Source: Winogradskyella eckloniae (GTDB lineage Bacteria > Bacteroidota > Bacteroidia > Flavobacteriales > Flavobacteriaceae). From it: 64,000 nucleotides of DNA. How positions within the stretch are numbered: position 1 is the stretch's first letter; every line of letters starts with the position of its first letter. Positions 1 through 64,000 of this stretch are shown one piece after another. The translations under genes were made by a program, and so were the position numbers. The stretch lies in contig NZ_JABRWP010000008.1 of assembly GCF_013249045.1 (NCBI RefSeq), forward strand, positions 62,001 to 126,000. Direction: 5' to 3'. Below the pieces are notes generated by a model. It was not told where the DNA came from, did no database searches, and saw only the letters and a list, made by a program, of their open reading frames with translations.

Positions 1-917
1 GATAAATCTGAAGTTTTTAATGCTTCAGACTTAAACTTTAAAGTTTTTAGAAGTAGTTCATTAACATTAGAAAATACGGCATGTTCTTTTACAAAGTTAA
101 GACGGTCAATATCTAATTGAACAAATGCCTTAGTAGTAACATCTTTTCTGTGAAATTTTATTAAGTTTTGGTAGATCTTTAATGCATTGCGTTGCAACGA
201 AAGTGTATCTTTAGATTCTAAATTTGCGTTAATAAATACGTCACTATCCGCAATGAAAGCTCCATCATTTATTGTGAATTTGTATGCTGGTTGTGTAATA
301 CTGTTTTCATCAGATTTATAAAAACTTAAAGCGTTATGACTCAATAAATCGTAAAGTGTTGGTCTATAATCTATAGAGTTATCTTGTTGATGTAATAAAG
401 TACTGTATTTGTTTAGCGACTCTAATTGCAGTAAAATTCCATTTTGTAATGAGCGCTGATAATAGGTGTGGATTTCATTAAAAATGGTTTGTAAATCCCA
501 TGTTCTAAAATCGTCACTAACTTTTTCGGACGTTTTACTTCTGTTGTAAAATTGCCAACGATTTTGCTGAAAATACTGCCAAAACATGGTGGCTAGCATA
601 TTTTCCATTATATGTTTTGTGGCTAAATCATCGGTAGTGTCAATTTCAGATTTAAACCGTTTAACGATGTTAAGTTGCGCATCTTCTTCAAGCATTAACA
701 TGTATTTGCTTATATGCAATAGAGCTTTGATACATTGTTGTTTGTTGTCTGATTTTAATGCGTTTTGATATATGGTTTCTACCAATTCTGAAGCGCTTTT
801 TGTTAAGCCTTCATTTTCGAGTTTTTCTACAGCTTTCCATTGATCTTCATAATCATTTTGAGCAAGAGAACAAGAAGCAAAACAAATTAGCATAAGTAAA
901 CAGATATAATTTTTCAT
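1..917 (-). CDS. Alpha-2-macroglobulin-like protein, N-terminal part (cut by window edge)
   Basis: Reading from the ATG at 917 leftwards gives about 305 uninterrupted codons running off the window start. The product begins with a signal peptide (MKNYICLLMLICFASC...), where Cys16 could act as a lipobox cysteine, followed by a helical region with YEDQW, MFWQYFQQNRWQFYNR and FRTWDLQTIFNEIH. From memory these strings mark the N-terminal part of large flavobacterial alpha-2-macroglobulin/MG2-domain proteins, thought to trap proteases in the periplasm. The macroglobulin domains and any thioester motif lie outside the window, so the call rests on N-terminal resemblance only. Confidence 0.7.
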   Translation of the reverse strand, partial: MKNYICLLMLICFASCSLAQNDYEDQWKAVEKLENEGLTKSASELVETIYQNALKSDNKQQCIKALLHISKYMLMLEEDAQLNIVKRFKSEIDTTDDLATKHIMENMLATMFWQYFQQNRWQFYNRSKTSEKVSDDFRTWDLQTIFNEIHTYYQRSLQNGILLQLESLNKYSTLLHQQDNSIDYRPTLYDLLSHNALSFYKSDENSITQPAYKFTINDGAFIADSDVFINANLESKDTLSLQRNALKIYQNLIKFHRKDVTTKAFVQLDIDRLNFVKEHAVFSNVNELLLKTLKFKSEALKTSDL

Positions 918-936
918 TCGTTTAAATTTTCAACAA

Positions 937-955
937 AATACATTCAAAATGTATT
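937..955. promoter_or_regulatory. Palindrome upstream of the alpha-2-macroglobulin-like gene
   Basis: A perfect 8-bp inverted repeat (AATACATT, spacer CAA, AATGTATT) lies about 20 bp upstream of the minus-strand ATG at 917. Its size and place fit an operator or part of the promoter. The rest of the 918-1161 divergent gap shows no gene. Confidence 0.3.
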
Positions 956-1161
956 CCAAAACCAGTTAAAATGAGTGTTAGTTTTATTTCGTTGAGTGAA
1001 GTTAACAATTTGTTGAGGAAACCTAGCGTTATTAAATTGTATTTTTGTGATTATACTGTTGGGATTCTACTCCAAAGACAATCAAAGCATTAAGTTGTTC
1101 GGTCTTAGAGTTCCCATAAATAAAGCTAAAAAGCAAAATTGTTTTAAAATAATGATATAAC

Positions 1162-2106
1162 ATGTATAGATTTTTATTTGTTTTACTCGTATCAACTATA
1201 AGTTATTCTCAAACCTCTATAGAGGACGCTAAAGCGTTTATTGCGCAAAAAGAATTTGTAAAAGCACAGACAGAAATGACTTTGTTCTTAGAGTCTCATC
1301 CAGATGATTTGGAAGGGCTTGAGCTTTTAGGTGATGCTTATGGCTATCAAAAAAAATGGGACAAAGCCATAGAGCAATATCAAAAGCTAAAACAAAAACG
1401 ACCAGAAAATGCTAACTATCATTATAAATATGGTGGTGCTTTAGGTATGAAAGCTTTAAGCATTAGTAAAATTGAAGCTTTAGGTATAATTGGAGATGTA
1501 AAGAATGCCTTTTTAAAAGCCGCTCAGTTAGACCCTACGCATATTGAAACACGATGGGCTTTAGTAGAATTGTATGTGTCACTTCCTGGCATTGTTGGTG
1601 GTAGCTTTTCTAAAGCATTGATGTATGCCAATCAACTCGAAGAATTATCTAAAGTAGACGGTTATTTGGCAAAGGGCTACGTCTATGAATATGATGATGA
1701 GCCAGAGCTCGCTGAGAAAAACTATAGATTAGCCATTGAGGTTGGTGGATCATTAACCTGTTATGAAAAACTTACAGGTTTCTATGAAGACCAAGAACAA
1801 CCAAAAAAGGCTATTGAAAATCTAGAAGAAGCTCATGATAAACATCAACGTAACGCAATGCATTATCAAATAGGAAAGGTGTGTGCAGACTATAATATTC
1901 AGCTAGATAAAGGTGAGGCAATGCTAAAGACGTATATTAAAAATCATTCTGCTAAGGATGGTGTGCCCAAAGAATGGGCTTACTACAGATTGGCACAGAT
2001 ATATAAACATTTAGAGCAAACAGACGAAGCTTTAATTTGGATTGATAAAGCGATTTCAGGTTTGCCAGATATTGATGCTTTTATAGATTTTAAAGCAACT
2101 TTGTAA
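1162..2106 (+). CDS. Secreted TPR-repeat protein
   Basis: The 314-residue product starts with a short signal peptide (cleavage likely after SYS, residue 16). It then has helix-turn-helix pairs typical of tetratricopeptide repeats, for example around residues 20-100 (GDAYGYQKKWDKAIEQY) and 205-300 (YYRLAQIYKHLEQTDEALIW). TPR proteins are scaffolds, here probably periplasmic. The insert PGIVGGS near residue 140 interrupts the repeat pattern. It sits alone between the divergent macroglobulin gene and mpl, and no specific partner is evident. Confidence 0.7.
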   Translation: MYRFLFVLLVSTISYSQTSIEDAKAFIAQKEFVKAQTEMTLFLESHPDDLEGLELLGDAYGYQKKWDKAIEQYQKLKQKRPENANYHYKYGGALGMKALSISKIEALGIIGDVKNAFLKAAQLDPTHIETRWALVELYVSLPGIVGGSFSKALMYANQLEELSKVDGYLAKGYVYEYDDEPELAEKNYRLAIEVGGSLTCYEKLTGFYEDQEQPKKAIENLEEAHDKHQRNAMHYQIGKVCADYNIQLDKGEAMLKTYIKNHSAKDGVPKEWAYYRLAQIYKHLEQTDEALIWIDKAISGLPDIDAFIDFKATL

Positions 2107-2313
2107 GTGTGAATTGAAATCATTCTTGTACACAATGACAATACAAAGTTATCTTCTAAGATGAATTACGAAGCGTATTTATTAACGCAGATCTAAGGTT
2201 TCTGAAATTTGCTAAGTACAGAAATTAGCACTAATTATTTTGCACTTGGCGGTCTTAGCGAGAAAAACTGTTTATTATTTGGAATTTGGATTTTCTAATT
2301 TGATATTTGTTAC

Positions 2314-3666
2314 ATGAACGTACATTTTATTGCAATTGGTGGTGCTGCAATGCACAATTTAGCTTTGGCATTACATAATAAAGGATATCGAGTCACAGGT
2401 AGTGATGATGAAATTTTTAATCCTTCAAAATCAAGATTAGAAGCTAAAGGATTATTGCCAGAAACATTTGGTTGGTATCCAGAAAAAATCACTGATTCTT
2501 TAGATGCTATTGTTTTAGGTATGCATGCTAAAGCTGATAATCCTGAATTGCTAAAAGCCCAAGAATTGGGTTTAAAAATTTACAGTTACCCAGAATTTTT
2601 ATACGAACAATCCAAGCACAAAACGCGTGTTGTAATTGGAGGTAGTCACGGAAAAACAACCATAACCTCAATGATATTGCATGTATTACATTACCATGAT
2701 AGAGATGTAGATTACATGGTTGGTGCACAGCTCGAAGGGTTTGATGTTATGGTAAAACTAACGGAGCACAATGATTTTATTGTGTTAGAAGGCGATGAGT
2801 ATTTAAGTTCGCCAATTGATAGACGACCAAAATTTCATTTATACAAACCTAACATTGCGTTGTTAAGTGGTATTGCTTGGGATCATATTAATGTGTTTCC
2901 TACCTATGAAAACTATGTAGAACAATTCAGCATTTTTGTAGATTCTATTGTTACAGGTGGAAGTATTAATTATAACGAAGAAGATGCTGAGGTAAAACGC
3001 GTAGTGGAAGCCTCAGAAAATCAACTGCGCAAAATAGCTTACCATACACCAGAATATACAGTTGAAAATGGCGAAACATTATTAGAAACACCAGAAGGAC
3101 CAATGCCAATTGAGGTGTTTGGTGCACATAATCTAAACAACCTAGCTGGTGCCAAATGGATTTGCCAACATATGGGAATTGATGAAGATGATTTTTACGA
3201 AGCTATTGCTACATTTAAAGGTGCAAGTAAACGACTAGAGAAAATTGCAGCATCAAAAATCAGCGTAGCTTATAAAGATTTCGCACATTCGCCAAGTAAG
3301 GTTGAGGCTACAACAAAAGCCGTAAAAGCACAGTATAATGATAGAACGTTAGTTGCTTGTTTAGAGTTGCATACCTATAGTAGTCTTAATGCAGAATTTC
3401 TTAAAGAATATAAAGGTGCTTTAGATGCAGCCGATGTTGCAGTGGTGTTTTATTCGCCACACGCGGTTGAAATAAAAAAGCTAGATGAGGTAACTAAAGA
3501 CCAAATCGCTAATGCTTTTGAGCGCGATGATTTAATTATTTACACCAATCCAGAAGCGTTTAAAGATTTTCTGTTCTCACAGAATTTTGATAATAAATCA
3601 TTGCTTCTCATGAGTTCTGGTAATTATGGTGGTTTAGATTTTGATGAGGTAAATAAGTTGTTTTAG
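2314..3666 (+). CDS. mpl: UDP-N-acetylmuramate:tripeptide ligase Mpl (murein recycling)
   Basis: At 450 residues this is a Mur-ligase family protein. It has the N-terminal nucleotide-binding start IAIGGAAMHNLA, the ATP-binding P-loop GGSHGKTTITSM near residue 110, and SGIAWDHINVFPTYENY in the central domain. The sequence fits Mpl, which joins recovered L-Ala-gamma-D-Glu-meso-DAP to UDP-MurNAc in the cytoplasm, better than MurC; length is close to E. coli Mpl (457). The gene stands alone, 66 bp before the beta-helix gene. Confidence 0.88.
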   Translation: MNVHFIAIGGAAMHNLALALHNKGYRVTGSDDEIFNPSKSRLEAKGLLPETFGWYPEKITDSLDAIVLGMHAKADNPELLKAQELGLKIYSYPEFLYEQSKHKTRVVIGGSHGKTTITSMILHVLHYHDRDVDYMVGAQLEGFDVMVKLTEHNDFIVLEGDEYLSSPIDRRPKFHLYKPNIALLSGIAWDHINVFPTYENYVEQFSIFVDSIVTGGSINYNEEDAEVKRVVEASENQLRKIAYHTPEYTVENGETLLETPEGPMPIEVFGAHNLNNLAGAKWICQHMGIDEDDFYEAIATFKGASKRLEKIAASKISVAYKDFAHSPSKVEATTKAVKAQYNDRTLVACLELHTYSSLNAEFLKEYKGALDAADVAVVFYSPHAVEIKKLDEVTKDQIANAFERDDLIIYTNPEAFKDFLFSQNFDNKSLLLMSSGNYGGLDFDEVNKLF

Positions 3667-3732
3667 TATCATTTAGGTATTTAGACCAACTCTTCTTTTT
3701 TATAGTGGTATAGTAATTGCAAAACTGAAAGC

Positions 3733-5364
3733 ATGAAGACAATAGTATTAACACTAGTATTTAGTTTTGGGTTTTTAGTTGGTATTGCGCAGCAAGAGTT
3801 TCATGTGTTTCCAAAAGATCATAAAGAAACACCGGGAACACCATCTGGAAATGGAAGTTTGCAACACCCTTGGGACTTACAAACGGCATTAAGTCAATCT
3901 TCAGACGTTGTAAACGGAAACGATACTATTTGGTTACACGACGGTGTTTATCATGGCCGTTATTCTAGCACCTTAAATTGTACAATTAAAGATCAATACA
4001 TCACAGTAAGTGCTTACAAAAATGATAAAGTTGTTCTAAATGGTAATGTGGAATCTTCCGAACCACAGACTTTAAAAGTAAGAAGTACTCGCGTTATTTT
4101 TAAAAATTTTGAAATAACGTGGTTAGGCGAATTTTCGAGGCAAATAGATAAAAACGGTGGTCTTAAAGCAGGCGTAGCAGGTATTAATCATCTAATAGGC
4201 GAAAATTGTAAGTTTATTAACTTAATGATTTATAATAATCCAGGTCTTGGTTTTGGTACTTGGAAAAACACAGGAGGCACTTTAATAGCCAATTGCTATG
4301 TTTTTAATAATGGTATGTTAACACCAGAAGGCAAAGGAGCAGGTGAAGGATTTTATGTTCAGAATAATAGTGATACAGAAACACGAGTGTTAAAGGACAA
4401 TATTATCTTTAATAATTATTATAAAGGTGTCGAAGTTTGGTCTGCCACAAAACATGCCACAACAGATTGGGTAAAAAATGTAACTTTAGATAATAATGTT
4501 ATTTTTAATAGTGGTTTGCCTTCAAACTACAGAACCGTAGATAATATTATTGTAGCTACTGACGATAGAGATGGTGTTAATATTGCGAAAAATATTGTGG
4601 TAAAAAACAATATATTATATCACAATACTGATTTTAAATCGAATGTAATAAATGGAGATGCTGCATCGTTAACCCTTGGTTTTAATAAAGGTGCTCCAAT
4701 TGAGAATGTACTGGTAGATAACAATATTATTATTGGTAGAAATAATGCACTTAGAATCGCTTATGCCAAATCTTTAACCTTAACTAATAATAAGATTTAC
4801 TCAGGTTATATACATCTTTTTAGTCTTAGTCCTGAGCAATGGAATTTTAATTATAATTTATATTTCACAAAAAAAGGAAGTGCATTTAGACGCTCTAAAA
4901 CTGAAGGATATACGCTAAAAAGTTGGCAATCTAAAATTAACTTAGATCCCAACAGTCAATGGAAGAGTTTTAGAGAATTTAATCTTGAGCCTATTTTAGA
5001 TATCACGCAAAATGAATATCAACCCAACACATATAGAGTTGTTGTGTTTCAAAAAAATGAAGAGGACGTGACGGTAGATTTTTCAGAATATAATGTTCCT
5101 GAAGGTGTAAATTATATCATAAAAGATGTTGAGAATTTTAGTGAAATTTTAAAAAGAGGTATAGTAGATCGTACGCATAAAATTACATTTCCAATGACCT
5201 TAAATAAGGGTAATGCTCACAAAACATTAGACAATTTTGGTGTTTTTATTATAGAATTTCAACAAGATATAAAGCAGGAAATTACAGAAGAGTCTGAAGC
5301 AGAATCGACAGATGATAAGAAAGATGGTTTTTTTAAAGGGTTCTTTCGTTTTCTTGGGTTTTAG
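3733..5364 (+). CDS. Secreted right-handed beta-helix protein
   Basis: The 543-residue product has a signal peptide (cleavage near GIA-QQ, residue 19). A long parallel beta-helix follows, seen as recurring short strands rich in N and V/I (DNNVIFNSG, KNNILYHN, DNNIIIGRNN, TNNKIYSG) from about residue 60 to 380. Such folds often bind or cleave polysaccharide, but no catalytic motif is recognised. The C-terminus is odd: an acidic Glu/Ser/Asp linker followed by the aromatic, basic tail FFKGFFRFLGF, not a standard type IX secretion domain. Confidence 0.7.
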   Translation: MKTIVLTLVFSFGFLVGIAQQEFHVFPKDHKETPGTPSGNGSLQHPWDLQTALSQSSDVVNGNDTIWLHDGVYHGRYSSTLNCTIKDQYITVSAYKNDKVVLNGNVESSEPQTLKVRSTRVIFKNFEITWLGEFSRQIDKNGGLKAGVAGINHLIGENCKFINLMIYNNPGLGFGTWKNTGGTLIANCYVFNNGMLTPEGKGAGEGFYVQNNSDTETRVLKDNIIFNNYYKGVEVWSATKHATTDWVKNVTLDNNVIFNSGLPSNYRTVDNIIVATDDRDGVNIAKNIVVKNNILYHNTDFKSNVINGDAASLTLGFNKGAPIENVLVDNNIIIGRNNALRIAYAKSLTLTNNKIYSGYIHLFSLSPEQWNFNYNLYFTKKGSAFRRSKTEGYTLKSWQSKINLDPNSQWKSFREFNLEPILDITQNEYQPNTYRVVVFQKNEEDVTVDFSEYNVPEGVNYIIKDVENFSEILKRGIVDRTHKITFPMTLNKGNAHKTLDNFGVFIIEFQQDIKQEITEESEAESTDDKKDGFFKGFFRFLGF

Positions 5365-5421
5365 GGATTAGTTAGTAACAATTCAACTGTTTATTAGACT
5401 CATATATTATAACTCTCATGT

Positions 5422-6831
5422 ATGAAGTTTAAGCACCTCTTTTATGATTCCGACATAAATTTCAAAGCAATTTCAATAAATAAAATTGTTTTGTCAATTC
5501 TACTTGGCTTGATTTCTGCGATTATCCTTTATTGTTTTTATTATGTGTTGAGAGAAACAAACAGAATGTTTTTTCTTGATTTAGAGAATAGACCTATTGT
5601 GGTTCCAGAAGAAGACAGGAAATTGTATAATCTTTTCTTTGCCTCTTTATCAATGATTATTGGGAATTCAATAGGAGTAAGTTATTTGTTTTCTCGCACG
5701 CAAAACGTCTTTTCAAGACATAATAATAAACGAAATAGAATTATAAATGACCAATCATTTTTGGGAGTAAACTTTATGCATTGGTTTACAAAACTATGGT
5801 TTTTATTTGGAATATTTGCCGAGGAATTAATGGGCTCAGCATTTATCATAAATTTTATGTTGCCTTCTTTATTGTTAATTATAGTTCTGTATTTAGATTC
5901 ATGGAAGAGTTTAATTCTTATCGTTAAAAAACGACGTTGGAAAATTCAGTTGCTTCATTTGCTTACAATAGGAGTTTTGACTTTTGTTTTAAGTCGTATT
6001 GATATTGTTAATTATAAGTCTATTGATGAAACCATGCTAGTTAAGAATCCTTCAATTGATGTGCCATCTAGCATATATCAATACGATAATAATGACAATT
6101 ACTATTATGACAATCTCATATTTAAAATGAATTTTGTTACCAAAACTGAAGTTGGTCTTTTTAATTCTTATAATGGAAATATAGAATTAAATGATGTATA
6201 TCGTTATATCAAGGAATGGGAAGATTATGTTCCGGAGATGCATCAATCAAGAATGTCATTAAGATTAAGGGCAGATAAGAATTTGCCAATTAAGTATATA
6301 AAACAGTTTGAATTAAAAGTGTTGACAGCGAGTCAGCTAAGCATTATCTACGAAATAGCTAATGAGGACGAAATATCTTCAAGATTTTTTAATAGGGAGT
6401 TGAAACATAGAATTTCTCATTCATTAATTAAAGAATTACCAATGCTTGAAGGAGAACCTCCTAGAATTCCGTTTATAGACTTTTATAACAAACTTAAGTT
6501 TCAAGATACACTGAGTTTAAATATTTCTAATCGAATAGAAATTGAAAATGTCGAAGTGCCATTAAATAGGCTTTCAAAAACATTAAAAAATCATATAAAT
6601 AAGTCAACTGTTATTGAATACATTTACAATGATTCTACAACCTATCAAGATTATATTAACGTATTATCAGCGCATAAAATTGCAGTTCGGGAATTACGAA
6701 ATACTGAAAATTATGATGAGATAGACGCATCGATTCGCCTTAATCGATTCAGTTATGACAAGAAACTTTACGAAGAAAGGAATCGTATAAGATTGCTGTA
6801 TCCAATTAATATTACGGAGCGATTTGAGTAG
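5422..6831 (+). CDS. Unrecognised multi-pass membrane protein
   Basis: I do not recognise this 469-residue protein. The N-terminal 190 residues hold about five hydrophobic segments (near 22-45, 68-92, 118-137, 138-155 and 170-190). The C-terminal 270 residues are soluble, charged and rich in Asn, Tyr and Ile, and contain no motif I can name. The long soluble tail suggests a sensor or a membrane-anchored binding protein, which is inference. Its stop lies 11 bp from the stop of the convergent Imm53 gene. Confidence 0.6.
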   Translation: MKFKHLFYDSDINFKAISINKIVLSILLGLISAIILYCFYYVLRETNRMFFLDLENRPIVVPEEDRKLYNLFFASLSMIIGNSIGVSYLFSRTQNVFSRHNNKRNRIINDQSFLGVNFMHWFTKLWFLFGIFAEELMGSAFIINFMLPSLLLIIVLYLDSWKSLILIVKKRRWKIQLLHLLTIGVLTFVLSRIDIVNYKSIDETMLVKNPSIDVPSSIYQYDNNDNYYYDNLIFKMNFVTKTEVGLFNSYNGNIELNDVYRYIKEWEDYVPEMHQSRMSLRLRADKNLPIKYIKQFELKVLTASQLSIIYEIANEDEISSRFFNRELKHRISHSLIKELPMLEGEPPRIPFIDFYNKLKFQDTLSLNISNRIEIENVEVPLNRLSKTLKNHINKSTVIEYIYNDSTTYQDYINVLSAHKIAVRELRNTENYDEIDASIRLNRFSYDKKLYEERNRIRLLYPINITERFE

Positions 6832-6849
6832 ATATTTTCTCGCTACTCA
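6825..6849. terminator. Hairpin formed by the stop ends of two convergent genes
   Basis: TGAGTAG (6825-6831) pairs perfectly with CTACTCA (6843-6849) around an 11-nt loop that contains TTTT. The two TAG stop codons (6829-6831 plus strand, 6843-6845 minus strand) base-pair with each other. It is a plausible weak bidirectional terminator; the stem is short and lacks a long T-run. Confidence 0.4.
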
Positions 6850-7142
6850 TTCTCAATTTTCTCAATCATTTCTCTAAATAAGTTCAGTAGATAAGTTAAT
6901 TTACTCGCGTCACCTGCAGCTCTAAAACGTTGGTTCTGAATTTTCACTCCATACCAATCTTGTTTACCATTTTCATTAAGCACCCATTTTATTTCTAGAT
7001 TGGCAATTGAAGTTTTTGAGATGTCTATTTCTACATCCCAACCTGGATTATCTAGGGTTGTTATTTGAATGGCGTCTCCATGTTCCCAATCGCCATCACA
7101 ATTAGATTTAAACCAATCTTGTATCCATTCTAAAATTTCCAT
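6843..7142 (-). CDS. Imm53-type immunity protein (orphan)
   Basis: The 99-residue product begins ILEWIQDWFKSNCDGDWEH, followed by IQITTLDNPGW and a C-terminal helix. I recognise this arrangement (W-x2-W-[FY], CDGDWEH, DNPGW) as the Imm53 family, small cytosolic proteins that neutralise polymorphic or contact-dependent toxins. No toxin gene is visible on either side, so this looks like an orphan immunity gene. Alternatives are a housekeeping role for a domesticated copy, or a toxin elsewhere in the genome. Confidence 0.75.
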   Translation of the reverse strand: MEILEWIQDWFKSNCDGDWEHGDAIQITTLDNPGWDVEIDISKTSIANLEIKWVLNENGKQDWYGVKIQNQRFRAAGDASKLTYLLNLFREMIEKIENE

Positions 7143-7182
7143 TGTATTACGGTATTGAGTATTAATATTTATTTTGTTGTCC

Positions 7183-7296
7183 GTTCGAGTGTTTATTCAT
7201 TTGTAGTGCAACGTAAAATGCATAAATGTATCGAGAACCATTTCTAAACCTAAAGGTTTTCGATACAATTTTACTAAAAAGTAAAATCACTCGAAC
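7183..7296. repeat. Nested palindromic intergenic element
   Basis: An outer inverted repeat, GTTCGAGTG (7183-7191) with CACTCGAAC (7288-7296), encloses an inner one, TATCGAGAACC (7229-7239) with GGTTTTCGATA (7255-7265, one G-T pair). A short AAACC/GGTTT stem sits at the tip. The strings GTTCGAGTG and TATCGAGAACC resemble dispersed palindromic repeats common between genes in flavobacterial genomes. The element lies between the PLP enzyme gene and the Imm53 gene and holds no reading frame. Confidence 0.6.
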
Positions 7297-7350
7297 TGAC
7301 GATTCGGTTTTCAGAATGATTTAATATATTATTTGATAGCACTATTTTAA

Positions 7351-7410
7351 CATTGAGCGCAGTCGAAATACAATGTAATTTTAATTGTCTTCGACTGCGC
7401 CCAAACTGAC
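7351..7410. repeat. Second palindromic intergenic element (GCGCAGTCGAA type)
   Basis: GCGCAGTCGAA (7357-7367) is perfectly complementary to TTCGACTGCGC (7390-7400) with a 22-nt AT-rich loop. It ends 7 bp before the stop of the downstream PLP gene, so its transcript would form an 11-bp hairpin just after that stop and could protect or end the mRNA. The sequence resembles a widespread flavobacterial intergenic repeat. Confidence 0.6.
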
Positions 7411-7416
7411 AATCGA

Positions 7417-9258
7417 TTAAATCCCTTGTACAAATTCTAAAAACACAGATTTGTGCATTTCCAAATCCATATCTGGCGATAATGCAACTCTGGCAATATA
7501 ATCTTTGTCACCTTCTTTTGTGGTGCCTTGTGTTGAGGTTGCAGGTATGGTCCAATACACACCTTTTAGTTGGCCATAACTCACGCAATATTTACTCTCA
7601 TCAGGTATTTTGGTAATCATTAAATTAATTAATTTATGATTCAGTGCTCTTTTGTACGTTTCCTTTTCTTCAGCTGTATCGCCTTTGGTTGGCAAGTCTA
7701 AAGAAAACACAGATGGTGTAAACCCTTGTTCGGCTAATTCTTCTGATACAAAATTAATTTTGGCGCCTGGTAAGTGGTCATGTATAAAATTTACAAATGC
7801 TCTAGTATTGGTATAAGCATCTGCAATTCTTTGATTCATTGATGGCATTTGCTTTGCTAATATTTCGTACTGAAGTGCTGTGGCTTCATTATCACAAAGG
7901 TCTAAATGTAAACCTATATTAGCCATTAGATCTTCAGCCTTTTTATTCGCAACACAATAGCCAGCGGTACATTTTCCACCACTTGGAAATTTAGAACCAC
8001 TCACATACGAAATGGTTCTTACCGCAGCAAGCGTGTCGTTTTCACCTAAAAAGTGAACATTAGGACAGAATGTTTGGTCTAATATAAAAACAGGATCAAT
8101 AGCTGTTTCTCCAGAGGCTGTTTTACGTACTTTACTTAAAACATTATTAAGCGCTTCTAAATCCGGCACTTCAACACGTGGATTGGTTGGGATTTCTGCA
8201 ATGATATACGGAATTGCATTTTCTTCTGCGACTTTATTTAAAACGGTATCAATGCTGTTTACCATGTCATTGTCGCCATCTACTTCTAAATCTACAACAT
8301 CTACATGGTCTAAACATGCGGCAACACGTCTGGCTTGGTCATTAGTGCCACCATAACAATTGGTTGGTACAATAAACTTAATTGCTTTGCCTTTGTGATG
8401 GTCCAATGCTGTATGAACTAATCCCATCATTATAGCATATTGAATAGATAAACCACTAGAACCAACAACCGCTTGCGATGCCGAATTTGTTATAGTGTTG
8501 ATCTCTCGTAAAACATTTGCTTTGTCGTTAGGATTAGTATGTTTTACGTTGTATGCCGTTTGCTCAGTAAGCGAATTTAAAGCTAATAAGCAATTAGAAG
8601 GCGTCATTGCAATTGTTTCACGACGTCTCACATGCTGAATATCTGAAATATAGTGCTTATTTTTAGCTCCATTAATTACTAAAATACTACCTAATTCTGG
8701 ATAAAGATTTATGTAGAAATCAACATTAGGATTAAGCTCAATTGTTTCAATAGTGTTGTATTCTGAAATAAAAATAGTACTTCCATCGTAGATCGTAACA
8801 TCTTCTAAGCGTTCTACTTTTTTAAGTTCAAAATTATAACCGTAGATGCGTTTTATTAGGTCTGGATCAAAAGATGCTGGTAATGCATTTGTATATAAAA
8901 TTTGAGTGTTTTTATTCTTGAATAAATTTGCTCTTAAAACAGATAAAACAGGAACCGTTTGCGATGAAAAACTAATAACGCTTTCCGATTTTAAGTCATG
9001 TTCTTTGGCGATTGTCCATTCTAATACAGAAGATAAAGGATGACCTAACCTAATGTAATCGTAGGCAGTTGGTAAATCGTAAAGTGCAGATTTTTCAGAA
9101 TTATTGTTCGTATATAAGGCTTCAAACTCATCTAAAAACTGCGTTTTAGCCAAACTTTCATTATAAATATCTAAACGATGCGTTGTTAAATCTAACCAAT
9201 CACTTGGCCTGTTTTTTAAAACGTCTTTTATATAATCTAATAGCTTTGGTGCTTTCAT
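7417..9258 (-). CDS. Cys/Met-metabolism-type PLP enzyme with an extra N-terminal domain
   Basis: From the ATG at 9258 the product has 613 residues, about 200 more than ordinary members (about 400). The C-terminal 370 residues carry the family marks: VVGSSG, NCYGGT, EIPTNPRVEV, the cofactor Asp in FILDQTF (about 394) and the Schiff-base Lys in SGSKFPSGG (about 423). The first 200 residues look like a second, degenerate copy (YIRLGHPLSSVLE, ISFSSQTVPVLSVL) without a lysine motif. Likely chemistry is C-S bond formation or cleavage; the substrate cannot be told. A GTG three codons upstream is the alternative start. Confidence 0.75.
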   Translation of the reverse strand: MKAPKLLDYIKDVLKNRPSDWLDLTTHRLDIYNESLAKTQFLDEFEALYTNNNSEKSALYDLPTAYDYIRLGHPLSSVLEWTIAKEHDLKSESVISFSSQTVPVLSVLRANLFKNKNTQILYTNALPASFDPDLIKRIYGYNFELKKVERLEDVTIYDGSTIFISEYNTIETIELNPNVDFYINLYPELGSILVINGAKNKHYISDIQHVRRRETIAMTPSNCLLALNSLTEQTAYNVKHTNPNDKANVLREINTITNSASQAVVGSSGLSIQYAIMMGLVHTALDHHKGKAIKFIVPTNCYGGTNDQARRVAACLDHVDVVDLEVDGDNDMVNSIDTVLNKVAEENAIPYIIAEIPTNPRVEVPDLEALNNVLSKVRKTASGETAIDPVFILDQTFCPNVHFLGENDTLAAVRTISYVSGSKFPSGGKCTAGYCVANKKAEDLMANIGLHLDLCDNEATALQYEILAKQMPSMNQRIADAYTNTRAFVNFIHDHLPGAKINFVSEELAEQGFTPSVFSLDLPTKGDTAEEKETYKRALNHKLINLMITKIPDESKYCVSYGQLKGVYWTIPATSTQGTTKEGDKDYIARVALSPDMDLEMHKSVFLEFVQGI

Positions 9259-9281
9259 AATTTCCACTAATTAATGGGATG

Positions 9282-9289
9282 CAAAGATA
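9282..9289 (-). promoter_or_regulatory. Promoter -7 element for the PLP enzyme gene
   Basis: On the minus strand the sequence is TATCTTTG, a perfect TAnnTTTG Bacteroidota -7 box, 23 bp before the ATG. No clear TTTG -33 box is seen at the usual spacing. This supports the ATG at 9258 as the start. Confidence 0.6.
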
Positions 9290-9535
9290 CGTTAGTTGGG
9301 TTTTTGTTGAAAGCCTTACGTGGTCTTTTGTGAAAAGTTTATTAATCGATAATGCACTAAGTATTTCTGTTATTTTTATAAAAGATCTATTGTTATAAAT
9401 AACTTGTTAAAGCGGAAGTTGAATATTTTGGTTGTAGGTTGAAACAAGTACAGTATCGTGTGCATATTTGAAAATCAAATAGTACGCGATACTGATTTAA
9501 ATACCATCAAAAAATTAAGGGTTCTATAGTATTAA

Positions 9536-9748
9536 TTATTTCTTTTCCTCAATAGGACAACTTCTTAAGCCGAAGATAGTATACAGCGGACAAAAACTAA
9601 CTAGACTAGTTAGTACAAAAACACCTGCTAATACTAATAATATAATGCCAAATGTTCCTGAAATTGTTCCTGTAAAGAATAAAATGCCTACTACTATAGC
9701 AATTGCAAATCTTATGATTTTGTCAGTGTTACCCATGTTTTTTTTCAT
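9536..9748 (-). CDS. DUF2892 (YgaP transmembrane-type) inner-membrane protein
   Basis: The 70-residue product starts MKKNMGNTDKIIRF, then has two hydrophobic helices (about 13-33 and 36-54) and the short tail CPLYTIFGLRSCPIE. This matches the DUF2892 family, the membrane part of YgaP found alone in many bacteria. It lies 78 bp downstream of a Crp/Fnr regulator on the same strand. Such pairs are common and may link it to sulfur or redox stress, but that is inference. Confidence 0.8.
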   Translation of the reverse strand: MKKNMGNTDKIIRFAIAIVVGILFFTGTISGTFGIILLVLAGVFVLTSLVSFCPLYTIFGLRSCPIEEKK

Positions 9749-9826
9749 CTTATGTTAATTTTAAATGTTGTTGCATCATTGCGAGACAAAAGTAATGGGC
9801 ATTTTTAAGCTGTGCAGTGACCGTAG

Positions 9827-10453
9827 TCACCAGTCGTTGATAATTTTTATTTCGCCAGATACTTGTATTACCTTTTCATCAATCTCTAGTTTTTTTAAAA
9901 CTCTGGTTATAACTTCTCTTGCAGTGCCGAGTTCGTTTGCTAATTGACTATGACTCATTTTTATTGAATTGCTATTCGTTAGCTCAGTTTTCTTTTTTAT
10001 ATGGTCAAAAAGCCTCTTATCCATTTTGTCTAAAAGTAAATGGCCAATGGTATCTAATAATTCTGAATAGCGTAAATTAAATTGATTGAAAAAGAGTTCA
10101 TTGAAATCTGGATATTCTTTAAGCCAAATAGGTAGATATTCAACAGGAACTAGTAATATTTTTGAATCTTCTTCTGTTGTAGCAAATACTTTACTCGGCG
10201 TATTTTTAAGAGCAGCATAGAATGTCATTACACAACTTTGAGCAGGTTCTATGTAATAGAGTAGTAGCTCTTTTTCGTCAAATCTAGAGTAAACCTTAAC
10301 AAGGCCATTGAGTACAATTGGAATAACTTTTACGTATTGTGCTTCTCTTAAAATTTCAGTGCCTTTTGGAAATTCTTTTAGTAAAGATTTATCTTTTAAT
10401 TCCTCTATTAATTTAGGCTTTAAAAAGGATAAGATGTTTTTATCAAATTCCAT
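9827..10453 (-). CDS. Crp/Fnr family transcriptional regulator
   Basis: This 208-residue cytosolic protein has an N-terminal cyclic-nucleotide-binding-like domain (FPKGTEILREAQYVKVIPIVLNG pattern, broken here as KGTEILREAQY) and a C-terminal winged helix. The recognition helix is SHSQLANELGTAREVITRVL (about 167-186). It lacks the Fnr iron-sulfur cysteine cluster. It is probably the regulator of the DUF2892 gene downstream, and no ligand can be assigned. Confidence 0.85.
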   Translation of the reverse strand: MEFDKNILSFLKPKLIEELKDKSLLKEFPKGTEILREAQYVKVIPIVLNGLVKVYSRFDEKELLLYYIEPAQSCVMTFYAALKNTPSKVFATTEEDSKILLVPVEYLPIWLKEYPDFNELFFNQFNLRYSELLDTIGHLLLDKMDKRLFDHIKKKTELTNSNSIKMSHSQLANELGTAREVITRVLKKLEIDEKVIQVSGEIKIINDW

Positions 10454-10537
10454 TTTTTTAATTATTTGAATTCGAAAGCGACCGTTTTATAATTAATATA
10501 CGGAAGAAATATAGCTAAATTTTTAAAGACTATACGC

Positions 10538-11482
10538 TTATCCATTCTTTAAAATCTCAGCAACAGCTTGTTGGTAAGCTCTTGGATTATTCGCTTTTTT
10601 AATTTTCTTAAACGTCTTTTGTGGATTAGAAAACGACTGCGCAAAGTATTCCCAGAAGCCTTGCATTTTCATTTTTATTGGTGTTGGTCCTGATAAGGCT
10701 TCGTCGTATTGATGGTAAATGGTGTCATGAAATTCTCTAAAGATTTCCCATCGGTTTTTAGGATATTCTGTGGTATCATTTTTAATCATACTTGGTAAAA
10801 ACGGATCTGCTATGAGTCCTCTACCAATCATAAAATGATCTATACTCGGAAATCTTGTTTGCATCGCTTTGAGTTTAGCCACAGAAGTAATATCGCCATT
10901 ATAATACAATTTGTGTTTGGTGCTCTCTATACATTTTTGAAATGCATCTAAATTAACACCACCTTTATAAAGTTGTTTACCAATACGAGCATGTATGGCA
11001 ATATTTTTTAAGGGATAAGCATCTAGAATAGGAAAGGCGTGTAAGATTTCTTCGGGATTTTCATAACCCATGCGCATTTTCATAGAGACTAAAATATCAG
11101 TTTCAGAATGGACACGATCTAAAATGTGATTGATTTTTTCGGGATCACAAATTAATCCAGAACCCATTCCTCGATTGGTAACCATTGGGTAAGGACAACC
11201 TAAATTCCAATTCAATTCTTTATAACCCAATTCTTGAATATAGTCTACGACAAACAGAAACTCATCTGCACTGTTCGTCATTATTTGTGGAATAACCTCA
11301 AGTTCGGTATTATGCTCGAGTTTTAAATCGCGTTGATAAGAGTTTTTTATGATTAGCTTTTTATTGAATCGTATGTATGGTGCATAGAAAGTGTCAATAC
11401 CACCAAAATAATGGTTAAATGCATTTCTAAATCTAAAATCAGTAAACCCTTGTAATGGCGATGATAAAAGTGTAATGGACAT
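10538..11482 (-). CDS. tRNA-dihydrouridine synthase (Dus family)
   Basis: The 314-residue FMN enzyme reduces uridine in the tRNA D-loop. It opens with SSPLQGFTDFRFR (the usual AP(M/L)xGxTD box), carries NWNLGCPYP with the catalytic cysteine in GCP near residue 96, MKMRMGY, HARIGKQLYKGG, YYNGDI and the phosphate-binding IGRGLIADP. The exact uridine position modified (DusA, B or C type) cannot be set, though the short length and HARIGKQLY are DusC-like. It is a single gene next to the Crp/Fnr gene. Confidence 0.88.
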   Translation of the reverse strand: MSITLLSSPLQGFTDFRFRNAFNHYFGGIDTFYAPYIRFNKKLIIKNSYQRDLKLEHNTELEVIPQIMTNSADEFLFVVDYIQELGYKELNWNLGCPYPMVTNRGMGSGLICDPEKINHILDRVHSETDILVSMKMRMGYENPEEILHAFPILDAYPLKNIAIHARIGKQLYKGGVNLDAFQKCIESTKHKLYYNGDITSVAKLKAMQTRFPSIDHFMIGRGLIADPFLPSMIKNDTTEYPKNRWEIFREFHDTIYHQYDEALSGPTPIKMKMQGFWEYFAQSFSNPQKTFKKIKKANNPRAYQQAVAEILKNG

Positions 11483-11659
11483 TTTAGGTTATGATTTTTA
11501 AGGAAGTTAAAAAACGAATGTCGTTGATTTATTTTAGAAAGTCAAATCTTGATGCTTAAATAATAAATTTAAATTTTTTACGTTGGTAAAAGTATCAATC
11601 CTTAACCAATTGCGTATAAAACAGTACTACGATTCAACCAATAATCAATCACAAAAGTT

Positions 11660-12298
11660 ATGAAACGAATCGTTTATGTCTTTTTTTTCGCTCTTTTAGT
11701 GTCGTCTTGTGCTCCTGATAATGACGAGAATTTTCAAAATCCTGATTCTAATTTTTATGCACTTTCGGTTGGTAACCAATGGGTTTATAAAAACTACAAG
11801 TATAATAATAGTACGCAAGCGTATGATGACACAAACGTCATTGATTCGGTAAGTATCGTTGGTACAGAATTCATTAACGGAAACACATATTATAAATTTA
11901 GACACTTTACTACAGGTAACGAAAATGGCATGACATTTTGTAATCCTAATGGCGAACAGTTTGAATTGTTAAGAGATTCTATAGGTTATTTAGTTTGGGA
12001 TAACGGAAAAATAAAATATGCCAATAATGATTTCTCTGCCAGAACACATACTGAACTTGGTTTTGCTACGATTTACGACCAATTGGTAGCTGCAGATAAT
12101 GAAATTACAGTAGAAGCAGGCACGTTTGAAAGTACATATTCTCAGCGCTATGCCATACAATCTAATGGCGAGCAGGCGAATGCCGTAGATCACTTTTTTT
12201 ATGCGGATGGTATTGGTTTGGTTTATGACACATCTTCTTTGATGAGTGAAGATATTCCAAAAATAAAAAGACGATTAGTGTCTTATCTAGTACAGTAA
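11660..12298 (+). CDS. Lipoprotein of unknown function
   Basis: The 212-residue product has a lipoprotein signal with the lipobox LVSSC (Cys17), followed by an Asp/Asn-rich linker. A beta-rich domain follows, starting at FYALSVGNQWVYKNYKY. The GNQWVY opening recurs in Bacteroidota surface lipoproteins of unknown role. It has no operon partner, and its stop lies 13 bp from that of the convergent esterase gene. Confidence 0.7.
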   Translation: MKRIVYVFFFALLVSSCAPDNDENFQNPDSNFYALSVGNQWVYKNYKYNNSTQAYDDTNVIDSVSIVGTEFINGNTYYKFRHFTTGNENGMTFCNPNGEQFELLRDSIGYLVWDNGKIKYANNDFSARTHTELGFATIYDQLVAADNEITVEAGTFESTYSQRYAIQSNGEQANAVDHFFYADGIGLVYDTSSLMSEDIPKIKRRLVSYLVQ

Positions 12299-12307
12299 AA
12301 CTGCACT
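12289..12307. terminator. Small hairpin between convergent genes
   Basis: AGTACAGT (12289-12296) pairs with ACTGCACT (12300-12307) with one internal mismatch and an AAA loop, spanning the stop codon of the lipoprotein gene. The following TTTATTT could serve as a weak T-tract. It is a marginal terminator. Confidence 0.3.
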
Positions 12308-12311
12308 TTAT

Positions 12312-13187
12312 TTAGAGGTTGGATAAGTTGAGTGTTTTAAGAAATTGCCACATTTTAGTTTTAAATAGTTTTTTGTCTTCGTTTTTAAATTTGCCATGTT
12401 TACCATTGGGTATGGATAAAAATTCTGTGACCACCTTGTGTTTTACTAAAGCATCATAAAGTTTTACAGATTGAGAATAAGGCACAATAGGATCTGCATC
12501 ACCATGCACAATAAATATTGGTGGACTATCTTTTGTGACATAATACAATGGAGACACGGATTGCGTGAATTCTGTATTGAGATATTGCGCTCCCAACCAT
12601 CGTTTAGCAGATTTCCATGTCTTTAGTGGTACTAAGTCAGTGACACCATATTTATTTATAATAGCAGCGACTTTTAATTCGCCTTTGTATGTACAGTTTG
12701 CATCGTAGATTGAGTTGTTGCCAAGTAAGCCTGCCATTAGTGCCAAATGACCTCCTGCAGATCCACCCATAATTACTATTTTATTGGTGTCAATATTTAA
12801 GGCTTTCGCATTGTTATAGATATAGATTAAAGCACATCGTACATCTTCTATCGCAGCAGGTGCAGGTGCAACATCAACTAATCGATATTCTACATTAGCA
12901 ACCGCATACCCATTTTTAAAAAAAGAACCAAAACCAGATTGGGATTCTTTTTCGCCATGATTCCAACCACCACCATGAATATTTAATAAAATGGGTGTTG
13001 GTGTACTTGCATTTTGATTGGAGTACAAGTCTATACGACCTTCCCATTCATCAACGGTTTTATAAACAACATCTATTTGAGAGGTATATTCGTTAGGAAA
13101 CTGTACCGGTTTGTATTCTTTTTGTTGTGCCGAAACAATGCAGCAAAATGCAAAAATAAAACTGGTTGTCAAGGCATTGAACTTCAT
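12312..13187 (-). CDS. Secreted alpha/beta hydrolase (acetyl-esterase/BD-FAE-like)
   Basis: From the ATG at 13187 the 291-residue protein starts with a clean signal peptide (MKFNALTTSFIFAFCCIVSA). It carries the oxyanion motif NIHGGGW, the nucleophile elbow IMGGSAGGH, Asp in HGDADPIVP and His in NGKHGKF. These fit small carboxyl- or feruloyl-type esterases in the hormone-sensitive-lipase group. A longer start at 13232 would overlap the upstream gene and bury the signal peptide. It is the last gene of the 15148-12312 cluster, 2 bp after the dienelactone hydrolase gene. Confidence 0.85.
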   Translation of the reverse strand: MKFNALTTSFIFAFCCIVSAQQKEYKPVQFPNEYTSQIDVVYKTVDEWEGRIDLYSNQNASTPTPILLNIHGGGWNHGEKESQSGFGSFFKNGYAVANVEYRLVDVAPAPAAIEDVRCALIYIYNNAKALNIDTNKIVIMGGSAGGHLALMAGLLGNNSIYDANCTYKGELKVAAIINKYGVTDLVPLKTWKSAKRWLGAQYLNTEFTQSVSPLYYVTKDSPPIFIVHGDADPIVPYSQSVKLYDALVKHKVVTEFLSIPNGKHGKFKNEDKKLFKTKMWQFLKTLNLSNL

Positions 13188-13189
13188 GT

Positions 13190-14077
13190 TTATTTTAAAT
13201 GTTTTTTGAAAAACGCAATGGTTCGTTCCCAAGATAATGTTGCTGCGTCCTTGTCATATCTTGGCGTTGTGTTATTGTGAAATCCATGATTAACATTGGG
13301 ATATATGTAAGCGGTATGTTCAATGTTGTTTGCTTTTAAAATAGCTTCATAAGCTGGCCAACCTGCATTTACGCGAGTATCTAATTCGCCATATTGAAGT
13401 AAAAGTGGTGCTGTGACTTTGGCAGCATCTTCTGCTTCGGGTTGTCTGCCGTAATAAGGAACAGCTGCTGCTAAATCTGGTATACGAACAGCCATCATAT
13501 TAGAAATCCAACCACCAAAACAAAATCCAACCACACCAACATTGCCATCACAGTTGTCGTGATTTTTTAAATAATTAAATGCAGCTATGAAATCTTCAAG
13601 CATGTCTTGTTGGTTTCTCTTTTTTTGCATGGCTCTACCATCATCATCATTTCCAGGATAGCCTCCAAGTGGTGATAAAGCATCTGGTGCTAATGAAATA
13701 AAACCTTCTTTTGCAGTACGTCTTCCAACGTCTTCAATGTATGGATTTAAACCTCTGTTTTCATGCACCACAATAACACCTGGTAATTTTGTTTTGTTAG
13801 CCTTAGGTTGTGATAGTAGGCCTTTTATTGTGCCTCCTCCTTTTGGAGAGTCGTATGTAATAAAATTAGAATCTAAGGTTGGGTCGTCGGGTTGTACTAA
13901 CAAGGTATTAATGTAGTCTGGAGACATAAAACTCATTAATGAAGATAATGTAACACCACCTACAGCGTATAATGAGAGTTTTTCTACAAATTGCCTTCTG
14001 TTGAGTTTGTTATGTGCGTAATCATCATATAGGTCAAACACTTCTTGTTTAATATCTTCCTTTTTTAAATTCTTCAT
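13190..14077 (-). CDS. Dienelactone hydrolase family protein with a Tat-like leader
   Basis: The 295-residue product has a charged 26-residue head, then NRRQFVEKLSLYAVGG, a twin-arginine-like export motif before a hydrophobic stretch (about 30-50). The catalytic domain shows VIVVHENRGL, the cysteine nucleophile in GFCFGG, YGELDTRV with the Asp, and VNHGFHNN with the His. This is the Cys-Asp-His set of dienelactone hydrolases. The substrate is unknown. It probably works in the periplasm and is co-transcribed with the esterase gene that follows. Confidence 0.85.
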   Translation of the reverse strand: MKNLKKEDIKQEVFDLYDDYAHNKLNRRQFVEKLSLYAVGGVTLSSLMSFMSPDYINTLLVQPDDPTLDSNFITYDSPKGGGTIKGLLSQPKANKTKLPGVIVVHENRGLNPYIEDVGRRTAKEGFISLAPDALSPLGGYPGNDDDGRAMQKKRNQQDMLEDFIAAFNYLKNHDNCDGNVGVVGFCFGGWISNMMAVRIPDLAAAVPYYGRQPEAEDAAKVTAPLLLQYGELDTRVNAGWPAYEAILKANNIEHTAYIYPNVNHGFHNNTTPRYDKDAATLSWERTIAFFKKHLK

Positions 14078-14135
14078 AGCGTAATAATTGTGAGTTGAAA
14101 ATTTTTACTAAAATATACGAATTATTAATTACCAA

Positions 14136-14558
14136 TCAAAAAATGATTAATGTCCATAATAGATAGGCTAACAAAAGTGTTCTTACTGTCCAGCTTAATG
14201 TTCTTATCCAATTTGTTCTAATCACTTTAGTAATTAGTTGAGGCGACCCTTTATACATTAATTTTAGATGGATAGGAACTTGAAAAATAAAAGTACTTAA
14301 CCATATAAAAGCCAACACAACTATATTTAATACGTGCAGGCTATCTTGAAAATTGTAAAGTAAAATGAGTCCTGTAATTAATTCAATAATCATTACAGGG
14401 ACTGTTATTATACCTGTTATGGCATTTTTGCGTTCATAACTTGGGAATTTATCAGTTTCTATGGCTCTAAACAGAGGATAATGCACGAGTTGTACAAACC
14501 AGCATAAACCTGTCATAAATATGGTTGCTACTATATGGATTATTAGAATGATTTTCAT
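14136..14558 (-). CDS. Small four-helix membrane protein
   Basis: This 140-residue protein has four hydrophobic helices (about 3-25, 50-72, 78-97 and 115-137). Conserved-looking polar residues are HYPLFR near 28 and RTNWIRTLSW near 113, whose Trp and Arg residues suggest a functional intramembrane site. I do not recognise a named family. Its start overlaps the end of the paiB-like gene by 4 bp (ATGA), so the two are translationally coupled. Confidence 0.7.
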   Translation of the reverse strand: MKIILIIHIVATIFMTGLCWFVQLVHYPLFRAIETDKFPSYERKNAITGIITVPVMIIELITGLILLYNFQDSLHVLNIVVLAFIWLSTFIFQVPIHLKLMYKGSPQLITKVIRTNWIRTLSWTVRTLLLAYLLWTLIIF

Positions 14559-15148
14559 TTAAAAACACGGTCTAGGAATTGTTCAATATGTGCATGGTTA
14601 GATCTTATTAATTCTGAACGCGCTGCAGCGATGTCTGTTGGTTTTTTATCTTGAGAAAGTTTAAATTTCCCTTCCCAATTGGTAATAGAAATTTTAAACA
14701 TTTCAATGTATTTTAAATTTTTGTCTAACCTCGGATTTTCAGGTTCCAAAACGTATTTGTGTTCAGGAGCTTCTAAAAATTCAGTCATGGAAATTAATGA
14801 TTGTTTTAGCGCAGTTTTGTCTTTTATAGCGTCGACTTTTCCTTTGAGATGAACTTTAATATAGTTCCAAGTTGGTAATTGAGTTGTAGAATAAATACTA
14901 GGCGAAATATAACATTCTGGACCTCCAAAAATGATAGTAACATCGTTATTGTCTTTTAATAATTGAGTCTGCGGATTATGAATATCAATATGTCCTATGA
15001 GTGTTTCATTATCATAAATTAATGGTAAATGGGTAATGAACGGTTGGTTGTTGTGCACCGAAATTACGGTAGCCAAAGGATAGGCTTTTATCACTTCAAT
15101 TAAATGCTGGCGATTGTCGTCTTGATGATGCTTTGGTGGATAATTCAT
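14555..15148 (-). CDS. PaiB-like FMN-binding protein
   Basis: The 197-residue protein has a split-barrel flavin-binding fold with the PaiB family marks: MNYPPKHHQDD at the N-terminus, LPLIYD, ATVISVHNNQPFITHLPL near 25-45, the TWNYIKVHLKGK strand and the C-terminal NWEGKFKLSQDK. PaiB proteins are annotated as negative regulators of sporulation and protease genes in Bacillus. Here a flavin-binding enzyme or regulator is all that can be said. It heads the 15148-12312 cluster. Confidence 0.82.
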   Translation of the reverse strand: MNYPPKHHQDDNRQHLIEVIKAYPLATVISVHNNQPFITHLPLIYDNETLIGHIDIHNPQTQLLKDNNDVTIIFGGPECYISPSIYSTTQLPTWNYIKVHLKGKVDAIKDKTALKQSLISMTEFLEAPEHKYVLEPENPRLDKNLKYIEMFKISITNWEGKFKLSQDKKPTDIAAARSELIRSNHAHIEQFLDRVFK

Positions 15149-15254
15149 TTGAAGATCTAGTCAATTTATAACAGAGTATTATTAAAACAATTTTACGGGT
15201 AATTTTTTATGGAAAAAATGATACTTGAAATTTACAATTTTTTATCTTTAATGC

Positions 15255-15953
15255 ATGTCAGAAAAACCAAATTCATTTTCTATTAAAAATTGGTCACTTG
15301 ACGATCAGCCAAGAGAAAAATTAAGAGATAAAGGGAAAGCATCATTAAGCGATGCGGAATTAATTGCAATTTTAATTGGTTCGGGTAATAAAGACGAAAG
15401 TGCAGTTGCGCTATGTAAACGCATATTTGCGAGTGTGGATAATAACTTAAATGCGCTAGGGAAATTATCACTTACCCAACTCATGGAATTTAAAGGTATC
15501 GGTGAAGCCAAAGCCATAACAATTACAGCAGCTCTAGAATTAGGTAAACGAAGACGTTTAGAAGAGGCGCTTCAATTAGATAAAATTACCTCAAGCCGTT
15601 CAGTATTTAATGTTATGCAACCAATTATTGGTGAGTTACCTCATGAAGAATTTTGGATTCTATATCTTAATAATTCAAATAAAGTCATTAAAAAAAATCA
15701 ACTTAGTAAAGGTGGCATTACAGGAACTTTAGTAGATGTTCGGTTAGTCCTTAAAAATGCACTAGAAGTAGGAGCAGTGGCACTAATTTTGGCACATAAT
15801 CATCCGTCAGGTACGCTAATTCCGAGTAAAGCGGATAAGGATATTACCAACAAACTAAAATTGGCGGCACAAAGTTTAGATATTTCAGTATTAGATCATT
15901 TAATTATTACTGAGAACGCCTACTATAGTTTTGCAGATGAAAGTATTCTTTAA
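15255..15953 (+). CDS. radC: RadC family JAMM-domain protein
   Basis: At 232 residues this is a full-length chromosomal RadC. It has a helix-hairpin-helix region (LMEFKGIGEAKAITI, about 76-90) followed by the JAB1/MPN domain with the metal motif HNHPSG and a downstream Asp (SKADKDI). RadC was once linked to DNA repair, but its biochemical role is unproven. A TATCTTTA box 4 bp before the ATG could be a -7 element for a nearly leaderless mRNA. Confidence 0.9.
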   Translation: MSEKPNSFSIKNWSLDDQPREKLRDKGKASLSDAELIAILIGSGNKDESAVALCKRIFASVDNNLNALGKLSLTQLMEFKGIGEAKAITITAALELGKRRRLEEALQLDKITSSRSVFNVMQPIIGELPHEEFWILYLNNSNKVIKKNQLSKGGITGTLVDVRLVLKNALEVGAVALILAHNHPSGTLIPSKADKDITNKLKLAAQSLDISVLDHLIITENAYYSFADESIL

Positions 15954-16050
15954 GCTGGTTGTTGCTGAAAAATGAAAACATAACCATCCAATTTGGTTAT
16001 TTCAACTTTGGAATTTGTTATTTTTAACGTTTTGGAATGCGCCAAGCCAT

Positions 16051-17346
16051 ATGCTATTAGTTTATACACATAAAATTACACCGCGAGTTACCTATACGTT
16101 TAAGCATATTTGTAAACGCATTTTGGGTATTGAGGTGCGATTTACGTCTAAAGTTGAAGATTTTATAGCACACGACAGTCTTAAAATGTCTTATGCAAAG
16201 CAACCGTTAAGTCATGAGTTGTTTGTAAGAAGTAATACCTTGTTGTTCGAAACAGGGTTGTCGGATATTGAAGTCAATGTGCAGCCATGGGGAAAAACAA
16301 AAGGGTTTTTTGCAACTGGAGAACGCAGTGATTTACCATTTGATATTTTTGCAGCTTCCTTTTATTTATTAAGCAGATACGAAGAATATTTGCCACACGT
16401 AAAGGATGACTATGGGAGGTTTTTAGCCACAGAAAGTGTAGCCTATAAAAACAACTTTCTTCATCAACCTGTGATTGATATTTGGGCATTTAACCTCAAA
16501 GCGGTTTTAAAAGAACGATTTTCAGAATTTAATTTTCCACAGCGTACATATCAAGTAAAACCAGTAATAGATGTACCAGTAGCCTATTATTTTAAAAATA
16601 AAGGTTTATTAAGAACCGTAGGAGGTTCGCTAAACGACTTAAGACGTTTTAAATTAAAACAGTTGTATTTAAGATATTTAGTTATAATGGGTTTTAAACG
16701 CGATCCTTATGATACCTTTAAATGGATTATAAGAAAACAAAAACAATACAATTTTAAGTTTACAGTTTTGTTTTTGATAGGCGAATACTCTACCTACGAC
16801 AAAAACATAAATACTAATAAAAAGCAATTTGTTTCACTTATAAAATCAGTGGCAGACTATTGTGATGTCGGTTTAAAAGCATCGTATTTTGCTTTAGATA
16901 CTATAGACGTATTAAAACAAGAAAAACTTAAAATGGAAGCCATTACACATACAGGTTTAACAGCTGTACGGCATTCGTTTTCTAAGTTAAATTTACCAAC
17001 ATCTTATCGTAATTTAGTAGAATTAGAAATTAATGAAGATTTTACCATGGGTTACATTAATACCTTAGGGTTTAGAGCAGGAACATGCACGCCATTTCAG
17101 TTTTATGATTTGGATTACGAAGTACAAACGCCATTGAGAATTAATCCGTACCAATGTTTAGATTTTAGTTTATTGAAGTACAATTCTAAATTAGACAAAA
17201 CAGAACATTTACAAAAAATTATAAACGAAGTAAAGGCAGTGAATGGTACATTTGTTCCGGTGTTTCATAACTATGCTTTTAGTGATTTAGAGCGTTGGGA
17301 CGGCTTTCGATCTCTATTTAATTTAATATTAGAATCCGTGGAATGA
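16051..17346 (+). CDS. Polysaccharide-deacetylase-like cytosolic protein
   Basis: The ATG at 16051 gives 431 residues starting MLLVYTHKITPRVTYTFKHI, a start I recognise from flavobacterial polysaccharide-deacetylase-like proteins. A TTG 12 codons upstream is less likely. The N-terminal half contains DIFAASFYLLSRYEEYLP, and the C-terminal half has a barrel-like layout ending VPVFHNYAFSDLERWDGF. The usual metal-binding HxxxH set is not obvious, so activity is uncertain. The stop overlaps the next start by 4 bp. Confidence 0.7.
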   Translation: MLLVYTHKITPRVTYTFKHICKRILGIEVRFTSKVEDFIAHDSLKMSYAKQPLSHELFVRSNTLLFETGLSDIEVNVQPWGKTKGFFATGERSDLPFDIFAASFYLLSRYEEYLPHVKDDYGRFLATESVAYKNNFLHQPVIDIWAFNLKAVLKERFSEFNFPQRTYQVKPVIDVPVAYYFKNKGLLRTVGGSLNDLRRFKLKQLYLRYLVIMGFKRDPYDTFKWIIRKQKQYNFKFTVLFLIGEYSTYDKNINTNKKQFVSLIKSVADYCDVGLKASYFALDTIDVLKQEKLKMEAITHTGLTAVRHSFSKLNLPTSYRNLVELEINEDFTMGYINTLGFRAGTCTPFQFYDLDYEVQTPLRINPYQCLDFSLLKYNSKLDKTEHLQKIINEVKAVNGTFVPVFHNYAFSDLERWDGFRSLFNLILESVE

Positions 17347-18029
17347 ATAGCAGCATAAAACATGTCTTTTTTGATTTAGATCATACGCTGTGGGATTTTG
17401 ATAAAAATTCTGCCTTAACATTTGAAAAAATTTTTAAACTACATAATGTTAATGCAGACGTGAACACATTTTTATCCGTTTATGAACCCATTAATTTAAC
17501 CTACTGGAAATTGTATAGAGAAGAAAAAGTATCAAAATCTGCGTTGAGATATGGCAGGTTAAAAGATGCGTTTGATGCCATTAGTATGCACGTTGATGAT
17601 TCTACAATTAATCAATTGTCTGATGCTTATATAGAATATCTATCCACTTTCAATCATTTGTTTGATGGCACTTTTGAAACCTTAGATTATTTAAAGAAAA
17701 AATACACACTACATATTATAACTAATGGCTTTGAAGAGGCTCAAGAAAAGAAAATGGCAACTTCAAATATTAGACACTATTTTGAAACTGTTACTAATTC
17801 TGAAATGGTAGGCGTTAAAAAACCTAATCCAAAAATATTTAATTTTGCATTAAATTTAGCCAATGCAAAAGCATCAGAAAGTATAATGATAGGCGATAGC
17901 CTTGAAGCAGATATTGAAGGCGCTCATAACATAGGTATGAAAACCATTCATTTTGATTATAAAAATCAAAGTGATTCCATAAAGTATAACAGAGTTACCG
18001 AATTAAAAACACTATTTAATCATTTATAA
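17343..18029 (+). CDS. YjjG-type HAD nucleotidase
   Basis: The 228-residue HAD hydrolase has motif I FFDLDHTLWDFDKN (nucleophile DLD), motif II HIITNGFEEAQ, a Lys in GVKKPNPKIF and motif IV MIGDSLEADIEG. The DLDHTLWDFDKNS start and overall length match the YjjG family, which dephosphorylates non-canonical pyrimidine nucleotides in the cytosol. It is translationally coupled to the deacetylase-like gene (ATGA overlap), though no functional link is obvious. Confidence 0.88.
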   Translation: MNSSIKHVFFDLDHTLWDFDKNSALTFEKIFKLHNVNADVNTFLSVYEPINLTYWKLYREEKVSKSALRYGRLKDAFDAISMHVDDSTINQLSDAYIEYLSTFNHLFDGTFETLDYLKKKYTLHIITNGFEEAQEKKMATSNIRHYFETVTNSEMVGVKKPNPKIFNFALNLANAKASESIMIGDSLEADIEGAHNIGMKTIHFDYKNQSDSIKYNRVTELKTLFNHL

Positions 18030-18039
18030 AAGCAATAAA

Positions 18040-18864
18040 ATGTATAAGAACCTAATTATAACAATGTCATTTATTCTAGTAAGTGTATATGGCTTTGCTC
18101 AAAACGATATCAATAGCTATCAATTTATCATTGTTCCGAATTCATATGAGTTTTCTAAATCAGACGATCAGTATCAATTAAATTCGTTAACTAAATTTTT
18201 ATTTAATAAATATGGATTTGAAGCGTATTTTGTTGATGAAATTCCAGAGCATTTAAAAAGCGAATTATGTAAAGGGCTAAAGGTTGAGGTGTCTAATGAA
18301 AAAAGTGGCATGTTTAAGACCAAATTAGAAATGATGCTCAAAGATTGTTATGATGCTGTAGTAATGACGTCTAAAGTAGGCGAATCTCGTTTAAAGACGT
18401 ATGATAAAGCGTACGTACAAGCGTTGAGAGAAGCTTTTGAAACTTTTCAAAATATGGACTATGAGTATTCAGGAGATGTTCAAAATAAAGAAGAAGATGT
18501 TGTAATGACAGAGACAAAAGTTGTTGTTGCTGAGACTAAAACTAAAGCTTCTGAAGTAGATAAAAAAGAACCAGCTATGGAAGGCACACTGAAGTCTGAT
18601 ACCAAAATAGAGGAGCAGGTAGCGACTTCAAATAAATCAGCGACTTTTAAAAATGAAAAATACTATGCACAGGAGATTTCTAATGGATTTCAATTGGTAA
18701 ATTCAGAGCCAAGGGTTGTGATGATTCTTCTAAATACTGCAGCAGAGCATGTATTTCTGGTAAAAGGAAAAAGTGCAATTGTATTTAAACAAGATGGTTT
18801 TTGGTATTATTCTGAAAATAATGGAGAGCTCAAAGAGCAAAAGTCTATCAATATTAAATTCTAA
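18040..18864 (+). CDS. Secreted protein of unknown function
   Basis: The 274-residue product has a signal peptide ending near YGFAQ (about residue 21). A conserved-looking globular region follows (YQFIIVPNSYEFSKSDDQY, LNSLTKFLFNKYGFEAYFVD), then a Lys/Glu/Thr-rich linker (about 145-200) and a small beta-rich C-terminal part (AEHVFLVKGKSAIVFKQDG). I recognise no enzyme motif. It follows the YjjG gene by 10 bp and may share its transcript. Confidence 0.65.
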   Translation: MYKNLIITMSFILVSVYGFAQNDINSYQFIIVPNSYEFSKSDDQYQLNSLTKFLFNKYGFEAYFVDEIPEHLKSELCKGLKVEVSNEKSGMFKTKLEMMLKDCYDAVVMTSKVGESRLKTYDKAYVQALREAFETFQNMDYEYSGDVQNKEEDVVMTETKVVVAETKTKASEVDKKEPAMEGTLKSDTKIEEQVATSNKSATFKNEKYYAQEISNGFQLVNSEPRVVMILLNTAAEHVFLVKGKSAIVFKQDGFWYYSENNGELKEQKSINIKF

Positions 18865-18867
18865 AAC

Positions 18868-20145
18868 TTAATAGCCATACTTATCTTTCCAAAGCTGCTT
18901 TAAATAATTGCGCTGTGCTTGCTCACGCGCATTATTTCCCGGATTGTACAATTGGGTGTTTGCAATTACTTCAGGTAAAAATTCTTGAGCAGCAAAATTG
19001 TTTTCGTAACTGTGAGAGTACTTGTAGTTATCGCCATATCCTAATTCTTTCATTAGTTTTGTTGGCGCATTTCTAATGGCTAGCGGAACCGATAAATCGC
19101 CAGTTTCTTTCACTAAATGTTGAGCTCTATTAATGGCTTCATAAGCCGCATTACTTTTTGCAGAGCTCGCTAAATAAGTTGCACACTGACTTAATATTAT
19201 TCGAGATTCAGGATGACCAATAACAGAAACAGCCTGAAATGTATTATTTGCAATTACCAATGCTGTTGGGTTGGCATTACCAATATCTTCACTTGCGAGA
19301 ATTAATAATCGTCTTGCAATGAATTTCACGTCTTCTCCACCTTCTATCATTCGTGCTAAATAATAAACAGCAGCATTAGGGTCGCTACCACGTATAGATT
19401 TAATAAATGCAGAAATAATATCGTAATGTTGTTCGCCTGTTTTGTCATACCGAGCAGCTTTGTTCTGCACTTGTTTGGTCACAAGTTCATTAGTGATAAT
19501 GATTTTATCATCTTCAAATGACGCGACTAGAAGCTCAAAAATATTTAACAACTTTCTTGCATCACCACCAGAGATTCTCAGTAAAGCTTCCGTTTCTTTT
19601 AGTTCAATGTTTAATTTAGATAGAGTTACGTCCTCCTTTAAAGCACGTTGTAATAACGCCTCTAAATCAGCTTTACTAAAAGCATTCAAAGTATAAACTT
19701 GGCATCGAGATAGAAGTGCAGAGATGACCTCAAAACTTGGATTTTCAGTAGTTGCACCAATTAGCGTTACCCATCCTTTTTCTACAGCCTCTAAAAGCGA
19801 ATCTTGTTGAGATTTGCTGAACCTATGAATTTCATCAATAAATAGAATAGGATTTTTAGCAGTGAATAAACCACCACTTTTCTTAGCTTTATCTATAACG
19901 TCTCTAATATCTTTAACACCAGAGTTAATAGCACTTAACTTAAAAAATGGACGTTCAGATTCATTGGCTATTATGTTGGCCAATGTAGTTTTTCCAATGC
20001 CAGGAGGTCCCCAAAATATCATAGATGGTATAACACCACTTTTAATTTGCTGATACAACATACCATCTTTGCCAACTAAATGCTGTTGACTTAGGTAATC
20101 ATCTAAAGTGTTTGGTCTAAGACGTTCTGCTAAGGGTGTGTTCAT
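18868..20145 (-). CDS. rarA: Replication-associated recombination protein RarA (MgsA-type AAA+ ATPase)
   Basis: Starting at MNTPLAERLRPNTLDDYLSQ (ATG 20145) gives 425 residues, normal for RarA. The AAA+ core shows Walker A GPPGIGKTTLANII, Walker B LFIDEIHRFSKSQQD and sensor GATTENPSFEV. The C-terminal part holds IRGSDPNAAVYYLARMIEGG, typical of the tetramerisation domain. RarA acts at stalled replication forks with the clamp loader and SSB. Longer in-frame starts add an unrelated tail and would run into the divergent rhomboid gene. Confidence 0.93.
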   Translation of the reverse strand: MNTPLAERLRPNTLDDYLSQQHLVGKDGMLYQQIKSGVIPSMIFWGPPGIGKTTLANIIANESERPFFKLSAINSGVKDIRDVIDKAKKSGGLFTAKNPILFIDEIHRFSKSQQDSLLEAVEKGWVTLIGATTENPSFEVISALLSRCQVYTLNAFSKADLEALLQRALKEDVTLSKLNIELKETEALLRISGGDARKLLNIFELLVASFEDDKIIITNELVTKQVQNKAARYDKTGEQHYDIISAFIKSIRGSDPNAAVYYLARMIEGGEDVKFIARRLLILASEDIGNANPTALVIANNTFQAVSVIGHPESRIILSQCATYLASSAKSNAAYEAINRAQHLVKETGDLSVPLAIRNAPTKLMKELGYGDNYKYSHSYENNFAAQEFLPEVIANTQLYNPGNNAREQAQRNYLKQLWKDKYGY

Positions 20146-20286
20146 AAGCTCAAAATTACAAAATGCTTTTGTTTTGAATTCAATTAATTCGTTAATTCCA
20201 TATTCTAGACGGTTGGTTTCGTCATTTACTCTGCCAATTTTGCAGACATTTCCATTTTGGATATAAAATTGAAATAGATTTTTAAT

Positions 20287-21066
20287 ATGAACAATACCCA
20301 ACAATTTAAATATTCTAATAGCATCATTGTTTACCCATTGCTACTACTATTTGCTATTTGGCTGGTATTTTGGTATCAAGTAAGAATTGATGGAAGTATA
20401 AAAAACTTTGGTATTAGACCACAAGAGCTAGAAGGTTTATTAGGTATAGTAACAAGTCCATTTTTGCATGGCGATATTAACCATATTTATAATAACTCAA
20501 TTCCGCTTTTTGTTCTGAGTTTAGCGTTGTTTTATTTTTATAACAAAATTGCCTGGAAAGTCATTGGCTTTGGTATTCTAATATCCGGAACATTAACGTG
20601 GTTAATTGCCAGTAGTGGAAATCATATTGGAGCTAGTGGCTTGGTTTATGTTTTGGTTAGTTTTATTTTTTTTAAAGGCATTTTTGCTAAACATTATCGC
20701 CTAATTGCATTGTCTCTATTAGTGATTTTTCTTTATGGAAGTATGATTTGGTATGTGTTTCCTATAAAAGCTGGTATGTCTTGGGAAGGTCATTTGTCTG
20801 GATTAATAACAGGTTTATTATTTGCCTTAATTTTTAGAAAACAAATAGCAAAGCCAGAACGTTACAAATGGGAAGAACCTCATTATAATGAAGATGATGA
20901 TCCATTTATGAAACACTTTGATGAGAATGGTAATTTTATAGAGATAGAGCCAGAAGATATTGAGCCTGATGACATGTCAAAACTACGACCAGAACAACAT
21001 CAGGTAAATACAAGTCTAAAGACTAACGTATCTATCCATTATACTTTTAAAAAGAATAACGAATAA
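20287..21066 (+). CDS. Rhomboid family intramembrane serine protease
   Basis: The 259-residue membrane protein has six or so hydrophobic segments between residues 12 and 185. The catalytic serine lies in GASG (about 117-120) and the histidine in EGHLSG (about 168-173). FLHGDINHIYNN fits the rhomboid HxxxN region. The acidic C-terminal tail (residues 195-259) is cytosolic. Substrates are unknown. It is divergent from rarA with a 141-bp shared promoter region. Confidence 0.88.
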   Translation: MNNTQQFKYSNSIIVYPLLLLFAIWLVFWYQVRIDGSIKNFGIRPQELEGLLGIVTSPFLHGDINHIYNNSIPLFVLSLALFYFYNKIAWKVIGFGILISGTLTWLIASSGNHIGASGLVYVLVSFIFFKGIFAKHYRLIALSLLVIFLYGSMIWYVFPIKAGMSWEGHLSGLITGLLFALIFRKQIAKPERYKWEEPHYNEDDDPFMKHFDENGNFIEIEPEDIEPDDMSKLRPEQHQVNTSLKTNVSIHYTFKKNNE

Positions 21067-21104
21067 GGGATTTAAACCTTAACAGAATATTTAAACCTAG
21101 TTTC

Positions 21105-21839
21105 TTAGCTACGCTGCCTTACAGCTTCATATAAAAACGCACCACAAGCCACAGATACATTTAAGGATTCAATATCGCCCAAAATAGGAAGTTTAGCTTG
21201 GTCATCAACTACTTTTAGAACGGAAGGGTTAATGCCTCTGCCTTCAGAGCCCATAATAATAGCACAAGGTTCTTTAAAGGAAACATCATATACATAATTG
21301 TTTGCTTTTTCCGTAGCAGCTATAACTTTAATGCCCGAAGATTGCATATGAAACACAGCGTCTTTTATATGGTCTACCTTACAAATTGGAATTTTAAAAA
21401 TGGCACCAGCACTTGTTTTAATAGTGTCTCCATTAATAGGTGCACCACCTTTTTTTTGAATAATTATTCCGTTAACTCCAGTACATTCTGCGGTTCTAAC
21501 AATGGCACCAAAATTTCTGACATCACTTAATTGGTCTAACAATAAAAATAAAGGCGTCTTTTGAGATTCAATAACACGCATGACCATCTCATCAATATCA
21601 TGAAACGCAATTGGCGAAATTTGAGCAACAGCGCCTTGGTGGTTACCTCGAGTTAAACGATTTAATTTTTCTACTGGTACATATGAGGAATTAATACTTT
21701 CAGCTCGAATTAAGTTTTCCAATTCCTTAAATAAATCGCCTTGCAATCCTTTTTGCATAAAAACCTTATCAATAGTTTTACCTGATTTTACGGCTTCAAT
21801 AATTGCTCTAATACCAAAAATTGTGGTTTCGTCTTTCAT
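21105..21839 (-). CDS. rlmB: 23S rRNA 2'-O-methyltransferase RlmB (SpoU family)
   Basis: The 244-residue protein starts TTIFGIRAIIEAVKSG, the RlmB substrate-binding domain. The SPOUT catalytic domain carries LSDVRNFGAIVRTAECTGV (motif 1), IIMGSEGRGI (motif 2) and GDIESLNVSVACG (motif 3, knotted SAM site). It methylates a guanosine (G2251 in E. coli numbering) in the peptidyl-transferase P loop. TrmH-like relatives are the alternative, but the N-terminal domain favours RlmB. Confidence 0.9.
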   Translation of the reverse strand: MKDETTIFGIRAIIEAVKSGKTIDKVFMQKGLQGDLFKELENLIRAESINSSYVPVEKLNRLTRGNHQGAVAQISPIAFHDIDEMVMRVIESQKTPLFLLLDQLSDVRNFGAIVRTAECTGVNGIIIQKKGGAPINGDTIKTSAGAIFKIPICKVDHIKDAVFHMQSSGIKVIAATEKANNYVYDVSFKEPCAIIMGSEGRGINPSVLKVVDDQAKLPILGDIESLNVSVACGAFLYEAVRQRS

Positions 21840-21878
21840 GTATATAATATATGCTAAAGATTAGTTAGGTGTTATGTG

Positions 21879-21886
21879 CAAATGTA
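21879..21886 (-). promoter_or_regulatory. Promoter -7 element for rlmB
   Basis: The minus strand reads TACATTTG, a perfect TAnnTTTG box 39 bp before the rlmB ATG, in the 58-bp gap after the BamA-like gene. It suggests rlmB has its own promoter. No good -33 TTTG is seen. Confidence 0.55.
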
Positions 21887-21897
21887 TTGAAACAGAA

Positions 21898-23586
21898 TTA
21901 AAAAGTCGCAGTTAAACTCACATGAACTTTAGAATCTGATAATTTAAAAGCTCTATTTTCTGTTTTTCCACTAGAATAATTAAAACGAAAAAGTCCAGCA
22001 TTGGTTAAAAGACCAAAACCAAGACCGAATCCAAACAATTTTTCTTTAGCATTATTTATTGAGTTTTCTAAATACGCGGCATCAAAAACAGAATTAATAT
22101 AGATGTTGGAACTTAATCTATATCTATATTCTGTACTTATGACACCATAGAGATCTGCAGTTAAACTGTTTTCTTCAAAACCTCTAATAGAATTAATCCC
22201 TCCAAAGCGAAATAGTTCATTGTCTAGATAATCATTTGAGTTTAATGATGCTCCACTTAGTTTTGCAAAAATGCTATTAGTTGCATTAAGGTTAAATATT
22301 TTGAATGTTTCTAAATTAAAAACATTTTGTTTCTCAGAGCTAATGTCTGTGTTGCGATCGCCATAGCCTGCCGAAAAATTAAACCAAAAGTTAATAGGGA
22401 ATAAGAGGTCGTGCTCTTGGGACTTTATATAATTGTATTCAAAGGTATAATAATTGGTGGTATAGTCATTTAGAGTGTTAGTGTCATTTTCTAGAAGATT
22501 AGTCGAGTTTGTAGATGTTATTCCAATTCCAATTTTATGACGGTTGTTAATCTGGTAATTTACTTTAGCATATTGATTGGCGTTTAAGAACGTAGAATCT
22601 TTTCTAAAAATATTTAAACCAACTTGAATACCGATAGGTGTAGAAAATAAATAGGGTAAGTCTGTATCAATTTTAAATGTCTGTTGGTCAATCTCATCAC
22701 TTTTATAAAGTAGGTTTAAGGTTTCGCCATAGTTGAGATTATTTACTAGCCTTAAATCTAAGTAGCCATCAAATTCTAGTCTATTAGTGTCTTCATTTGT
22801 ACCAAACCCTAAAAACCCATCAAAATTATTAGTTTTAGTTTTTTCTATATAAAGGTATAATGTGGTCGAGTCTTTAGTGAATAGCACCTCAGGATCTTTA
22901 ATTTTAGACGCAAAGCGAATATCATTTAATAGATCTATTTTGTTTTTTATGGTATTTAAATTAAAGGAATTACCAGTTTTTAATTTTAAAAAATGCTTAA
23001 TATAGGCTTTGGGGAATTTATCATAGCCCTTAATTATAATGTTGTCAATACGGCGTTTCTGATTAGATTGAACCTTTATGTTCGCAGAAATCAAATCAGG
23101 TTCTAACTTTCTTAAATGGGTAAGTTGTAATGTTGAAAACGGATCACCATCTTCTGCAATTTTAGAATTTAACGAAAGGAGGTGGCTTTCGAGATCTTCA
23201 ATCTTAATATCAATATATTGGTTTTGCGTTGTGGTTTGGATTAGGTTAGGGTATTTATTAATGAACTTTTTGTCAAAAAAGATCCTAACGGTGTTGATTT
23301 TTTGCCCTAAAATGAGGTTGGCTTCAAATAAAGAATCATTTTTTTTTACAATGTCTTCTATAGAAGTGTCAATAAAGCCATGCTGAGTCAGTGTGTTTTT
23401 TAAACGTTCAACTTCAAGTTGTAATTTAGAGTAATTGATAAAATCGTTTTGATAACCTAATGAGTCTATGACCTTCGTTTTTTGATCATCTTCTCCTAAA
23501 ACCCTCAATTTTAGAGATTGCGCATCACTTTGCGTTGTGAAAATCACTAGAAAAAATATAAAAACGGTTTTGTTGTATAAAGACAT
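21898..23586 (-). CDS. BamA/TamA-like outer-membrane protein
   Basis: The ATG at 23586 gives 562 residues with a signal peptide ending at TTQSDAQS. The N-terminal 300 residues look like POTRA-type repeats (SFNLNTIKNKIDLLNDIRF). The rest is an Omp85 beta-barrel with the strand-linking motif GGINSIRGFEEN (the RGF/Y loop) and a terminal Phe. Omp85 proteins insert or export proteins at the outer membrane. It is shorter than BamA (about 800), so a TamA-like or specialised role is likely. Confidence 0.8.
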   Translation of the reverse strand: MSLYNKTVFIFFLVIFTTQSDAQSLKLRVLGEDDQKTKVIDSLGYQNDFINYSKLQLEVERLKNTLTQHGFIDTSIEDIVKKNDSLFEANLILGQKINTVRIFFDKKFINKYPNLIQTTTQNQYIDIKIEDLESHLLSLNSKIAEDGDPFSTLQLTHLRKLEPDLISANIKVQSNQKRRIDNIIIKGYDKFPKAYIKHFLKLKTGNSFNLNTIKNKIDLLNDIRFASKIKDPEVLFTKDSTTLYLYIEKTKTNNFDGFLGFGTNEDTNRLEFDGYLDLRLVNNLNYGETLNLLYKSDEIDQQTFKIDTDLPYLFSTPIGIQVGLNIFRKDSTFLNANQYAKVNYQINNRHKIGIGITSTNSTNLLENDTNTLNDYTTNYYTFEYNYIKSQEHDLLFPINFWFNFSAGYGDRNTDISSEKQNVFNLETFKIFNLNATNSIFAKLSGASLNSNDYLDNELFRFGGINSIRGFEENSLTADLYGVISTEYRYRLSSNIYINSVFDAAYLENSINNAKEKLFGFGLGFGLLTNAGLFRFNYSSGKTENRAFKLSDSKVHVSLTATF

Positions 23587-23688
23587 TAATACTAAATAGA
23601 ATAACACATATAGTAACGTAAAAATAGAATATTATATATAGGAGTAAACCTAAAGTTTATAATTCTTTTAAAAATTAATTCTCAAGTG

Positions 23689-23719
23689 TTTGAATAATAG
23701 ATATTAATTCCTACCTTTG
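23689..23719 (+). promoter_or_regulatory. Main promoter of the ribosomal superoperon
   Basis: TTTG (23689-23692) and TACCTTTG (23712-23719) are separated by 19 bp, a perfect Bacteroidota sigma-A promoter. The predicted start lies a few bases downstream, about 40 bp before the rpsL ATG. Confidence 0.85.
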
Positions 23720-23720
23720 C

Positions 23721-23740
23721 AGCCCTCAAAAGTGAGGGTT
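23721..23740 (+). promoter_or_regulatory. 5'-end hairpin in the rpsL leader
   Basis: AGCCCTCA (23721-23728) pairs with TGAGGGTT (23733-23740), eight pairs including one G-T, around an AAAG loop. It sits right at the predicted transcription start, so the superoperon mRNA would begin with a hairpin, which can protect the 5' end or control initiation. Confidence 0.6.
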
Positions 23741-23763
23741 AATAAAATTTTATATAGAAATAT

Positions 23764-24138
23764 ATGCCAACAATTTCACAATTAGTACGAAAAGGAAGAG
23801 CCAAAATAACCAAGAAGAGTAAATCGGCTGCTTTAGATTCGTGTCCTCAGAGACGTGGTGTATGTACTCGTGTTTACACAACGACACCTAAGAAACCTAA
23901 CTCAGCAATGCGTAAGGTGGCAAGGGTTCGTTTAACAAACGGAAACGAAGTAAATGCATACATCGGTGGAGAAGGTCACAATTTACAAGAGCACTCGATA
24001 GTATTGGTTAGAGGTGGAAGGGTAAAAGATTTACCAGGAGTTAGATATCACATTGTTCGTGGTGCTTTAGATACAGCAGGTGTATCAGGTAGAACGCAAC
24101 GTAGATCTAAGTATGGTGCAAAACGCCCTAAGAAGTAA
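23764..24138 (+). CDS. rpsL: 30S ribosomal protein S12
   Basis: This 124-residue protein lies in the decoding centre of the small subunit. It opens [11 protein letters not shown] and contains [11 protein letters not shown] and [14 protein letters not shown]. The lysines whose change gives streptomycin resistance (in PKKPNSA and GRVKDLPG) are wild type. It is the first gene of the superoperon, 44 bp after the -7 box. Confidence 0.98.
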
Positions 24139-24160
24139 TTTAAAACTTTAAGAAGAAGAC

Positions 24161-24637
24161 ATGAGAAAAAGAGCAGCAAAAAAGAGACCGCTTTTACCAG
24201 ATCCAAAATTTAATGATCAGTTAGTAACACGTTTTGTTAACATGATGATGTGGGATGGTAAGAAGTCTATCGCTTTTAAAGTATTCTATGATGCAATTGA
24301 TATTGTTGAAGAGAAAAAAAATGATGACGAAAAAACAGCTTTAGAAATTTGGAAAGAAGCTTTATCTAACGTAATGCCTCACGTAGAAGTACGTAGTCGT
24401 CGTGTTGGTGGTGCTACATTCCAGATTCCAATGCAAATTCGTCCAGACCGTAAAGTTTCAACCGCGATGAAGTGGTTAATTGGCTATGCACGTAAGAGAA
24501 ACGAAAAATCTATGGCGCAGCGTTTAGCATCAGAAGTATTAGCTGCGGCTAAAGAAGAAGGTGCGGCTGTTAAGAAAAGAATGGATACTCACAAAATGGC
24601 AGAAGCTAATAAAGCATTCTCTCACTTTAGATTTTAA
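24161..24637 (+). CDS. rpsG: 30S ribosomal protein S7
   Basis: The 158-residue protein nucleates assembly of the 30S head by binding the 3' domain of 16S rRNA. It shows [17 protein letters not shown] at the start, [16 protein letters not shown] and the C-terminal [13 protein letters not shown]. The length fits the Bacteroidota and Bacillus type (156-158). It is 22 bp after rpsL and 3 bp before fusA. Confidence 0.98.
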
Positions 24638-24640
24638 GAA

Positions 24641-26761
24641 ATGGCAAGAGATTTAAAATTTACTAGAAATATAGGTATTGCAGCACATATTGATGCTGGA
24701 AAAACTACAACGACAGAGCGTATTCTTTATTATACGGGTGTTTCGCACAAAATAGGTGAAGTACATGATGGTGCTGCAACTATGGATTGGATGGAGCAAG
24801 AGCAAGAAAGAGGTATTACAATTACGTCTGCTGCTACAACTTGTGAATGGAAGTTTCCTATTGAAAATGGGGAGCCAACTCCTGAAACAAAAGGTTATCA
24901 TTTTAATATTATAGATACTCCTGGTCACGTTGATTTTACGGTTGAAGTAAACCGTTCATTACGTGTATTAGATGGGTTAGTTTTCTTGTTTAGTGCAGTT
25001 GATGGTGTTGAGCCACAGTCTGAAACGAACTGGAGATTAGCAGATAATTATAAAGTACCTCGTATTGGTTTCGTTAATAAAATGGACCGTCAAGGATCTA
25101 ACTTTTTAGGTGTTTGTCAGCAGGTAAAAGATATGTTAAAGTCAAATGCAGTGCCAATTGTATTAAACATTGGTGATGAAATTGATTTTAAAGGTATTAT
25201 CGATTTAGTTAAAAATAGAGCTATTGTTTGGCATGATGAAACTCAAGGGGCAACTTTTGATGTTATCGAAATTCCAGATGAGCTTAAAGCAGAAGCAAGA
25301 AAGTATAGAGCTTTATTAATAGAAGAGGTAGCTAGTTACGATGAGAACTTATTAGAAAAGTTCATGGAGGATGAGGATTCTATTACAGAAGAAGAAGTGC
25401 ATGCTGCACTTAGAGCTGCTGTAATGGATATGGCTATTATTCCAATGATTTGTGGTTCTGCTTTCAAAAATAAAGGTGTACAGTTTTTATTAGACGCTGT
25501 ATGTCGTTATTTACCTTCGCCTACAGATAAAGAAGGTATTGTAGGTGTTAATCCAGAAACAGAGCAAGAAGAAATTCGTAAGCCAGATGTAAAGGAGCCA
25601 TTTGCTGCTTTAGCATTTAAAATTGCTACAGATCCTTTTGTGGGTCGTTTAGCATTCTTTAGAGCATATTCTGGTCGATTAGATGCTGGTTCTTACGTGT
25701 TAAATAATCGTTCTGGTAAAAAAGAACGTATCTCTCGTATCTATCAAATGCATGCTAACAAGCAGAACGCTATTGATTTTATTGAAGCTGGAGATATTGG
25801 AGCTGCTGTTGGATTTAAATCTATTAAGACAGGAGATACTTTAACAGCAGAAAAGCATCCAATAGTGTTAGAATCAATGGATTTTCCAGATCCAGTAATT
25901 GGTATCGCTGTTGAGCCTAAAACCAAGGCAGATGTTGATAAATTAGGAATTGGTTTGGCTAAATTAGCTGAGGAAGATCCGACATTTACAGTAAGATCAG
26001 ACGAAGCTTCAGGGCAAACAATTATTTCTGGAATGGGTGAGCTTCACTTAGATGTTATTGTAGATCGTTTAAAGCGTGAGTTCAAAGTAGAAGTTAACCA
26101 AGGTCAACCTCAAGTAGAATATAAAGAAGCTATTACAGCGTCTGCTGATCATAGAGAAGTTTATAAAAAACAATCTGGTGGTCGTGGTAAATTTGCGGAT
26201 ATCGTATTTACAATTGAGCCAGCTGACGAAGGTCAAGTAGGATTGCAATTTGAATCTGTAATTAAAGGTGGTAACGTTCCTAAAGAATTTATACCATCAA
26301 TTGAAAAAGGATTTAAACAAGCAATGATTAATGGGCCATTAGCAGGTTTCGAGGTGGATGCTATGAAAATTACTTTAAAAGATGGATCGTATCACGATGT
26401 CGATTCTGATCAATTATCTTTTGAGTTAGCAGCAAAATTAGGTTTTAAAAATGTGGCAAAAGCAGCTAAAGCTGTTATTATGGAGCCTATTATGAAACTT
26501 GAAGTTATTACTCCTGAAGAAAACATGGGTGATATTGTTGGAGATTTAAATAGAAGAAGAGGTCAAGTAAGTGATATGGGAGATAGAGCTGGAGCTAAAA
26601 CGGTTAAGGCTACTGTACCATTATCTGAAATGTTTGGTTATGTAACAACATTAAGAACGTTATCTTCAGGTCGTGCAACATCAACTATGGAATTTTCACA
26701 TTACGCAGAAACGCCTTCAAATATATCTGAAGAGGTGATTAAAGCATCTAAAGGAGAATAA
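24641..26761 (+). CDS. fusA: Elongation factor G
   Basis: This 706-residue translocation GTPase has G1 [17 protein letters not shown]2 [14 protein letters not shown]3 DTPGHVDFT and G4 NKMDR in order, then domains II-V ending with [19 protein letters not shown]. It catalyses mRNA-tRNA translocation and, with RRF, ribosome recycling. No tuf gene follows, and rpsJ starts 17 bp later. Confidence 0.98.
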
Positions 26762-26778
26762 TCTTAAAAGTTAAGAAA

Positions 26779-27084
26779 ATGAGTCAAAAAATAAGAATAA
26801 AATTAAAGTCTTACGATCATAACTTAGTAGATAAGTCTGCTGATAAGATTGTAAAAACAGTTAAAAGTACAGGTGCTGTAGTAACAGGTCCAATCCCGTT
26901 ACCAACACACAAGAAAATTTTTACTGTATTACGTTCACCACACGTAAATAAGAAGTCTAGAGAACAATTTCAATTAAGCTCTTACAAGAGATTATTAGAT
27001 ATTTATTCTTCGTCTTCAAAGACCATTGATGCTTTAATGAAGCTTGAATTACCAAGTGGAGTAGAAGTTGAAATTAAAGTGTAA
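26779..27084 (+). CDS. rpsJ: 30S ribosomal protein S10
   Basis: The 101-residue protein contains [38 protein letters not shown] and the C-terminal [21 protein letters not shown]10 is part of the 30S head and also a partner of NusB/NusG in antitermination. Here it is fused into the str operon rather than starting a separate S10 operon. A 126-bp gap follows before rplC. Confidence 0.98.
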
Positions 27085-27100
27085 TTACACAAGTAACATG

Positions 27101-27176
27101 TCCTAAGCTGCGAGCGAGGGAAAAACGGTATAAAATACAATTCAAGGCTGAAACGTATTTTCGGCCTTGAATTTTT
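27101..27176 (+). promoter_or_regulatory. Structured rpsJ-rplC spacer with terminator-like hairpin
   Basis: TTCAAGGCTGAA (27141-27152) pairs with TTCGGCCTTGAA (27160-27171), 12 pairs with one G-T and a 7-nt loop, followed by TTTTT. Just upstream is an unusually GC-rich stretch, CCTAAGCTGCGAGCGAGGG, that can fold as CCT/AGG and GCT/AGC stems. The layout is that of an attenuator or ribosomal-protein binding leader ahead of the L3-L4 genes. Confidence 0.6.
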
Positions 27177-27210
27177 AATAACAAATAGTAATAATTAATA
27201 AATAATAAAT

Positions 27211-27828
27211 ATGTCTGGGTTAATTGGAAAAAAAATCGGTATGACCAGCATTTTCGATGAAAATGGAAAGAATATTCCATGTACAGTAATCGAAGCTGGA
27301 CCATGTATCGTTACCCAAGTCAGAACTGAAGAAGTGGATGGTTATTCAGCCCTTCAATTAGGTTTCGATGACGCGACAGAAAAAAGCGCTACAAAAGCAG
27401 ACTTAGGTCATGCTAAAAAAGCGGGTACTTCTGTAAAACGCAAAGTTGTTGAATTCAAAGGTTTTGGTGAGGAGTACAAGTTAGGTGATGCAATCACAGT
27501 AGAACAGTTTACTGAAGGAGAATTTGTGGATATTGCAGGGACTTCAAAAGGTAAAGGTTTTCAAGGTGTTGTTAAGCGTCATGGATTTGGTGGTGTAGGT
27601 CAAGCAACGCATGGTCAACATAACCGTTTAAGAGCTCCAGGTTCTATTGGTGCAGCTTCTTATCCTGCGAGAGTTTTCAAAGGAATGAAGATGGCCGGAA
27701 GAATGGGCGGTGAAACAGTAAAAGTTCAAAATTTAAGAGTTTATAAAGTAGTTGCTGAAAAGAACTTACTTGTTGTAAAAGGATGTGTTCCTGGTCACAA
27801 GAATTCTTATGTAATCATTGAGAAGTAA
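27211..27828 (+). CDS. rplC: 50S ribosomal protein L3
   Basis: The 205-residue protein starts [19 protein letters not shown] and carries the long loop [15 protein letters not shown]...[15 protein letters not shown] that reaches the peptidyl-transferase centre. It is an early assembly protein. The stop and the rplD start share one base (TAATG at 27826-27830), so the two are coupled. Confidence 0.98.
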
Positions 27829-28457
27829 TGAAGGTAGCAGTTTTAGATATAAACGGAAAAGATACGGGTAGACAAGCAGAGCTTTCTAAAGACGTATTCG
27901 CTATAGAGCCTAATAATCATGCAGTCTATTTAGATGTTAAGCAATACTTAGCAAATCAAAGACAAGGTACGCATAAGGCAAAAGAAAGAGCAGAGATCGC
28001 TGGTAGTACACGAAAGATAAAGAAACAAAAAGGAACAGGTACGGCACGTGCTGGTTCTATCAAATCTGGTGTATTTAAAGGTGGTGGACGTATGTTTGGT
28101 CCTAGACCAAGAAACTATGGTTTTAAATTAAATAAGAATTTAAAGCGATTAGCACGTAAATCTGCATTAAGTATCAAAGCAAATGATAAATCAATTTTGG
28201 TTTTAGAAGACTTCAATTTTGAAGCTCCAAAAACAAAAAATTTCGTCAATGTTTTGAAGGCATTAGAGGTTGAAAACAAAAAATCTCTTATTGTGTTGGG
28301 TGGGTCAAATAATAATGTATATTTGTCATCACGTAATTTTAAAGGTTCAGAAGTTGTAACTACTTCAGAATTAAGCACTTATAAAATAATGAATGCTAAT
28401 AAAGTGATTCTTATTGAAAGTGCATTAGAAGGAATTGAATCGAATTTAAGTAAATAG
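27828..28457 (+). CDS. rplD: 50S ribosomal protein L4
   Basis: The 209-residue protein has the globular start [14 protein letters not shown] and the exit-tunnel loop [19 protein letters not shown]...FGPRPRNY. In E. coli L4 represses its own S10 operon by attenuation and by blocking translation, which makes the terminator-like hairpin before rplC an attractive target here. It overlaps rplC by 1 bp. Confidence 0.98.
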
Positions 28458-28462
28458 AACAG

Positions 28463-28753
28463 ATGAGTATCTTAATAAAACCTATAATCACAGAAAAGGC
28501 AACCATGCAAAGTGAGTTGTTAAATGCGTATGCATTTGAAGTGAAAACAAAGGCGAACAAGGTAGAAATCAAAAAAGCGGTTGAGGCTGCTTATGGAGTT
28601 TCTGTAGAAAAAGTTCGTACGATAAATGTCCGTCCAGATAGAAGAACCCGTCATACAAAGACAGGTATTCAACATGGTAAAACAAATGCTGTTAAAAAAG
28701 CAATTGTACAACTGGCGGAAGGTGAAGTAATAGATTTATACACTAACATGTAA
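28463..28753 (+). CDS. rplW: 50S ribosomal protein L23
   Basis: This 96-residue protein at the tunnel exit is the docking site for trigger factor and SRP. It has the start MSILIKPIITEKATM, KANKVEIKKAVEAAYGVSV and VRTINVRPDRRTRHTKTG. It is 5 bp after rplD and 12 bp before rplB. Confidence 0.97.
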   Translation: MSILIKPIITEKATMQSELLNAYAFEVKTKANKVEIKKAVEAAYGVSVEKVRTINVRPDRRTRHTKTGIQHGKTNAVKKAIVQLAEGEVIDLYTNM

Positions 28754-28765
28754 TTTTAGACATTA

Positions 28766-29593
28766 ATGTCAGTAAGAAAATTAAAACCGATCACATCAGC
28801 TCAGCGATTTAGAGTAGTAAATGGATTTGACGCCATAACTACTGATAAGCCGGAGAAAAGCTTGCTTGCTCCGAAAAAAAGATCTGGTGGTAGAAACAGT
28901 CAAGGAAAAATGACCATGCGCCAATTGGGTGGAGGTCATAAGAAACGTTATCGTATCATTGATTTTAAACGTAACAAAGCAGGAATTCCTGCGGAGGTTA
29001 AATCAATAGAATACGATCCAAACAGAACTGCATTTATTGCATTATTGAATTACCAAGATGGTGAGAAACGTTATGTTATCGCACAGAATGGTTTGCAAGT
29101 AGGGCAAAATATAGTGTCTGGTGAAAGTGGAATTGCTCCAGAAATTGGAAATGCAATGCCTTTAAGTGAAATCCCTTTAGGTACAATTATTTCTTGTATA
29201 GAGTTGCGTCCAGGTCAAGGGGCTGTTATGGCTCGTAGTGCTGGTGCTTTTGCTCAGTTAATGGCAAGAGGTGATAAGTTCGCTACAGTGAAATTACCTT
29301 CAGGTGAAACTAGAATGATTTTAATCACGTGTATGGCAACAATTGGAGTTGTGTCTAACTCTGATCACCAGTTATTAGTATCTGGTAAAGCAGGTAGAAG
29401 TAGATGGTTAGGAAGACGTCCAAGAGTAAGACCAGTAGTGATGAATCCAGTAGATCACCCAATGGGTGGTGGTGAAGGTAAATCTTCAGGTGGACATCCA
29501 AGAAATAGAAACGGTGTTCCTGCTAAAGGATTTAGAACGCGTTCTAAGACAAAGTCGAGTAATAAGTATATTGTAGAACGTAGAAAGAAATAA
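28766..29593 (+). CDS. rplB: 50S ribosomal protein L2
   Basis: The 275-residue protein is needed for subunit joining and peptidyl transfer. It contains [20 protein letters not shown], the [14 protein letters not shown] core, and the C-terminal [20 protein letters not shown] with the conserved His of the active site region. The length and motifs are standard. Confidence 0.98.
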
Positions 29594-29603
29594 TTAAGAT
29601 AGT

Positions 29604-29882
29604 ATGGCACGTTCATTAAAAAAAGGACCTTATATCCACTATAAATTGGAAAATAAAGTTGCAGATAATGTAGCTTCAAATAAAAAGACAGTAATTAAAA
29701 CTTGGTCTAGAGCATCAATGATTTCTCCGGATTTCGTTGGGCAAACGATCGCAGTTCATAATGGTCGTCAATTTGTACCAGTTTATGTTACTGAAAATAT
29801 GGTAGGTCACAAATTAGGAGAATTTTCACCAACACGATCGTTTAGAGGTCATGCAGGTGCTAAGAATAAAGGTAAAAAATAA
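29604..29882 (+). CDS. rpsS: 30S ribosomal protein S19
   Basis: The 92-residue head protein shows [36 protein letters not shown] and [18 protein letters not shown]. It forms a complex with S13. It is 10 bp after rplB. Confidence 0.98.
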
Positions 29883-29887
29883 GAATC

Positions 29888-30295
29888 ATGGGAAGTCGTA
29901 AAAAACAAATGGCGGAAGCTATTAAGGCTGAAAAAAAGCAGATTGCTTTTGCTAAGCTAAATAACTGTCCTACATCACCTAGAAAAATGCGTTTAGTAGC
30001 GGATTTAGTAAGAGGTGAGAAGGCAGAGAAAGCTCTTCAGATTCTTAGATTTAGCCAAAAAGAAGCGTCACGTCGTTTAGAGAAACTTGTAATGTCTGCA
30101 ATAGCAAACTGGCAAGCTAAAAATGAAGATGCTGATGTTGAAGAAGCTAAACTTTATATCAAAGAGATAAGAGTTGATGGTGGCGCAATGCTTAAGCGTT
30201 TAAGACCAGCACCACAAGGAAGAGCACATAGAATAAGAAAGAGATCTAATCACGTAACAGTGGTAATAGATGCAATAAATAAAACACAAAGCTAA
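29888..30295 (+). CDS. rplV: 50S ribosomal protein L22
   Basis: The 135-residue protein lines the exit tunnel with its beta-hairpin ([20 protein letters not shown], about 97-116), the site of macrolide-resistance mutations; none is apparent. The N-terminus ([18 protein letters not shown]) is a basic extension compared with the 110-residue E. coli protein. It is 5 bp after rpsS. Confidence 0.97.
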
Positions 30296-30304
30296 GATAG
30301 AGAT

Positions 30305-31021
30305 ATGGGACAAAAGACAAATCCAATCGGAAATCGCTTAGGAATTATCAGAGGATGGGAATCTAACTGGTACGGAGGAAACGATTATGGTGATAAACTT
30401 GCCGAAGACGATAAGATTAGAAGATACGTTCATGCGCGTTTATCTAAAGCTAGTGTAAGTAGAGTAATTATTGAGCGTACGCTTAAACTTGTAACCGTTA
30501 CTATCACTACTGCTAGACCTGGTATTATTATCGGTAAAGGTGGCCAAGAGGTAGATAAGTTAAAAGAAGAGCTTAAGAAAATTACTGGTAAAGAGGTTCA
30601 ATTGAACATCTTTGAGATAAAGAGACCTGAACTCGATGCGTATTTAGTAGCAGCAAGTGTTGCGCGTCAAATAGAAAGTAGAATTTCTTACAGACGTGCT
30701 ATAAAAATGGCTATTGCAGCAGCTATGCGTATGAATGCTGAAGGAATTAAAATTCAAATTAGTGGTCGTTTAAATGGTGCTGAAATGGCACGATCAGAAC
30801 ACTATAAAGAAGGAAGAATTCCTTTGTCTACATTTAGAGCTGATATTGATTATGCTCTTGTTGAGGCACATACTACTTATGGTAGATTGGGCATCAAAGT
30901 TTGGATTATGAAAGGCGAAGTATATGGAAAAAGAGAACTTTCTCCATTAGTTGGCTTATCTAAGCAAAAAAGTAAAGGTGGACGCGGTGGAAATAAGAAC
31001 CAATCTCGTCGTAGAAAGTAA
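30305..31021 (+). CDS. rpsC: 30S ribosomal protein S3
   Basis: The 238-residue protein has the N-terminal [20 protein letters not shown], a KH RNA-binding domain ([20 protein letters not shown], about 60-80) and the C-terminal [21 protein letters not shown]3 takes part in mRNA entry and helicase activity. It ends in a basic tail ([14 protein letters not shown]). Confidence 0.98.
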
Positions 31022-31041
31022 TTTTTTAAAGAAAAGAAAAA

Positions 31042-31461
31042 ATGTTACAGCCTAAAAGAACAAAATTTCGTAAGCAGCAAAAAGGACGTATGAAAGGAAA
31101 TGCGGGAAGAGGACATTTGTTATCAAATGGAACTTTCGGTATTAAGTCACTAGAGTCGACTTTTATTACTGCACGTCAAATAGAAGCAGCACGTATTGCG
31201 GCTACTCGTTACATGAAAAGAGAAGGATCGTTATGGATTAAAATATTTCCAGACAAGCCTATTACAAAGAAACCTCTTGAAGTACGTATGGGTAAAGGTA
31301 AAGGTGGTGTTGAATATTGGGCAGCAGTGGTTAAACCAGGACGTATGTTATTTGAAATAAGTGGCGTGCCATTAGACGTAGCTCAAGAAGCATTGCGTTT
31401 AGCAGCACAAAAACTTCCGGTAAAAACTAAGTTTATCATAGCTAGAGATTACGAAGCTTAA
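31042..31461 (+). CDS. rplP: 50S ribosomal protein L16
   Basis: The 139-residue late-assembly protein contacts the elbow of A-site tRNA. It begins [19 protein letters not shown] and includes [19 protein letters not shown], the conserved GKGKG...W region, and [17 protein letters not shown] near the end. It is 20 bp after rpsC. Confidence 0.98.
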
Positions 31462-31473
31462 TAAAAAGATATT

Positions 31474-31665
31474 ATGAAGCAATCAGAAATTAAACAGCTT
31501 TCAACGGCTGAGTTACAAGAGAAACTTAGTGAGACTAAAAAGAGTTATACAGACCTAAAAATGGCTCATACTATTTCTCCTTTAGACAATCCAATCCAGT
31601 TACGTGTAGCACGTCGTGCAGTAGCTAGAGTGGCAACTGAATTAACTAAAAGAGACGTACAATAA
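31474..31665 (+). CDS. rpmC: 50S ribosomal protein L29
   Basis: This 63-residue two-helix protein lies near the tunnel exit. It starts MKQSEIKQLSTAELQEKL and has the C-terminal NPIQLRVARRAVARVATEL, normal for L29. It is 12 bp after rplP. Confidence 0.95.
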   Translation: MKQSEIKQLSTAELQEKLSETKKSYTDLKMAHTISPLDNPIQLRVARRAVARVATELTKRDVQ

Positions 31666-31682
31666 TTGTATTCTGCTGAAAG

Positions 31683-31940
31683 ATGGAAAAAAGAAACTTA
31701 AGAAAAGAACGTATAGGGATCGTAACTAGTAACAAAATGGAGAAATCTATTGTTGTATCTGAAGTTAAGAAAGTAAAACACCCTATGTATGGAAAGTTCG
31801 TGTTAAAGACAAAGAAATATGTCGCACACGATGAAACAAACGACTGCAACGAAGGCGATACTGTAAAGATAATGGAAACAAGACCTTTAAGTAAGTCTAA
31901 ATGTTGGAGATTAGTAGAAATAATTGAAAGAGCGAAGTAA
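31683..31940 (+). CDS. rpsQ: 30S ribosomal protein S17
   Basis: The 85-residue OB-fold protein shows [19 protein letters not shown], the conserved [20 protein letters not shown] region and [20 protein letters not shown]. It is a primary 16S rRNA 5'-domain binder. It is 17 bp after rpmC and 2 bp before rplN. Confidence 0.97.
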
Positions 31941-31942
31941 TT

Positions 31943-32311
31943 ATGGTACAACAAGAATCAAGATTAAAAGTAGCTGATAACACTGGTGCAAAGGAAGTTT
32001 TAACTATCCGTGTATTAGGAGGAACTAAAAGAAGGTACGCTTCTGTAGGAGACAAAATTGTTGTTTCTGTAAAAGATGCAACACCTAATGGAAACATTAA
32101 AAAAGGTGCTGTGTCTACTGCGGTTGTAGTACGTACTGCAAAAGAAGTAAGACGTCCAGATGGATCTTACATTCGTTTTGATGACAATGCGTGTGTATTA
32201 TTAAATCCGCAAGGAGAGATGAGAGGCACACGTGTTTTTGGTCCTGTAGCTAGAGAACTTCGTGATAAACAATTCATGAAAATTGTATCATTGGCACCTG
32301 AAGTGCTTTAA
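31943..32311 (+). CDS. rplN: 50S ribosomal protein L14
   Basis: The 122-residue protein has [19 protein letters not shown] at the start and ends with [19 protein letters not shown]14 forms an inter-subunit bridge and is the docking site of the silencing factor RsfS, which is also encoded in this window (50925-51296). Length and motifs are standard. Confidence 0.98.
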
Positions 32312-32323
32312 TTGATAAATAAA

Positions 32324-32635
32324 ATGACAAAGCTAAAGATAAAATCAGGAGATACAGTAAAAGTAGTTGCAGGTGACCATAAAGGTACAGAAGGCAAAGT
32401 ACTTAAAGTATTAGTAGATAAAAACAAAGCCATCGTAGAAGGTGTAAATATGGTTAAGAAACATACGAAACCAAGTGCACAAAATCCTCAAGGTGGAATT
32501 GTAGAGAAAGAAGCATCAATTCATATTTCAAATTTAACGTTGTTAACTTCGAAAGGAGAAGCGACTAGAGTTGGTTATAAAATGGATGGGGATAATAAAG
32601 TGAGATTTTCTAAAAAATCTAATGAAGTAATTTAA
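32324..32635 (+). CDS. rplX: 50S ribosomal protein L24
   Basis: The ATG at 32324 gives 103 residues with the KOW motif ([19 protein letters not shown], about 10-28) and [21 protein letters not shown]24 initiates 50S assembly. A TTG at 32312 directly abutting the rplN stop would add four residues and is less likely. Confidence 0.96.
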
Positions 32636-32637
32636 TT

Positions 32638-33189
32638 ATGGCTTACGTTGCAAGATTAAAACAAGAGTATAAGGACAAAGTTGTTGCTGCTCTTACGGAA
32701 GAATTTGGATATAAAAATGTAATGCAAGTACCTAAACTTGAAAAGATAGTAATATCTAAAGGTGTTGGTGCTGCTGTGGCAGATAAAAAATTAATTGATC
32801 ATGCTGTAGAGGAACTTACAAAAATATCTGGACAGAAAGCTATACAAACAATGTCTAAGAAGGATGTTGCTTCATTTAAGTTACGTAAAGGGATGCCAAT
32901 TGGTGCTAAAGTAACTTTAAGAGGTGAGCAAATGTATGAGTTCTTAGATCGTTTAGTAACTTCAGCTTTGCCTAGAGTTAGAGATTTTAACGGTATCAAA
33001 GCAACAGGTTTTGATGGTCGTGGAAATTATAACTTAGGTGTTGTAGAACAAATCATTTTCCCAGAAATAGATATTGATAAAATCAATAAAATTTCAGGAA
33101 TGGATATAACATTCGTTACCTCTGCTGCGACAGATAAGGAAGCGAAGTCTTTATTAACAGAACTAGGATTACCATTTAAAAAGAATTAA
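32638..33189 (+). CDS. rplE: 50S ribosomal protein L5
   Basis: The 183-residue protein binds 5S rRNA and the P-site tRNA. It includes [20 protein letters not shown], the [20 protein letters not shown] strand and the C-terminal [18 protein letters not shown]. It is 2 bp after rplX and 2 bp before rpsN. Confidence 0.98.
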
Positions 33190-33191
33190 TT

Positions 33192-33461
33192 ATGGCTAAA
33201 GAATCAATGAAAGCCCGTGAGGTGAAGCGTTCTAAAACGGTAGCTAAATATGCTGAAAAACGCAAAGCTTTAAAAGAAGCTGGTGATTATGAAGCATTAC
33301 AAAAATTACCAAAAAATGCTTCTCCAATACGTCAGCATAACCGTTGTAAACTTACAGGAAGACCAAAAGGTTATATGAGACAATTTGGAATTTCTCGTGT
33401 AACGTTTAGAGAAATGGCTAACCAAGGGTTAATTCCTGGAGTTAAGAAAGCAAGCTGGTAA
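33192..33461 (+). CDS. rpsN: 30S ribosomal protein S14 (zinc-free form)
   Basis: The 89-residue protein is the long form of S14. The core [20 protein letters not shown] keeps a single cysteine, so the CxxC...CxxC zinc site of the short (61-residue) form is absent. S14 completes the 30S head. A 63-bp structured gap separates it from rpsH. Confidence 0.97.
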
Positions 33462-33473
33462 AAATTATAAATT

Positions 33474-33510
33474 GGTTTCAGGTTTGGCAATAGTGCCAAA
33501 AACCGCTACC
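33474..33510 (+). promoter_or_regulatory. Hairpin in the rpsN-rpsH spacer
   Basis: TTTGGC (33483-33488) pairs perfectly with GCCAAA (33495-33500) around AATAGT. GG (33481-33482) can pair with CC (33503-33504) across two bulged A residues, and an outer GGT/ACC pair is possible. There is no T-run, so this is not a terminator. An S8-type autoregulatory site is possible because it sits just before rpsH. Confidence 0.45.
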
Positions 33511-33524
33511 GCAAATTAATAAAT

Positions 33525-33923
33525 ATGTATACAGATCCAATAGCGGATTATTTAACGCGAGTTAGAAATGCAGTAAAAGCCAACCATAGAGTGGTTGAAA
33601 TTCCTGCATCTAACTTAAAAAAAGAAATAACTAAGATTTTATTCGATCAAGGATATATCTTAAGTTATAAATTTGATGACTCTACAGTACAAGGTACAAT
33701 TAAGATTGCACTAAAGTATAGTAAAGAGACTAAAGAGTCTGTCATTAAAAAAATTCAAAGAATCAGTAAACCAGGTTTACGTAAATATGCTTCTTCTAAC
33801 GAAATGCCAAGAATCCTTAACGGTTTAGGTATTGCAATTGTATCTACTTCTCATGGAGTAATGACAGGTAAACAAGCGCAAAGAGAAAATGTTGGTGGTG
33901 AAGTTTTATGTTACGTATACTAA
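33525..33923 (+). CDS. rpsH: 30S ribosomal protein S8
   Basis: The 132-residue protein binds the central domain of 16S rRNA. It starts MYTDPIADYLTRVRNAVKA and has the C-terminal STSHGVMTGKQAQRENVGGE motif that recognises helix 21. In E. coli S8 represses the spc operon by binding its mRNA. The hairpin just upstream is the only notable structure in this part of the cluster. Confidence 0.98.
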   Translation: MYTDPIADYLTRVRNAVKANHRVVEIPASNLKKEITKILFDQGYILSYKFDDSTVQGTIKIALKYSKETKESVIKKIQRISKPGLRKYASSNEMPRILNGLGIAIVSTSHGVMTGKQAQRENVGGEVLCYVY

Positions 33924-33935
33924 AAACAGGAAATT

Positions 33936-34478
33936 ATGTCAAGAATAGGTAAAAACCCAATAACAGTTCCTGAAGGTGTAACACTTGAAATAAAGGACAA
34001 CGTAATTACTGCTAAAGGTAAATTAGGAGAATTATCTCAAGAGTATTCAGATATTGAAATTAAATTAGAAGATGGTACTATAACATTAGAGCGTGCTTCT
34101 GATAAGAAAGATTTAAGAGCAAAACATGGTCTTTATAGAGCATTAATTGCAAATATGATTGAAGGCGTATCTAAAGGCTGGACCAAAGAATTAGAATTAG
34201 TTGGTGTAGGTTACAGAGCTTCAAATCAAGGACAAAAGTTAGATTTAGCAGTTGGATTTTCTCATAACATAGTTATGGATATTGCTCCAGAAGTGAAAGT
34301 TGAAACGATTTCGGAGAAAGGAAAAAATCCTATAGTAAAATTAACGTCTTTTGACAAACAATTAGTTGGTCAAGTTGCTGCTAAAATTCGTGGCTTCAGA
34401 AAACCAGAACCTTACAAAGGAAAAGGTATCAAGTTTGTTGGTGAAGAAATTAGAAGAAAAGCAGGTAAATCAGCGTAA
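33936..34478 (+). CDS. rplF: 50S ribosomal protein L6
   Basis: The 180-residue protein consists of two similar domains. It starts MSRIGKNPITVPEGVTLEI, has the domain junction KELELVGVGYRASNQGQKL and ends with FRKPEPYKGKGIKFVGEEIR. It lies near the sarcin-ricin loop and GTPase centre. It is 12 bp after rpsH. Confidence 0.98.
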   Translation: MSRIGKNPITVPEGVTLEIKDNVITAKGKLGELSQEYSDIEIKLEDGTITLERASDKKDLRAKHGLYRALIANMIEGVSKGWTKELELVGVGYRASNQGQKLDLAVGFSHNIVMDIAPEVKVETISEKGKNPIVKLTSFDKQLVGQVAAKIRGFRKPEPYKGKGIKFVGEEIRRKAGKSA

Positions 34479-34488
34479 TAATTAAGTT

Positions 34489-34845
34489 ATGGCATTGACA
34501 AAGAACGAAAGAAGATTAAGAATTAAGAGCAGAATCCGTAAGGTAGTATCTGGTACTGAAACTAGACCAAGATTAGCTGTTTTTAGAAGTAATAAAGAGA
34601 TATATGCTCAAATAGTGGATGATGTATCTGGTAAAACTTTGGCAGCAGCATCTTCTAGAGATAAAGATATAGCGAAGTCTAAAGGAAACAAAACAGAAAT
34701 TGCAGCGTTAGTTGGAAAATCTGTTGCTGAAAGAGCTATGAAAGCTGGTGTTGAAACTATTTCTTTTGATAGAGGTGGTTATTTATATCATGGAAGAGTA
34801 AAATCATTAGCAGAAGGTGCTAGAGAAGCAGGACTTAAATTTTAA
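34489..34845 (+). CDS. rplR: 50S ribosomal protein L18
   Basis: The 118-residue 5S rRNA-binding protein has [38 protein letters not shown] and the C-terminal [20 protein letters not shown]. It is normal in length, 10 bp after rplF and 6 bp before rpsE. Confidence 0.98.
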
Positions 34846-34851
34846 GACATT

Positions 34852-35376
34852 ATGTATCAAAAATATAAAAACGCAGAGCTTGTTAAACCAGGCGGATTAG
34901 AATTGAAAGATCGTTTAGTTGGCGTTCAGCGTGTAACTAAAGTAACTAAAGGTGGTAGAGCATTTGGTTTTTCTGCAATTGTTGTTGTAGGTGACGAAAC
35001 AAATGTTGTAGGACACGGTTTAGGAAAATCTAAAGATGTTGCTACAGCAATTGCTAAAGCAGTTGAAGACGCAAAGAAAAACTTAGTGAGAATTCCTATC
35101 ATTAAAGGTACTTTGCCACATGAGCAAAAAGGTAAATTTGGTGGAGCAAGAGTAAATATAATTCCAGCAGCACCTGGTACAGGTGTTATTGCAGGTGGAG
35201 CGGTAAGAGTTGTTTTGGAAGCAGTAGGTGTACATGATGTATTATCTAAGTCACAAGGTTCTTCAAATCCTCATAATGTAGTAAAAGCAACATTTGATGC
35301 TTTATTACAATTAAGAGATGCTAAGTCTGTAGCTAAAGAGCGTGGAATTTCACTTGAAAAAGTATTTAACGGTTAA
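34852..35376 (+). CDS. rpsE: 30S ribosomal protein S5
   Basis: The 174-residue protein acts in decoding fidelity and mRNA unwinding. It contains [39 protein letters not shown] and [20 protein letters not shown]. The spectinomycin-site loop appears wild type. It is followed by rpmD after 13 bp. Confidence 0.98.
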
Positions 35377-35389
35377 TCGATAGGATAAG

Positions 35390-35569
35390 ATGGCAAAGAT
35401 TAAAGTAAAGAAAGTAAAAAGTGCAATCAATCGTACTAAAAGACAAAAGTTAACATTATTAGCTTTAGGATTAAAAAAGATTGGACAAGTAGTAGAGCAC
35501 GACGCCACGCCAAACATCCTTGGTATGGTTAAGAAAGTTGAACATTTAGTTTCTGTAGAAGAAGCTTAA
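35390..35569 (+). CDS. rpmD: 50S ribosomal protein L30
   Basis: A 59-codon frame from ATG 35390 to TAA 35569 encodes MAKIKVKKVKSAINRTKRQK, then LTLLALGLKKIGQVVEHD and the end VKKVEHLVSVEEA. These match L30, whose place between rpsE and rplO is conserved. It is a 16-bp neighbour of rplO. Confidence 0.97.
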   Translation: MAKIKVKKVKSAINRTKRQKLTLLALGLKKIGQVVEHDATPNILGMVKKVEHLVSVEEA

Positions 35570-35584
35570 AAATATAACTTAACA

Positions 35585-36037
35585 ATGGATTTAAGTAATT
35601 TAAAACCTGCAGAAGGTTCAGTAAAAAATCAAGGGAAGCGTATCGGTCGTGGACAAGGTTCTGGTAAAGGTGGTACTGCTACACGTGGTCACAAAGGAGC
35701 AAAATCACGTTCAGGATATTCTAAGAAATTAGGTTTTGAAGGTGGTCAAATGCCATTACAAAGACGTGTACCTAAATTTGGTTTTACAAATATTAATAGA
35801 GTAGAGTATCAAGGTATAAATCTAGATACATTACAACAATTAGTAGACGACAAAAAAGTTAAAGATAGTGTTGATTTTGAATCTTTAGTATCTATGGGAT
35901 TAGCTGGTAAAAATGAGCTAGTAAAAATCTTAGGTAGAGGTGAATTAAAATCAAAGCTTAAAGTAACTGCTCATAAATTTACTGCTACAGCAAAAGCTGC
36001 TATTGAAGCTGCTGGTGGTGAAGCTGTAACTTTATAA
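35585..36037 (+). CDS. rplO: 50S ribosomal protein L15
   Basis: The 150-residue protein has the long basic N-terminal arm (GKRIGRGQGSGKGGTATRGH, KGAKSRSGYSKKLGFEGGQ) that threads into 23S rRNA, and a C-terminal globular domain ending AAIEAAGGEAVTL. It is 9 bp before secY. Confidence 0.98.
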   Translation: MDLSNLKPAEGSVKNQGKRIGRGQGSGKGGTATRGHKGAKSRSGYSKKLGFEGGQMPLQRRVPKFGFTNINRVEYQGINLDTLQQLVDDKKVKDSVDFESLVSMGLAGKNELVKILGRGELKSKLKVTAHKFTATAKAAIEAAGGEAVTL

Positions 36038-36046
36038 GAATTAAGG

Positions 36047-37411
36047 ATGAAAATAATAGAAACATTAAAAAACGTTTGGAAGATCACAGAGCTAAAGGAT
36101 AGAATTATCTTAACCTTAGGTTTATTATTAGTGTATCGTTTTGGTGCTCAGGTTGTATTACCTGGTGTTAATATTGATGCTCTAGGTGGTTTACAAGATG
36201 GAACAACAGGTGGTCTGTTAGGTTTATTAAATGCATTTACTGGTGGCGCATTTGCGAATGCATCAGTGTTTGCCTTAGGTATTATGCCTTACATTTCTGC
36301 ATCGATTGTAGTTCAGTTAATGGGTATTGCGATTCCTTATTTACAAAAACTTCAGAAAGAAGGCGCGAGTGGTCAAAAGAAGATAACGCAAATTACACGT
36401 TGGTTAACCATCGTTATTTGTTTAGTTCAGGCGCCAGGATATTTGGCAAGTATACCAAGTTTATCTGGTGCAACTTCAATGGGAGCATTACTTGTACCAG
36501 GCTTTAGTGAAACTATATTTTATGTTTCATCTGTGATTATTTTAGTAACTGGTTGCGTATTTGCAATGTGGTTAGGAGAAAAAATTACGGATAAAGGTAT
36601 AGGAAATGGTATTTCCTTATTAATTATGGTTGGTATTATTGCTACGTTACCAGCATCATTTATTCAAAATGCGGCTTCTAGATTAGAAGGTGGAAATGGA
36701 GGTTTTATGATGATTTTAATAGAAATGGTAATTTGGTTCTTAATTATTTTAGCATCCGTATTCTTAGTAATGGCAGTGAGAAAAATTGCCGTTCAGTATG
36801 CTAGAAGAACAGCTTCTGGTGGTTATGAAAAGAATGTTTTTGGATCACGTCAATTTTTACCATTAAAATTAAATGCTTCTGGTGTAATGCCAATTATCTT
36901 TGCACAGGCTATTATGTTTGTACCTGGATTAATAGGGAGTTCATCTTGGTTAAAAGATACATCAGTTGGACTTTGGATGCAGACTAACTTTGCTGACATG
37001 TTTGGTTTTTGGTATAATCTAATGTTTGCTATATTAATTATTATATTCACATATTTTTATACTGCTATCACAGTACCAACTAATAAGATGGCTGATGATT
37101 TAAAACGAAGTGGCGGATTTATTCCTGGTATAAGACCAGGTTCTGAAACCTCTGAGTATTTAGATAAAATTATGTCTCAAATTACTTTACCAGGATCAAT
37201 ATTCTTAGCTTTGGTGGCGATTTTTCCGGCCTTTGTTATGAACTTATTGAAGGTACAAGCAGGTTGGGCATTATTTTTCGGAGGTACATCGCTGTTAATT
37301 ATGGTAGGTGTGGCTATTGATACCATGCAACAGATTAATTCTTATTTATTAAATAAGCATTATGATGGTTTAATGAAAACAGGTAAGAATAGAAAAGCGG
37401 TTGCGCAATAA
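36047..37411 (+). CDS. secY: Protein translocase subunit SecY
   Basis: The 454-residue channel of the Sec translocon has ten membrane segments. Recognisable parts are RFGAQVVLPGVNIDAL after TM1, the plug/TM2 region FTGGAFANASVFALGIMPYI, TM3-4 with QLMGIAIPYLQKLQKEGASG, and the cytosolic loop FIPGIRPGSETSEYLDKIM that contacts the ribosome and SecA. adk and map, which often follow secY in other phyla, are absent; infA follows at once. Confidence 0.98.
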   Translation: MKIIETLKNVWKITELKDRIILTLGLLLVYRFGAQVVLPGVNIDALGGLQDGTTGGLLGLLNAFTGGAFANASVFALGIMPYISASIVVQLMGIAIPYLQKLQKEGASGQKKITQITRWLTIVICLVQAPGYLASIPSLSGATSMGALLVPGFSETIFYVSSVIILVTGCVFAMWLGEKITDKGIGNGISLLIMVGIIATLPASFIQNAASRLEGGNGGFMMILIEMVIWFLIILASVFLVMAVRKIAVQYARRTASGGYEKNVFGSRQFLPLKLNASGVMPIIFAQAIMFVPGLIGSSSWLKDTSVGLWMQTNFADMFGFWYNLMFAILIIIFTYFYTAITVPTNKMADDLKRSGGFIPGIRPGSETSEYLDKIMSQITLPGSIFLALVAIFPAFVMNLLKVQAGWALFFGGTSLLIMVGVAIDTMQQINSYLLNKHYDGLMKTGKNRKAVAQ

Positions 37412-37423
37412 GAAATAAAAATT

Positions 37424-37639
37424 ATGGCAAAGCAAGCAGCAATAGAACAAGACGGAACAATAATTGAGGCATTATCTAATGCAATGTTTCGAGTAGAATT
37501 AGAAAATGGTCATATAGTGACTGCACATATCTCTGGTAAAATGCGTATGCATTATATTAAATTACTACCAGGTGATAAAGTGAAATTAGAAATGAGTCCT
37601 TACGATTTAACGAAGGCTCGTATAACTTATAGATACTAA
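37424..37639 (+). CDS. infA: Translation initiation factor IF-1
   Basis: The 71-residue OB-fold protein binds the A site of the 30S subunit. It has [40 protein letters not shown] and [13 protein letters not shown], all typical. It is 12 bp after secY and 4 bp before rpmJ. Confidence 0.98.
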
Positions 37640-37643
37640 TACG

Positions 37644-37760
37644 ATGAAAGTTAGAGCATCAGTAAAGAAAAGAAGCGCAGACTGTAAATTAGTGCGCAGA
37701 AAAGGTAGACTTTACGTCATTAACAAAAAGAATCCTAGATTCAAACAAAGACAAGGGTAA
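37644..37760 (+). CDS. rpmJ: 50S ribosomal protein L36 (zinc-free form)
   Basis: A 38-codon frame from ATG 37644 to TAA 37760 encodes [20 protein letters not shown], then [18 protein letters not shown]. This is L36 in its conserved place between infA and rpsM. The usual C-x2-C-x12-C-x4-H zinc site is reduced to one cysteine (Cys14), so this is the zinc-independent form in the main operon. Confidence 0.96.
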
Positions 37761-37762
37761 TT

Positions 37763-38137
37763 ATGGCAAGAATTGCAGGTGTAGACATACCAAAACAAAA
37801 AAGAGGAGTTATCTCTTTAACTTATATCTACGGAGTAGGTAGAAGTAGAGCAAAGGAAATATTAGCAGCAGCTAAAGTTGACGAAAGCACAAAAGTACAA
37901 GATTGGTCTGACGACGAAATTGGAGCAATCCGTGACGCAGTTGGAACTTTTAAAATCGAAGGTGAATTACGTTCTGAAACACAAATGAACATTAAGCGAT
38001 TAATGGATATTGGATGTTACAGAGGTATTCGTCATAGAGTTGGACTTCCATTAAGAGGACAACGTACTAAGAATAACTCTCGTACAAGAAAAGGTAGAAG
38101 AAAAACGGTTGCTAACAAAAAGAAAGTAACTAAATAA
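37763..38137 (+). CDS. rpsM: 30S ribosomal protein S13
   Basis: The 124-residue head protein has [34 protein letters not shown] and the tRNA-contacting tail [20 protein letters not shown]. It begins the alpha-operon part of the cluster, 2 bp after rpmJ. A 102-bp structured gap follows. Confidence 0.98.
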
Positions 38138-38140
38138 TAA

Positions 38141-38211
38141 ATAGTCTTTAGTCTATTAGACGTTGGAAAGAATCTGTTTGAAATTTAACGGTTTAGGATT
38201 CTAGCGACTAT
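38141..38211 (+). promoter_or_regulatory. Candidate three-way-junction RNA in the rpsM-rpsK spacer
   Basis: Three nested inverted repeats fill this gap. P1 is ATAGTC (38141-38146) with GACTAT (38206-38211); P2 is GTCT-ATT-AGAC (38151-38161); P3 is AGAATC (38169-38174) with GATTCT (38197-38202). P1 encloses P2 and P3, giving a three-way junction. It is a candidate ribosomal-protein leader; each stem is short, so covariation support is needed. Confidence 0.45.
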
Positions 38212-38239
38212 AAACTAATACTAAAAACTAAAAGTAAAC

Positions 38240-38623
38240 ATGGCAAAGGCAAGTACTAAAAAACGTAAAGTTATAGTTGATGCAATTGGTGAAGCACACA
38301 TTACAGCTTCTTTTAATAACATCATCATTTCTTTAACAAATAAAAAGGGTGACGTTATTTCTTGGTCATCAGCAGGAAAAATGGGTTTCAGAGGTTCTAA
38401 AAAGAACACACCTTATGCTGCACAGTTAGCGGCAGAAGATGCTGCAGGTGTAGCTAAAGAAGCTGGTTTAAAGAAAGTAAAAGCATATGTAAAAGGTCCA
38501 GGAAATGGTAGAGAATCAGCTATTAGATCTATACATAATGCAGGAATTGAAGTATCAGAAATTATTGATGTTACTCCAATGCCACATAATGGTTGTCGTC
38601 CTCCAAAAAGACGTAGAGTTTAA
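38240..38623 (+). CDS. rpsK: 30S ribosomal protein S11
   Basis: The 127-residue platform protein shows [20 protein letters not shown], the [20 protein letters not shown] core and the C-terminal [18 protein letters not shown]. It is standard in length. Its stop is followed by the 217-bp gap with three hairpins and a promoter. Confidence 0.98.
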
Positions 38624-38624
38624 T

Positions 38625-38662
38625 CTGAAATAAATTCAGTGTTCTAGCATTTAATGTTAGAA
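38625..38662 (+). other. Two hairpins directly after rpsK
   Basis: CTGAA (38625-38629) pairs with TTCAG (38635-38639). TTCTAGCAT (38642-38650) pairs with ATGTTAGAA (38654-38662), nine pairs with one G-T and a TTA loop. They precede the larger terminator-like stem and may act with it or stabilise the rpsK mRNA end. Confidence 0.45.
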
Positions 38663-38682
38663 ATAGTCTCGAAACATTTAAG

Positions 38683-38727
38683 TAAACTAATATCATTCAT
38701 AAAAATGTATTGATATTAGTTTATTTT
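38683..38727 (+). terminator. Terminator-like hairpin between rpsK and rpsD
   Basis: TAAACTAATATCA (38683-38695) pairs perfectly over 13 bp with TGATATTAGTTTA (38711-38723), and TTTT follows. The stem is AT-rich, so termination may be partial. It overlaps the start of the rpsD promoter. Confidence 0.6.
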
Positions 38728-38738
38728 GCATAAATTTG
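38710..38738 (+). promoter_or_regulatory. Internal promoter for rpsD-rpoA-rplQ
   Basis: TTG (38710-38712) and TAAATTTG (38731-38738) are spaced by 18 bp, a very good Bacteroidota promoter. The predicted leader to the rpsD ATG is about 95 nt and can form GAGAG/CTCTC and AAGG/CCTT pairs, which might serve S4 control. Confidence 0.75.
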
Positions 38739-38840
38739 CAAACTGAAAAAATTAACACAAGTATCAATCGAGAGGTTAACGGTTATAGAAGGATAAGATT
38801 AAGACCTTAATTCTAAAATCACTCTCAAAACAAATTTAAA

Positions 38841-39446
38841 ATGGCAAGATATACTGGTCCTAAAACAAAAATCGCCCGTAAATTCGGACAAGCGATCTTC
38901 GGAGATGACAAAGCCTTCGAAAAAAGAAATTACCCTCCAGGGCAACACGGTAACAACCGTCGTCGTGGTAAAAAATCTGAATATGCTATCCAATTAATGG
39001 AAAAGCAGAAAGCAAAATATACGTATGGTATATTAGAAAAGCAATTCAGAAACATGTTTAAAAGAGCAACGGCTGCACAAGGGATTACAGGTGAAGTTTT
39101 ACTTCAATTATGTGAATCGCGTTTAGATAACGTTGTTTACAGAATGGGAATCTCTCCTTCTAGATCTGGTGCTAGACAATTAGTATCTCACAGACACATT
39201 ACTGTAAATGGTGAAAAGGTAAACATTCCTTCTTACCAATTAAAAGCAGGAGATGTTGTTGGTGTTAGAGAAAAATCTAAATCATTAGCAGCTATTCAAA
39301 ATTCATTAGCTAATTCTAGCAATGTTTACGAATGGATTACTTGGAATACAGGATCAATGGAAGGAACTTACGTTTCTGTACCTGCGAGAATCCAAATTCC
39401 AGAACAGATCAATGAGCAAAACATCGTTGAACTTTACTCTAAATAA
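38841..39446 (+). CDS. rpsD: 30S ribosomal protein S4 (zinc-free form)
   Basis: The 201-residue assembly initiator starts [20 protein letters not shown] and has the S4 RNA-binding domain ([20 protein letters not shown], about 92-111; [20 protein letters not shown]). The N-terminal region carries no cysteine zinc cluster. S4 represses the alpha operon in E. coli; here its own promoter and leader lie just upstream. Confidence 0.98.
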
Positions 39447-39540
39447 TAATTAATCATATTGGTATTTAGCCAAAGGATTTATTAGTCTTCTTCATACTTT
39501 TAAATCGCGCAACTAAATAACAATTAAAACGAAGAACACT

Positions 39541-40533
39541 ATGGCAATATTAAATTTTCAGAAACCGGATAAGGTAATCATGATTGATTCTACTGATTTC
39601 GAAGGTAAATTCGAATTCAGACCGTTAGAACCTGGTTATGGTTTAACAGTAGGTAATGCATTAAGACGCGTTCTTTTATCTTCTTTAGAGGGTTTTGCAA
39701 TTACTTCTGTTAGAATAGAAGGTGTAGATCATGAGTTTTCTACAATTTCTGGTGTAGTAGAGGATGTTACTGAAATGATTTTGAACTTAAAGCAAGTTAA
39801 CTTTAAGCGTCAAATAGATGAAATTGATAATGAGACTGTGACGATTTCAATATCAGGTCAAAATCAAATTACAGCTGGAGATTTTCAGAAGTTTATTTCA
39901 GGATTTCAAGTTTTAAATTCAGATTTAGTAATCTGTAACTTAGATCCTAAAGTAAACATTAATATGGAGTTAACTATTGAAAAAGGAAGAGGATATGTTC
40001 CTGCAGAAGAAAATAAAAAAGCATCTGCACCAATCGGAACCATCTTTACGGATTCAATTTTTACACCAATAAAGAATGTAAAATATAGTATTGAAAACTA
40101 CCGTGTTGAGCAAAAAACGGATTACGAAAAATTAGTTTTCGAAATTCAAACGGACGGTTCAATCAATCCAAAAGATGCTTTAACAGAAGCAGCTAAGATA
40201 TTAATTCACCACTTCATGTTATTCTCTGATGAGCGTATCACTTTAGAGGCGGATGAAATAGCACAGACTGAAACTTATGATGAAGAGTCACTTCACATGA
40301 GACAACTATTGAAAACTAAATTAGTTGATATGGATCTTTCTGTACGTGCGCTTAACTGTTTAAAAGCGGCAGAAGTAGATACTTTAGGAGACTTAGTATC
40401 TTTCAATAAAAATGATTTAATGAAATTCAGAAACTTCGGTAAGAAGTCTTTAACTGAGCTAGAAGAACTAGTAAATGTAAAAGGATTAAATTTCGGAATG
40501 GATTTAAGCAAATATAAATTAGACAAAGACTAA
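39541..40533 (+). CDS. rpoA: RNA polymerase subunit alpha
   Basis: The 330-residue subunit has the N-terminal dimerisation domain ([20 protein letters not shown], about 32-51; [19 protein letters not shown]) and, after a linker near 235-250, the C-terminal DNA-binding domain ([20 protein letters not shown], about 268-287; [12 protein letters not shown]). It follows rpsD by 94 bp and shares its promoter. Confidence 0.98.
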
Positions 40534-40603
40534 TACAATTTAATACTAATCATATTTTGCTCCTCGCTAATGAGTATAGTAGCAAGATGATAAAACAAAG
40601 GTC

Positions 40604-41077
40604 ATGAGACACGGAAAAAAATTCAACCATTTAGGAAGACAAACAGCACATAGAAAAGCTATGTTAGCTAATATGGCTTGTTCATTAATTGAGCATAAAC
40701 GTATTAACACAACAGTGGCGAAAGCAAAAGCTTTAAAGCAGTTTGTAGAACCAATGATTACTAAATCTAAGACAGATACTACACACAACAGACGTATTGT
40801 TATGTCTAGACTTAGACAAAAAGAAGCTGTTTCTGAATTATTTAGAGATGTAGCTACTAAAGTTGGTGATCGTCCAGGAGGTTATACACGTATTATTAAA
40901 CTTGGTAACCGATTAGGTGATAATGCTGATATGGCGATGATAGAATTAGTGGATTACAACGAAATCTACAATGCTGGTAAAGCTCCTAAGAAAACAACTC
41001 GTAGAAGTAGAAGAGGTGGTAGCAAGGCTACAACTACACCACCAGTAGAAACTAAAGCTTCAAACGAAGAAGAATAA
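40604..41077 (+). CDS. rplQ: 50S ribosomal protein L17 with extended tail
   Basis: The core ([60 protein letters not shown]) is standard L17. The 157-residue length exceeds the E. coli form (127) through a basic then Thr/Pro/Glu-rich tail ([17 protein letters not shown]...). It is the last gene of the superoperon, directly before a strong terminator. Confidence 0.97.
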
Positions 41078-41106
41078 TTATTATGTTAATAAGCATTAAT
41101 AAATAT

Positions 41107-41141
41107 AAAGGATAGACTGTTTCAGTTTATCCTTTTTTTTT
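41107..41141 (+). terminator. Terminator of the ribosomal superoperon
   Basis: AAAGGATAGACTG (41107-41119) pairs with CAGTTTATCCTTT (41123-41135), with one G-T pair and a TTT loop. The T-run continues to 41141. This is a classic intrinsic terminator 30 bp after rplQ. Confidence 0.9.
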
Positions 41142-41341
41142 GGACTTTTGCAAAGTAAAAATACAATTTGAACGAAATTAGTCACATGTCTATAAGTAAT
41201 TGTAGTAGTGTAGGTGCTAATGTGAAACAGTGTATCATTCAATTAAATTGTATACGTTACGTCAAATGAAAATGATTAGTTTACATCAGCATTTTAAAAT
41301 AATATATAGTTAATAGCAATAAACGATACAACGCAACAAAA

Positions 41342-42445
41342 ATGAAATACAAACAAAGAAAAAAAGCCCTTATTCTTTTAGCAGATGGAACGATTTTTCA
41401 TGGTAAATCCATAGGAAAAGAAGGTTCTGCCTTTGGAGAAGTTTGTTTTAATACAGGGACAACAGGATATCAAGAAATTTTCACTGACCCTTCATATTAT
41501 GGTCAATTAATGGTTACTACTAATGCCCACATTGGTAATTATGGTACGAAAGAAGATGAAGTAGAATCGGATGACATTAAAATTGCTGGATTAATATGTA
41601 AAAACTTTAGTTTTAATTATTCTAGACCTGCGGCAGATGCTTCTTTAGAAGATTTTTTTGAAAAGCATAATACCTTAGCTATTGCAGATGTAGATACGCG
41701 TGCGTTAGTGAGCTATATTAGAGATAATGGTGCAATGAATGCTGTGATAACTACAGAGGTAGATAATTTAGATACATTAAAAAAGCAGTTAGCAGATTCT
41801 CCTTCAATGAAAGGTTTAGAATTGGCATCTAAAGTGTCTACGAAAGCACCTTATTTTGTGGGTGATGAAAATGCAACCTATAAAATTGCAGCATTAGATA
41901 TAGGCATTAAAAAAAATATTCTAAGAAACTTAACAAGTAGAGATGCTTATGTAAAAGTGTTTCCATATAATGCTAAGTTTGAAGAATTAGAAGCTTTTAA
42001 TCCTGATGGTTATTTCTTATCAAATGGACCTGGTGATCCAGAACCATTGGTAGATGCGCAAGCGTTGGCAAAAGAGATAATCGCTAAGAACAAGCCATTA
42101 TTTGGTATTTGCTTAGGGCATCAAGTCATTGCATTGGCCAATGGTATTTCTACTTATAAAATGCATAATGGGCATAGAGGTATCAATCATCCTGTTAAAA
42201 ACTTAATTACAGGTAAAGGTGAAATAACATCTCAAAATCATGGTTTTGCCATTAATAGAGAAGAAACGGAAGCGAATGACCATGTAGAAATTACTCATGT
42301 GCATCTTAATGATAATACAGTTGCAGGCATAAAAATTAAAGATAAAAATTGTTTCTCTGTACAGTATCATCCAGAAGCAAGTCCAGGACCAAATGATTCT
42401 TTATATTTATTTGATCAATTTATAGACTTAATAAAAAATAATTAA
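41342..42445 (+). CDS. carA: Carbamoyl-phosphate synthase small (glutaminase) subunit
   Basis: The 367-residue subunit supplies ammonia from glutamine for arginine and pyrimidine synthesis. It shows LADGTIFHGKSIG at the start, the EVCFNTGTTGYQEIFTDPSY domain and the class I amidotransferase triad: Cys in GICLGHQ (about 259), with His and Glu in QYHPEASPGP. carB is not adjacent. It is monocistronic, with a terminator behind it. Confidence 0.97.
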   Translation: MKYKQRKKALILLADGTIFHGKSIGKEGSAFGEVCFNTGTTGYQEIFTDPSYYGQLMVTTNAHIGNYGTKEDEVESDDIKIAGLICKNFSFNYSRPAADASLEDFFEKHNTLAIADVDTRALVSYIRDNGAMNAVITTEVDNLDTLKKQLADSPSMKGLELASKVSTKAPYFVGDENATYKIAALDIGIKKNILRNLTSRDAYVKVFPYNAKFEELEAFNPDGYFLSNGPGDPEPLVDAQALAKEIIAKNKPLFGICLGHQVIALANGISTYKMHNGHRGINHPVKNLITGKGEITSQNHGFAINREETEANDHVEITHVHLNDNTVAGIKIKDKNCFSVQYHPEASPGPNDSLYLFDQFIDLIKNN

Positions 42446-42460
42446 ACTAAAATATTAAAA

Positions 42461-42494
42461 ACGCAATAGAACAACAGTTTTATTGTGTTTTTTT
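42461..42494 (+). terminator. Terminator of carA
   Basis: ACGCAATAGAAC (42461-42472) pairs with GTTTTATTGTGT (42477-42488) with two G-T pairs and an AACA loop, followed by a T-run to 42494. Confidence 0.85.
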
Positions 42495-42566
42495 AGTTAC
42501 GAAAACATTATAGTAAACTTTAATCATAAATATGATTTTTGTACTGTATTAAGTTTTAGATTTTCG

Positions 42567-42574
42567 TAAATTTG
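42567..42574 (+). promoter_or_regulatory. Promoter -7 element for eno
   Basis: TAAATTTG is a perfect TAnnTTTG box, 28 bp before the eno ATG. The nearest TTTG upstream (42538-42541) is 25 bp away, longer than the usual spacing of about 19-21 bp, so the -33 box is uncertain. Confidence 0.65.
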
Positions 42575-42599
42575 ATATAAATCAACATAAAAAAAATAG

Positions 42600-43895
<1,296 letters not shown>

Positions 43896-43920
43896 CATAG
43901 CTCAACACATAGCTTATAGT

Positions 43921-43952
43921 AAAACCTACAAATTAATTTTTGTAGGTTTTTT
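43921..43952 (+). terminator. Terminator of eno
   Basis: AAAACCTACAAA (43921-43932) pairs perfectly with TTTGTAGGTTTT (43939-43950), followed by TT. The stem is 12 bp with a 6-nt loop. Confidence 0.88.
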
Positions 43953-44239
43953 GTATTTATTCATTCTGTTATTTCTTTTATTTTCGGATTTATAATTCAT
44001 TTAGAAAGCTATAATTTAAATCTTTTAAGCATTGTGTGGCCACATAAGATTTATTAAAATTGAAGAATAACCATAGATAGTTGTAATAAATAAATAATTT
44101 AAGGTAATATTTTTAGACTTTTTTGTGGTTTATATAAAACTTTATTGAATCGTTAAAACGATTATAAATCTGCTTTCGAAATCGATTGAGATTTCGTAAA
44201 TTTACGTCTCTAATAATATATAAAATCCGAAAAGAAAAT
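43953..44239 (+). other. Intergenic region between eno and gltA
   Basis: No reading frame of note is present. The left half is AT-rich with one GC palindrome, TGTGGCCACA (44035-44044). The right half holds the gltA control region described separately. Confidence 0.5.
44148..44206 (+). promoter_or_regulatory. Three stacked palindromes at the gltA promoter
   Basis: AATCGTT-AA-AACGATT (44148-44163), CGAAATC-GATTGA-GATTTCG (44177-44196) and the 12-bp palindrome CGTAAATTTACG (44195-44206) follow each other. The last contains TAAATTTA (44197-44204), a near-consensus -7 box 19 bp after TTTC (44174-44177). The middle repeat thus lies between the -33 and -7 boxes, a classic repressor position. Confidence 0.55.
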
Positions 44240-45526
44240 ATGTCAGATAAAGCTACATTAGAAATTAATGGTGAAAAATATGATTTCCCTATAATTGTTG
44301 GTACAGAAAAAGAAGTTGCAATAGATGTTAAAAGTTTAAGAGGCGCAACAGGTGGAGCAATTACTTTAGATCCAGGTTATAAAAATACTGGAAGCTGTGA
44401 AAGTGCCATTACATTTTTAGATGGGGAAAAAGGTATATTAAGGTATAGAGGTTATTCTATAGAAGAGTTAGCAGAAAAAGCTGATTTTTTAGAGGTAGTG
44501 TATTTGCTTATTTTCGGCGAGTTGCCAAATCAAGAAGAGTTAGATAAATTTCATTCTGATATAAAATCTCATTCCGTTGTAGATGATGATCTTAAAAAAA
44601 TATTAGATGCGTTTCCAAAATCTGCACACCCAATGGGTGTATTATCATCATTAACAAGTGCACTTACTGCATTTTACCCAACTTCAGTGAATGTGGCTTC
44701 AGAAGAGGCAATGTATAATTCTATTGTAACTATTTTAGGTAAATTCCCTGTGATTGTAGCATGGACAATGCGTAAAAAGCAAGGTTTACCATTAGAGTAT
44801 GGTGATGACAAGTTAGGGTATGTAGAGAATATTTTAAAGATGATGTTCAAAAGTCCAAATAGTGACTATGAGCAAAATCCTATATTAGTTAATGCTTTAG
44901 ACAAACTATTAATATTACATGCAGATCATGAGCAAAATTGTTCTACATCTACAGTAAGAATAACAGGTTCTTCACATGCCGGACTTTTTGTTTCACTTGC
45001 CTCTGGTATTTCAGCACTTTGGGGACCTTTACATGGTGGTGCAAATCAAGCCGTATTAGAAATGCTCGAAGCTATTAAAGAAGATGGTGGAGATACTAAA
45101 AAATATATGGCTAAGGCTAAAGATAAGAACGACCCATTCCGTTTAATGGGATTTGGTCATAGAGTATATAAAAACTTTGATCCAAGAGCAAAGATAATTA
45201 AGGTAGCTGCCGATGAAGTATTGTCGGATTTAGGTGTAGAAGACCCAATTTTAGATATCGCTAAAGGATTAGAGAAAGAGGCTTTAGAAGATCCATATTT
45301 TGTGGACAGAAAATTATACCCTAACGTAGATTTCTATTCTGGTATTATATATAGAGCAATGGGAATACCTGTAGAAATGTTTACTGTAATGTTTGCATTA
45401 GGTCGTCTACCAGGTTGGATTGCACAATGGAAAGAAATGCGTACGCGTAAAGAACCTATTGGACGTCCAAGACAACTATATATTGGTGAAACATACAGAC
45501 CATTTAAGACCATTGATAAAAGGTAA
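44240..45526 (+). CDS. gltA: Citrate synthase
   Basis: From the ATG at 44240 the protein has 428 residues. It carries GYKNTGSCESAITFLDGEKG at the N-terminus, the catalytic histidines in GPLHGGANQ (about 262) and GFGHRVYKNFDPR (about 304), the Asp-containing NVDFYSGIIYRAMGIP, and the end RPRQLYIGETYR. It is the long hexameric-type citrate synthase of Gram-negatives. An upstream in-frame ATG at 44186 would start inside the promoter and is rejected. Confidence 0.97.
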   Translation: MSDKATLEINGEKYDFPIIVGTEKEVAIDVKSLRGATGGAITLDPGYKNTGSCESAITFLDGEKGILRYRGYSIEELAEKADFLEVVYLLIFGELPNQEELDKFHSDIKSHSVVDDDLKKILDAFPKSAHPMGVLSSLTSALTAFYPTSVNVASEEAMYNSIVTILGKFPVIVAWTMRKKQGLPLEYGDDKLGYVENILKMMFKSPNSDYEQNPILVNALDKLLILHADHEQNCSTSTVRITGSSHAGLFVSLASGISALWGPLHGGANQAVLEMLEAIKEDGGDTKKYMAKAKDKNDPFRLMGFGHRVYKNFDPRAKIIKVAADEVLSDLGVEDPILDIAKGLEKEALEDPYFVDRKLYPNVDFYSGIIYRAMGIPVEMFTVMFALGRLPGWIAQWKEMRTRKEPIGRPRQLYIGETYRPFKTIDKR

Positions 45527-45544
45527 TAAATAATTATATATTTT

Positions 45545-45577
45545 AAAAAGCTTCATATTTATTATGGAGCTTTTTTT
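45545..45577 (+). terminator. Terminator of gltA
   Basis: AAAAAGCTTCAT (45545-45556) pairs with ATGGAGCTTTTT (45564-45575), with one G-T pair, and the T-run continues to 45577. It ends only 12 bp before the next start codon. Confidence 0.85.
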
Positions 45578-45589
45578 ATTTTTACATAT

Positions 45590-46501
45590 ATGAAATTAAA
45601 CATAGAAAACGAAACGTCGCGCCTCAAAGCCGTTATTCTTGGTACAGCAGAAAGTGTAGGTCCAATTCCATCAATAGAGGACGCTTACGACCCTAAATCT
45701 ATTCAGCATATAAAAGCAGGTACATATCCTATAGAAAGCGATATGATTAATGAGATGAAGGCTGTTGCTAATGTGTTTAAAAAATATGATGTTAAAGTCT
45801 ATAGGCCAAAGGTTATTAAAGATTATAATCAAATATTTTCTAGAGATATTGCTTTTGTCATAGAAGATAAATTGATAAAAGCCAATATTTTGCCTGATCG
45901 CGAAAGAGAATACGAAGCGATACAGCCTATTTTAGATGACATAGGAGAGGACAACATTATAATATTACCAGAAGAATGCCATGTAGAAGGAGGTGATGTG
46001 ATGCCATGGAATGATTACATATTTATAGGTACCTATTCTGGTGAAGATTATGCAGACTATATCACAGCAAGGACAAATATGGATGCCGTAATTGCAATTC
46101 AAGAGTTGTTTCCTCATAAAACAGTGAAGTCTTTTGAATTAAGAAAGTCTAATACCAATCCTAAAGAAAATGCCTTGCATTTAGACTGTTGCTTTCAACC
46201 TATTGGAAAGGACAAAGCTATAATTCATAAAAATGGATTTTTAATAGAAAAGGAGTATCAATGGTTAGTTGATTTCTTTGGTGAGGAAAATATTTTTGAA
46301 ATCACAAAAGAAGAGATGTACAATATGAATAGTAATATCTTTTCCATTTCTGAAGATGTTATTATATCTGAAACAAATTTTACAAGGCTAAATAGTTGGT
46401 TAAGGGAAAACGGTTTTACTGTAGAAGAAGTTCCATATGCCGAAATTGCCAAACAAGAAGGGTTATTGCGCTGTTCTACAATGCCATTGATAAGGGAATA
46501 A
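45590..46501 (+). CDS. Amidinotransferase/dimethylargininase-fold hydrolase
   Basis: The 303-residue pentein-fold protein shows FSRDIAFVIEDKLIKAN near 86-102, the acidic EGGDVMPWND near 132, the catalytic His in ALHLDCCFQP (about 198) and the nucleophile Cys in GLLRCSTMPL (about 294). These are the catalytic set of enzymes acting on guanidino groups (arginine deiminase, dimethylargininase, amidinotransferase). The substrate is unknown; arginine derivatives are likely. It begins right behind the gltA terminator. Confidence 0.85.
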   Translation: MKLNIENETSRLKAVILGTAESVGPIPSIEDAYDPKSIQHIKAGTYPIESDMINEMKAVANVFKKYDVKVYRPKVIKDYNQIFSRDIAFVIEDKLIKANILPDREREYEAIQPILDDIGEDNIIILPEECHVEGGDVMPWNDYIFIGTYSGEDYADYITARTNMDAVIAIQELFPHKTVKSFELRKSNTNPKENALHLDCCFQPIGKDKAIIHKNGFLIEKEYQWLVDFFGEENIFEITKEEMYNMNSNIFSISEDVIISETNFTRLNSWLRENGFTVEEVPYAEIAKQEGLLRCSTMPLIRE

Positions 46502-46509
46502 TCCTTATT
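46489..46509. terminator. Hairpin over the stop codons of two convergent genes
   Basis: GATAAGG (46489-46495) pairs with CCTTATT (46503-46509), seven pairs with one G-T, around GAATAAT. The loop contains the TAA of the upstream gene, and the right arm contains the stop of the convergent gene. It is a plausible short bidirectional terminator. Confidence 0.4.
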
Positions 46510-46771
46510 TTCTATACAAAAAATAATTATTTACAAGATTTATATATTCTTGTTTAGCCTCATCTTCTGTAATATCCTTTACTTGGAATAAAGCATTGGT
46601 CTTAAATGCATTTATAATAGGTTTACGACTACTAGGACGTGTATAATTATTGGTCGCTTTTTTGTAATAAGCATAAAGACGTAATAAGAAATCTGCAGGA
46701 AACGGTTCTGTGTGATCGTTAACACGATCTACGGCTGTATTAAATTCTATGTCTAATTCTTTAGAAACCAT
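46505..46771 (-). CDS. Acyl-CoA-binding protein (ACBP)-like
   Basis: The 88-residue helical protein matches ACBP in layout: LDIEFNTAVDRVNDHTEPFP, the central LLRLYAYYKKATNNYTRPS (the LxLYaLyKQAT motif) and the closing EDEAKQEYINLV. The usual KWxAW segment is replaced by KPIINAFKT, so acyl-CoA binding is likely but altered. It is the last gene of the LUD-cdsA-psd operon, which supports a role in lipid supply. Confidence 0.75.
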   Translation of the reverse strand: MVSKELDIEFNTAVDRVNDHTEPFPADFLLRLYAYYKKATNNYTRPSSRKPIINAFKTNALFQVKDITEDEAKQEYINLVNNYFLYRK

Positions 46772-46783
46772 TTTCTTTAGAAA

Positions 46784-47437
46784 TTATTTCATTTCTGCAA
46801 TCACACTTTCTCCACCTCTCACTTTTTGATTAAGCGCTACTTTGATATCTGCATCTAAAGGTAAGAATAAATCTACGCGAGAGCCAAACTTAATAAAACC
46901 AGAGTCTGCTCCTTGTTCTACCTTAGTATTTACTTTAGCGTAGTTTACAATACGTTTTGCTAAAGCACCAGCGATTTGTCTGTGTAATACTTTACCAAAA
47001 CTTTCATTTTCTACAACGACTGTTGTACGCTCATTTTCTTCACTTGCCTTTGGGTGCCAAGCCACTAAAAATTTACCAGGATGATATTTACTGAAAGTAA
47101 CTTTACCTGCAATAGGATAGCGGGTAACATGCACATTTATTGGCGACATAAACACAGATACCTGAATGCGTTTGTCTTTAAAAACTTCATTTTCTTCTAC
47201 TTCTTCAATAACAACAACTTTACCATCAACTGGAGATAAAGCTTGTTTGTCATTAATATGCGTATTTCGTTTAGGGTTTCTAAAAAATTGTAGTATCAGT
47301 ATAAAAAACACCAATACTGCTAGCATGAGTCCTTTTCTTAACCATTCATTGGTAATAAATCCATCAATTAAAAAAAATGAACCTACAACAATGACGAGTG
47401 TAATGAAAATAATTTTATGACCTTCTTTATGAAACAT
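46784..47437 (-). CDS. psd: Phosphatidylserine decarboxylase proenzyme, short type
   Basis: The 217-residue membrane enzyme makes phosphatidylethanolamine. It has two N-terminal hydrophobic helices (about 8-48), LSPVDGKVVVIEEV with the Asp, SPINVHVTRYPIAGKV with the His, and the self-cleavage site GFIKFGSRVDLFLP (Gly-Ser, about 187-188), which yields the pyruvoyl group. The FGS form instead of LGST is normal for the short family. It overlaps the cdsA end by 11 bp. Confidence 0.9.
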   Translation of the reverse strand: MFHKEGHKIIFITLVIVVGSFFLIDGFITNEWLRKGLMLAVLVFFILILQFFRNPKRNTHINDKQALSPVDGKVVVIEEVEENEVFKDKRIQVSVFMSPINVHVTRYPIAGKVTFSKYHPGKFLVAWHPKASEENERTTVVVENESFGKVLHRQIAGALAKRIVNYAKVNTKVEQGADSGFIKFGSRVDLFLPLDADIKVALNQKVRGGESVIAEMK

Positions 47438-48248
47438 GACTTGAAATTCTTAAAAATAAATAAATAAATGGTGCTGCAAATATAATACTATCTAATCGAT
47501 CTAATAGTCCGCCGTGACCAGGCATTATAACACCACTATCTTTTACATCGGCCTGACGTTTAAATTTTGATTCTATTAAATCTCCAATCGTACCTAATAC
47601 ACTCACTATAATAGCTAAAATCAGCCAGGAATTAAAATTAAGAGTATCTGTATAATTAGCGATAAAATAACTAGAAATACAAGCAAAAAATAAACCACCC
47701 AAAAAGCCTTCTACGGTTTTTTTAGGTGATATGCTCGGGAACAATTTTTGTCTACCAAAATTTTTACCAACGATATAAGCTGCACTGTCATTAATCCAAA
47801 CCAAAATAAATGACCCAAGGAGTAACAATGGCGTAAATTGACTATTGAAATTTGAAATAAGTAGCATAAATAAAAATCCACTTGTTAAATAAAAAGTCGT
47901 GACGATATACCGCTTAGATTCAAATAAAGGAATTTTCTTTGCTGTAAATAAATCTTTAATTAAAATAAGATTTACAAAAATTGTGACCACTAATAATATT
48001 TGAATGACTTCTCCACTTCCTGTTGATGTAGAATTGTGAATGCAGAAATACCAATAGCCTGTAAACAGTATAACATAAATGAAATATGGAATAACTGACT
48101 TCAATTTTATGAGCTTACTGAATTCTGCCAAACTGATACATCCAAAAATTCCTATTAAAATTATTGATGTTTCTTGTGCAAATAGAGATCCTATAAGTAG
48201 TAAAACATAAACTGCACCAGATAGTGCACGTATAATTAACTCCTTCAT
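47427..48248 (-). CDS. cdsA: Phosphatidate cytidylyltransferase
   Basis: The 273-residue polytopic membrane enzyme forms CDP-diacylglycerol from phosphatidate and CTP. It has about seven hydrophobic helices, the NDSAAYIVGKNFGRQKLFP region, ISPKKTVEGFLGG and the signature end SKFKRQADVKDSGVIMPGHG, GLLDRLDS. It overlaps the LUD gene by 1 bp and psd by 11 bp, so all are co-translated. Confidence 0.93.
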   Translation of the reverse strand: MKELIIRALSGAVYVLLLIGSLFAQETSIILIGIFGCISLAEFSKLIKLKSVIPYFIYVILFTGYWYFCIHNSTSTGSGEVIQILLVVTIFVNLILIKDLFTAKKIPLFESKRYIVTTFYLTSGFLFMLLISNFNSQFTPLLLLGSFILVWINDSAAYIVGKNFGRQKLFPSISPKKTVEGFLGGLFFACISSYFIANYTDTLNFNSWLILAIIVSVLGTIGDLIESKFKRQADVKDSGVIMPGHGGLLDRLDSIIFAAPFIYLFLRISSHVS

Positions 48249-48856
48249 TATAAGTCTTCTAATAGAAGTAGGTATAGGTTTTTAGAACTACTTCCGTAAG
48301 TTAAAAAATCTTTATCGTCGGCAGTTTTAAAATGTTTTATGGTTGTAATATTTGTTGGGATTGTAGCTTTGCTTTTGGCTTTAATACCTTTTAAACCTTC
48401 ACCTATTGTTTCTACAAACTGACTTGTAGTGGCATAGATTATAAAGTGATCTGGTAATTCAATTAGTTTTTTCTCAGCAATTTGATTTGAAGAAATTAAT
48501 AGCGATCCATCATCTGAGATTAAATATTCGCAGGTCGATAGAAAGTAAGAGCTTTCCGATAATTTTTTAGTACTATTTAAATTAAAATCTTTAAATAATT
48601 CTGTTAATCGCTGATCAATTAAAAAGACTTTGTCGTTGTGCCAATTGTTTTCGTCTAATATAGAATTGAAACAATCTTTTACTTCTTCTAAGTTTTCACA
48701 ATACAGAAATTTGCCACCATTAGCTTTGAAGTTTATTGTAAAACGTTCATCTACAGGTAGCTTTACTTCAGGCATATATTTGCCACGCTCTTGATTTGGT
48801 ATGTCTACTTCAGTCTGTTCAGACTTTTTTCCGAAGAGTTTACGAAATAAGCTCAT
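48248..48856 (-). CDS. LUD (LutC/YkgG-type) domain protein
   Basis: The 202-residue protein starts MSLFRKLFGKKSEQTEVDIP and contains VFLIDQRLTELF, STCEYLISDDGSLLIS and ETIGEGLKGIKAKSKATIPT. I recognise it as the stand-alone LUD-domain protein seen before cdsA in flavobacteria. LUD proteins bind nucleotides or lactate-type substrates, but the role here is unknown. It is first in the phospholipid operon. Confidence 0.75.
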   Translation of the reverse strand: MSLFRKLFGKKSEQTEVDIPNQERGKYMPEVKLPVDERFTINFKANGGKFLYCENLEEVKDCFNSILDENNWHNDKVFLIDQRLTELFKDFNLNSTKKLSESSYFLSTCEYLISDDGSLLISSNQIAEKKLIELPDHFIIYATTSQFVETIGEGLKGIKAKSKATIPTNITTIKHFKTADDKDFLTYGSSSKNLYLLLLEDL

Positions 48857-48905
48857 TCAACAGTTGCAATTATTACTAGTATTTGTGTTAATTTCAAATA
48901 TAAAA

Positions 48906-48938
48906 AAACTTAAATTAACAATGGGTTAATTTAAGTTT
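48906..48938 (-). terminator. Terminator after rsfS-ftsH
   Basis: AAACTTAAATTAAC (48906-48919) pairs perfectly over 14 bp with GTTAATTTAAGTTT (48925-48938) around a 5-nt loop. On the minus strand the stem is followed by a T-run (48901-48905 region). It separates ftsH from the LUD-cdsA operon. Confidence 0.85.
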
Positions 48939-48963
48939 TTTATATGACTGTGTTAAAAGTGTA

Positions 48964-50907
48964 TTATTCTTCCTCTTCCGTTTTTGAGATAACGGTGTTT
49001 TCAAATGCACGTTTACCAAATATTTTCTCTAGATTGTCTTTAAAAATCACTTCTTTATCTAGAAGAACTTCTGCTAGTTCTGTTAATTTATCTTTATTGT
49101 TTTCTAATAAATTAATAGCACGTTGATATTGCTCTTCAATGATATCTGAAATTTCCTTATCAATAAGCTCTGCTGTTTTCTCACTGTATGGTTTAGTAAA
49201 ACCGTATTCAGACTGTCCAGAAGAGTCGTAATAAGTTAGGTTACCTACTTTGTCACTTAGTCCATAAACCGTAACCATAGCTCTTGCTTGCTTAGTTACT
49301 TTTTCTAAATCACTTAAGGCTCCTGTAGATATTTTATCAAAAATTACTTTCTCAGCTGCTCGTCCACCAAGTGCTGCACACATTTCGTCTAACATTTGCT
49401 CTGGTCGCACAATTAAACGTTCTTCTGGTAAATACCAAGCAGCTCCTAAAGATCGTCCTCTAGGCACTATAGTAACTTTAACCAATGGTGCTGCATGTTC
49501 TAGCATCCAGCTTACAGTGGCATGACCAGCTTCATGGAATGCAACAGCTCTTTTTTCTGAAGGTGTTATAATTTTATTTTTCTTTTCTAATCCACCAATA
49601 ATTCTATCAACAGCGTCTAAGAAGTCTTGTTTGTTAACTGCTTTTTTGCCTTTTCTTGCTGCAATTAATGCTGCTTCGTTACACACATTGGCGATATCTG
49701 CACCAGAAAATCCTGGTGTTTGTTTTGATAAGAAATCTATATCTAATGTCTCTTCCTTTTTTAATGGACGTAAATGCACTTCAAAAATTTCTTTACGCTC
49801 TCTTACATCTGGAAGGTCTACATAAATCTGTCTATCAAAACGTCCTGCTCTCATCAAGGCACTATCTAAAACGTCTGCTCTGTTTGTGGCAGCTAATACA
49901 ATAACGTTTGTATTGGTACCAAAACCATCCATTTCTGTTAGTAATTGATTAAGTGTGTTTTCTCGTTCATCATTAGAGCCAGACATATTATTTTTGCCTC
50001 TTGCTCTACCAATAGCATCAATTTCATCAATAAATATTATCGATGGTGATTTTTCTTTGGCTTGTTTAAATAAATCTCTTACTCTAGAGGCTCCAACACC
50101 AACAAACATTTCTACAAAATCCGAACCAGATAGTGAAAAGAATGGCACTTTTGCCTCACCTGCCACTGCTTTTGCTAATAACGTTTTACCTGTACCAGGA
50201 GGTCCTACAAGTAAAGCTCCTTTAGGTATTTTACCACCTAATGCTGTATATTTTTCTGGAAATTTTAAGAAATCTACAATCTCTTGAACTTCCTCTTTTG
50301 CACCTTCTAAACCTGCAACGTCTTTAAACGTAGTTTTGGTGTCTGATTTTTCATCAAAAAGTTTAGCTTTAGATTTACCAATATTAAAAATCTGGCCACC
50401 AGCACCACCTCCTCCTCCAGAGGACATGCGTCGCATAATAAAGATCCATACACCAATAATAAGAACAAACGGAAGGAGTGAGATTAAAATGTCTCCCCAA
50501 GCATTATTTTCTATATCAGCATCTCTAGTAGTTGATAGTCCTTTTTCTGCAATGATGGTATCAATTCTATTCTCAAAGTTCTGAAGATCACCAAATTTTA
50601 AGGTGTAATTTGCTTCATTTCCTGTAGGAAGGAAACTTTTAGACTTAGAATTTTTATGCACTTCTTTTTCTAATGCAGCCTTAGTAAGATAAACTTTTGC
50701 TGTTTTAGTGTTACTAATTACAATCACTTCTTTTACATCACCATCTTCTAAATAGCTTATAAAATCTGAAGTTTTAATTTCCTTAGTATTTTGAAAAGCG
50801 TTCCCTCCAAAAAATTGTATGCCTAAAAATATGGCGATTACTATTCCATAAATCCAATACGGACTTAGTTTTGGTTTCTTGCTTGTGTTTTTATTGTCTT
50901 TTGCCAT
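48964..50907 (-). CDS. ftsH: ATP-dependent zinc metalloprotease FtsH
   Basis: The 647-residue inner-membrane protease has two membrane helices (about 16-34 and 142-162). The AAA+ core shows Walker A GPPGTGKTLLAKAVAG, Walker B SIIFIDEIDAIG and the second region of homology MRAGRFDRQIYVDLPD. The zinc site is HEAGH (about 448-452). A glycine-rich stretch (SSGGGGGAGG) follows TM2. It degrades misfolded membrane proteins and is 17 bp after rsfS. Confidence 0.97.
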   Translation of the reverse strand: MAKDNKNTSKKPKLSPYWIYGIVIAIFLGIQFFGGNAFQNTKEIKTSDFISYLEDGDVKEVIVISNTKTAKVYLTKAALEKEVHKNSKSKSFLPTGNEANYTLKFGDLQNFENRIDTIIAEKGLSTTRDADIENNAWGDILISLLPFVLIIGVWIFIMRRMSSGGGGGAGGQIFNIGKSKAKLFDEKSDTKTTFKDVAGLEGAKEEVQEIVDFLKFPEKYTALGGKIPKGALLVGPPGTGKTLLAKAVAGEAKVPFFSLSGSDFVEMFVGVGASRVRDLFKQAKEKSPSIIFIDEIDAIGRARGKNNMSGSNDERENTLNQLLTEMDGFGTNTNVIVLAATNRADVLDSALMRAGRFDRQIYVDLPDVRERKEIFEVHLRPLKKEETLDIDFLSKQTPGFSGADIANVCNEAALIAARKGKKAVNKQDFLDAVDRIIGGLEKKNKIITPSEKRAVAFHEAGHATVSWMLEHAAPLVKVTIVPRGRSLGAAWYLPEERLIVRPEQMLDEMCAALGGRAAEKVIFDKISTGALSDLEKVTKQARAMVTVYGLSDKVGNLTYYDSSGQSEYGFTKPYSEKTAELIDKEISDIIEEQYQRAINLLENNKDKLTELAEVLLDKEVIFKDNLEKIFGKRAFENTVISKTEEEE

Positions 50908-50924
50908 TAGTAGCTTGTATCGTT

Positions 50925-51296
50925 TTAGTAACTTGTTTCTATTTGCGTAGTTTTAGCGTCTCCCCAAAGACTTTCAATGTCGTAGTATTCTCTAATCTGT
51001 TTTTGAAATACGTGTACGACCACATTGACATAATCCATTAAAATCCATTCAGAGTTTTCAGTCCCTTCAATGTGCCAAGGTTTATCTTTTAGTGTTTTGC
51101 TAACTTGTTTTTGTATGGAATTAACGATTGCATTTACTTGTGTATTTGAAGTACCTTCGCAGATTATAAAGTAATCACAAACCGTATTTTCAATTTCTCT
51201 TAAATCTAATAAAGTAATCTCTTTTCCTTTAACCTCTTCTATACCACCAATAATCGTTGTGATGAGTTGATCTGTAGGGATTTTATCTTTCGTCAT
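50925..51296 (-). CDS. rsfS: Ribosomal silencing factor RsfS
   Basis: The 123-residue protein binds L14 and blocks subunit joining under starvation. It shows EITLLDLREIENTVCDYFII, EGTSNTQVNAIVNSI, KPWHIEGTENSEWILMDYVN and VVHVFQKQIREYYDIESLWG, the conserved C-terminal region. It heads the rsfS-ftsH operon and is divergent from birA. Confidence 0.95.
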   Translation of the reverse strand: MTKDKIPTDQLITTIIGGIEEVKGKEITLLDLREIENTVCDYFIICEGTSNTQVNAIVNSIQKQVSKTLKDKPWHIEGTENSEWILMDYVNVVVHVFQKQIREYYDIESLWGDAKTTQIETSY

Positions 51297-51316
51297 TAAA
51301 TTGTGTTAATTTTGTG

Positions 51317-51324
51317 CAAAGTTA
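51317..51324 (-). promoter_or_regulatory. Promoter -7 element for rsfS-ftsH
   Basis: The minus strand reads TAACTTTG, a perfect TAnnTTTG box 20 bp before the rsfS ATG in the 93-bp divergent gap with birA. No clear -33 box is seen. Confidence 0.6.
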
Positions 51325-51389
51325 TTATTTTTTTAGTTCTTGTGAGTGCTATTTCTCATAAGAAAACCATAAAATAAATTGCATTTTTA

Positions 51390-52121
51390 ATGTATATAAT
51401 CAAACTTAATGCCATTGACTCTACAAATTCCTATTTAAAAGGGTTGGTATCTGTTGCTATACCTAAAGATTTCACGGTTGTGGTAACAGAATCACAAACT
51501 GATGGCAGAGGGCAAAGAGGTGCAAAATGGCACGCGCAATCGGGTAAGAATCTAACTGCTAGCGTGTTTAAGCGCTTATCACTGTATCCTGTTAGCGATC
51601 AATTTTATATAAGTATGGTTGTTTCATTGTCAATTTACAAGGCCTTAAGTGGTTTTAATATTCCGAAATTAAGTATTAAATGGCCTAACGACATTTTGTC
51701 AGCAGACACCAAAATTTGTGGTGTATTAATAGAAAATGTCATAAAAAAAAATAATATACAAGGTTCTATTATAGGTTTTGGGCTTAATGTTAACCAAAAA
51801 GAATTTTATAACCTACCTAAGGCATCGTCTATGAGTTTAATTACAGGGCATGTTTATAATAAGGATGAAATTTTGTCGGAAGTACTAAAACAACTTCAAA
51901 TTTATTTTAAACTTTTAGCGTCTAAGAATTTTGCTGAAATTAAAACAGAATATGAAGACCTTTTGTTCAGAAAAAATAAACCTTCAACGTTTCAAACTAA
52001 TGAATGTACTCAATTTTCAGGTATCATTCAGGGTGTTACAGAAAGTGGTCAGTTATGTGTTTGGACAGAAGATGATATTATTAAAACTTTTGATCTAAAA
52101 GAAGTAAAACTGCTATATTAA
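51390..52121 (+). CDS. birA: Biotin-[acetyl-CoA carboxylase] ligase, monofunctional
   Basis: The 243-residue ligase attaches biotin to the carboxylase carrier protein. It shows AIDSTNSYLKGL, the biotinyl-AMP loop ESQTDGRGQRGAKWHAQSGK (about 31-50), SIKWPNDILSADTKICGVLI and GFGLNVNQ. It lacks the N-terminal helix-turn-helix of E. coli BirA, so it cannot act as a repressor. Its stop lies in the loop of a hairpin shared with the convergent gene. Confidence 0.93.
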   Translation: MYIIKLNAIDSTNSYLKGLVSVAIPKDFTVVVTESQTDGRGQRGAKWHAQSGKNLTASVFKRLSLYPVSDQFYISMVVSLSIYKALSGFNIPKLSIKWPNDILSADTKICGVLIENVIKKNNIQGSIIGFGLNVNQKEFYNLPKASSMSLITGHVYNKDEILSEVLKQLQIYFKLLASKNFAEIKTEYEDLLFRKNKPSTFQTNECTQFSGIIQGVTESGQLCVWTEDDIIKTFDLKEVKLLY

Positions 52122-52132
52122 ATAGCAGTTTT
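52106..52132. terminator. Bidirectional terminator holding both stop codons in its loop
   Basis: AAAACTGCTAT (52106-52116) is perfectly complementary to ATAGCAGTTTT (52122-52132) with the loop ATTAA (52117-52121). The birA stop (TAA 52119-52121) and the minus-strand stop (52118-52120) both lie in the loop, and both strands read into TTTT. The last codons of both genes form the stem. Confidence 0.85.
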
Positions 52133-52513
52133 CATATTTGTCACTAAGGTTTCAATAAATTTATTAATAGGCCCTTTTATCATCATAGCCATCATAGCAT
52201 TAAATTCGCCTTCAAAATTTAGTTTTACATCGGTTTTGCCTTCTCCAGTTTCTGTAATGTCTGCAATTAAAGCAAAATCTAATTTTCCGCCTGCAGCACC
52301 TAATACGATTTTATTATGTGGTATTGCTTCCTTTTTTTTCAGTACAATTTCTGGCATTCCTTTTAATGCAAAAAGAAATTTGTCATCTTCTAATACTTCA
52401 AATTTACTTATGTTTTCTGGCATTAAACTTTCAAAATTTTTAACATCAGATAGAAAGTTAAACGTGTCTTCTGTAGATTTATTTAAGGTAACTTTTGGTG
52501 ATTCTAATTTCAT
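52118..52513 (-). CDS. SRPBCC-fold protein
   Basis: The 131-residue protein begins MKLESPKVTLNKSTEDTFNF, followed by LSDVKNFESLMPENI, the usual start of a START/polyketide-cyclase-like lipid-binding fold. The C-terminal helix is GPINKFIETLVTNM. Ligand and role are unknown. It overlaps the convergent birA by 4 bp within a shared terminator and lies downstream of pyrE on the same strand after an 85-bp gap. Confidence 0.78.
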   Translation of the reverse strand: MKLESPKVTLNKSTEDTFNFLSDVKNFESLMPENISKFEVLEDDKFLFALKGMPEIVLKKKEAIPHNKIVLGAAGGKLDFALIADITETGEGKTDVKLNFEGEFNAMMAMMIKGPINKFIETLVTNMKTAI

Positions 52514-52598
52514 TGTAATACTGTTTTTTTAATTTAAAGTGTTTGGTTTTATTAGTATTGTAATAAAATACACTTGTAAACGGTTTAACTTTAGAGTA

Positions 52599-53243
52599 TC
52601 AAATAGCGTTCCAATGACTCGGATCAGCGTTCCATTGGGCTAAAATGTCTTGCTGTTCTTTAGTGATGTAAAACGTGTCTAAAGCTTGTTCTAATAGATT
52701 TTCATAGTTACCTAGTGTGTGTAATTCTACATTTGCACCTTTAAAATTTTCTGTAGCAATATCAAACCCATAAGAAAATATAGCAACCATGCCCTTTACG
52801 TTGACTTCGGCTTCATGCAAAGCTTTTACAGCATTGAGGCTACTCATTCCTGTACTGATTAAATCTTCTACAACAACAACGGTTTGTCCTTTTTGTATAA
52901 AGCCTTCAATTTGGTTTTGACGGCCATGTTTTTTAGCCTCTGGTCTTACATAAACAAAAGGTAGATTTAAATATTCTGCCACTAAAGCACCAATACCAAT
53001 AGCACCTGTTGCTACACCAGCGATAACATCTGGTTTTCCGTAGAGTTCTTCAATGTTTTTGGCAATTGATTCTCTAATGTAATTTCTTATTTGAGGAAAT
53101 GATAATACAATTCTATTGTCGCAATAGATTGGTGATTTCCAGCCAGAAGCCCAAGTAAATGGATCATTGGGTTGTAGTTTTATAGCATTAATTTGTAATA
53201 AAACTTCTGCTGTTTTTTTTGCTGTTTCTTTGTTAAAAATCAT
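52599..53243 (-). CDS. pyrE: Orotate phosphoribosyltransferase
   Basis: The 214-residue enzyme converts orotate and PRPP to OMP in pyrimidine synthesis. It has FTWASGWKSPIYCDNRIVLS, VAGVATGAIGIGALVAEYLN, YVRPEAKKHGRQNQIEG (the catalytic flexible loop Lys/Arg/His) and the PRPP motif VVVVEDLISTGMSSL (about 125-139). It is divergent from the Nudix gene. Confidence 0.95.
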   Translation of the reverse strand: MIFNKETAKKTAEVLLQINAIKLQPNDPFTWASGWKSPIYCDNRIVLSFPQIRNYIRESIAKNIEELYGKPDVIAGVATGAIGIGALVAEYLNLPFVYVRPEAKKHGRQNQIEGFIQKGQTVVVVEDLISTGMSSLNAVKALHEAEVNVKGMVAIFSYGFDIATENFKGANVELHTLGNYENLLEQALDTFYITKEQQDILAQWNADPSHWNAI

Positions 53244-53361
53244 GTTACAAAAATAATGAAATATAAAGGTTATAAAATTTTAATCGAAAATAAATTTCAT
53301 TTCAAATAGTTTGTCATAAAAAATAATAAATTTACAATATCATAGTAAAACGAAGCTAAGC

Positions 53362-53943
53362 ATGCACACTATTTATGTAGGTGATAAACCTATTATTTTA
53401 ACTTCTGAGATACAGCAAGAGACGGATTTTAAGTCATTTCTTTTAAAATCTTTTAACATTGGTAAGGTGATTAAGACTATGAATAAAACAGATTTACAAG
53501 CCGTACATTTAATTCATAAAAATCCGGATAAGCTTTTAAAGAAATTTTTAAAACTTTTGCCAAATGTTGTTGCTGGTGGTGGAAAGGTGTATAATGCTAA
53601 AAATGAAATTCTTTTTATTTATAGGAATGATAAATGGGATTTACCAAAAGGAAAAGCAGAACGAAAAGAAACCATAGAACAAACTGCAATGAGAGAGGTA
53701 GAAGAGGAGACAGGTATAGAGGGCTTATCTATTACTAAACCATTACCAACGACATACCATATTTTTAAACGTAATGGGAAACATAAAATTAAAGTAACTT
53801 ACTGGTTTGAAATGAAAACAGAATTTGAAGGAAAACTTTACCCTCAAATTAAAGAAGGCATTACTAAAGTAGAATGGTTAGATGAACAGGCATCTATAAA
53901 AGCCTTAGAAAATAGCTATGCTAATATTAAGGTTTTGGTTTAA
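53362..53943 (+). CDS. Nudix hydrolase
   Basis: The 193-residue protein has a 70-residue N-terminal extension of unknown role and then a Nudix domain. The Nudix box GKAERKETIEQTAMREVEEE followed by TG (about 96-117) fits Gx5Ex7REUxEExGU exactly. WDLPKGKAERKE resembles diadenosine-polyphosphate and related hydrolases, but the substrate cannot be named. Its stop is 4 bp from the convergent gene. Confidence 0.88.
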   Translation: MHTIYVGDKPIILTSEIQQETDFKSFLLKSFNIGKVIKTMNKTDLQAVHLIHKNPDKLLKKFLKLLPNVVAGGGKVYNAKNEILFIYRNDKWDLPKGKAERKETIEQTAMREVEEETGIEGLSITKPLPTTYHIFKRNGKHKIKVTYWFEMKTEFEGKLYPQIKEGITKVEWLDEQASIKALENSYANIKVLV

Positions 53944-53947
53944 TTGA

Positions 53948-54430
53948 TTATTGCGACCTTATGACTGAATTGATTGATAAATTGTAGGTTTTGAGAATTG
54001 AAGCCAATTTATGTTTTTCAATTTCTAAACGTTTTTTTGTTTTTCTAAATACAATTAACTTGTAGCAAGCTAAGGACATGCTCGTGGTTCCTAAAAAGTA
54101 AAAGGTATAATAGATATTAAAGTGTTTGTAACCAATATAGCTAAAATCTAATTTTAACGTATTCTTTAACTCATAGTAAGCAATTATTAAAATGAGTAAA
54201 CCAAGGGCATTTAATAGCACAAAGTTGAAATAGATATATGATTTAGTTTTATTTAATTTTTCTATCTCATGACACACGTTAGTGACTTGTTCTGTCATGA
54301 TGCTACTAAATTGAAGATCGGGACATCGTGATTTAAATTTTGGCTTTTTGTGCGTTAAACCACAGGTAAGACCAACCTTAAGATCCATTTCTGGGAATTT
54401 ACATAAATTACAATGTTGAGCTTGAATCAT
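53948..54430 (-). CDS. Small membrane protein with N-terminal cysteine motif
   Basis: The 160-residue protein starts with HCNLCKFPEMD, GLTCGLTHKK and SRCPD, giving C-x2-C...C...C, a probable zinc-binding knuckle. It has two membrane helices (about 65-85 and 105-125) and a basic C-terminal helix. I do not recognise a named family. It lies 24 bp after the M14 carboxypeptidase coding end on the same strand, so it is likely downstream in the same transcript. Confidence 0.6.
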   Translation of the reverse strand: MIQAQHCNLCKFPEMDLKVGLTCGLTHKKPKFKSRCPDLQFSSIMTEQVTNVCHEIEKLNKTKSYIYFNFVLLNALGLLILIIAYYELKNTLKLDFSYIGYKHFNIYYTFYFLGTTSMSLACYKLIVFRKTKKRLEIEKHKLASILKTYNLSINSVIRSQ

Positions 54431-54454
54431 AGTGAGCTTAAAAATAAATGCATA

Positions 54455-56212
54455 TCAATTTACACGATAAATAGGATATTGCATATGTGCCTTTTCATAA
54501 TGCTTACTTTGTTTATGTAACCAATCTAGTTGAGCATACCAGTTATTTGCAAAATCTTCATCATAACTAATCTTTATATTAAATTCTATTTGAAGTTTAG
54601 GATTTTCGTTTAAAAGTTGTGTGGCTTTATCTTCCCAAACATAAGGTGAAAATCCTTCCTTTTGTTGTAAGATGGTATCAAAAAAATTCCAGTTAAAAAA
54701 GGAGTCTGGTGCTGTTGGTTCTAAGGTTTCTAATAGATAACGCACAGCATTTTGATTTGTAAACACCATATAATCTCCTTTTTTAAATTGTATGTTTTTT
54801 GAGGTCGAATTTACGGTTGTATTAAAGTGTGCGTAATGACCTTCATATGGCGATTTTTTAGTTTCAAAAGCACCAATTTTGTACGCTTCTACATTAATTA
54901 TAGTGTCTTTTTCTAAGGTTGAAAATTTAACCTTATTAATGGTTAATGCATCCATAATATTATGCCAACCTTGAGGTATTATATACGCTTTTGGTACTGT
55001 AATGGTCGCGCTAGGTTGGTAATAATTTTTATAATTTACTTTTTTAGTGAAGGGCTTTTGTCTATTATATTTTAGGCGATTAGCACCTGTTAAGTCACTT
55101 TTAACCATTTCACCTTCGTAACCTTTAAAGTTAAGAGTAGATGATTTTGTGGTATCAATTTCCCACGAAATAGGATATACTTTTCCTGCGGACCATAATT
55201 TACGTTGTTCTGCTCTAAGCTGTGTAATTTTTTTGCCATCTTCTTCCGTGATTTCAATCATGCTTTTCATGATTTCGTAGGTGCCTTCGACGCGTTGTTT
55301 GTATGGTTTTAGCATGTGTGTTTCAACCATCATACCTAAGGTGTTAAACAAGCTGGTATAACCAGTAGAATATCTAGGCGAATCTAAAAATTGCTTAAAT
55401 CCATCATCTGGTGTTTTATTAAAAACATTCACATAAGGCGTTATGTCCCAAGATTTAGTTTTGAGTTTTTGCTCTAGTTTTGGCATCATTTGGTCATTTA
55501 AAAACGCACCAAGCTGACCACCTAATTTGTTATGTTGCGTAAACAAATGCGTTAGAGTATACTGGTAATCTGCACCATTACTAACATGATTGTCAATGAA
55601 GACATCGGGTTGTAAAAGGTGGAAAATTTCGGCAAAGGCTTTTGCATTTTTAGTGTCTGCTTTAATAAAATCTCTATTGAGATCATAATTCCTTGCATTG
55701 CCTCTAAAACCATATGCTTTTGGTCCGTTTTGGTTCGTTCTTGTTGTGGAGTTTCTGTTTAAACTGCCACCAATATTATAAATAGGAATAGTTGCTATAA
55801 CGGTGTGTTTTGGTGCCTTGATTTTTCCTTGTACAAAATCTCTAAAAAGCATCATTGTAGCATCAATACCGTCTGATTCTCCTGGATGAATGCCATTGTT
55901 TATTAATAAGATCCTGTTATTTTTTCGTAAACTTTGATAATCATGGTCGGTAGTATTAAAATTTAAAGTAACTAGGTGCAGCGGTTTTCCGGAATCTGTT
56001 TCACCCATGGTTTGTATTGAAATTTCTGGATACTGATTCGCTAGATCGTTATAGAATTTTATGGTTTCTTCGTAGGTAGCGGTTTCTAATCCCTTACTTT
56101 TTTCAAAAACAGTCGTGAAATTAATGCTCGTATTTAGTGGTGTCTCATCTTTATTTTCTGAAGTGTTACCGCATGTATAAAGGATTAGAAATAGGCAATA
56201 GATTTTTTTCAT
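54455..56212 (-). CDS. M14 family zinc carboxypeptidase, exported
   Basis: The ATG at 56212 gives 585 residues beginning MKKIYCLFLILYTCGNTSEN, a signal peptide and possible lipoprotein site at Cys13. Zinc ligands are in NNGIHPGESDG (HxxE, about 103-106) and DNHVSNGADY (the third His, about 207), and GMMVETHML may hold the catalytic Glu. The C-terminal 250 residues are an extra domain. It likely trims peptides in the envelope. A start 14 codons upstream would overlap the divergent gene. Confidence 0.83.
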   Translation of the reverse strand: MKKIYCLFLILYTCGNTSENKDETPLNTSINFTTVFEKSKGLETATYEETIKFYNDLANQYPEISIQTMGETDSGKPLHLVTLNFNTTDHDYQSLRKNNRILLINNGIHPGESDGIDATMMLFRDFVQGKIKAPKHTVIATIPIYNIGGSLNRNSTTRTNQNGPKAYGFRGNARNYDLNRDFIKADTKNAKAFAEIFHLLQPDVFIDNHVSNGADYQYTLTHLFTQHNKLGGQLGAFLNDQMMPKLEQKLKTKSWDITPYVNVFNKTPDDGFKQFLDSPRYSTGYTSLFNTLGMMVETHMLKPYKQRVEGTYEIMKSMIEITEEDGKKITQLRAEQRKLWSAGKVYPISWEIDTTKSSTLNFKGYEGEMVKSDLTGANRLKYNRQKPFTKKVNYKNYYQPSATITVPKAYIIPQGWHNIMDALTINKVKFSTLEKDTIINVEAYKIGAFETKKSPYEGHYAHFNTTVNSTSKNIQFKKGDYMVFTNQNAVRYLLETLEPTAPDSFFNWNFFDTILQQKEGFSPYVWEDKATQLLNENPKLQIEFNIKISYDEDFANNWYAQLDWLHKQSKHYEKAHMQYPIYRVN

Positions 56213-56252
56213 GATGTTTTGATTTGCTATAAAATTAATTATATTTATCCAC

Positions 56253-56621
56253 ATGAAAACTCATTATTTAAGCTTCGGTGAAATTATTGTACTTGAGCCT
56301 AATATCGCCGAGGTTATTATATACCAAGGTGTATTAATGGATTTACAAATGGTGGAAGAATATCATGCAACCTTATTGGAGCATTTAGAAGCCCCTTTTT
56401 TCCTTCTTATTAATAAAAAATTTGCCTACACCTACACATTTGAAGCCCAAAATGAAATAGCTAATTTAAGAGAAATAAAAGGAATGGCTGTTGTTGTAGA
56501 AGGGTATGTTGGTAAAAAATCTACGGAGTTTTTAATTGCAATAAATGAGAGTAAATCTTGGAATATTCAAACTTTTAGTAATAAAACAGAGGCCTTAAAT
56601 TGGATAAAAATTCATAATTAG
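56253..56621 (+). CDS. Small STAS/SpoIIAA-like protein
   Basis: The 122-residue cytosolic protein has alternating strands and helices (IIVLEPNIAEVIIYQGV, FFLLINKKFAYTYTFEAQ, GMAVVVEGYVGKKSTEFLIA). This resembles the SpoIIAA/STAS-like fold of small flavobacterial proteins. The family call is tentative and the role unknown. It is divergent from the M14 gene with only 40 bp between the start codons. Confidence 0.6.
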   Translation: MKTHYLSFGEIIVLEPNIAEVIIYQGVLMDLQMVEEYHATLLEHLEAPFFLLINKKFAYTYTFEAQNEIANLREIKGMAVVVEGYVGKKSTEFLIAINESKSWNIQTFSNKTEALNWIKIHN

Positions 56622-56650
56622 TTTTTAGTTTATATCGTATTAAAAAACAA

Positions 56651-56658
56651 TAACTTTG
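56651..56658 (+). promoter_or_regulatory. Promoter -7 element for ctlX
   Basis: TAACTTTG is a perfect TAnnTTTG box 23 bp before the ctlX ATG. No TTTG lies at the expected -33 place. Confidence 0.6.
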
Positions 56659-56681
56659 CAACTTACATTATCTCGTTATAA

Positions 56682-57614
56682 ATGCTACAAACTACAAATA
56701 CAATTTTGATGATTCGTCCTGTTAATTTTAGGATGAATGAGCAAACTGCAATCAATAACTATTTTCAAGAAAATATAGATTTAAAGCAAACAGAAATCAA
56801 TCTAAAAGCGCAAAACGAATTTGATGCTTTTGTAGAGAAATTACGTGCTGTAGGCATCCATGTTATTGTGGAGAATGATGATGCGTTATTGGATACGCCA
56901 GATTCTATTTTTCCTAATAACTGGGTAAGTTTTCATAGTAATGGTGATGTTGCTAAATATCCAATGTTTGCAGAGAATAGACGTAAAGAACGACGAGATG
57001 AAGTCTTTGTGAGATTAGAAGAAGAAGGGTTTAAAATAGAACATATAGTAGACTATACTTCAGCAGAACTCGAAGGTGTTTTCTTAGAAGGAACGGGCAG
57101 TATGGCCTTAGATCGTGTAAATAGAAAGGCCTATTGTGCGTTATCACCAAGAGCAGATGAAGCGTTGTTTATTGAGTTTTGTGAAGATTTTGAGTTTTCT
57201 CCAGTGATTTTTACGGCAAATCAGACTGTAAATGACCAGCGATTAGCAATTTATCACACTAACGTAATGATGTGTTTAGCAGAGAACTTTGCAGTAATAT
57301 GTTTAGATACTATTGATGATAAAAAAGAGCGTAAAAATGTTGTAAAACATTTAAAGCAAGATGGAAAGGAAATTGTATCAATTACCGAAGCACAAATGCA
57401 CCAATTTGCTGGTAATATGCTGCAGTTACGAGGACAAAATAATCAGCTTTATTTAGTAATGAGTGCAGCAGCTCATAAGAGTTTAACGCCTCATCAAATT
57501 AAAATTATAGAAAAATATTGTCCTATTCTATCGAGCTCATTAGATACTATAGAAACCTGTGGTGGTGGAAGTGCTCGCTGTATGATGGCTGAGGTTTTTC
57601 TTCCTAAGGCTTAA
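56682..57614 (+). CDS. ctlX: Citrulline hydrolase CtlX (pentein fold)
   Basis: The 310-residue protein matches CtlX: NTILMIRPVNFRMNEQTAIN at the start, DSIFPNNWVSFHSNGDVAKY, FLEGTGSMALDRVNRKAY, the catalytic His in LAIYHTNVMMCL (about 195) and the Cys in CGGGSARCMMAEVF (about 302). CtlX is an amidinotransferase-related enzyme linked to citrulline use. A second pentein enzyme is encoded at 45590-46501, so arginine-type metabolism is represented twice in the window. Confidence 0.9.
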   Translation: MLQTTNTILMIRPVNFRMNEQTAINNYFQENIDLKQTEINLKAQNEFDAFVEKLRAVGIHVIVENDDALLDTPDSIFPNNWVSFHSNGDVAKYPMFAENRRKERRDEVFVRLEEEGFKIEHIVDYTSAELEGVFLEGTGSMALDRVNRKAYCALSPRADEALFIEFCEDFEFSPVIFTANQTVNDQRLAIYHTNVMMCLAENFAVICLDTIDDKKERKNVVKHLKQDGKEIVSITEAQMHQFAGNMLQLRGQNNQLYLVMSAAAHKSLTPHQIKIIEKYCPILSSSLDTIETCGGGSARCMMAEVFLPKA

Positions 57615-57653
57615 TTATTATTTGCAAACCAATATCGTTTTTTGCTTAACGGC

Positions 57654-59723
57654 TTAAGATTTTGTGTCTGTACTTGGTAGCTCAATAAAGAATTTACTAC
57701 CTACGTTTTGTGTACTTTCTACCCAGATTTTTCCGTTGTTAAGTTCTACTAAATCTTTTGCAATAGTTAGACCTAAACCAGTTCCTTTTTCGTTTTTTGT
57801 ACCTGTCGTGGTAAAGTTCTTATGCGATGCAAACAGCTTACTTATATTTTCTTTAGCAATACCAACACCAGTGTCTTCAACACAGATTATTGCTTTGCCA
57901 TTTAGGACTTGGTTAGATATGGTAATAACATCACCAATTCGGCTAAATTTAACAGCGTTGGTAATTAAATTTTGCACTACAATTTCTACCATGCTACGAT
58001 CTGCATAAACTAATCCATTTTGCGATTCGTCAATAAGTACAATATTTTTATCTTCCACTTTTTGTTCTACCAATGCAATTTTGGTATGAAAAACATCTTG
58101 GATATTAAACAGTTCTGGTTTTGGTTCTAAATTTTGCAGTTGAGATTTAGACCAATTTAATAGATTATATAAAAGTGCATTTGCGTTATCAGCATTCTCA
58201 CTTAATTCTGGTATTAATTCATAAAACTCATCTTTAGAAATGCTATCTTCCTTTAATAAGTCTAAAAACGCCTTTATAGAAGAGATCGAATCTTTTAAAT
58301 CATGTGATACAATAGAAAAAAGTTTGTCTTTAACTTGGTTAACTTCTTCTAAATGATGTGTTTGTTCTAAAATAGCTTCGGTTCTAATCTGTTCTTGATC
58401 TAATTTGTCTTTTTGCTTTTCTAATTCGTCTTTATGCGATTTTGTTTTTAATAAACTATATACAAGAAGCGCGGATACAAGGGCTAGTAAAGCAATTAAA
58501 ACATAAAAAAGAGTTGCGTTATGATTCCAAGCATGTGTTTCACTTGGTTCTTGTTCTTTTAAAGTTGTTTTAGTTGGCTCAATTGCCGTGTTGCTTGTGT
58601 TTTCAGTAGGCGTTAAATCTAAAGGATCTACTTTTGTTGGGAAAACAGGTTGGTCTATTTTAGAAAGCGAATCTTTTAGTTTATAGAATTTATTTTGCCA
58701 AAAAAAGGCGTTTTGAAACTGTCCTTGAGTAGAATCTAAGGCCATATGAAGTTTGTAATTCTCTAATAATTCTTTTTTATTATTTGTTTTTTGAGCAATA
58801 GCATAAGCTTCATTTAATTGTTTCTCAGCTAATTTTACTTTTTTATTCTGAAGGTTTAAGTTGCCAATTGCATTTAGTGCGCGTAACAGACCTTCTTTAT
58901 TATCTTGTTTTCTGTTGTATTTTAATCCTTCAACTAAATATTCAGAAGCTTTATCATATTCCTTAAAGCGTAAATATTCGCTACCAAGTTTAGGAAGAAT
59001 TTCGCCTCGTAATTCATGGTCGGTTTTAGGGTTTAATATATCTAATGCTTTTTCGTAATATTCAATAGCTTTTCTATGTTCTTTAAGTAAAGAGTAAAGC
59101 TCAGCTATATTTTTTGTGGAGTTTTTAATTCCGTCCTTATCCTTAATTAGTTTTCTTACTTCTAAAGCTTTGTAATTAAATTCAATGGCTTTATCAATTT
59201 GGTTTGTGTTGTAGTAAGCTTCTGCTAAATTATTATACGCTGCGCTTAATTCGTTATTAAGATTTTGTTTTTCAAAAATGGAAATGGCAGACAAAGAATT
59301 TTGTAAACCAACAGCATAATTGCCACGTTTTATTTCAATAAGTCCTATACTATTACTAACCTTAGCAATACCAAGAGTATCTTTTATTTTTAGGTATAAG
59401 TCTCTCGATGTATTGTAGTTGTCTATGGCATTAAAATAGTCATTGCGTTCTGTATAGATTAAGGCTCTAAAATACGTGTTCTCGGCAATGCCTTTTATAT
59501 AATTTAATTCCTCAGCAAGTTTTGATGTTTGGTTAACAAAAAGTAAAGCCTTGTCAAACTCCTTTAACTTATAAAGTTCATTTATAAGCACAAGCGACTT
59601 GTCTACTTTTGTAGAGTCTGCGTTCATATACGCTAATTGTACTGTTAGTTCATCTATTTTTTCATTTTGAGAAAAAAGAGCAAACGACATGAGACAAACA
59701 GCTATTGTAATAAACTGTTTCAT
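57654..59723 (-). CDS. TPR-sensor histidine kinase
   Basis: The 689-residue protein has a signal peptide (MKQFITIAVCLMSFALFSQN), about seven TPR units from residue 60 to 340, a membrane helix (FYVLIALLALVSALLVYSLL, about 405-425), a coiled coil and a kinase core. The core has the H-box SIVSHDLKDSISSIKAFLDL, N-box LITNAVKFSR, G1 VEDTGVGIAKENI and G2 GTGLGLTIAKDL. The TPR part would be periplasmic. No response regulator is adjacent, so it is an orphan kinase. Confidence 0.9.
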   Translation of the reverse strand: MKQFITIAVCLMSFALFSQNEKIDELTVQLAYMNADSTKVDKSLVLINELYKLKEFDKALLFVNQTSKLAEELNYIKGIAENTYFRALIYTERNDYFNAIDNYNTSRDLYLKIKDTLGIAKVSNSIGLIEIKRGNYAVGLQNSLSAISIFEKQNLNNELSAAYNNLAEAYYNTNQIDKAIEFNYKALEVRKLIKDKDGIKNSTKNIAELYSLLKEHRKAIEYYEKALDILNPKTDHELRGEILPKLGSEYLRFKEYDKASEYLVEGLKYNRKQDNKEGLLRALNAIGNLNLQNKKVKLAEKQLNEAYAIAQKTNNKKELLENYKLHMALDSTQGQFQNAFFWQNKFYKLKDSLSKIDQPVFPTKVDPLDLTPTENTSNTAIEPTKTTLKEQEPSETHAWNHNATLFYVLIALLALVSALLVYSLLKTKSHKDELEKQKDKLDQEQIRTEAILEQTHHLEEVNQVKDKLFSIVSHDLKDSISSIKAFLDLLKEDSISKDEFYELIPELSENADNANALLYNLLNWSKSQLQNLEPKPELFNIQDVFHTKIALVEQKVEDKNIVLIDESQNGLVYADRSMVEIVVQNLITNAVKFSRIGDVITISNQVLNGKAIICVEDTGVGIAKENISKLFASHKNFTTTGTKNEKGTGLGLTIAKDLVELNNGKIWVESTQNVGSKFFIELPSTDTKS

Positions 59724-59966
59724 CTTAAAATAGCGTTAAAACGAATTGCGCTGTTTTGGTGAGAAAAACTTTTATAGAGGGATAGAAAAAGTAAGTTAAC
59801 ACTAAACAATAACAACTTGGTTAAAGTTTCATTATTAAGCTTCATTAATGTTTGGGACATTAGATTAATAGCGTCTCAAAAATGCTACTATCAAAACAAA
59901 TATGCTAATAATTAAGATTTAATACGAATAAATTAGATAAACGGTTGAAAAAATTATAATTCGAAA

Positions 59967-59995
59967 AAGTCATTTCGATTAACGGCAGAAATCTT
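59967..59995. repeat. Degenerate flavobacterial intergenic repeat
   Basis: AAGTCATTTC (59967-59976) and GAAATCTT (59988-59995) pair as ATTTC/GAAAT and AAG/CTT with a two-base bulge. The string GTCATTTCGA...AGAAATCTT resembles a dispersed repeat common between flavobacterial genes. Confidence 0.35.
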
Positions 59996-60143
59996 GGAGG
60001 TAATACAGTTTCATCGACGAAATGCATCTTGCCTTTAATTTATTGTTTGTCAATAGGTTATGTTTGTTGTTGTCCAAGGGACTTTGAAAATTATAGGTCA
60101 ATAATTATGTGAGTCCAACTGCTAATAAAAACAATAAATCTGC

Positions 60144-60151
60144 TATCTTTG
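60144..60151 (+). promoter_or_regulatory. Promoter -7 element for argS
   Basis: TATCTTTG is a perfect TAnnTTTG box 34 bp before the argS ATG at 60186. No good -33 box is seen. Confidence 0.6.
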
Positions 60152-60185
60152 CAAACGTTTTTAAATGCCAAAATATAACAGAATT

Positions 60186-61961
60186 ATGACTCTTCAAGAG
60201 ACTTTAGAAATACATGTAAAATCAGCAATAAATGCATTGTTCCAATCGGAATTAGAATCTGTAGAATTTCAAGCCACACGCAAAGAGTTTGCTGGAGATA
60301 TTACGGTTGTTGTTTTTCCTATGCTACGAGTTGTGAAGGGAAATCCTGCTGTCATTGGAGAACAAGTTGGTCAATATTTGTTAGACCATGTAGAGTTAGT
60401 AAAAGGATTTAATGTTGTAAAAGGGTTTTTAAATATTGAAATCAGCGATAGCTATTACCATAATTTCTTTCAAACTATAAAAGATAAAAGCAATTATGGC
60501 TTTGTTGAGAAAAAAGAAGATAAGGCCGTTATGGTAGAATATTCTTCACCAAACACTAACAAGCCACTGCATCTTGGTCACGTAAGAAATGTATTGTTAG
60601 GATATAGTGTTGCAGAAATTTTAAAGGCTTCCGGAAAGACGGTTTATAAAACACAGATTATCAATGATAGAGGTATTCATATTTGCAAAAGTATGTTGGC
60701 TTATCAGAAATTTGGACAAGGAGAAGTGCCTTCTGAAACTTTAAAAGGCGATAAGTTAGTCGGAAATTACTATGTGAAGTTTGATCAGGAATATAAGGCA
60801 CAAATCTCAGAATTAGTTGAGAATGGGCAGACAGAAGAAGAAGCGAAAAAAAATGCACCTTTATTACTAGAAGCTCAAGAAATGTTAATTAACTGGGAAG
60901 CAGGAGATGAAGACGTTGTTGCGCTTTGGAAAAAAATGAACCAATGGGTTTATGATGGTTTTGATGTTACATATAAAAATATAGGTGTTGATTTTGATTC
61001 CTATTATTACGAAAGCAATACCTATTTATTAGGTAAAGAATTTGTTGCCGAAGGGTTAAAAACTGGCGTATTCTTTAAAAAAGAAGATGGTTCTGTTTGG
61101 TGTGATTTAACGGAAGACGGTTTAGACGAAAAAATAGTTTTACGTAGTGACGGAACCGCTGTGTATATGACGCAAGATATTGGTACAGCCATTCAGCGTA
61201 TTAAGGATTTTCCAGACGTTGGTGGCATGGTGTACACTGTAGGTAATGAGCAAGATTATCATTTTAAAGTCTTATTCTTAATCTTGAAGAAATTAGGATT
61301 TGATTGGGCTAAAAATCTGTTCCACTTAAGTTATGGTATGGTAGATTTACCAAGCGGAAAAATGAAGAGTAGAGAAGGCACCGTTGTAGATGCAGATGAT
61401 TTAATCAAAGAAATGGCAGATACAGCTGAAGAGATTTCTAAAGAATTAGGAAAGCTTGAAGACTATGACTACACTGAAAAGAAAGCCTTGTACAAAACCA
61501 TAGGTTTAGGTGCATTGAAATATTATATTTTAAAAGTAGATCCTAAGAAAAGAATATTATTCGATCCAAAAGAGTCTATAGATTTTCAAGGAAATACAGG
61601 TCCTTTTATTCAATATACATATGCTAGAATTCAATCTATTTTAAGAAAAGCAGATGCAAATTCTAAGCCTGTAGATTATACAGAATTACCGCTTCATGAA
61701 AAAGAAAAACAGCTTATTAAGCAATTAGAGTTGTTTCCGGAAGTTATTCAAAATGCAGCAGAACAGCACAGTCCTGCATTGATTGCTAATTATACTTACG
61801 ATTTAGTAAAAGCGTTTAATTCGTTTTATCAAAATGTATCTATCCTTGGTGCGGATTCAGAACAAGAAAAACAATTTAGAGTTGAGTTGTCTAGAATAGT
61901 GAGTCAGACTATAAAAAATGCATTTCAGGTTTTAGGAATACAGGTTCCAGAGCGTATGTAA
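60186..61961 (+). CDS. argS: Arginyl-tRNA synthetase
   Basis: The ATG at 60186 gives 591 residues (MTLQETLEIHVKSAINALFQ). Class I motifs are the HIGH equivalent HLGH in NTNKPLHLGHVRN (about 123-126) and the KMSKS equivalent in SGKMKSREGTVVDADDL. It has the N-terminal Add-1 domain and a C-terminal anticodon-binding helix bundle ending FQVLGIQVPERM. An ATG seven codons upstream is possible but adds an atypical start. Confidence 0.96.
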   Translation: MTLQETLEIHVKSAINALFQSELESVEFQATRKEFAGDITVVVFPMLRVVKGNPAVIGEQVGQYLLDHVELVKGFNVVKGFLNIEISDSYYHNFFQTIKDKSNYGFVEKKEDKAVMVEYSSPNTNKPLHLGHVRNVLLGYSVAEILKASGKTVYKTQIINDRGIHICKSMLAYQKFGQGEVPSETLKGDKLVGNYYVKFDQEYKAQISELVENGQTEEEAKKNAPLLLEAQEMLINWEAGDEDVVALWKKMNQWVYDGFDVTYKNIGVDFDSYYYESNTYLLGKEFVAEGLKTGVFFKKEDGSVWCDLTEDGLDEKIVLRSDGTAVYMTQDIGTAIQRIKDFPDVGGMVYTVGNEQDYHFKVLFLILKKLGFDWAKNLFHLSYGMVDLPSGKMKSREGTVVDADDLIKEMADTAEEISKELGKLEDYDYTEKKALYKTIGLGALKYYILKVDPKKRILFDPKESIDFQGNTGPFIQYTYARIQSILRKADANSKPVDYTELPLHEKEKQLIKQLELFPEVIQNAAEQHSPALIANYTYDLVKAFNSFYQNVSILGADSEQEKQFRVELSRIVSQTIKNAFQVLGIQVPERM

Positions 61962-62035
61962 TTGGTGTTTTTTGTAGTCTTTTTTTTAATCCACAAAAAT
62001 TAGCCTTAAATTGTATTCATTCATTTTGAGGTATT

Positions 62036-63088
62036 TTGGAAATTGTTCGTTATATATTGTTAACCCAAGTCTTTGTTGCATTTTTTGTAGCAGGAGGCAT
62101 TTTTTTTAAAAAAAGACAATTACGTCATATTTCCTTATCTGCACTTATTGCGTTAGTTGGGTTTCATATTTTAATTTTTTTATATGGCTCAAGCCAACTG
62201 GTTAGTATTTATACAGAATTTGTAGATTGGTTTTATTTTGAGGTCGCTTTTCTGTTTGGACCATTAGTTTTTATCCATTTACAATGTTTAGTTTTTGATA
62301 AAAAAAGACTAAAAGGCATAGACTTTTTGCATCTACTGCCCATTGTAGTCTTTTGGATAGGTTATGGTGATGTACTGTTAATGGAAGGCACTGTACGTGC
62401 ACAGTATGTTTACGAAAATTTTAATTCTAGAACCATGGTATGGAATTACCTTTTAGCCTTACAGATGATGCTGTATGCTATAGGATGTTCTATTTTTCTT
62501 TTTAAGAACAAAGCTAAGCTTTCAGAGAAACGCTTACAATACGCTGTGTTTTTAGTATTGGCTTATGTTTGTTCTTCCTTACTCATTACTTATTTAACAC
62601 ATTATGCGAATAGCTGGAGAGATTTTGCGTGGTTCTATGTCATTCTTACCTTTTTGATTTTTGGCGTTGGATACTTTTTGGTTAACAACCCAGAGTTTTT
62701 ACTTCAAATTAAAAAGAAATATTTTGGGTCTAATCTTAATGAAAAAGACATGAAAAGAATTAAAGCTAAAATTGAAAAGGCATTTAAAAATGACAAAGTT
62801 TTCTTAGATGGACGTTTTAATATTTCGGGATTAAGTGAAATTTTAAATGAAAAACAACATCATGTTTCCCAAACATTTTCTGAATACATTTCTGAGAATT
62901 TTAATGACTATGTCAATAAGCACAGAATTGAAATTGCGAAACAATATTTACACGATTCTAAATACCAACATCTTAAAATAGAGGCTATTGCCTTAGAAAG
63001 TGGCTTTAATAATAAAGTAACATTTTATAAAGCATTTACCAAGTTTACAACGCAAACACCCTCTGCTTTTAGGAAATTAAAAAAGTGA
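62036..63088 (+). CDS. Membrane-anchored AraC family regulator
   Basis: From a TTG start the product has 350 residues with seven hydrophobic helices (about 5-25, 35-53, 62-82, 98-116, 132-152, 165-186 and 196-213). A C-terminal AraC DNA-binding domain follows, with two helix-turn-helix units (ISGLSEILNEKQHHVSQTFS and IEAIALESGFNNKVTFYKAF). The layout matches 7TM-AraC sensors of Bacteroidota. No ATG precedes the first helix, so TTG is the likely start. Confidence 0.8.
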   Translation: MEIVRYILLTQVFVAFFVAGGIFFKKRQLRHISLSALIALVGFHILIFLYGSSQLVSIYTEFVDWFYFEVAFLFGPLVFIHLQCLVFDKKRLKGIDFLHLLPIVVFWIGYGDVLLMEGTVRAQYVYENFNSRTMVWNYLLALQMMLYAIGCSIFLFKNKAKLSEKRLQYAVFLVLAYVCSSLLITYLTHYANSWRDFAWFYVILTFLIFGVGYFLVNNPEFLLQIKKKYFGSNLNEKDMKRIKAKIEKAFKNDKVFLDGRFNISGLSEILNEKQHHVSQTFSEYISENFNDYVNKHRIEIAKQYLHDSKYQHLKIEAIALESGFNNKVTFYKAFTKFTTQTPSAFRKLKK

Positions 63089-63109
63089 AGAATAATAATT
63101 GTTTACGGT

Positions 63110-63152
63110 TTTACAACAGGGTTTTTATAGCTTAAATGAGAATTGTTGTAAA
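63110..63152 (+). promoter_or_regulatory. Inverted repeat upstream of the surface-protein gene
   Basis: TTTACAAC (63110-63117) and GTTGTAAA (63145-63152) form a perfect 8-bp inverted repeat with a 27-bp spacer. The right arm overlaps TAAATTAG, a near -7 box. It could be an operator for the neighbouring AraC-type regulator. Confidence 0.35.
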
Positions 63153-63190
63153 TTAGTGTGAAATAAATAGCTAATTAAAAAAACAATGTT

Positions 63191-64000
63191 ATGGAAAGAA
63201 CAAACAAATTTAAGATGTACTCTAACATCTTTTTTGCACTTCTATTTTTTACGGTATCAGTAAATGCACAATCTGCTTTTAAATCGTACAACGGAAAAAT
63301 AATAGATGGTAAAACCAACAAAGCTTTAGAAGCTGCGAGCTTACATATTAACGGCACCAATATTGGTACTATTTCAAATTCGGAAGGTGAGTTTACATTA
63401 AAAGTACCTCAAAGTTATGGAGATTCTAAAGTTATGATTTCTTTATTAGGATATAATACTTATGTTATTCCGCTATCAGAATTGAGCGCCAATAGTACAG
63501 TAAAATTATATACAGCAGTGACAACATTATCGGCTGTTAGTATTTCTGCATTTAAAGATGCTAAGAGTTTAGTAAGAAAAGTGTTTGACGATAAGAACAA
63601 AAATTTTCAAAATGAGTCTGTTTATATGACTGCTTTTTACAGAGAAACTATAAAACGAAGAAGTAGAAATGTGTCACTAACAGAAGCTGTAGTGAATATT
63701 CTAAAAGAGCCAAACGCTTCTAAAAGTCGTGATGCAATACAATTAGGTAAGGCGCGAAAGAGTACAGATTATAAACGTTTAGATACGGTCTCTGTTAAAC
63801 TACAAGGAGGACCATTTTCTACAGTATATCTAGATATCATGAAATATCCTGAATATATTTTTACAGAAGAGAGTATTCAATCTTATGATTTTGTGTTTAA
63901 TGAGCCTTCAACAATTAATAATAGAAATGTATATGTTGTAGATTTTAAACCTGTGGATAATGCCTTTGAAGTAAATTATCATGGTAAACTTTTCATTGAT
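63191..64000 (+). CDS. Carboxypeptidase-regulatory-like surface protein, N-terminal part (cut by window edge)
   Basis: The frame from ATG 63191 runs 270 codons off the window end. It has a signal peptide (NIFFALLFFTVSVNAQS) and a CarboxypepD_reg-like Ig domain (YNGKIIDGKTNKALEAASLH, NIGTISNSEGEFTLKVP, ISLLGYNTYVIPL). A region with FYRETIKRRSRNVSLTEAVV follows, as in flavobacterial outer-membrane proteins of unknown role. It lies downstream of the AraC-type regulator. Confidence 0.8.
   Translation, partial: MERTNKFKMYSNIFFALLFFTVSVNAQSAFKSYNGKIIDGKTNKALEAASLHINGTNIGTISNSEGEFTLKVPQSYGDSKVMISLLGYNTYVIPLSELSANSTVKLYTAVTTLSAVSISAFKDAKSLVRKVFDDKNKNFQNESVYMTAFYRETIKRRSRNVSLTEAVVNILKEPNASKSRDAIQLGKARKSTDYKRLDTVSVKLQGGPFSTVYLDIMKYPEYIFTEESIQSYDFVFNEPSTINNRNVYVVDFKPVDNAFEVNYHGKLFID

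Follow-up and report, generated by a model that had tools for sequence, protein, structure and literature searches.

Two convergent genes end in the loop of one hairpin

Can a single hairpin, assembled from the last codons of two convergent genes and carrying both of their stop codons in its loop, end the transcripts of both genes, or is it a coincidence of two coding tails? The question is raised by a locus in a 64,000-nucleotide stretch of the Winogradskyella eckloniae genome (3.69 Mb), the whole of which we refer to as the window. An earlier note on this DNA had described a perfect 11-bp hairpin at window positions 52106-52132, and its coordinates, stem and loop all proved exact in the sequence (Table 1): the inverted repeat is perfect over 11 bp, contains 3 G-C pairs and encloses a loop of 5 nt. 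Equally borne out by the sequence and the open reading frames was the statement that the two stop codons overlap by two bases within the loop ATTAA; these two bases are shared in register, and the genes themselves share four (TTAA, 52118-52121). The stem does, as had been claimed, encode the ends of both proteins. Besides K-L-L of birA, the 5' arm holds the last base of a Val and the first base of a Tyr codon of that gene, and the 3' arm encodes K-T-A plus two bases of an Ile codon of the SRPBCC-like protein on the - strand. The hairpin core comprises 7 bp (CTGCTAT/ATAGCAG) and is followed by TTTT on each strand.

Table 1. Genes and hairpin elements of the locus, and the two further stems around both stop codons found elsewhere in the genome
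Feature	Sequence	Position	Strand	Remarks
birA, biotin protein ligase, 243 aa		51390..52121	+	ORF; Pfam PF03099, E 3.1e-19, residues 9-133; stop TAA 52119-52121
SRPBCC/CoxG-like gene (tentative name), 131 aa, convergent to birA		52118..52513	-	ORF; Pfam CoxG; stop is the complement of TTA at 52118-52120
5' arm	AAAACTGCTAT	52106-52116	read on +	core pairs 52110-52116; encodes birA K-L-L
Loop, 5 nt	ATTAA	52117-52121		both stops: TAA (+) 52119-52121, TAA (-) 52120-52118
3' arm	ATAGCAGTTTT	52122-52132	read on +	core pairs 52122-52128
T-rich tail beyond core	TTTTCATA	52129-52136	+	5 T of 8; antisense to Met-Lys region of SRPBCC-like gene
T-rich tail beyond core	TTTTACTT	52102-52109	-	6 T of 8; antisense to birA Glu-Val-Lys region
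tsaB/mscS-like convergent pair	AAAAAGAAG/CTTCTTTTT	L227:2616		9-bp stem, 2 G-C pairs, around both stops
DUF389-like/ABC ATPase convergent pair		L177:11280		7-bp stem, 2 G-C pairs, around both stops

A homologue of birA was present in 60/60 genus genomes searched by protein. The catalytic domain was the sole Pfam match of the ligase, with no match to an N-terminal DNA-binding domain, and such a protein is presumably not a repressor of the E. coli type. The convergent gene matched Pfam CoxG with E 0.00084 and 19.5 bits, and because this score lies under the curated cut-off of 22.2 the family name SRPBCC/CoxG is tentative; the named loci nearest to this gene were mostly from Winogradskyella.

When folded as RNA, the 27 nt reached -11.3 kcal/mol on the + strand and -11.7 kcal/mol on the - strand (z -6.1 and -5.8; 0/200 shuffles folding equally well on either strand), and with 50 nt of context -11.9 on + (z -3.3, 2/200 shuffles equal) and -12.8 on - (z -4.2, 0/200). 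A hairpin that is stable on both strands thus lies between convergent genes, with birA on + and the SRPBCC-like gene on -. A consensus terminator scan also scored it as terminator-like on both strands, which by itself tells little because the scan returned 10 sites in 15 kb versus 6.4 +/- 2.5 in shuffles; the nearest other terminator-like sites were at 49700-49719 and 53839-53860. The scan additionally picked up, at 45545-45575 on the + strand, a 13-pair hairpin followed by TTATTTTTAC, which as a terminator candidate looks more usual. A known RNA family was rejected as the identity of the birA hairpin, since an Rfam search of the window gave 0 matches at the gathering threshold. A repeated element or protein-binding site was rejected as well, the sequence (allowing up to 3 mismatches) occurring at one place each in 3/68 genus genomes.

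Both T-rich tails derive from coding sequence, as by-products of Lys, Glu and Met codons: at the position of the + tail, Met was found in 78/85 and Lys in 49/85 of the junctions that have the 4-nt overlap described below. Stable as it is on both strands, the hairpin could alternatively act chiefly to protect mRNA 3' ends or to mark a processing site, with polymerase being released elsewhere or by Rho. Where relatives have no hairpin at this junction, their transcripts must indeed end by other means. However, no result obtained here favours such a role in particular and the T-rich tails are as expected of an intrinsic terminator, if a weak one, and we consider this explanation very unlikely.

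The stop overlap is conserved among relatives, the hairpin is not

Junctions between the two genes were collected from 60 genus genomes searched by protein, 68 searched by DNA, 80 named loci and 68 family loci, the latter being 28 + 40 drawn from the 224 genomes that gave a match, with closer ones given more weight. The genus genome L061 was left out, as its stretch held no SRPBCC-like match. The 4-nt overlap was present in 85/110 distinct junctions of the first three sets (52/67 within the genus) and in 52/68 family loci, some species of which were already in the other sets; pooling of distinct junctions gave 131/170. TTAA, which in the window forms a convergent 4-nt stop overlap of the type YTAR on opposite strands, was the tetramer in 49 of the 85, followed by CTAA (26), TTAG (7) and CTAG (3). 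The last residue of birA was Tyr in 83/85 overlapping junctions, and the overlap may recur because the strand opposite TAY followed by TAR always carries a stop. Such 4-nt overlaps are not rare, as they also occur in 12/177 convergent pairs of the genome sample introduced below.

We scored a hairpin as terminator-like if it had at least 7 bp, 3 G-C pairs and a T-rich tail within ~60 nt. On the + strand this was the case for 3/131 overlapping junctions, 2 of those 3 having it on the - strand too, and among the 39 junctions without the 4-nt overlap there was 1 with such a hairpin, on both strands. The three overlapping cases are the window junction, L083/L172 (one identical junction) and L034 (7 bp). 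We therefore rejected the idea that the hairpin is conserved along with the gene pair: 128/131 overlapping junctions have no terminator-like hairpin, which means that the pair does not need one. Retention in relatives, which would be supportive of a terminator rather than defining given that terminators turn over, was not seen, at 3/131 junctions. The conserved feature is the 4-nt stop overlap and not the hairpin; the former is old and ordinary, the latter rare among relatives.

The junction of L172, the second genome of the genus with this feature, reads AAAACTGCTGT-ATTAA-ACAGCAGTTTT and is again a perfect 11-bp hairpin, differing from the window by one paired A-T to G-C change. Its birA is 66% identical to that of the window, and its tree distance to the window (0.75) is close to the genus median (0.74), which implies either an independent gain or the loss of the hairpin in most lineages. 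In L003, the closest relative by protein search (birA 79%), the stem, as judged by eye, has one mismatch and one G-T pair. W. litoriviva (L063) has the overlap with a stem of no more than 5 bp. In another genus relative, L030, birA and the SRPBCC-like gene lie 88 nt apart; the birA tail there forms the 5' side of a hairpin of 15 bp (AAAGAGGTGCAATTA/TAATTGCACCTCTTT), whose 3' arm opens with the birA stop.

The hairpin is unusual for these two protein tails

Upon synonymous recoding of both protein tails, 2/4000 sequences were equally stable and 1/4000 had an 11-bp stem, but part of this stability excess is composition because the null draws on genome-wide codon usage and the arm carries CTG, which is rare in the sampled genes at 2.5% of Leu codons. 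When arms were exchanged between species, 24/15121 combinations matched the stability of the window. The hairpin is thus unusual for the two tails that it is made of, although the site was selected because it stood out. Across the 85 junctions, the recoding test gave a mean z of -1.29, which we did not count as selection because the codon usage of the window genome was applied to all species and because CTG is frequent among the terminal Leu codons of birA even where the overlap is missing. Specifically, the last two Leu codons of birA (window 52110-52115) were CTG in 16/85 and 10/79 overlapping junctions and in 3/25 and 6/23 junctions without the overlap; CTG made up 3.7% of 2204 internal Leu codons.

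A hairpin without function, its inverted repeat being a coincidence of two coding tails, would be accounted for as follows: the conserved tail L-L-Y*, facing what is often K-T-A-I/V*, is written in AT-rich codons, the arms are hence near-complementary, and drift perfects some of them. The rarity of terminator-like hairpins among the overlapping junctions is in line with this explanation, as are the coding origin of both T-rich tails, the lack of covariation between the core pairs of the window (see next section) and the finding that the left arm of the window hairpin forms an equally stable fold with right arms taken from L011, L047 and L070. However, the swap rate predicts ~0.2 junctions of window stability per 131, while two were seen, the pre-selected window junction and that of L172, and these differ by one paired change. 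Moreover, stems around both stops are over-represented at abutting junctions in this genome (see below). Weighing both sides, we regard the absence of any function as possible, though unlikely.

Evidence for and against co-evolution of the arms

If the two arms had evolved together, true arms might pair better than arms swapped between species. Over the 85 junctions true arms gave -5.07 vs -4.36 for swapped ones, with 0/300 swaps as low, and the same held within the genus (52 junctions, -5.21 vs -4.40, 0/200 as low) and for all 131 junctions (-4.62 vs -4.15, 0/200). For the 79 junctions outside the genus, the values were -4.24 vs -4.03, with 11/200 swaps as low. Contrasts between sister junctions stood at 23 to 12 (7 zero, p 0.023) in one comparison and at 35 to 23 (7 zero; Wilcoxon p 0.067, sign p 0.15) on the tree, where genus pairs contributed 14 to 6 (p 0.029) and other pairs 21 to 17 (p 0.56). 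At the two other hairpin junctions of the genome, the sister contrasts were 9 to 2 and 9 to 2. We nevertheless discounted the sister test as biased, because it came out at 11 to 1 for C10:111209, a control junction picked because it has no stem here (30 loci, giving 25 distinct junctions); the global swap of this control was flat, with 35/150 swaps as low. Perhaps this bias comes from both arms sharing the G+C content of their genome. A second control, at window position 18864 (30 loci with 16 distinct junctions), gave 4 to 2 (2 zero) in the sister test and 75/150 swaps as low in the global one. A further junction considered as a control was left aside as poorly conserved, any match to it being present in 14/68 genomes.

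Counting pairs in the register of the window over the 85 junctions, we found no covariation for the 7 core pairs (3.36 vs 3.33 for swapped arms, p 0.34) and 4.98 vs 4.80 (p 0.047) for all 11 pairs, and shifted registers showed no excess of pairs over the same junctions. Overall, the results point both ways on co-evolution of the arms.

Gene ends and tight convergent pairs elsewhere in the genome

For comparison with the rest of the genome we used a sample of 1,606,149 bases (43.5%), in which a simple in-house coding-score caller placed 1388 genes. Terminator-like hairpins were found at 129/1387 gene ends, with cores beginning a median of 26 nt past the stop, and at a distance of at least 20 nt in 80% of the 129. 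Six extend into coding sequence, four of them overlapping the gene end in other ways and two having the stop in the loop; these two are the window hairpin viewed from its two sides, and there is no other such case in the sample. Given an entry threshold of 5, the tails of the 129 contain 7 or 8 T of 8 in 98 cases and 5 or 6 in 31, so that the tails of the window (5 and 6) are poorer than those of 98/129 terminator-like gene ends. Its 3 G-C pairs compare with a median of 4.

The earlier note had also asked whether other convergent pairs share this design, for which there is weak support. Among 177 convergent pairs in the sample, 42 are tight enough for both stops to fit in a 12-nt loop, and within these 42 only the window hairpin passes the terminator criteria. 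Two weaker stems (9 and 7 bp; Table 1) nevertheless surround both stops at other junctions, whose gene names (tsaB/mscS-like and DUF389-like/ABC) were assigned by eye from the translations; both are longer-looped than the window stem. Stems of at least 7 bp around both stops thus occur in 3/42 junctions vs 0.13 for swapped arms (1/400 swaps reaches three), the fair count being 2/41 because the window case was pre-selected, and stems of at least 5 bp in 6 vs 1.49 (0/400 swaps).

In the genus, the tsaB/mscS pair has a 4-nt overlap in 26/30 loci and a stem of at least 6 bp around both stops in 18/29 distinct junctions (30 loci). The corresponding stem of the DUF389/ABC pair was present in 4/25 junctions, or in 9/30 with a further-reaching loop; its relatives include the paired arm changes AAGAGAA/TTCTCTT, GAGGAAA/TTTCCTC and AAAGCGAA/TTCGCTTT, and many have no stem. 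At both junctions, which were chosen for their stems, true arms paired better than swapped ones (0/150 swaps as low), and the arms are near-complementary because the tails are rich in purine-rich Lys, Arg or Glu codons. The stems at other abutting junctions could therefore be taken as a hint, at most, of a common design.

A candidate terminator, probably in competition with ribosomes

The earlier note had proposed a bidirectional terminator at which translation and termination are coupled by ribosomes arriving at either stop. The hairpin, the T-rich tails and the convergent genes fit the first half of this proposal, and we think it rather probable that the locus is a lineage-specific, leaky bidirectional intrinsic terminator made of two coding tails, a candidate that we put forward from its sequence features. 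The second half fared differently. An intrinsic terminator requires its hairpin to fold while the T-rich stretch is being transcribed, and a ribosome has a footprint of ~30 nt. With the stop inside the hairpin, a terminating ribosome is expected to melt it.

On the terminator reading, an old convergent pair would overlap by four bases (YTAR), the terminal Tyr codon of birA plus TAR giving the stop of the opposite strand, and in the window lineage the tail codons would have become inverted repeats by chance or by tuning, turning the overlap into a hairpin loop. When polymerase runs ahead of its ribosome, the hairpin would fold and termination would follow a few nt on, just beyond the stop, so that the ended message would retain its stop codon. 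Short complementary 3' ends would result, and antisense RNA would be kept from the opposite gene. A ribosome that has reached the stop would sit over the hairpin and melt it, making termination partial and weaker when translation keeps pace. Termination, the stronger of the two strands and the antagonism by ribosomes are what we infer from the locus.

A stronger version of this reading holds that, in compact genomes such as these, convergent genes lacking an intergenic gap have had the terminator written by selection into both coding tails via synonymous codons, its loop being made of the two stops, which makes it ribosome-sensitive on each strand: it would fire if polymerase outruns the ribosome and be silenced if translation keeps up. 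We find this improbable.

That ribosomes at either stop would instead help, for example by permitting termination once translation is complete, is suggested by the exact placement of the stops in the loop on both strands. Yet most terminator-like hairpins in this genome are found well beyond the stop (median 26 nt, as noted above) and the arrangement is not conserved. Furthermore, in E. coli a ribosome at a stop near a terminator represses termination, and uncoupling translation abolished this repression (PMC4824070). Coupling in the sense of ribosomes aiding termination runs against these observations, and we give it hardly any credence.

If the hairpin does terminate, the locus would be a compact natural case in which ribosome and hairpin compete, at a single site and on both strands, for the same nucleotides, and it would illustrate how a conserved stop overlap can turn into a hairpin through synonymous changes. 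If it does not, it cautions that where convergent genes end, an inverted repeat with T-rich tails may be no more than a by-product of coding.

Comparison with known systems

In the part of the literature covered, we found no description of a terminator whose loop contains the stops of two convergent genes. The components of the arrangement, however, each have precedents. Lillo and Krakauer (2007) list the convergent overlaps CTAA, TTAA, CTAG and TTAG, with short overlaps of length 4 being prominent (PMC2174442). The TTAA of the window joins both stops as listed there, but differs in that it doubles as a hairpin loop. In the ribosome-repressed E. coli system, a stop-to-hairpin distance of >27 nt was needed for full termination (PMC4824070). 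The window stop resembles that situation in being nearer to its hairpin than this distance, and departs from it in lying inside the loop, on both strands at once.

Bidirectional intrinsic terminators between convergent genes are described for Zymomonas mobilis and, cited there, for E. coli (PMC7566282, which cites Ju et al. 2019). Like these, the window has a single hairpin, A-rich on its 5' side and T-rich on its 3' side, that could serve both strands. Unlike them, it has no intergenic space, its hairpin and tails being coding and its stops lying in the loop, and the candidate is a weak one. The window hairpin hence looks like a neat if modest case of an established type of terminator, a bidirectional intrinsic-terminator candidate that appears to have been fitted into a stop overlap of a class already described.
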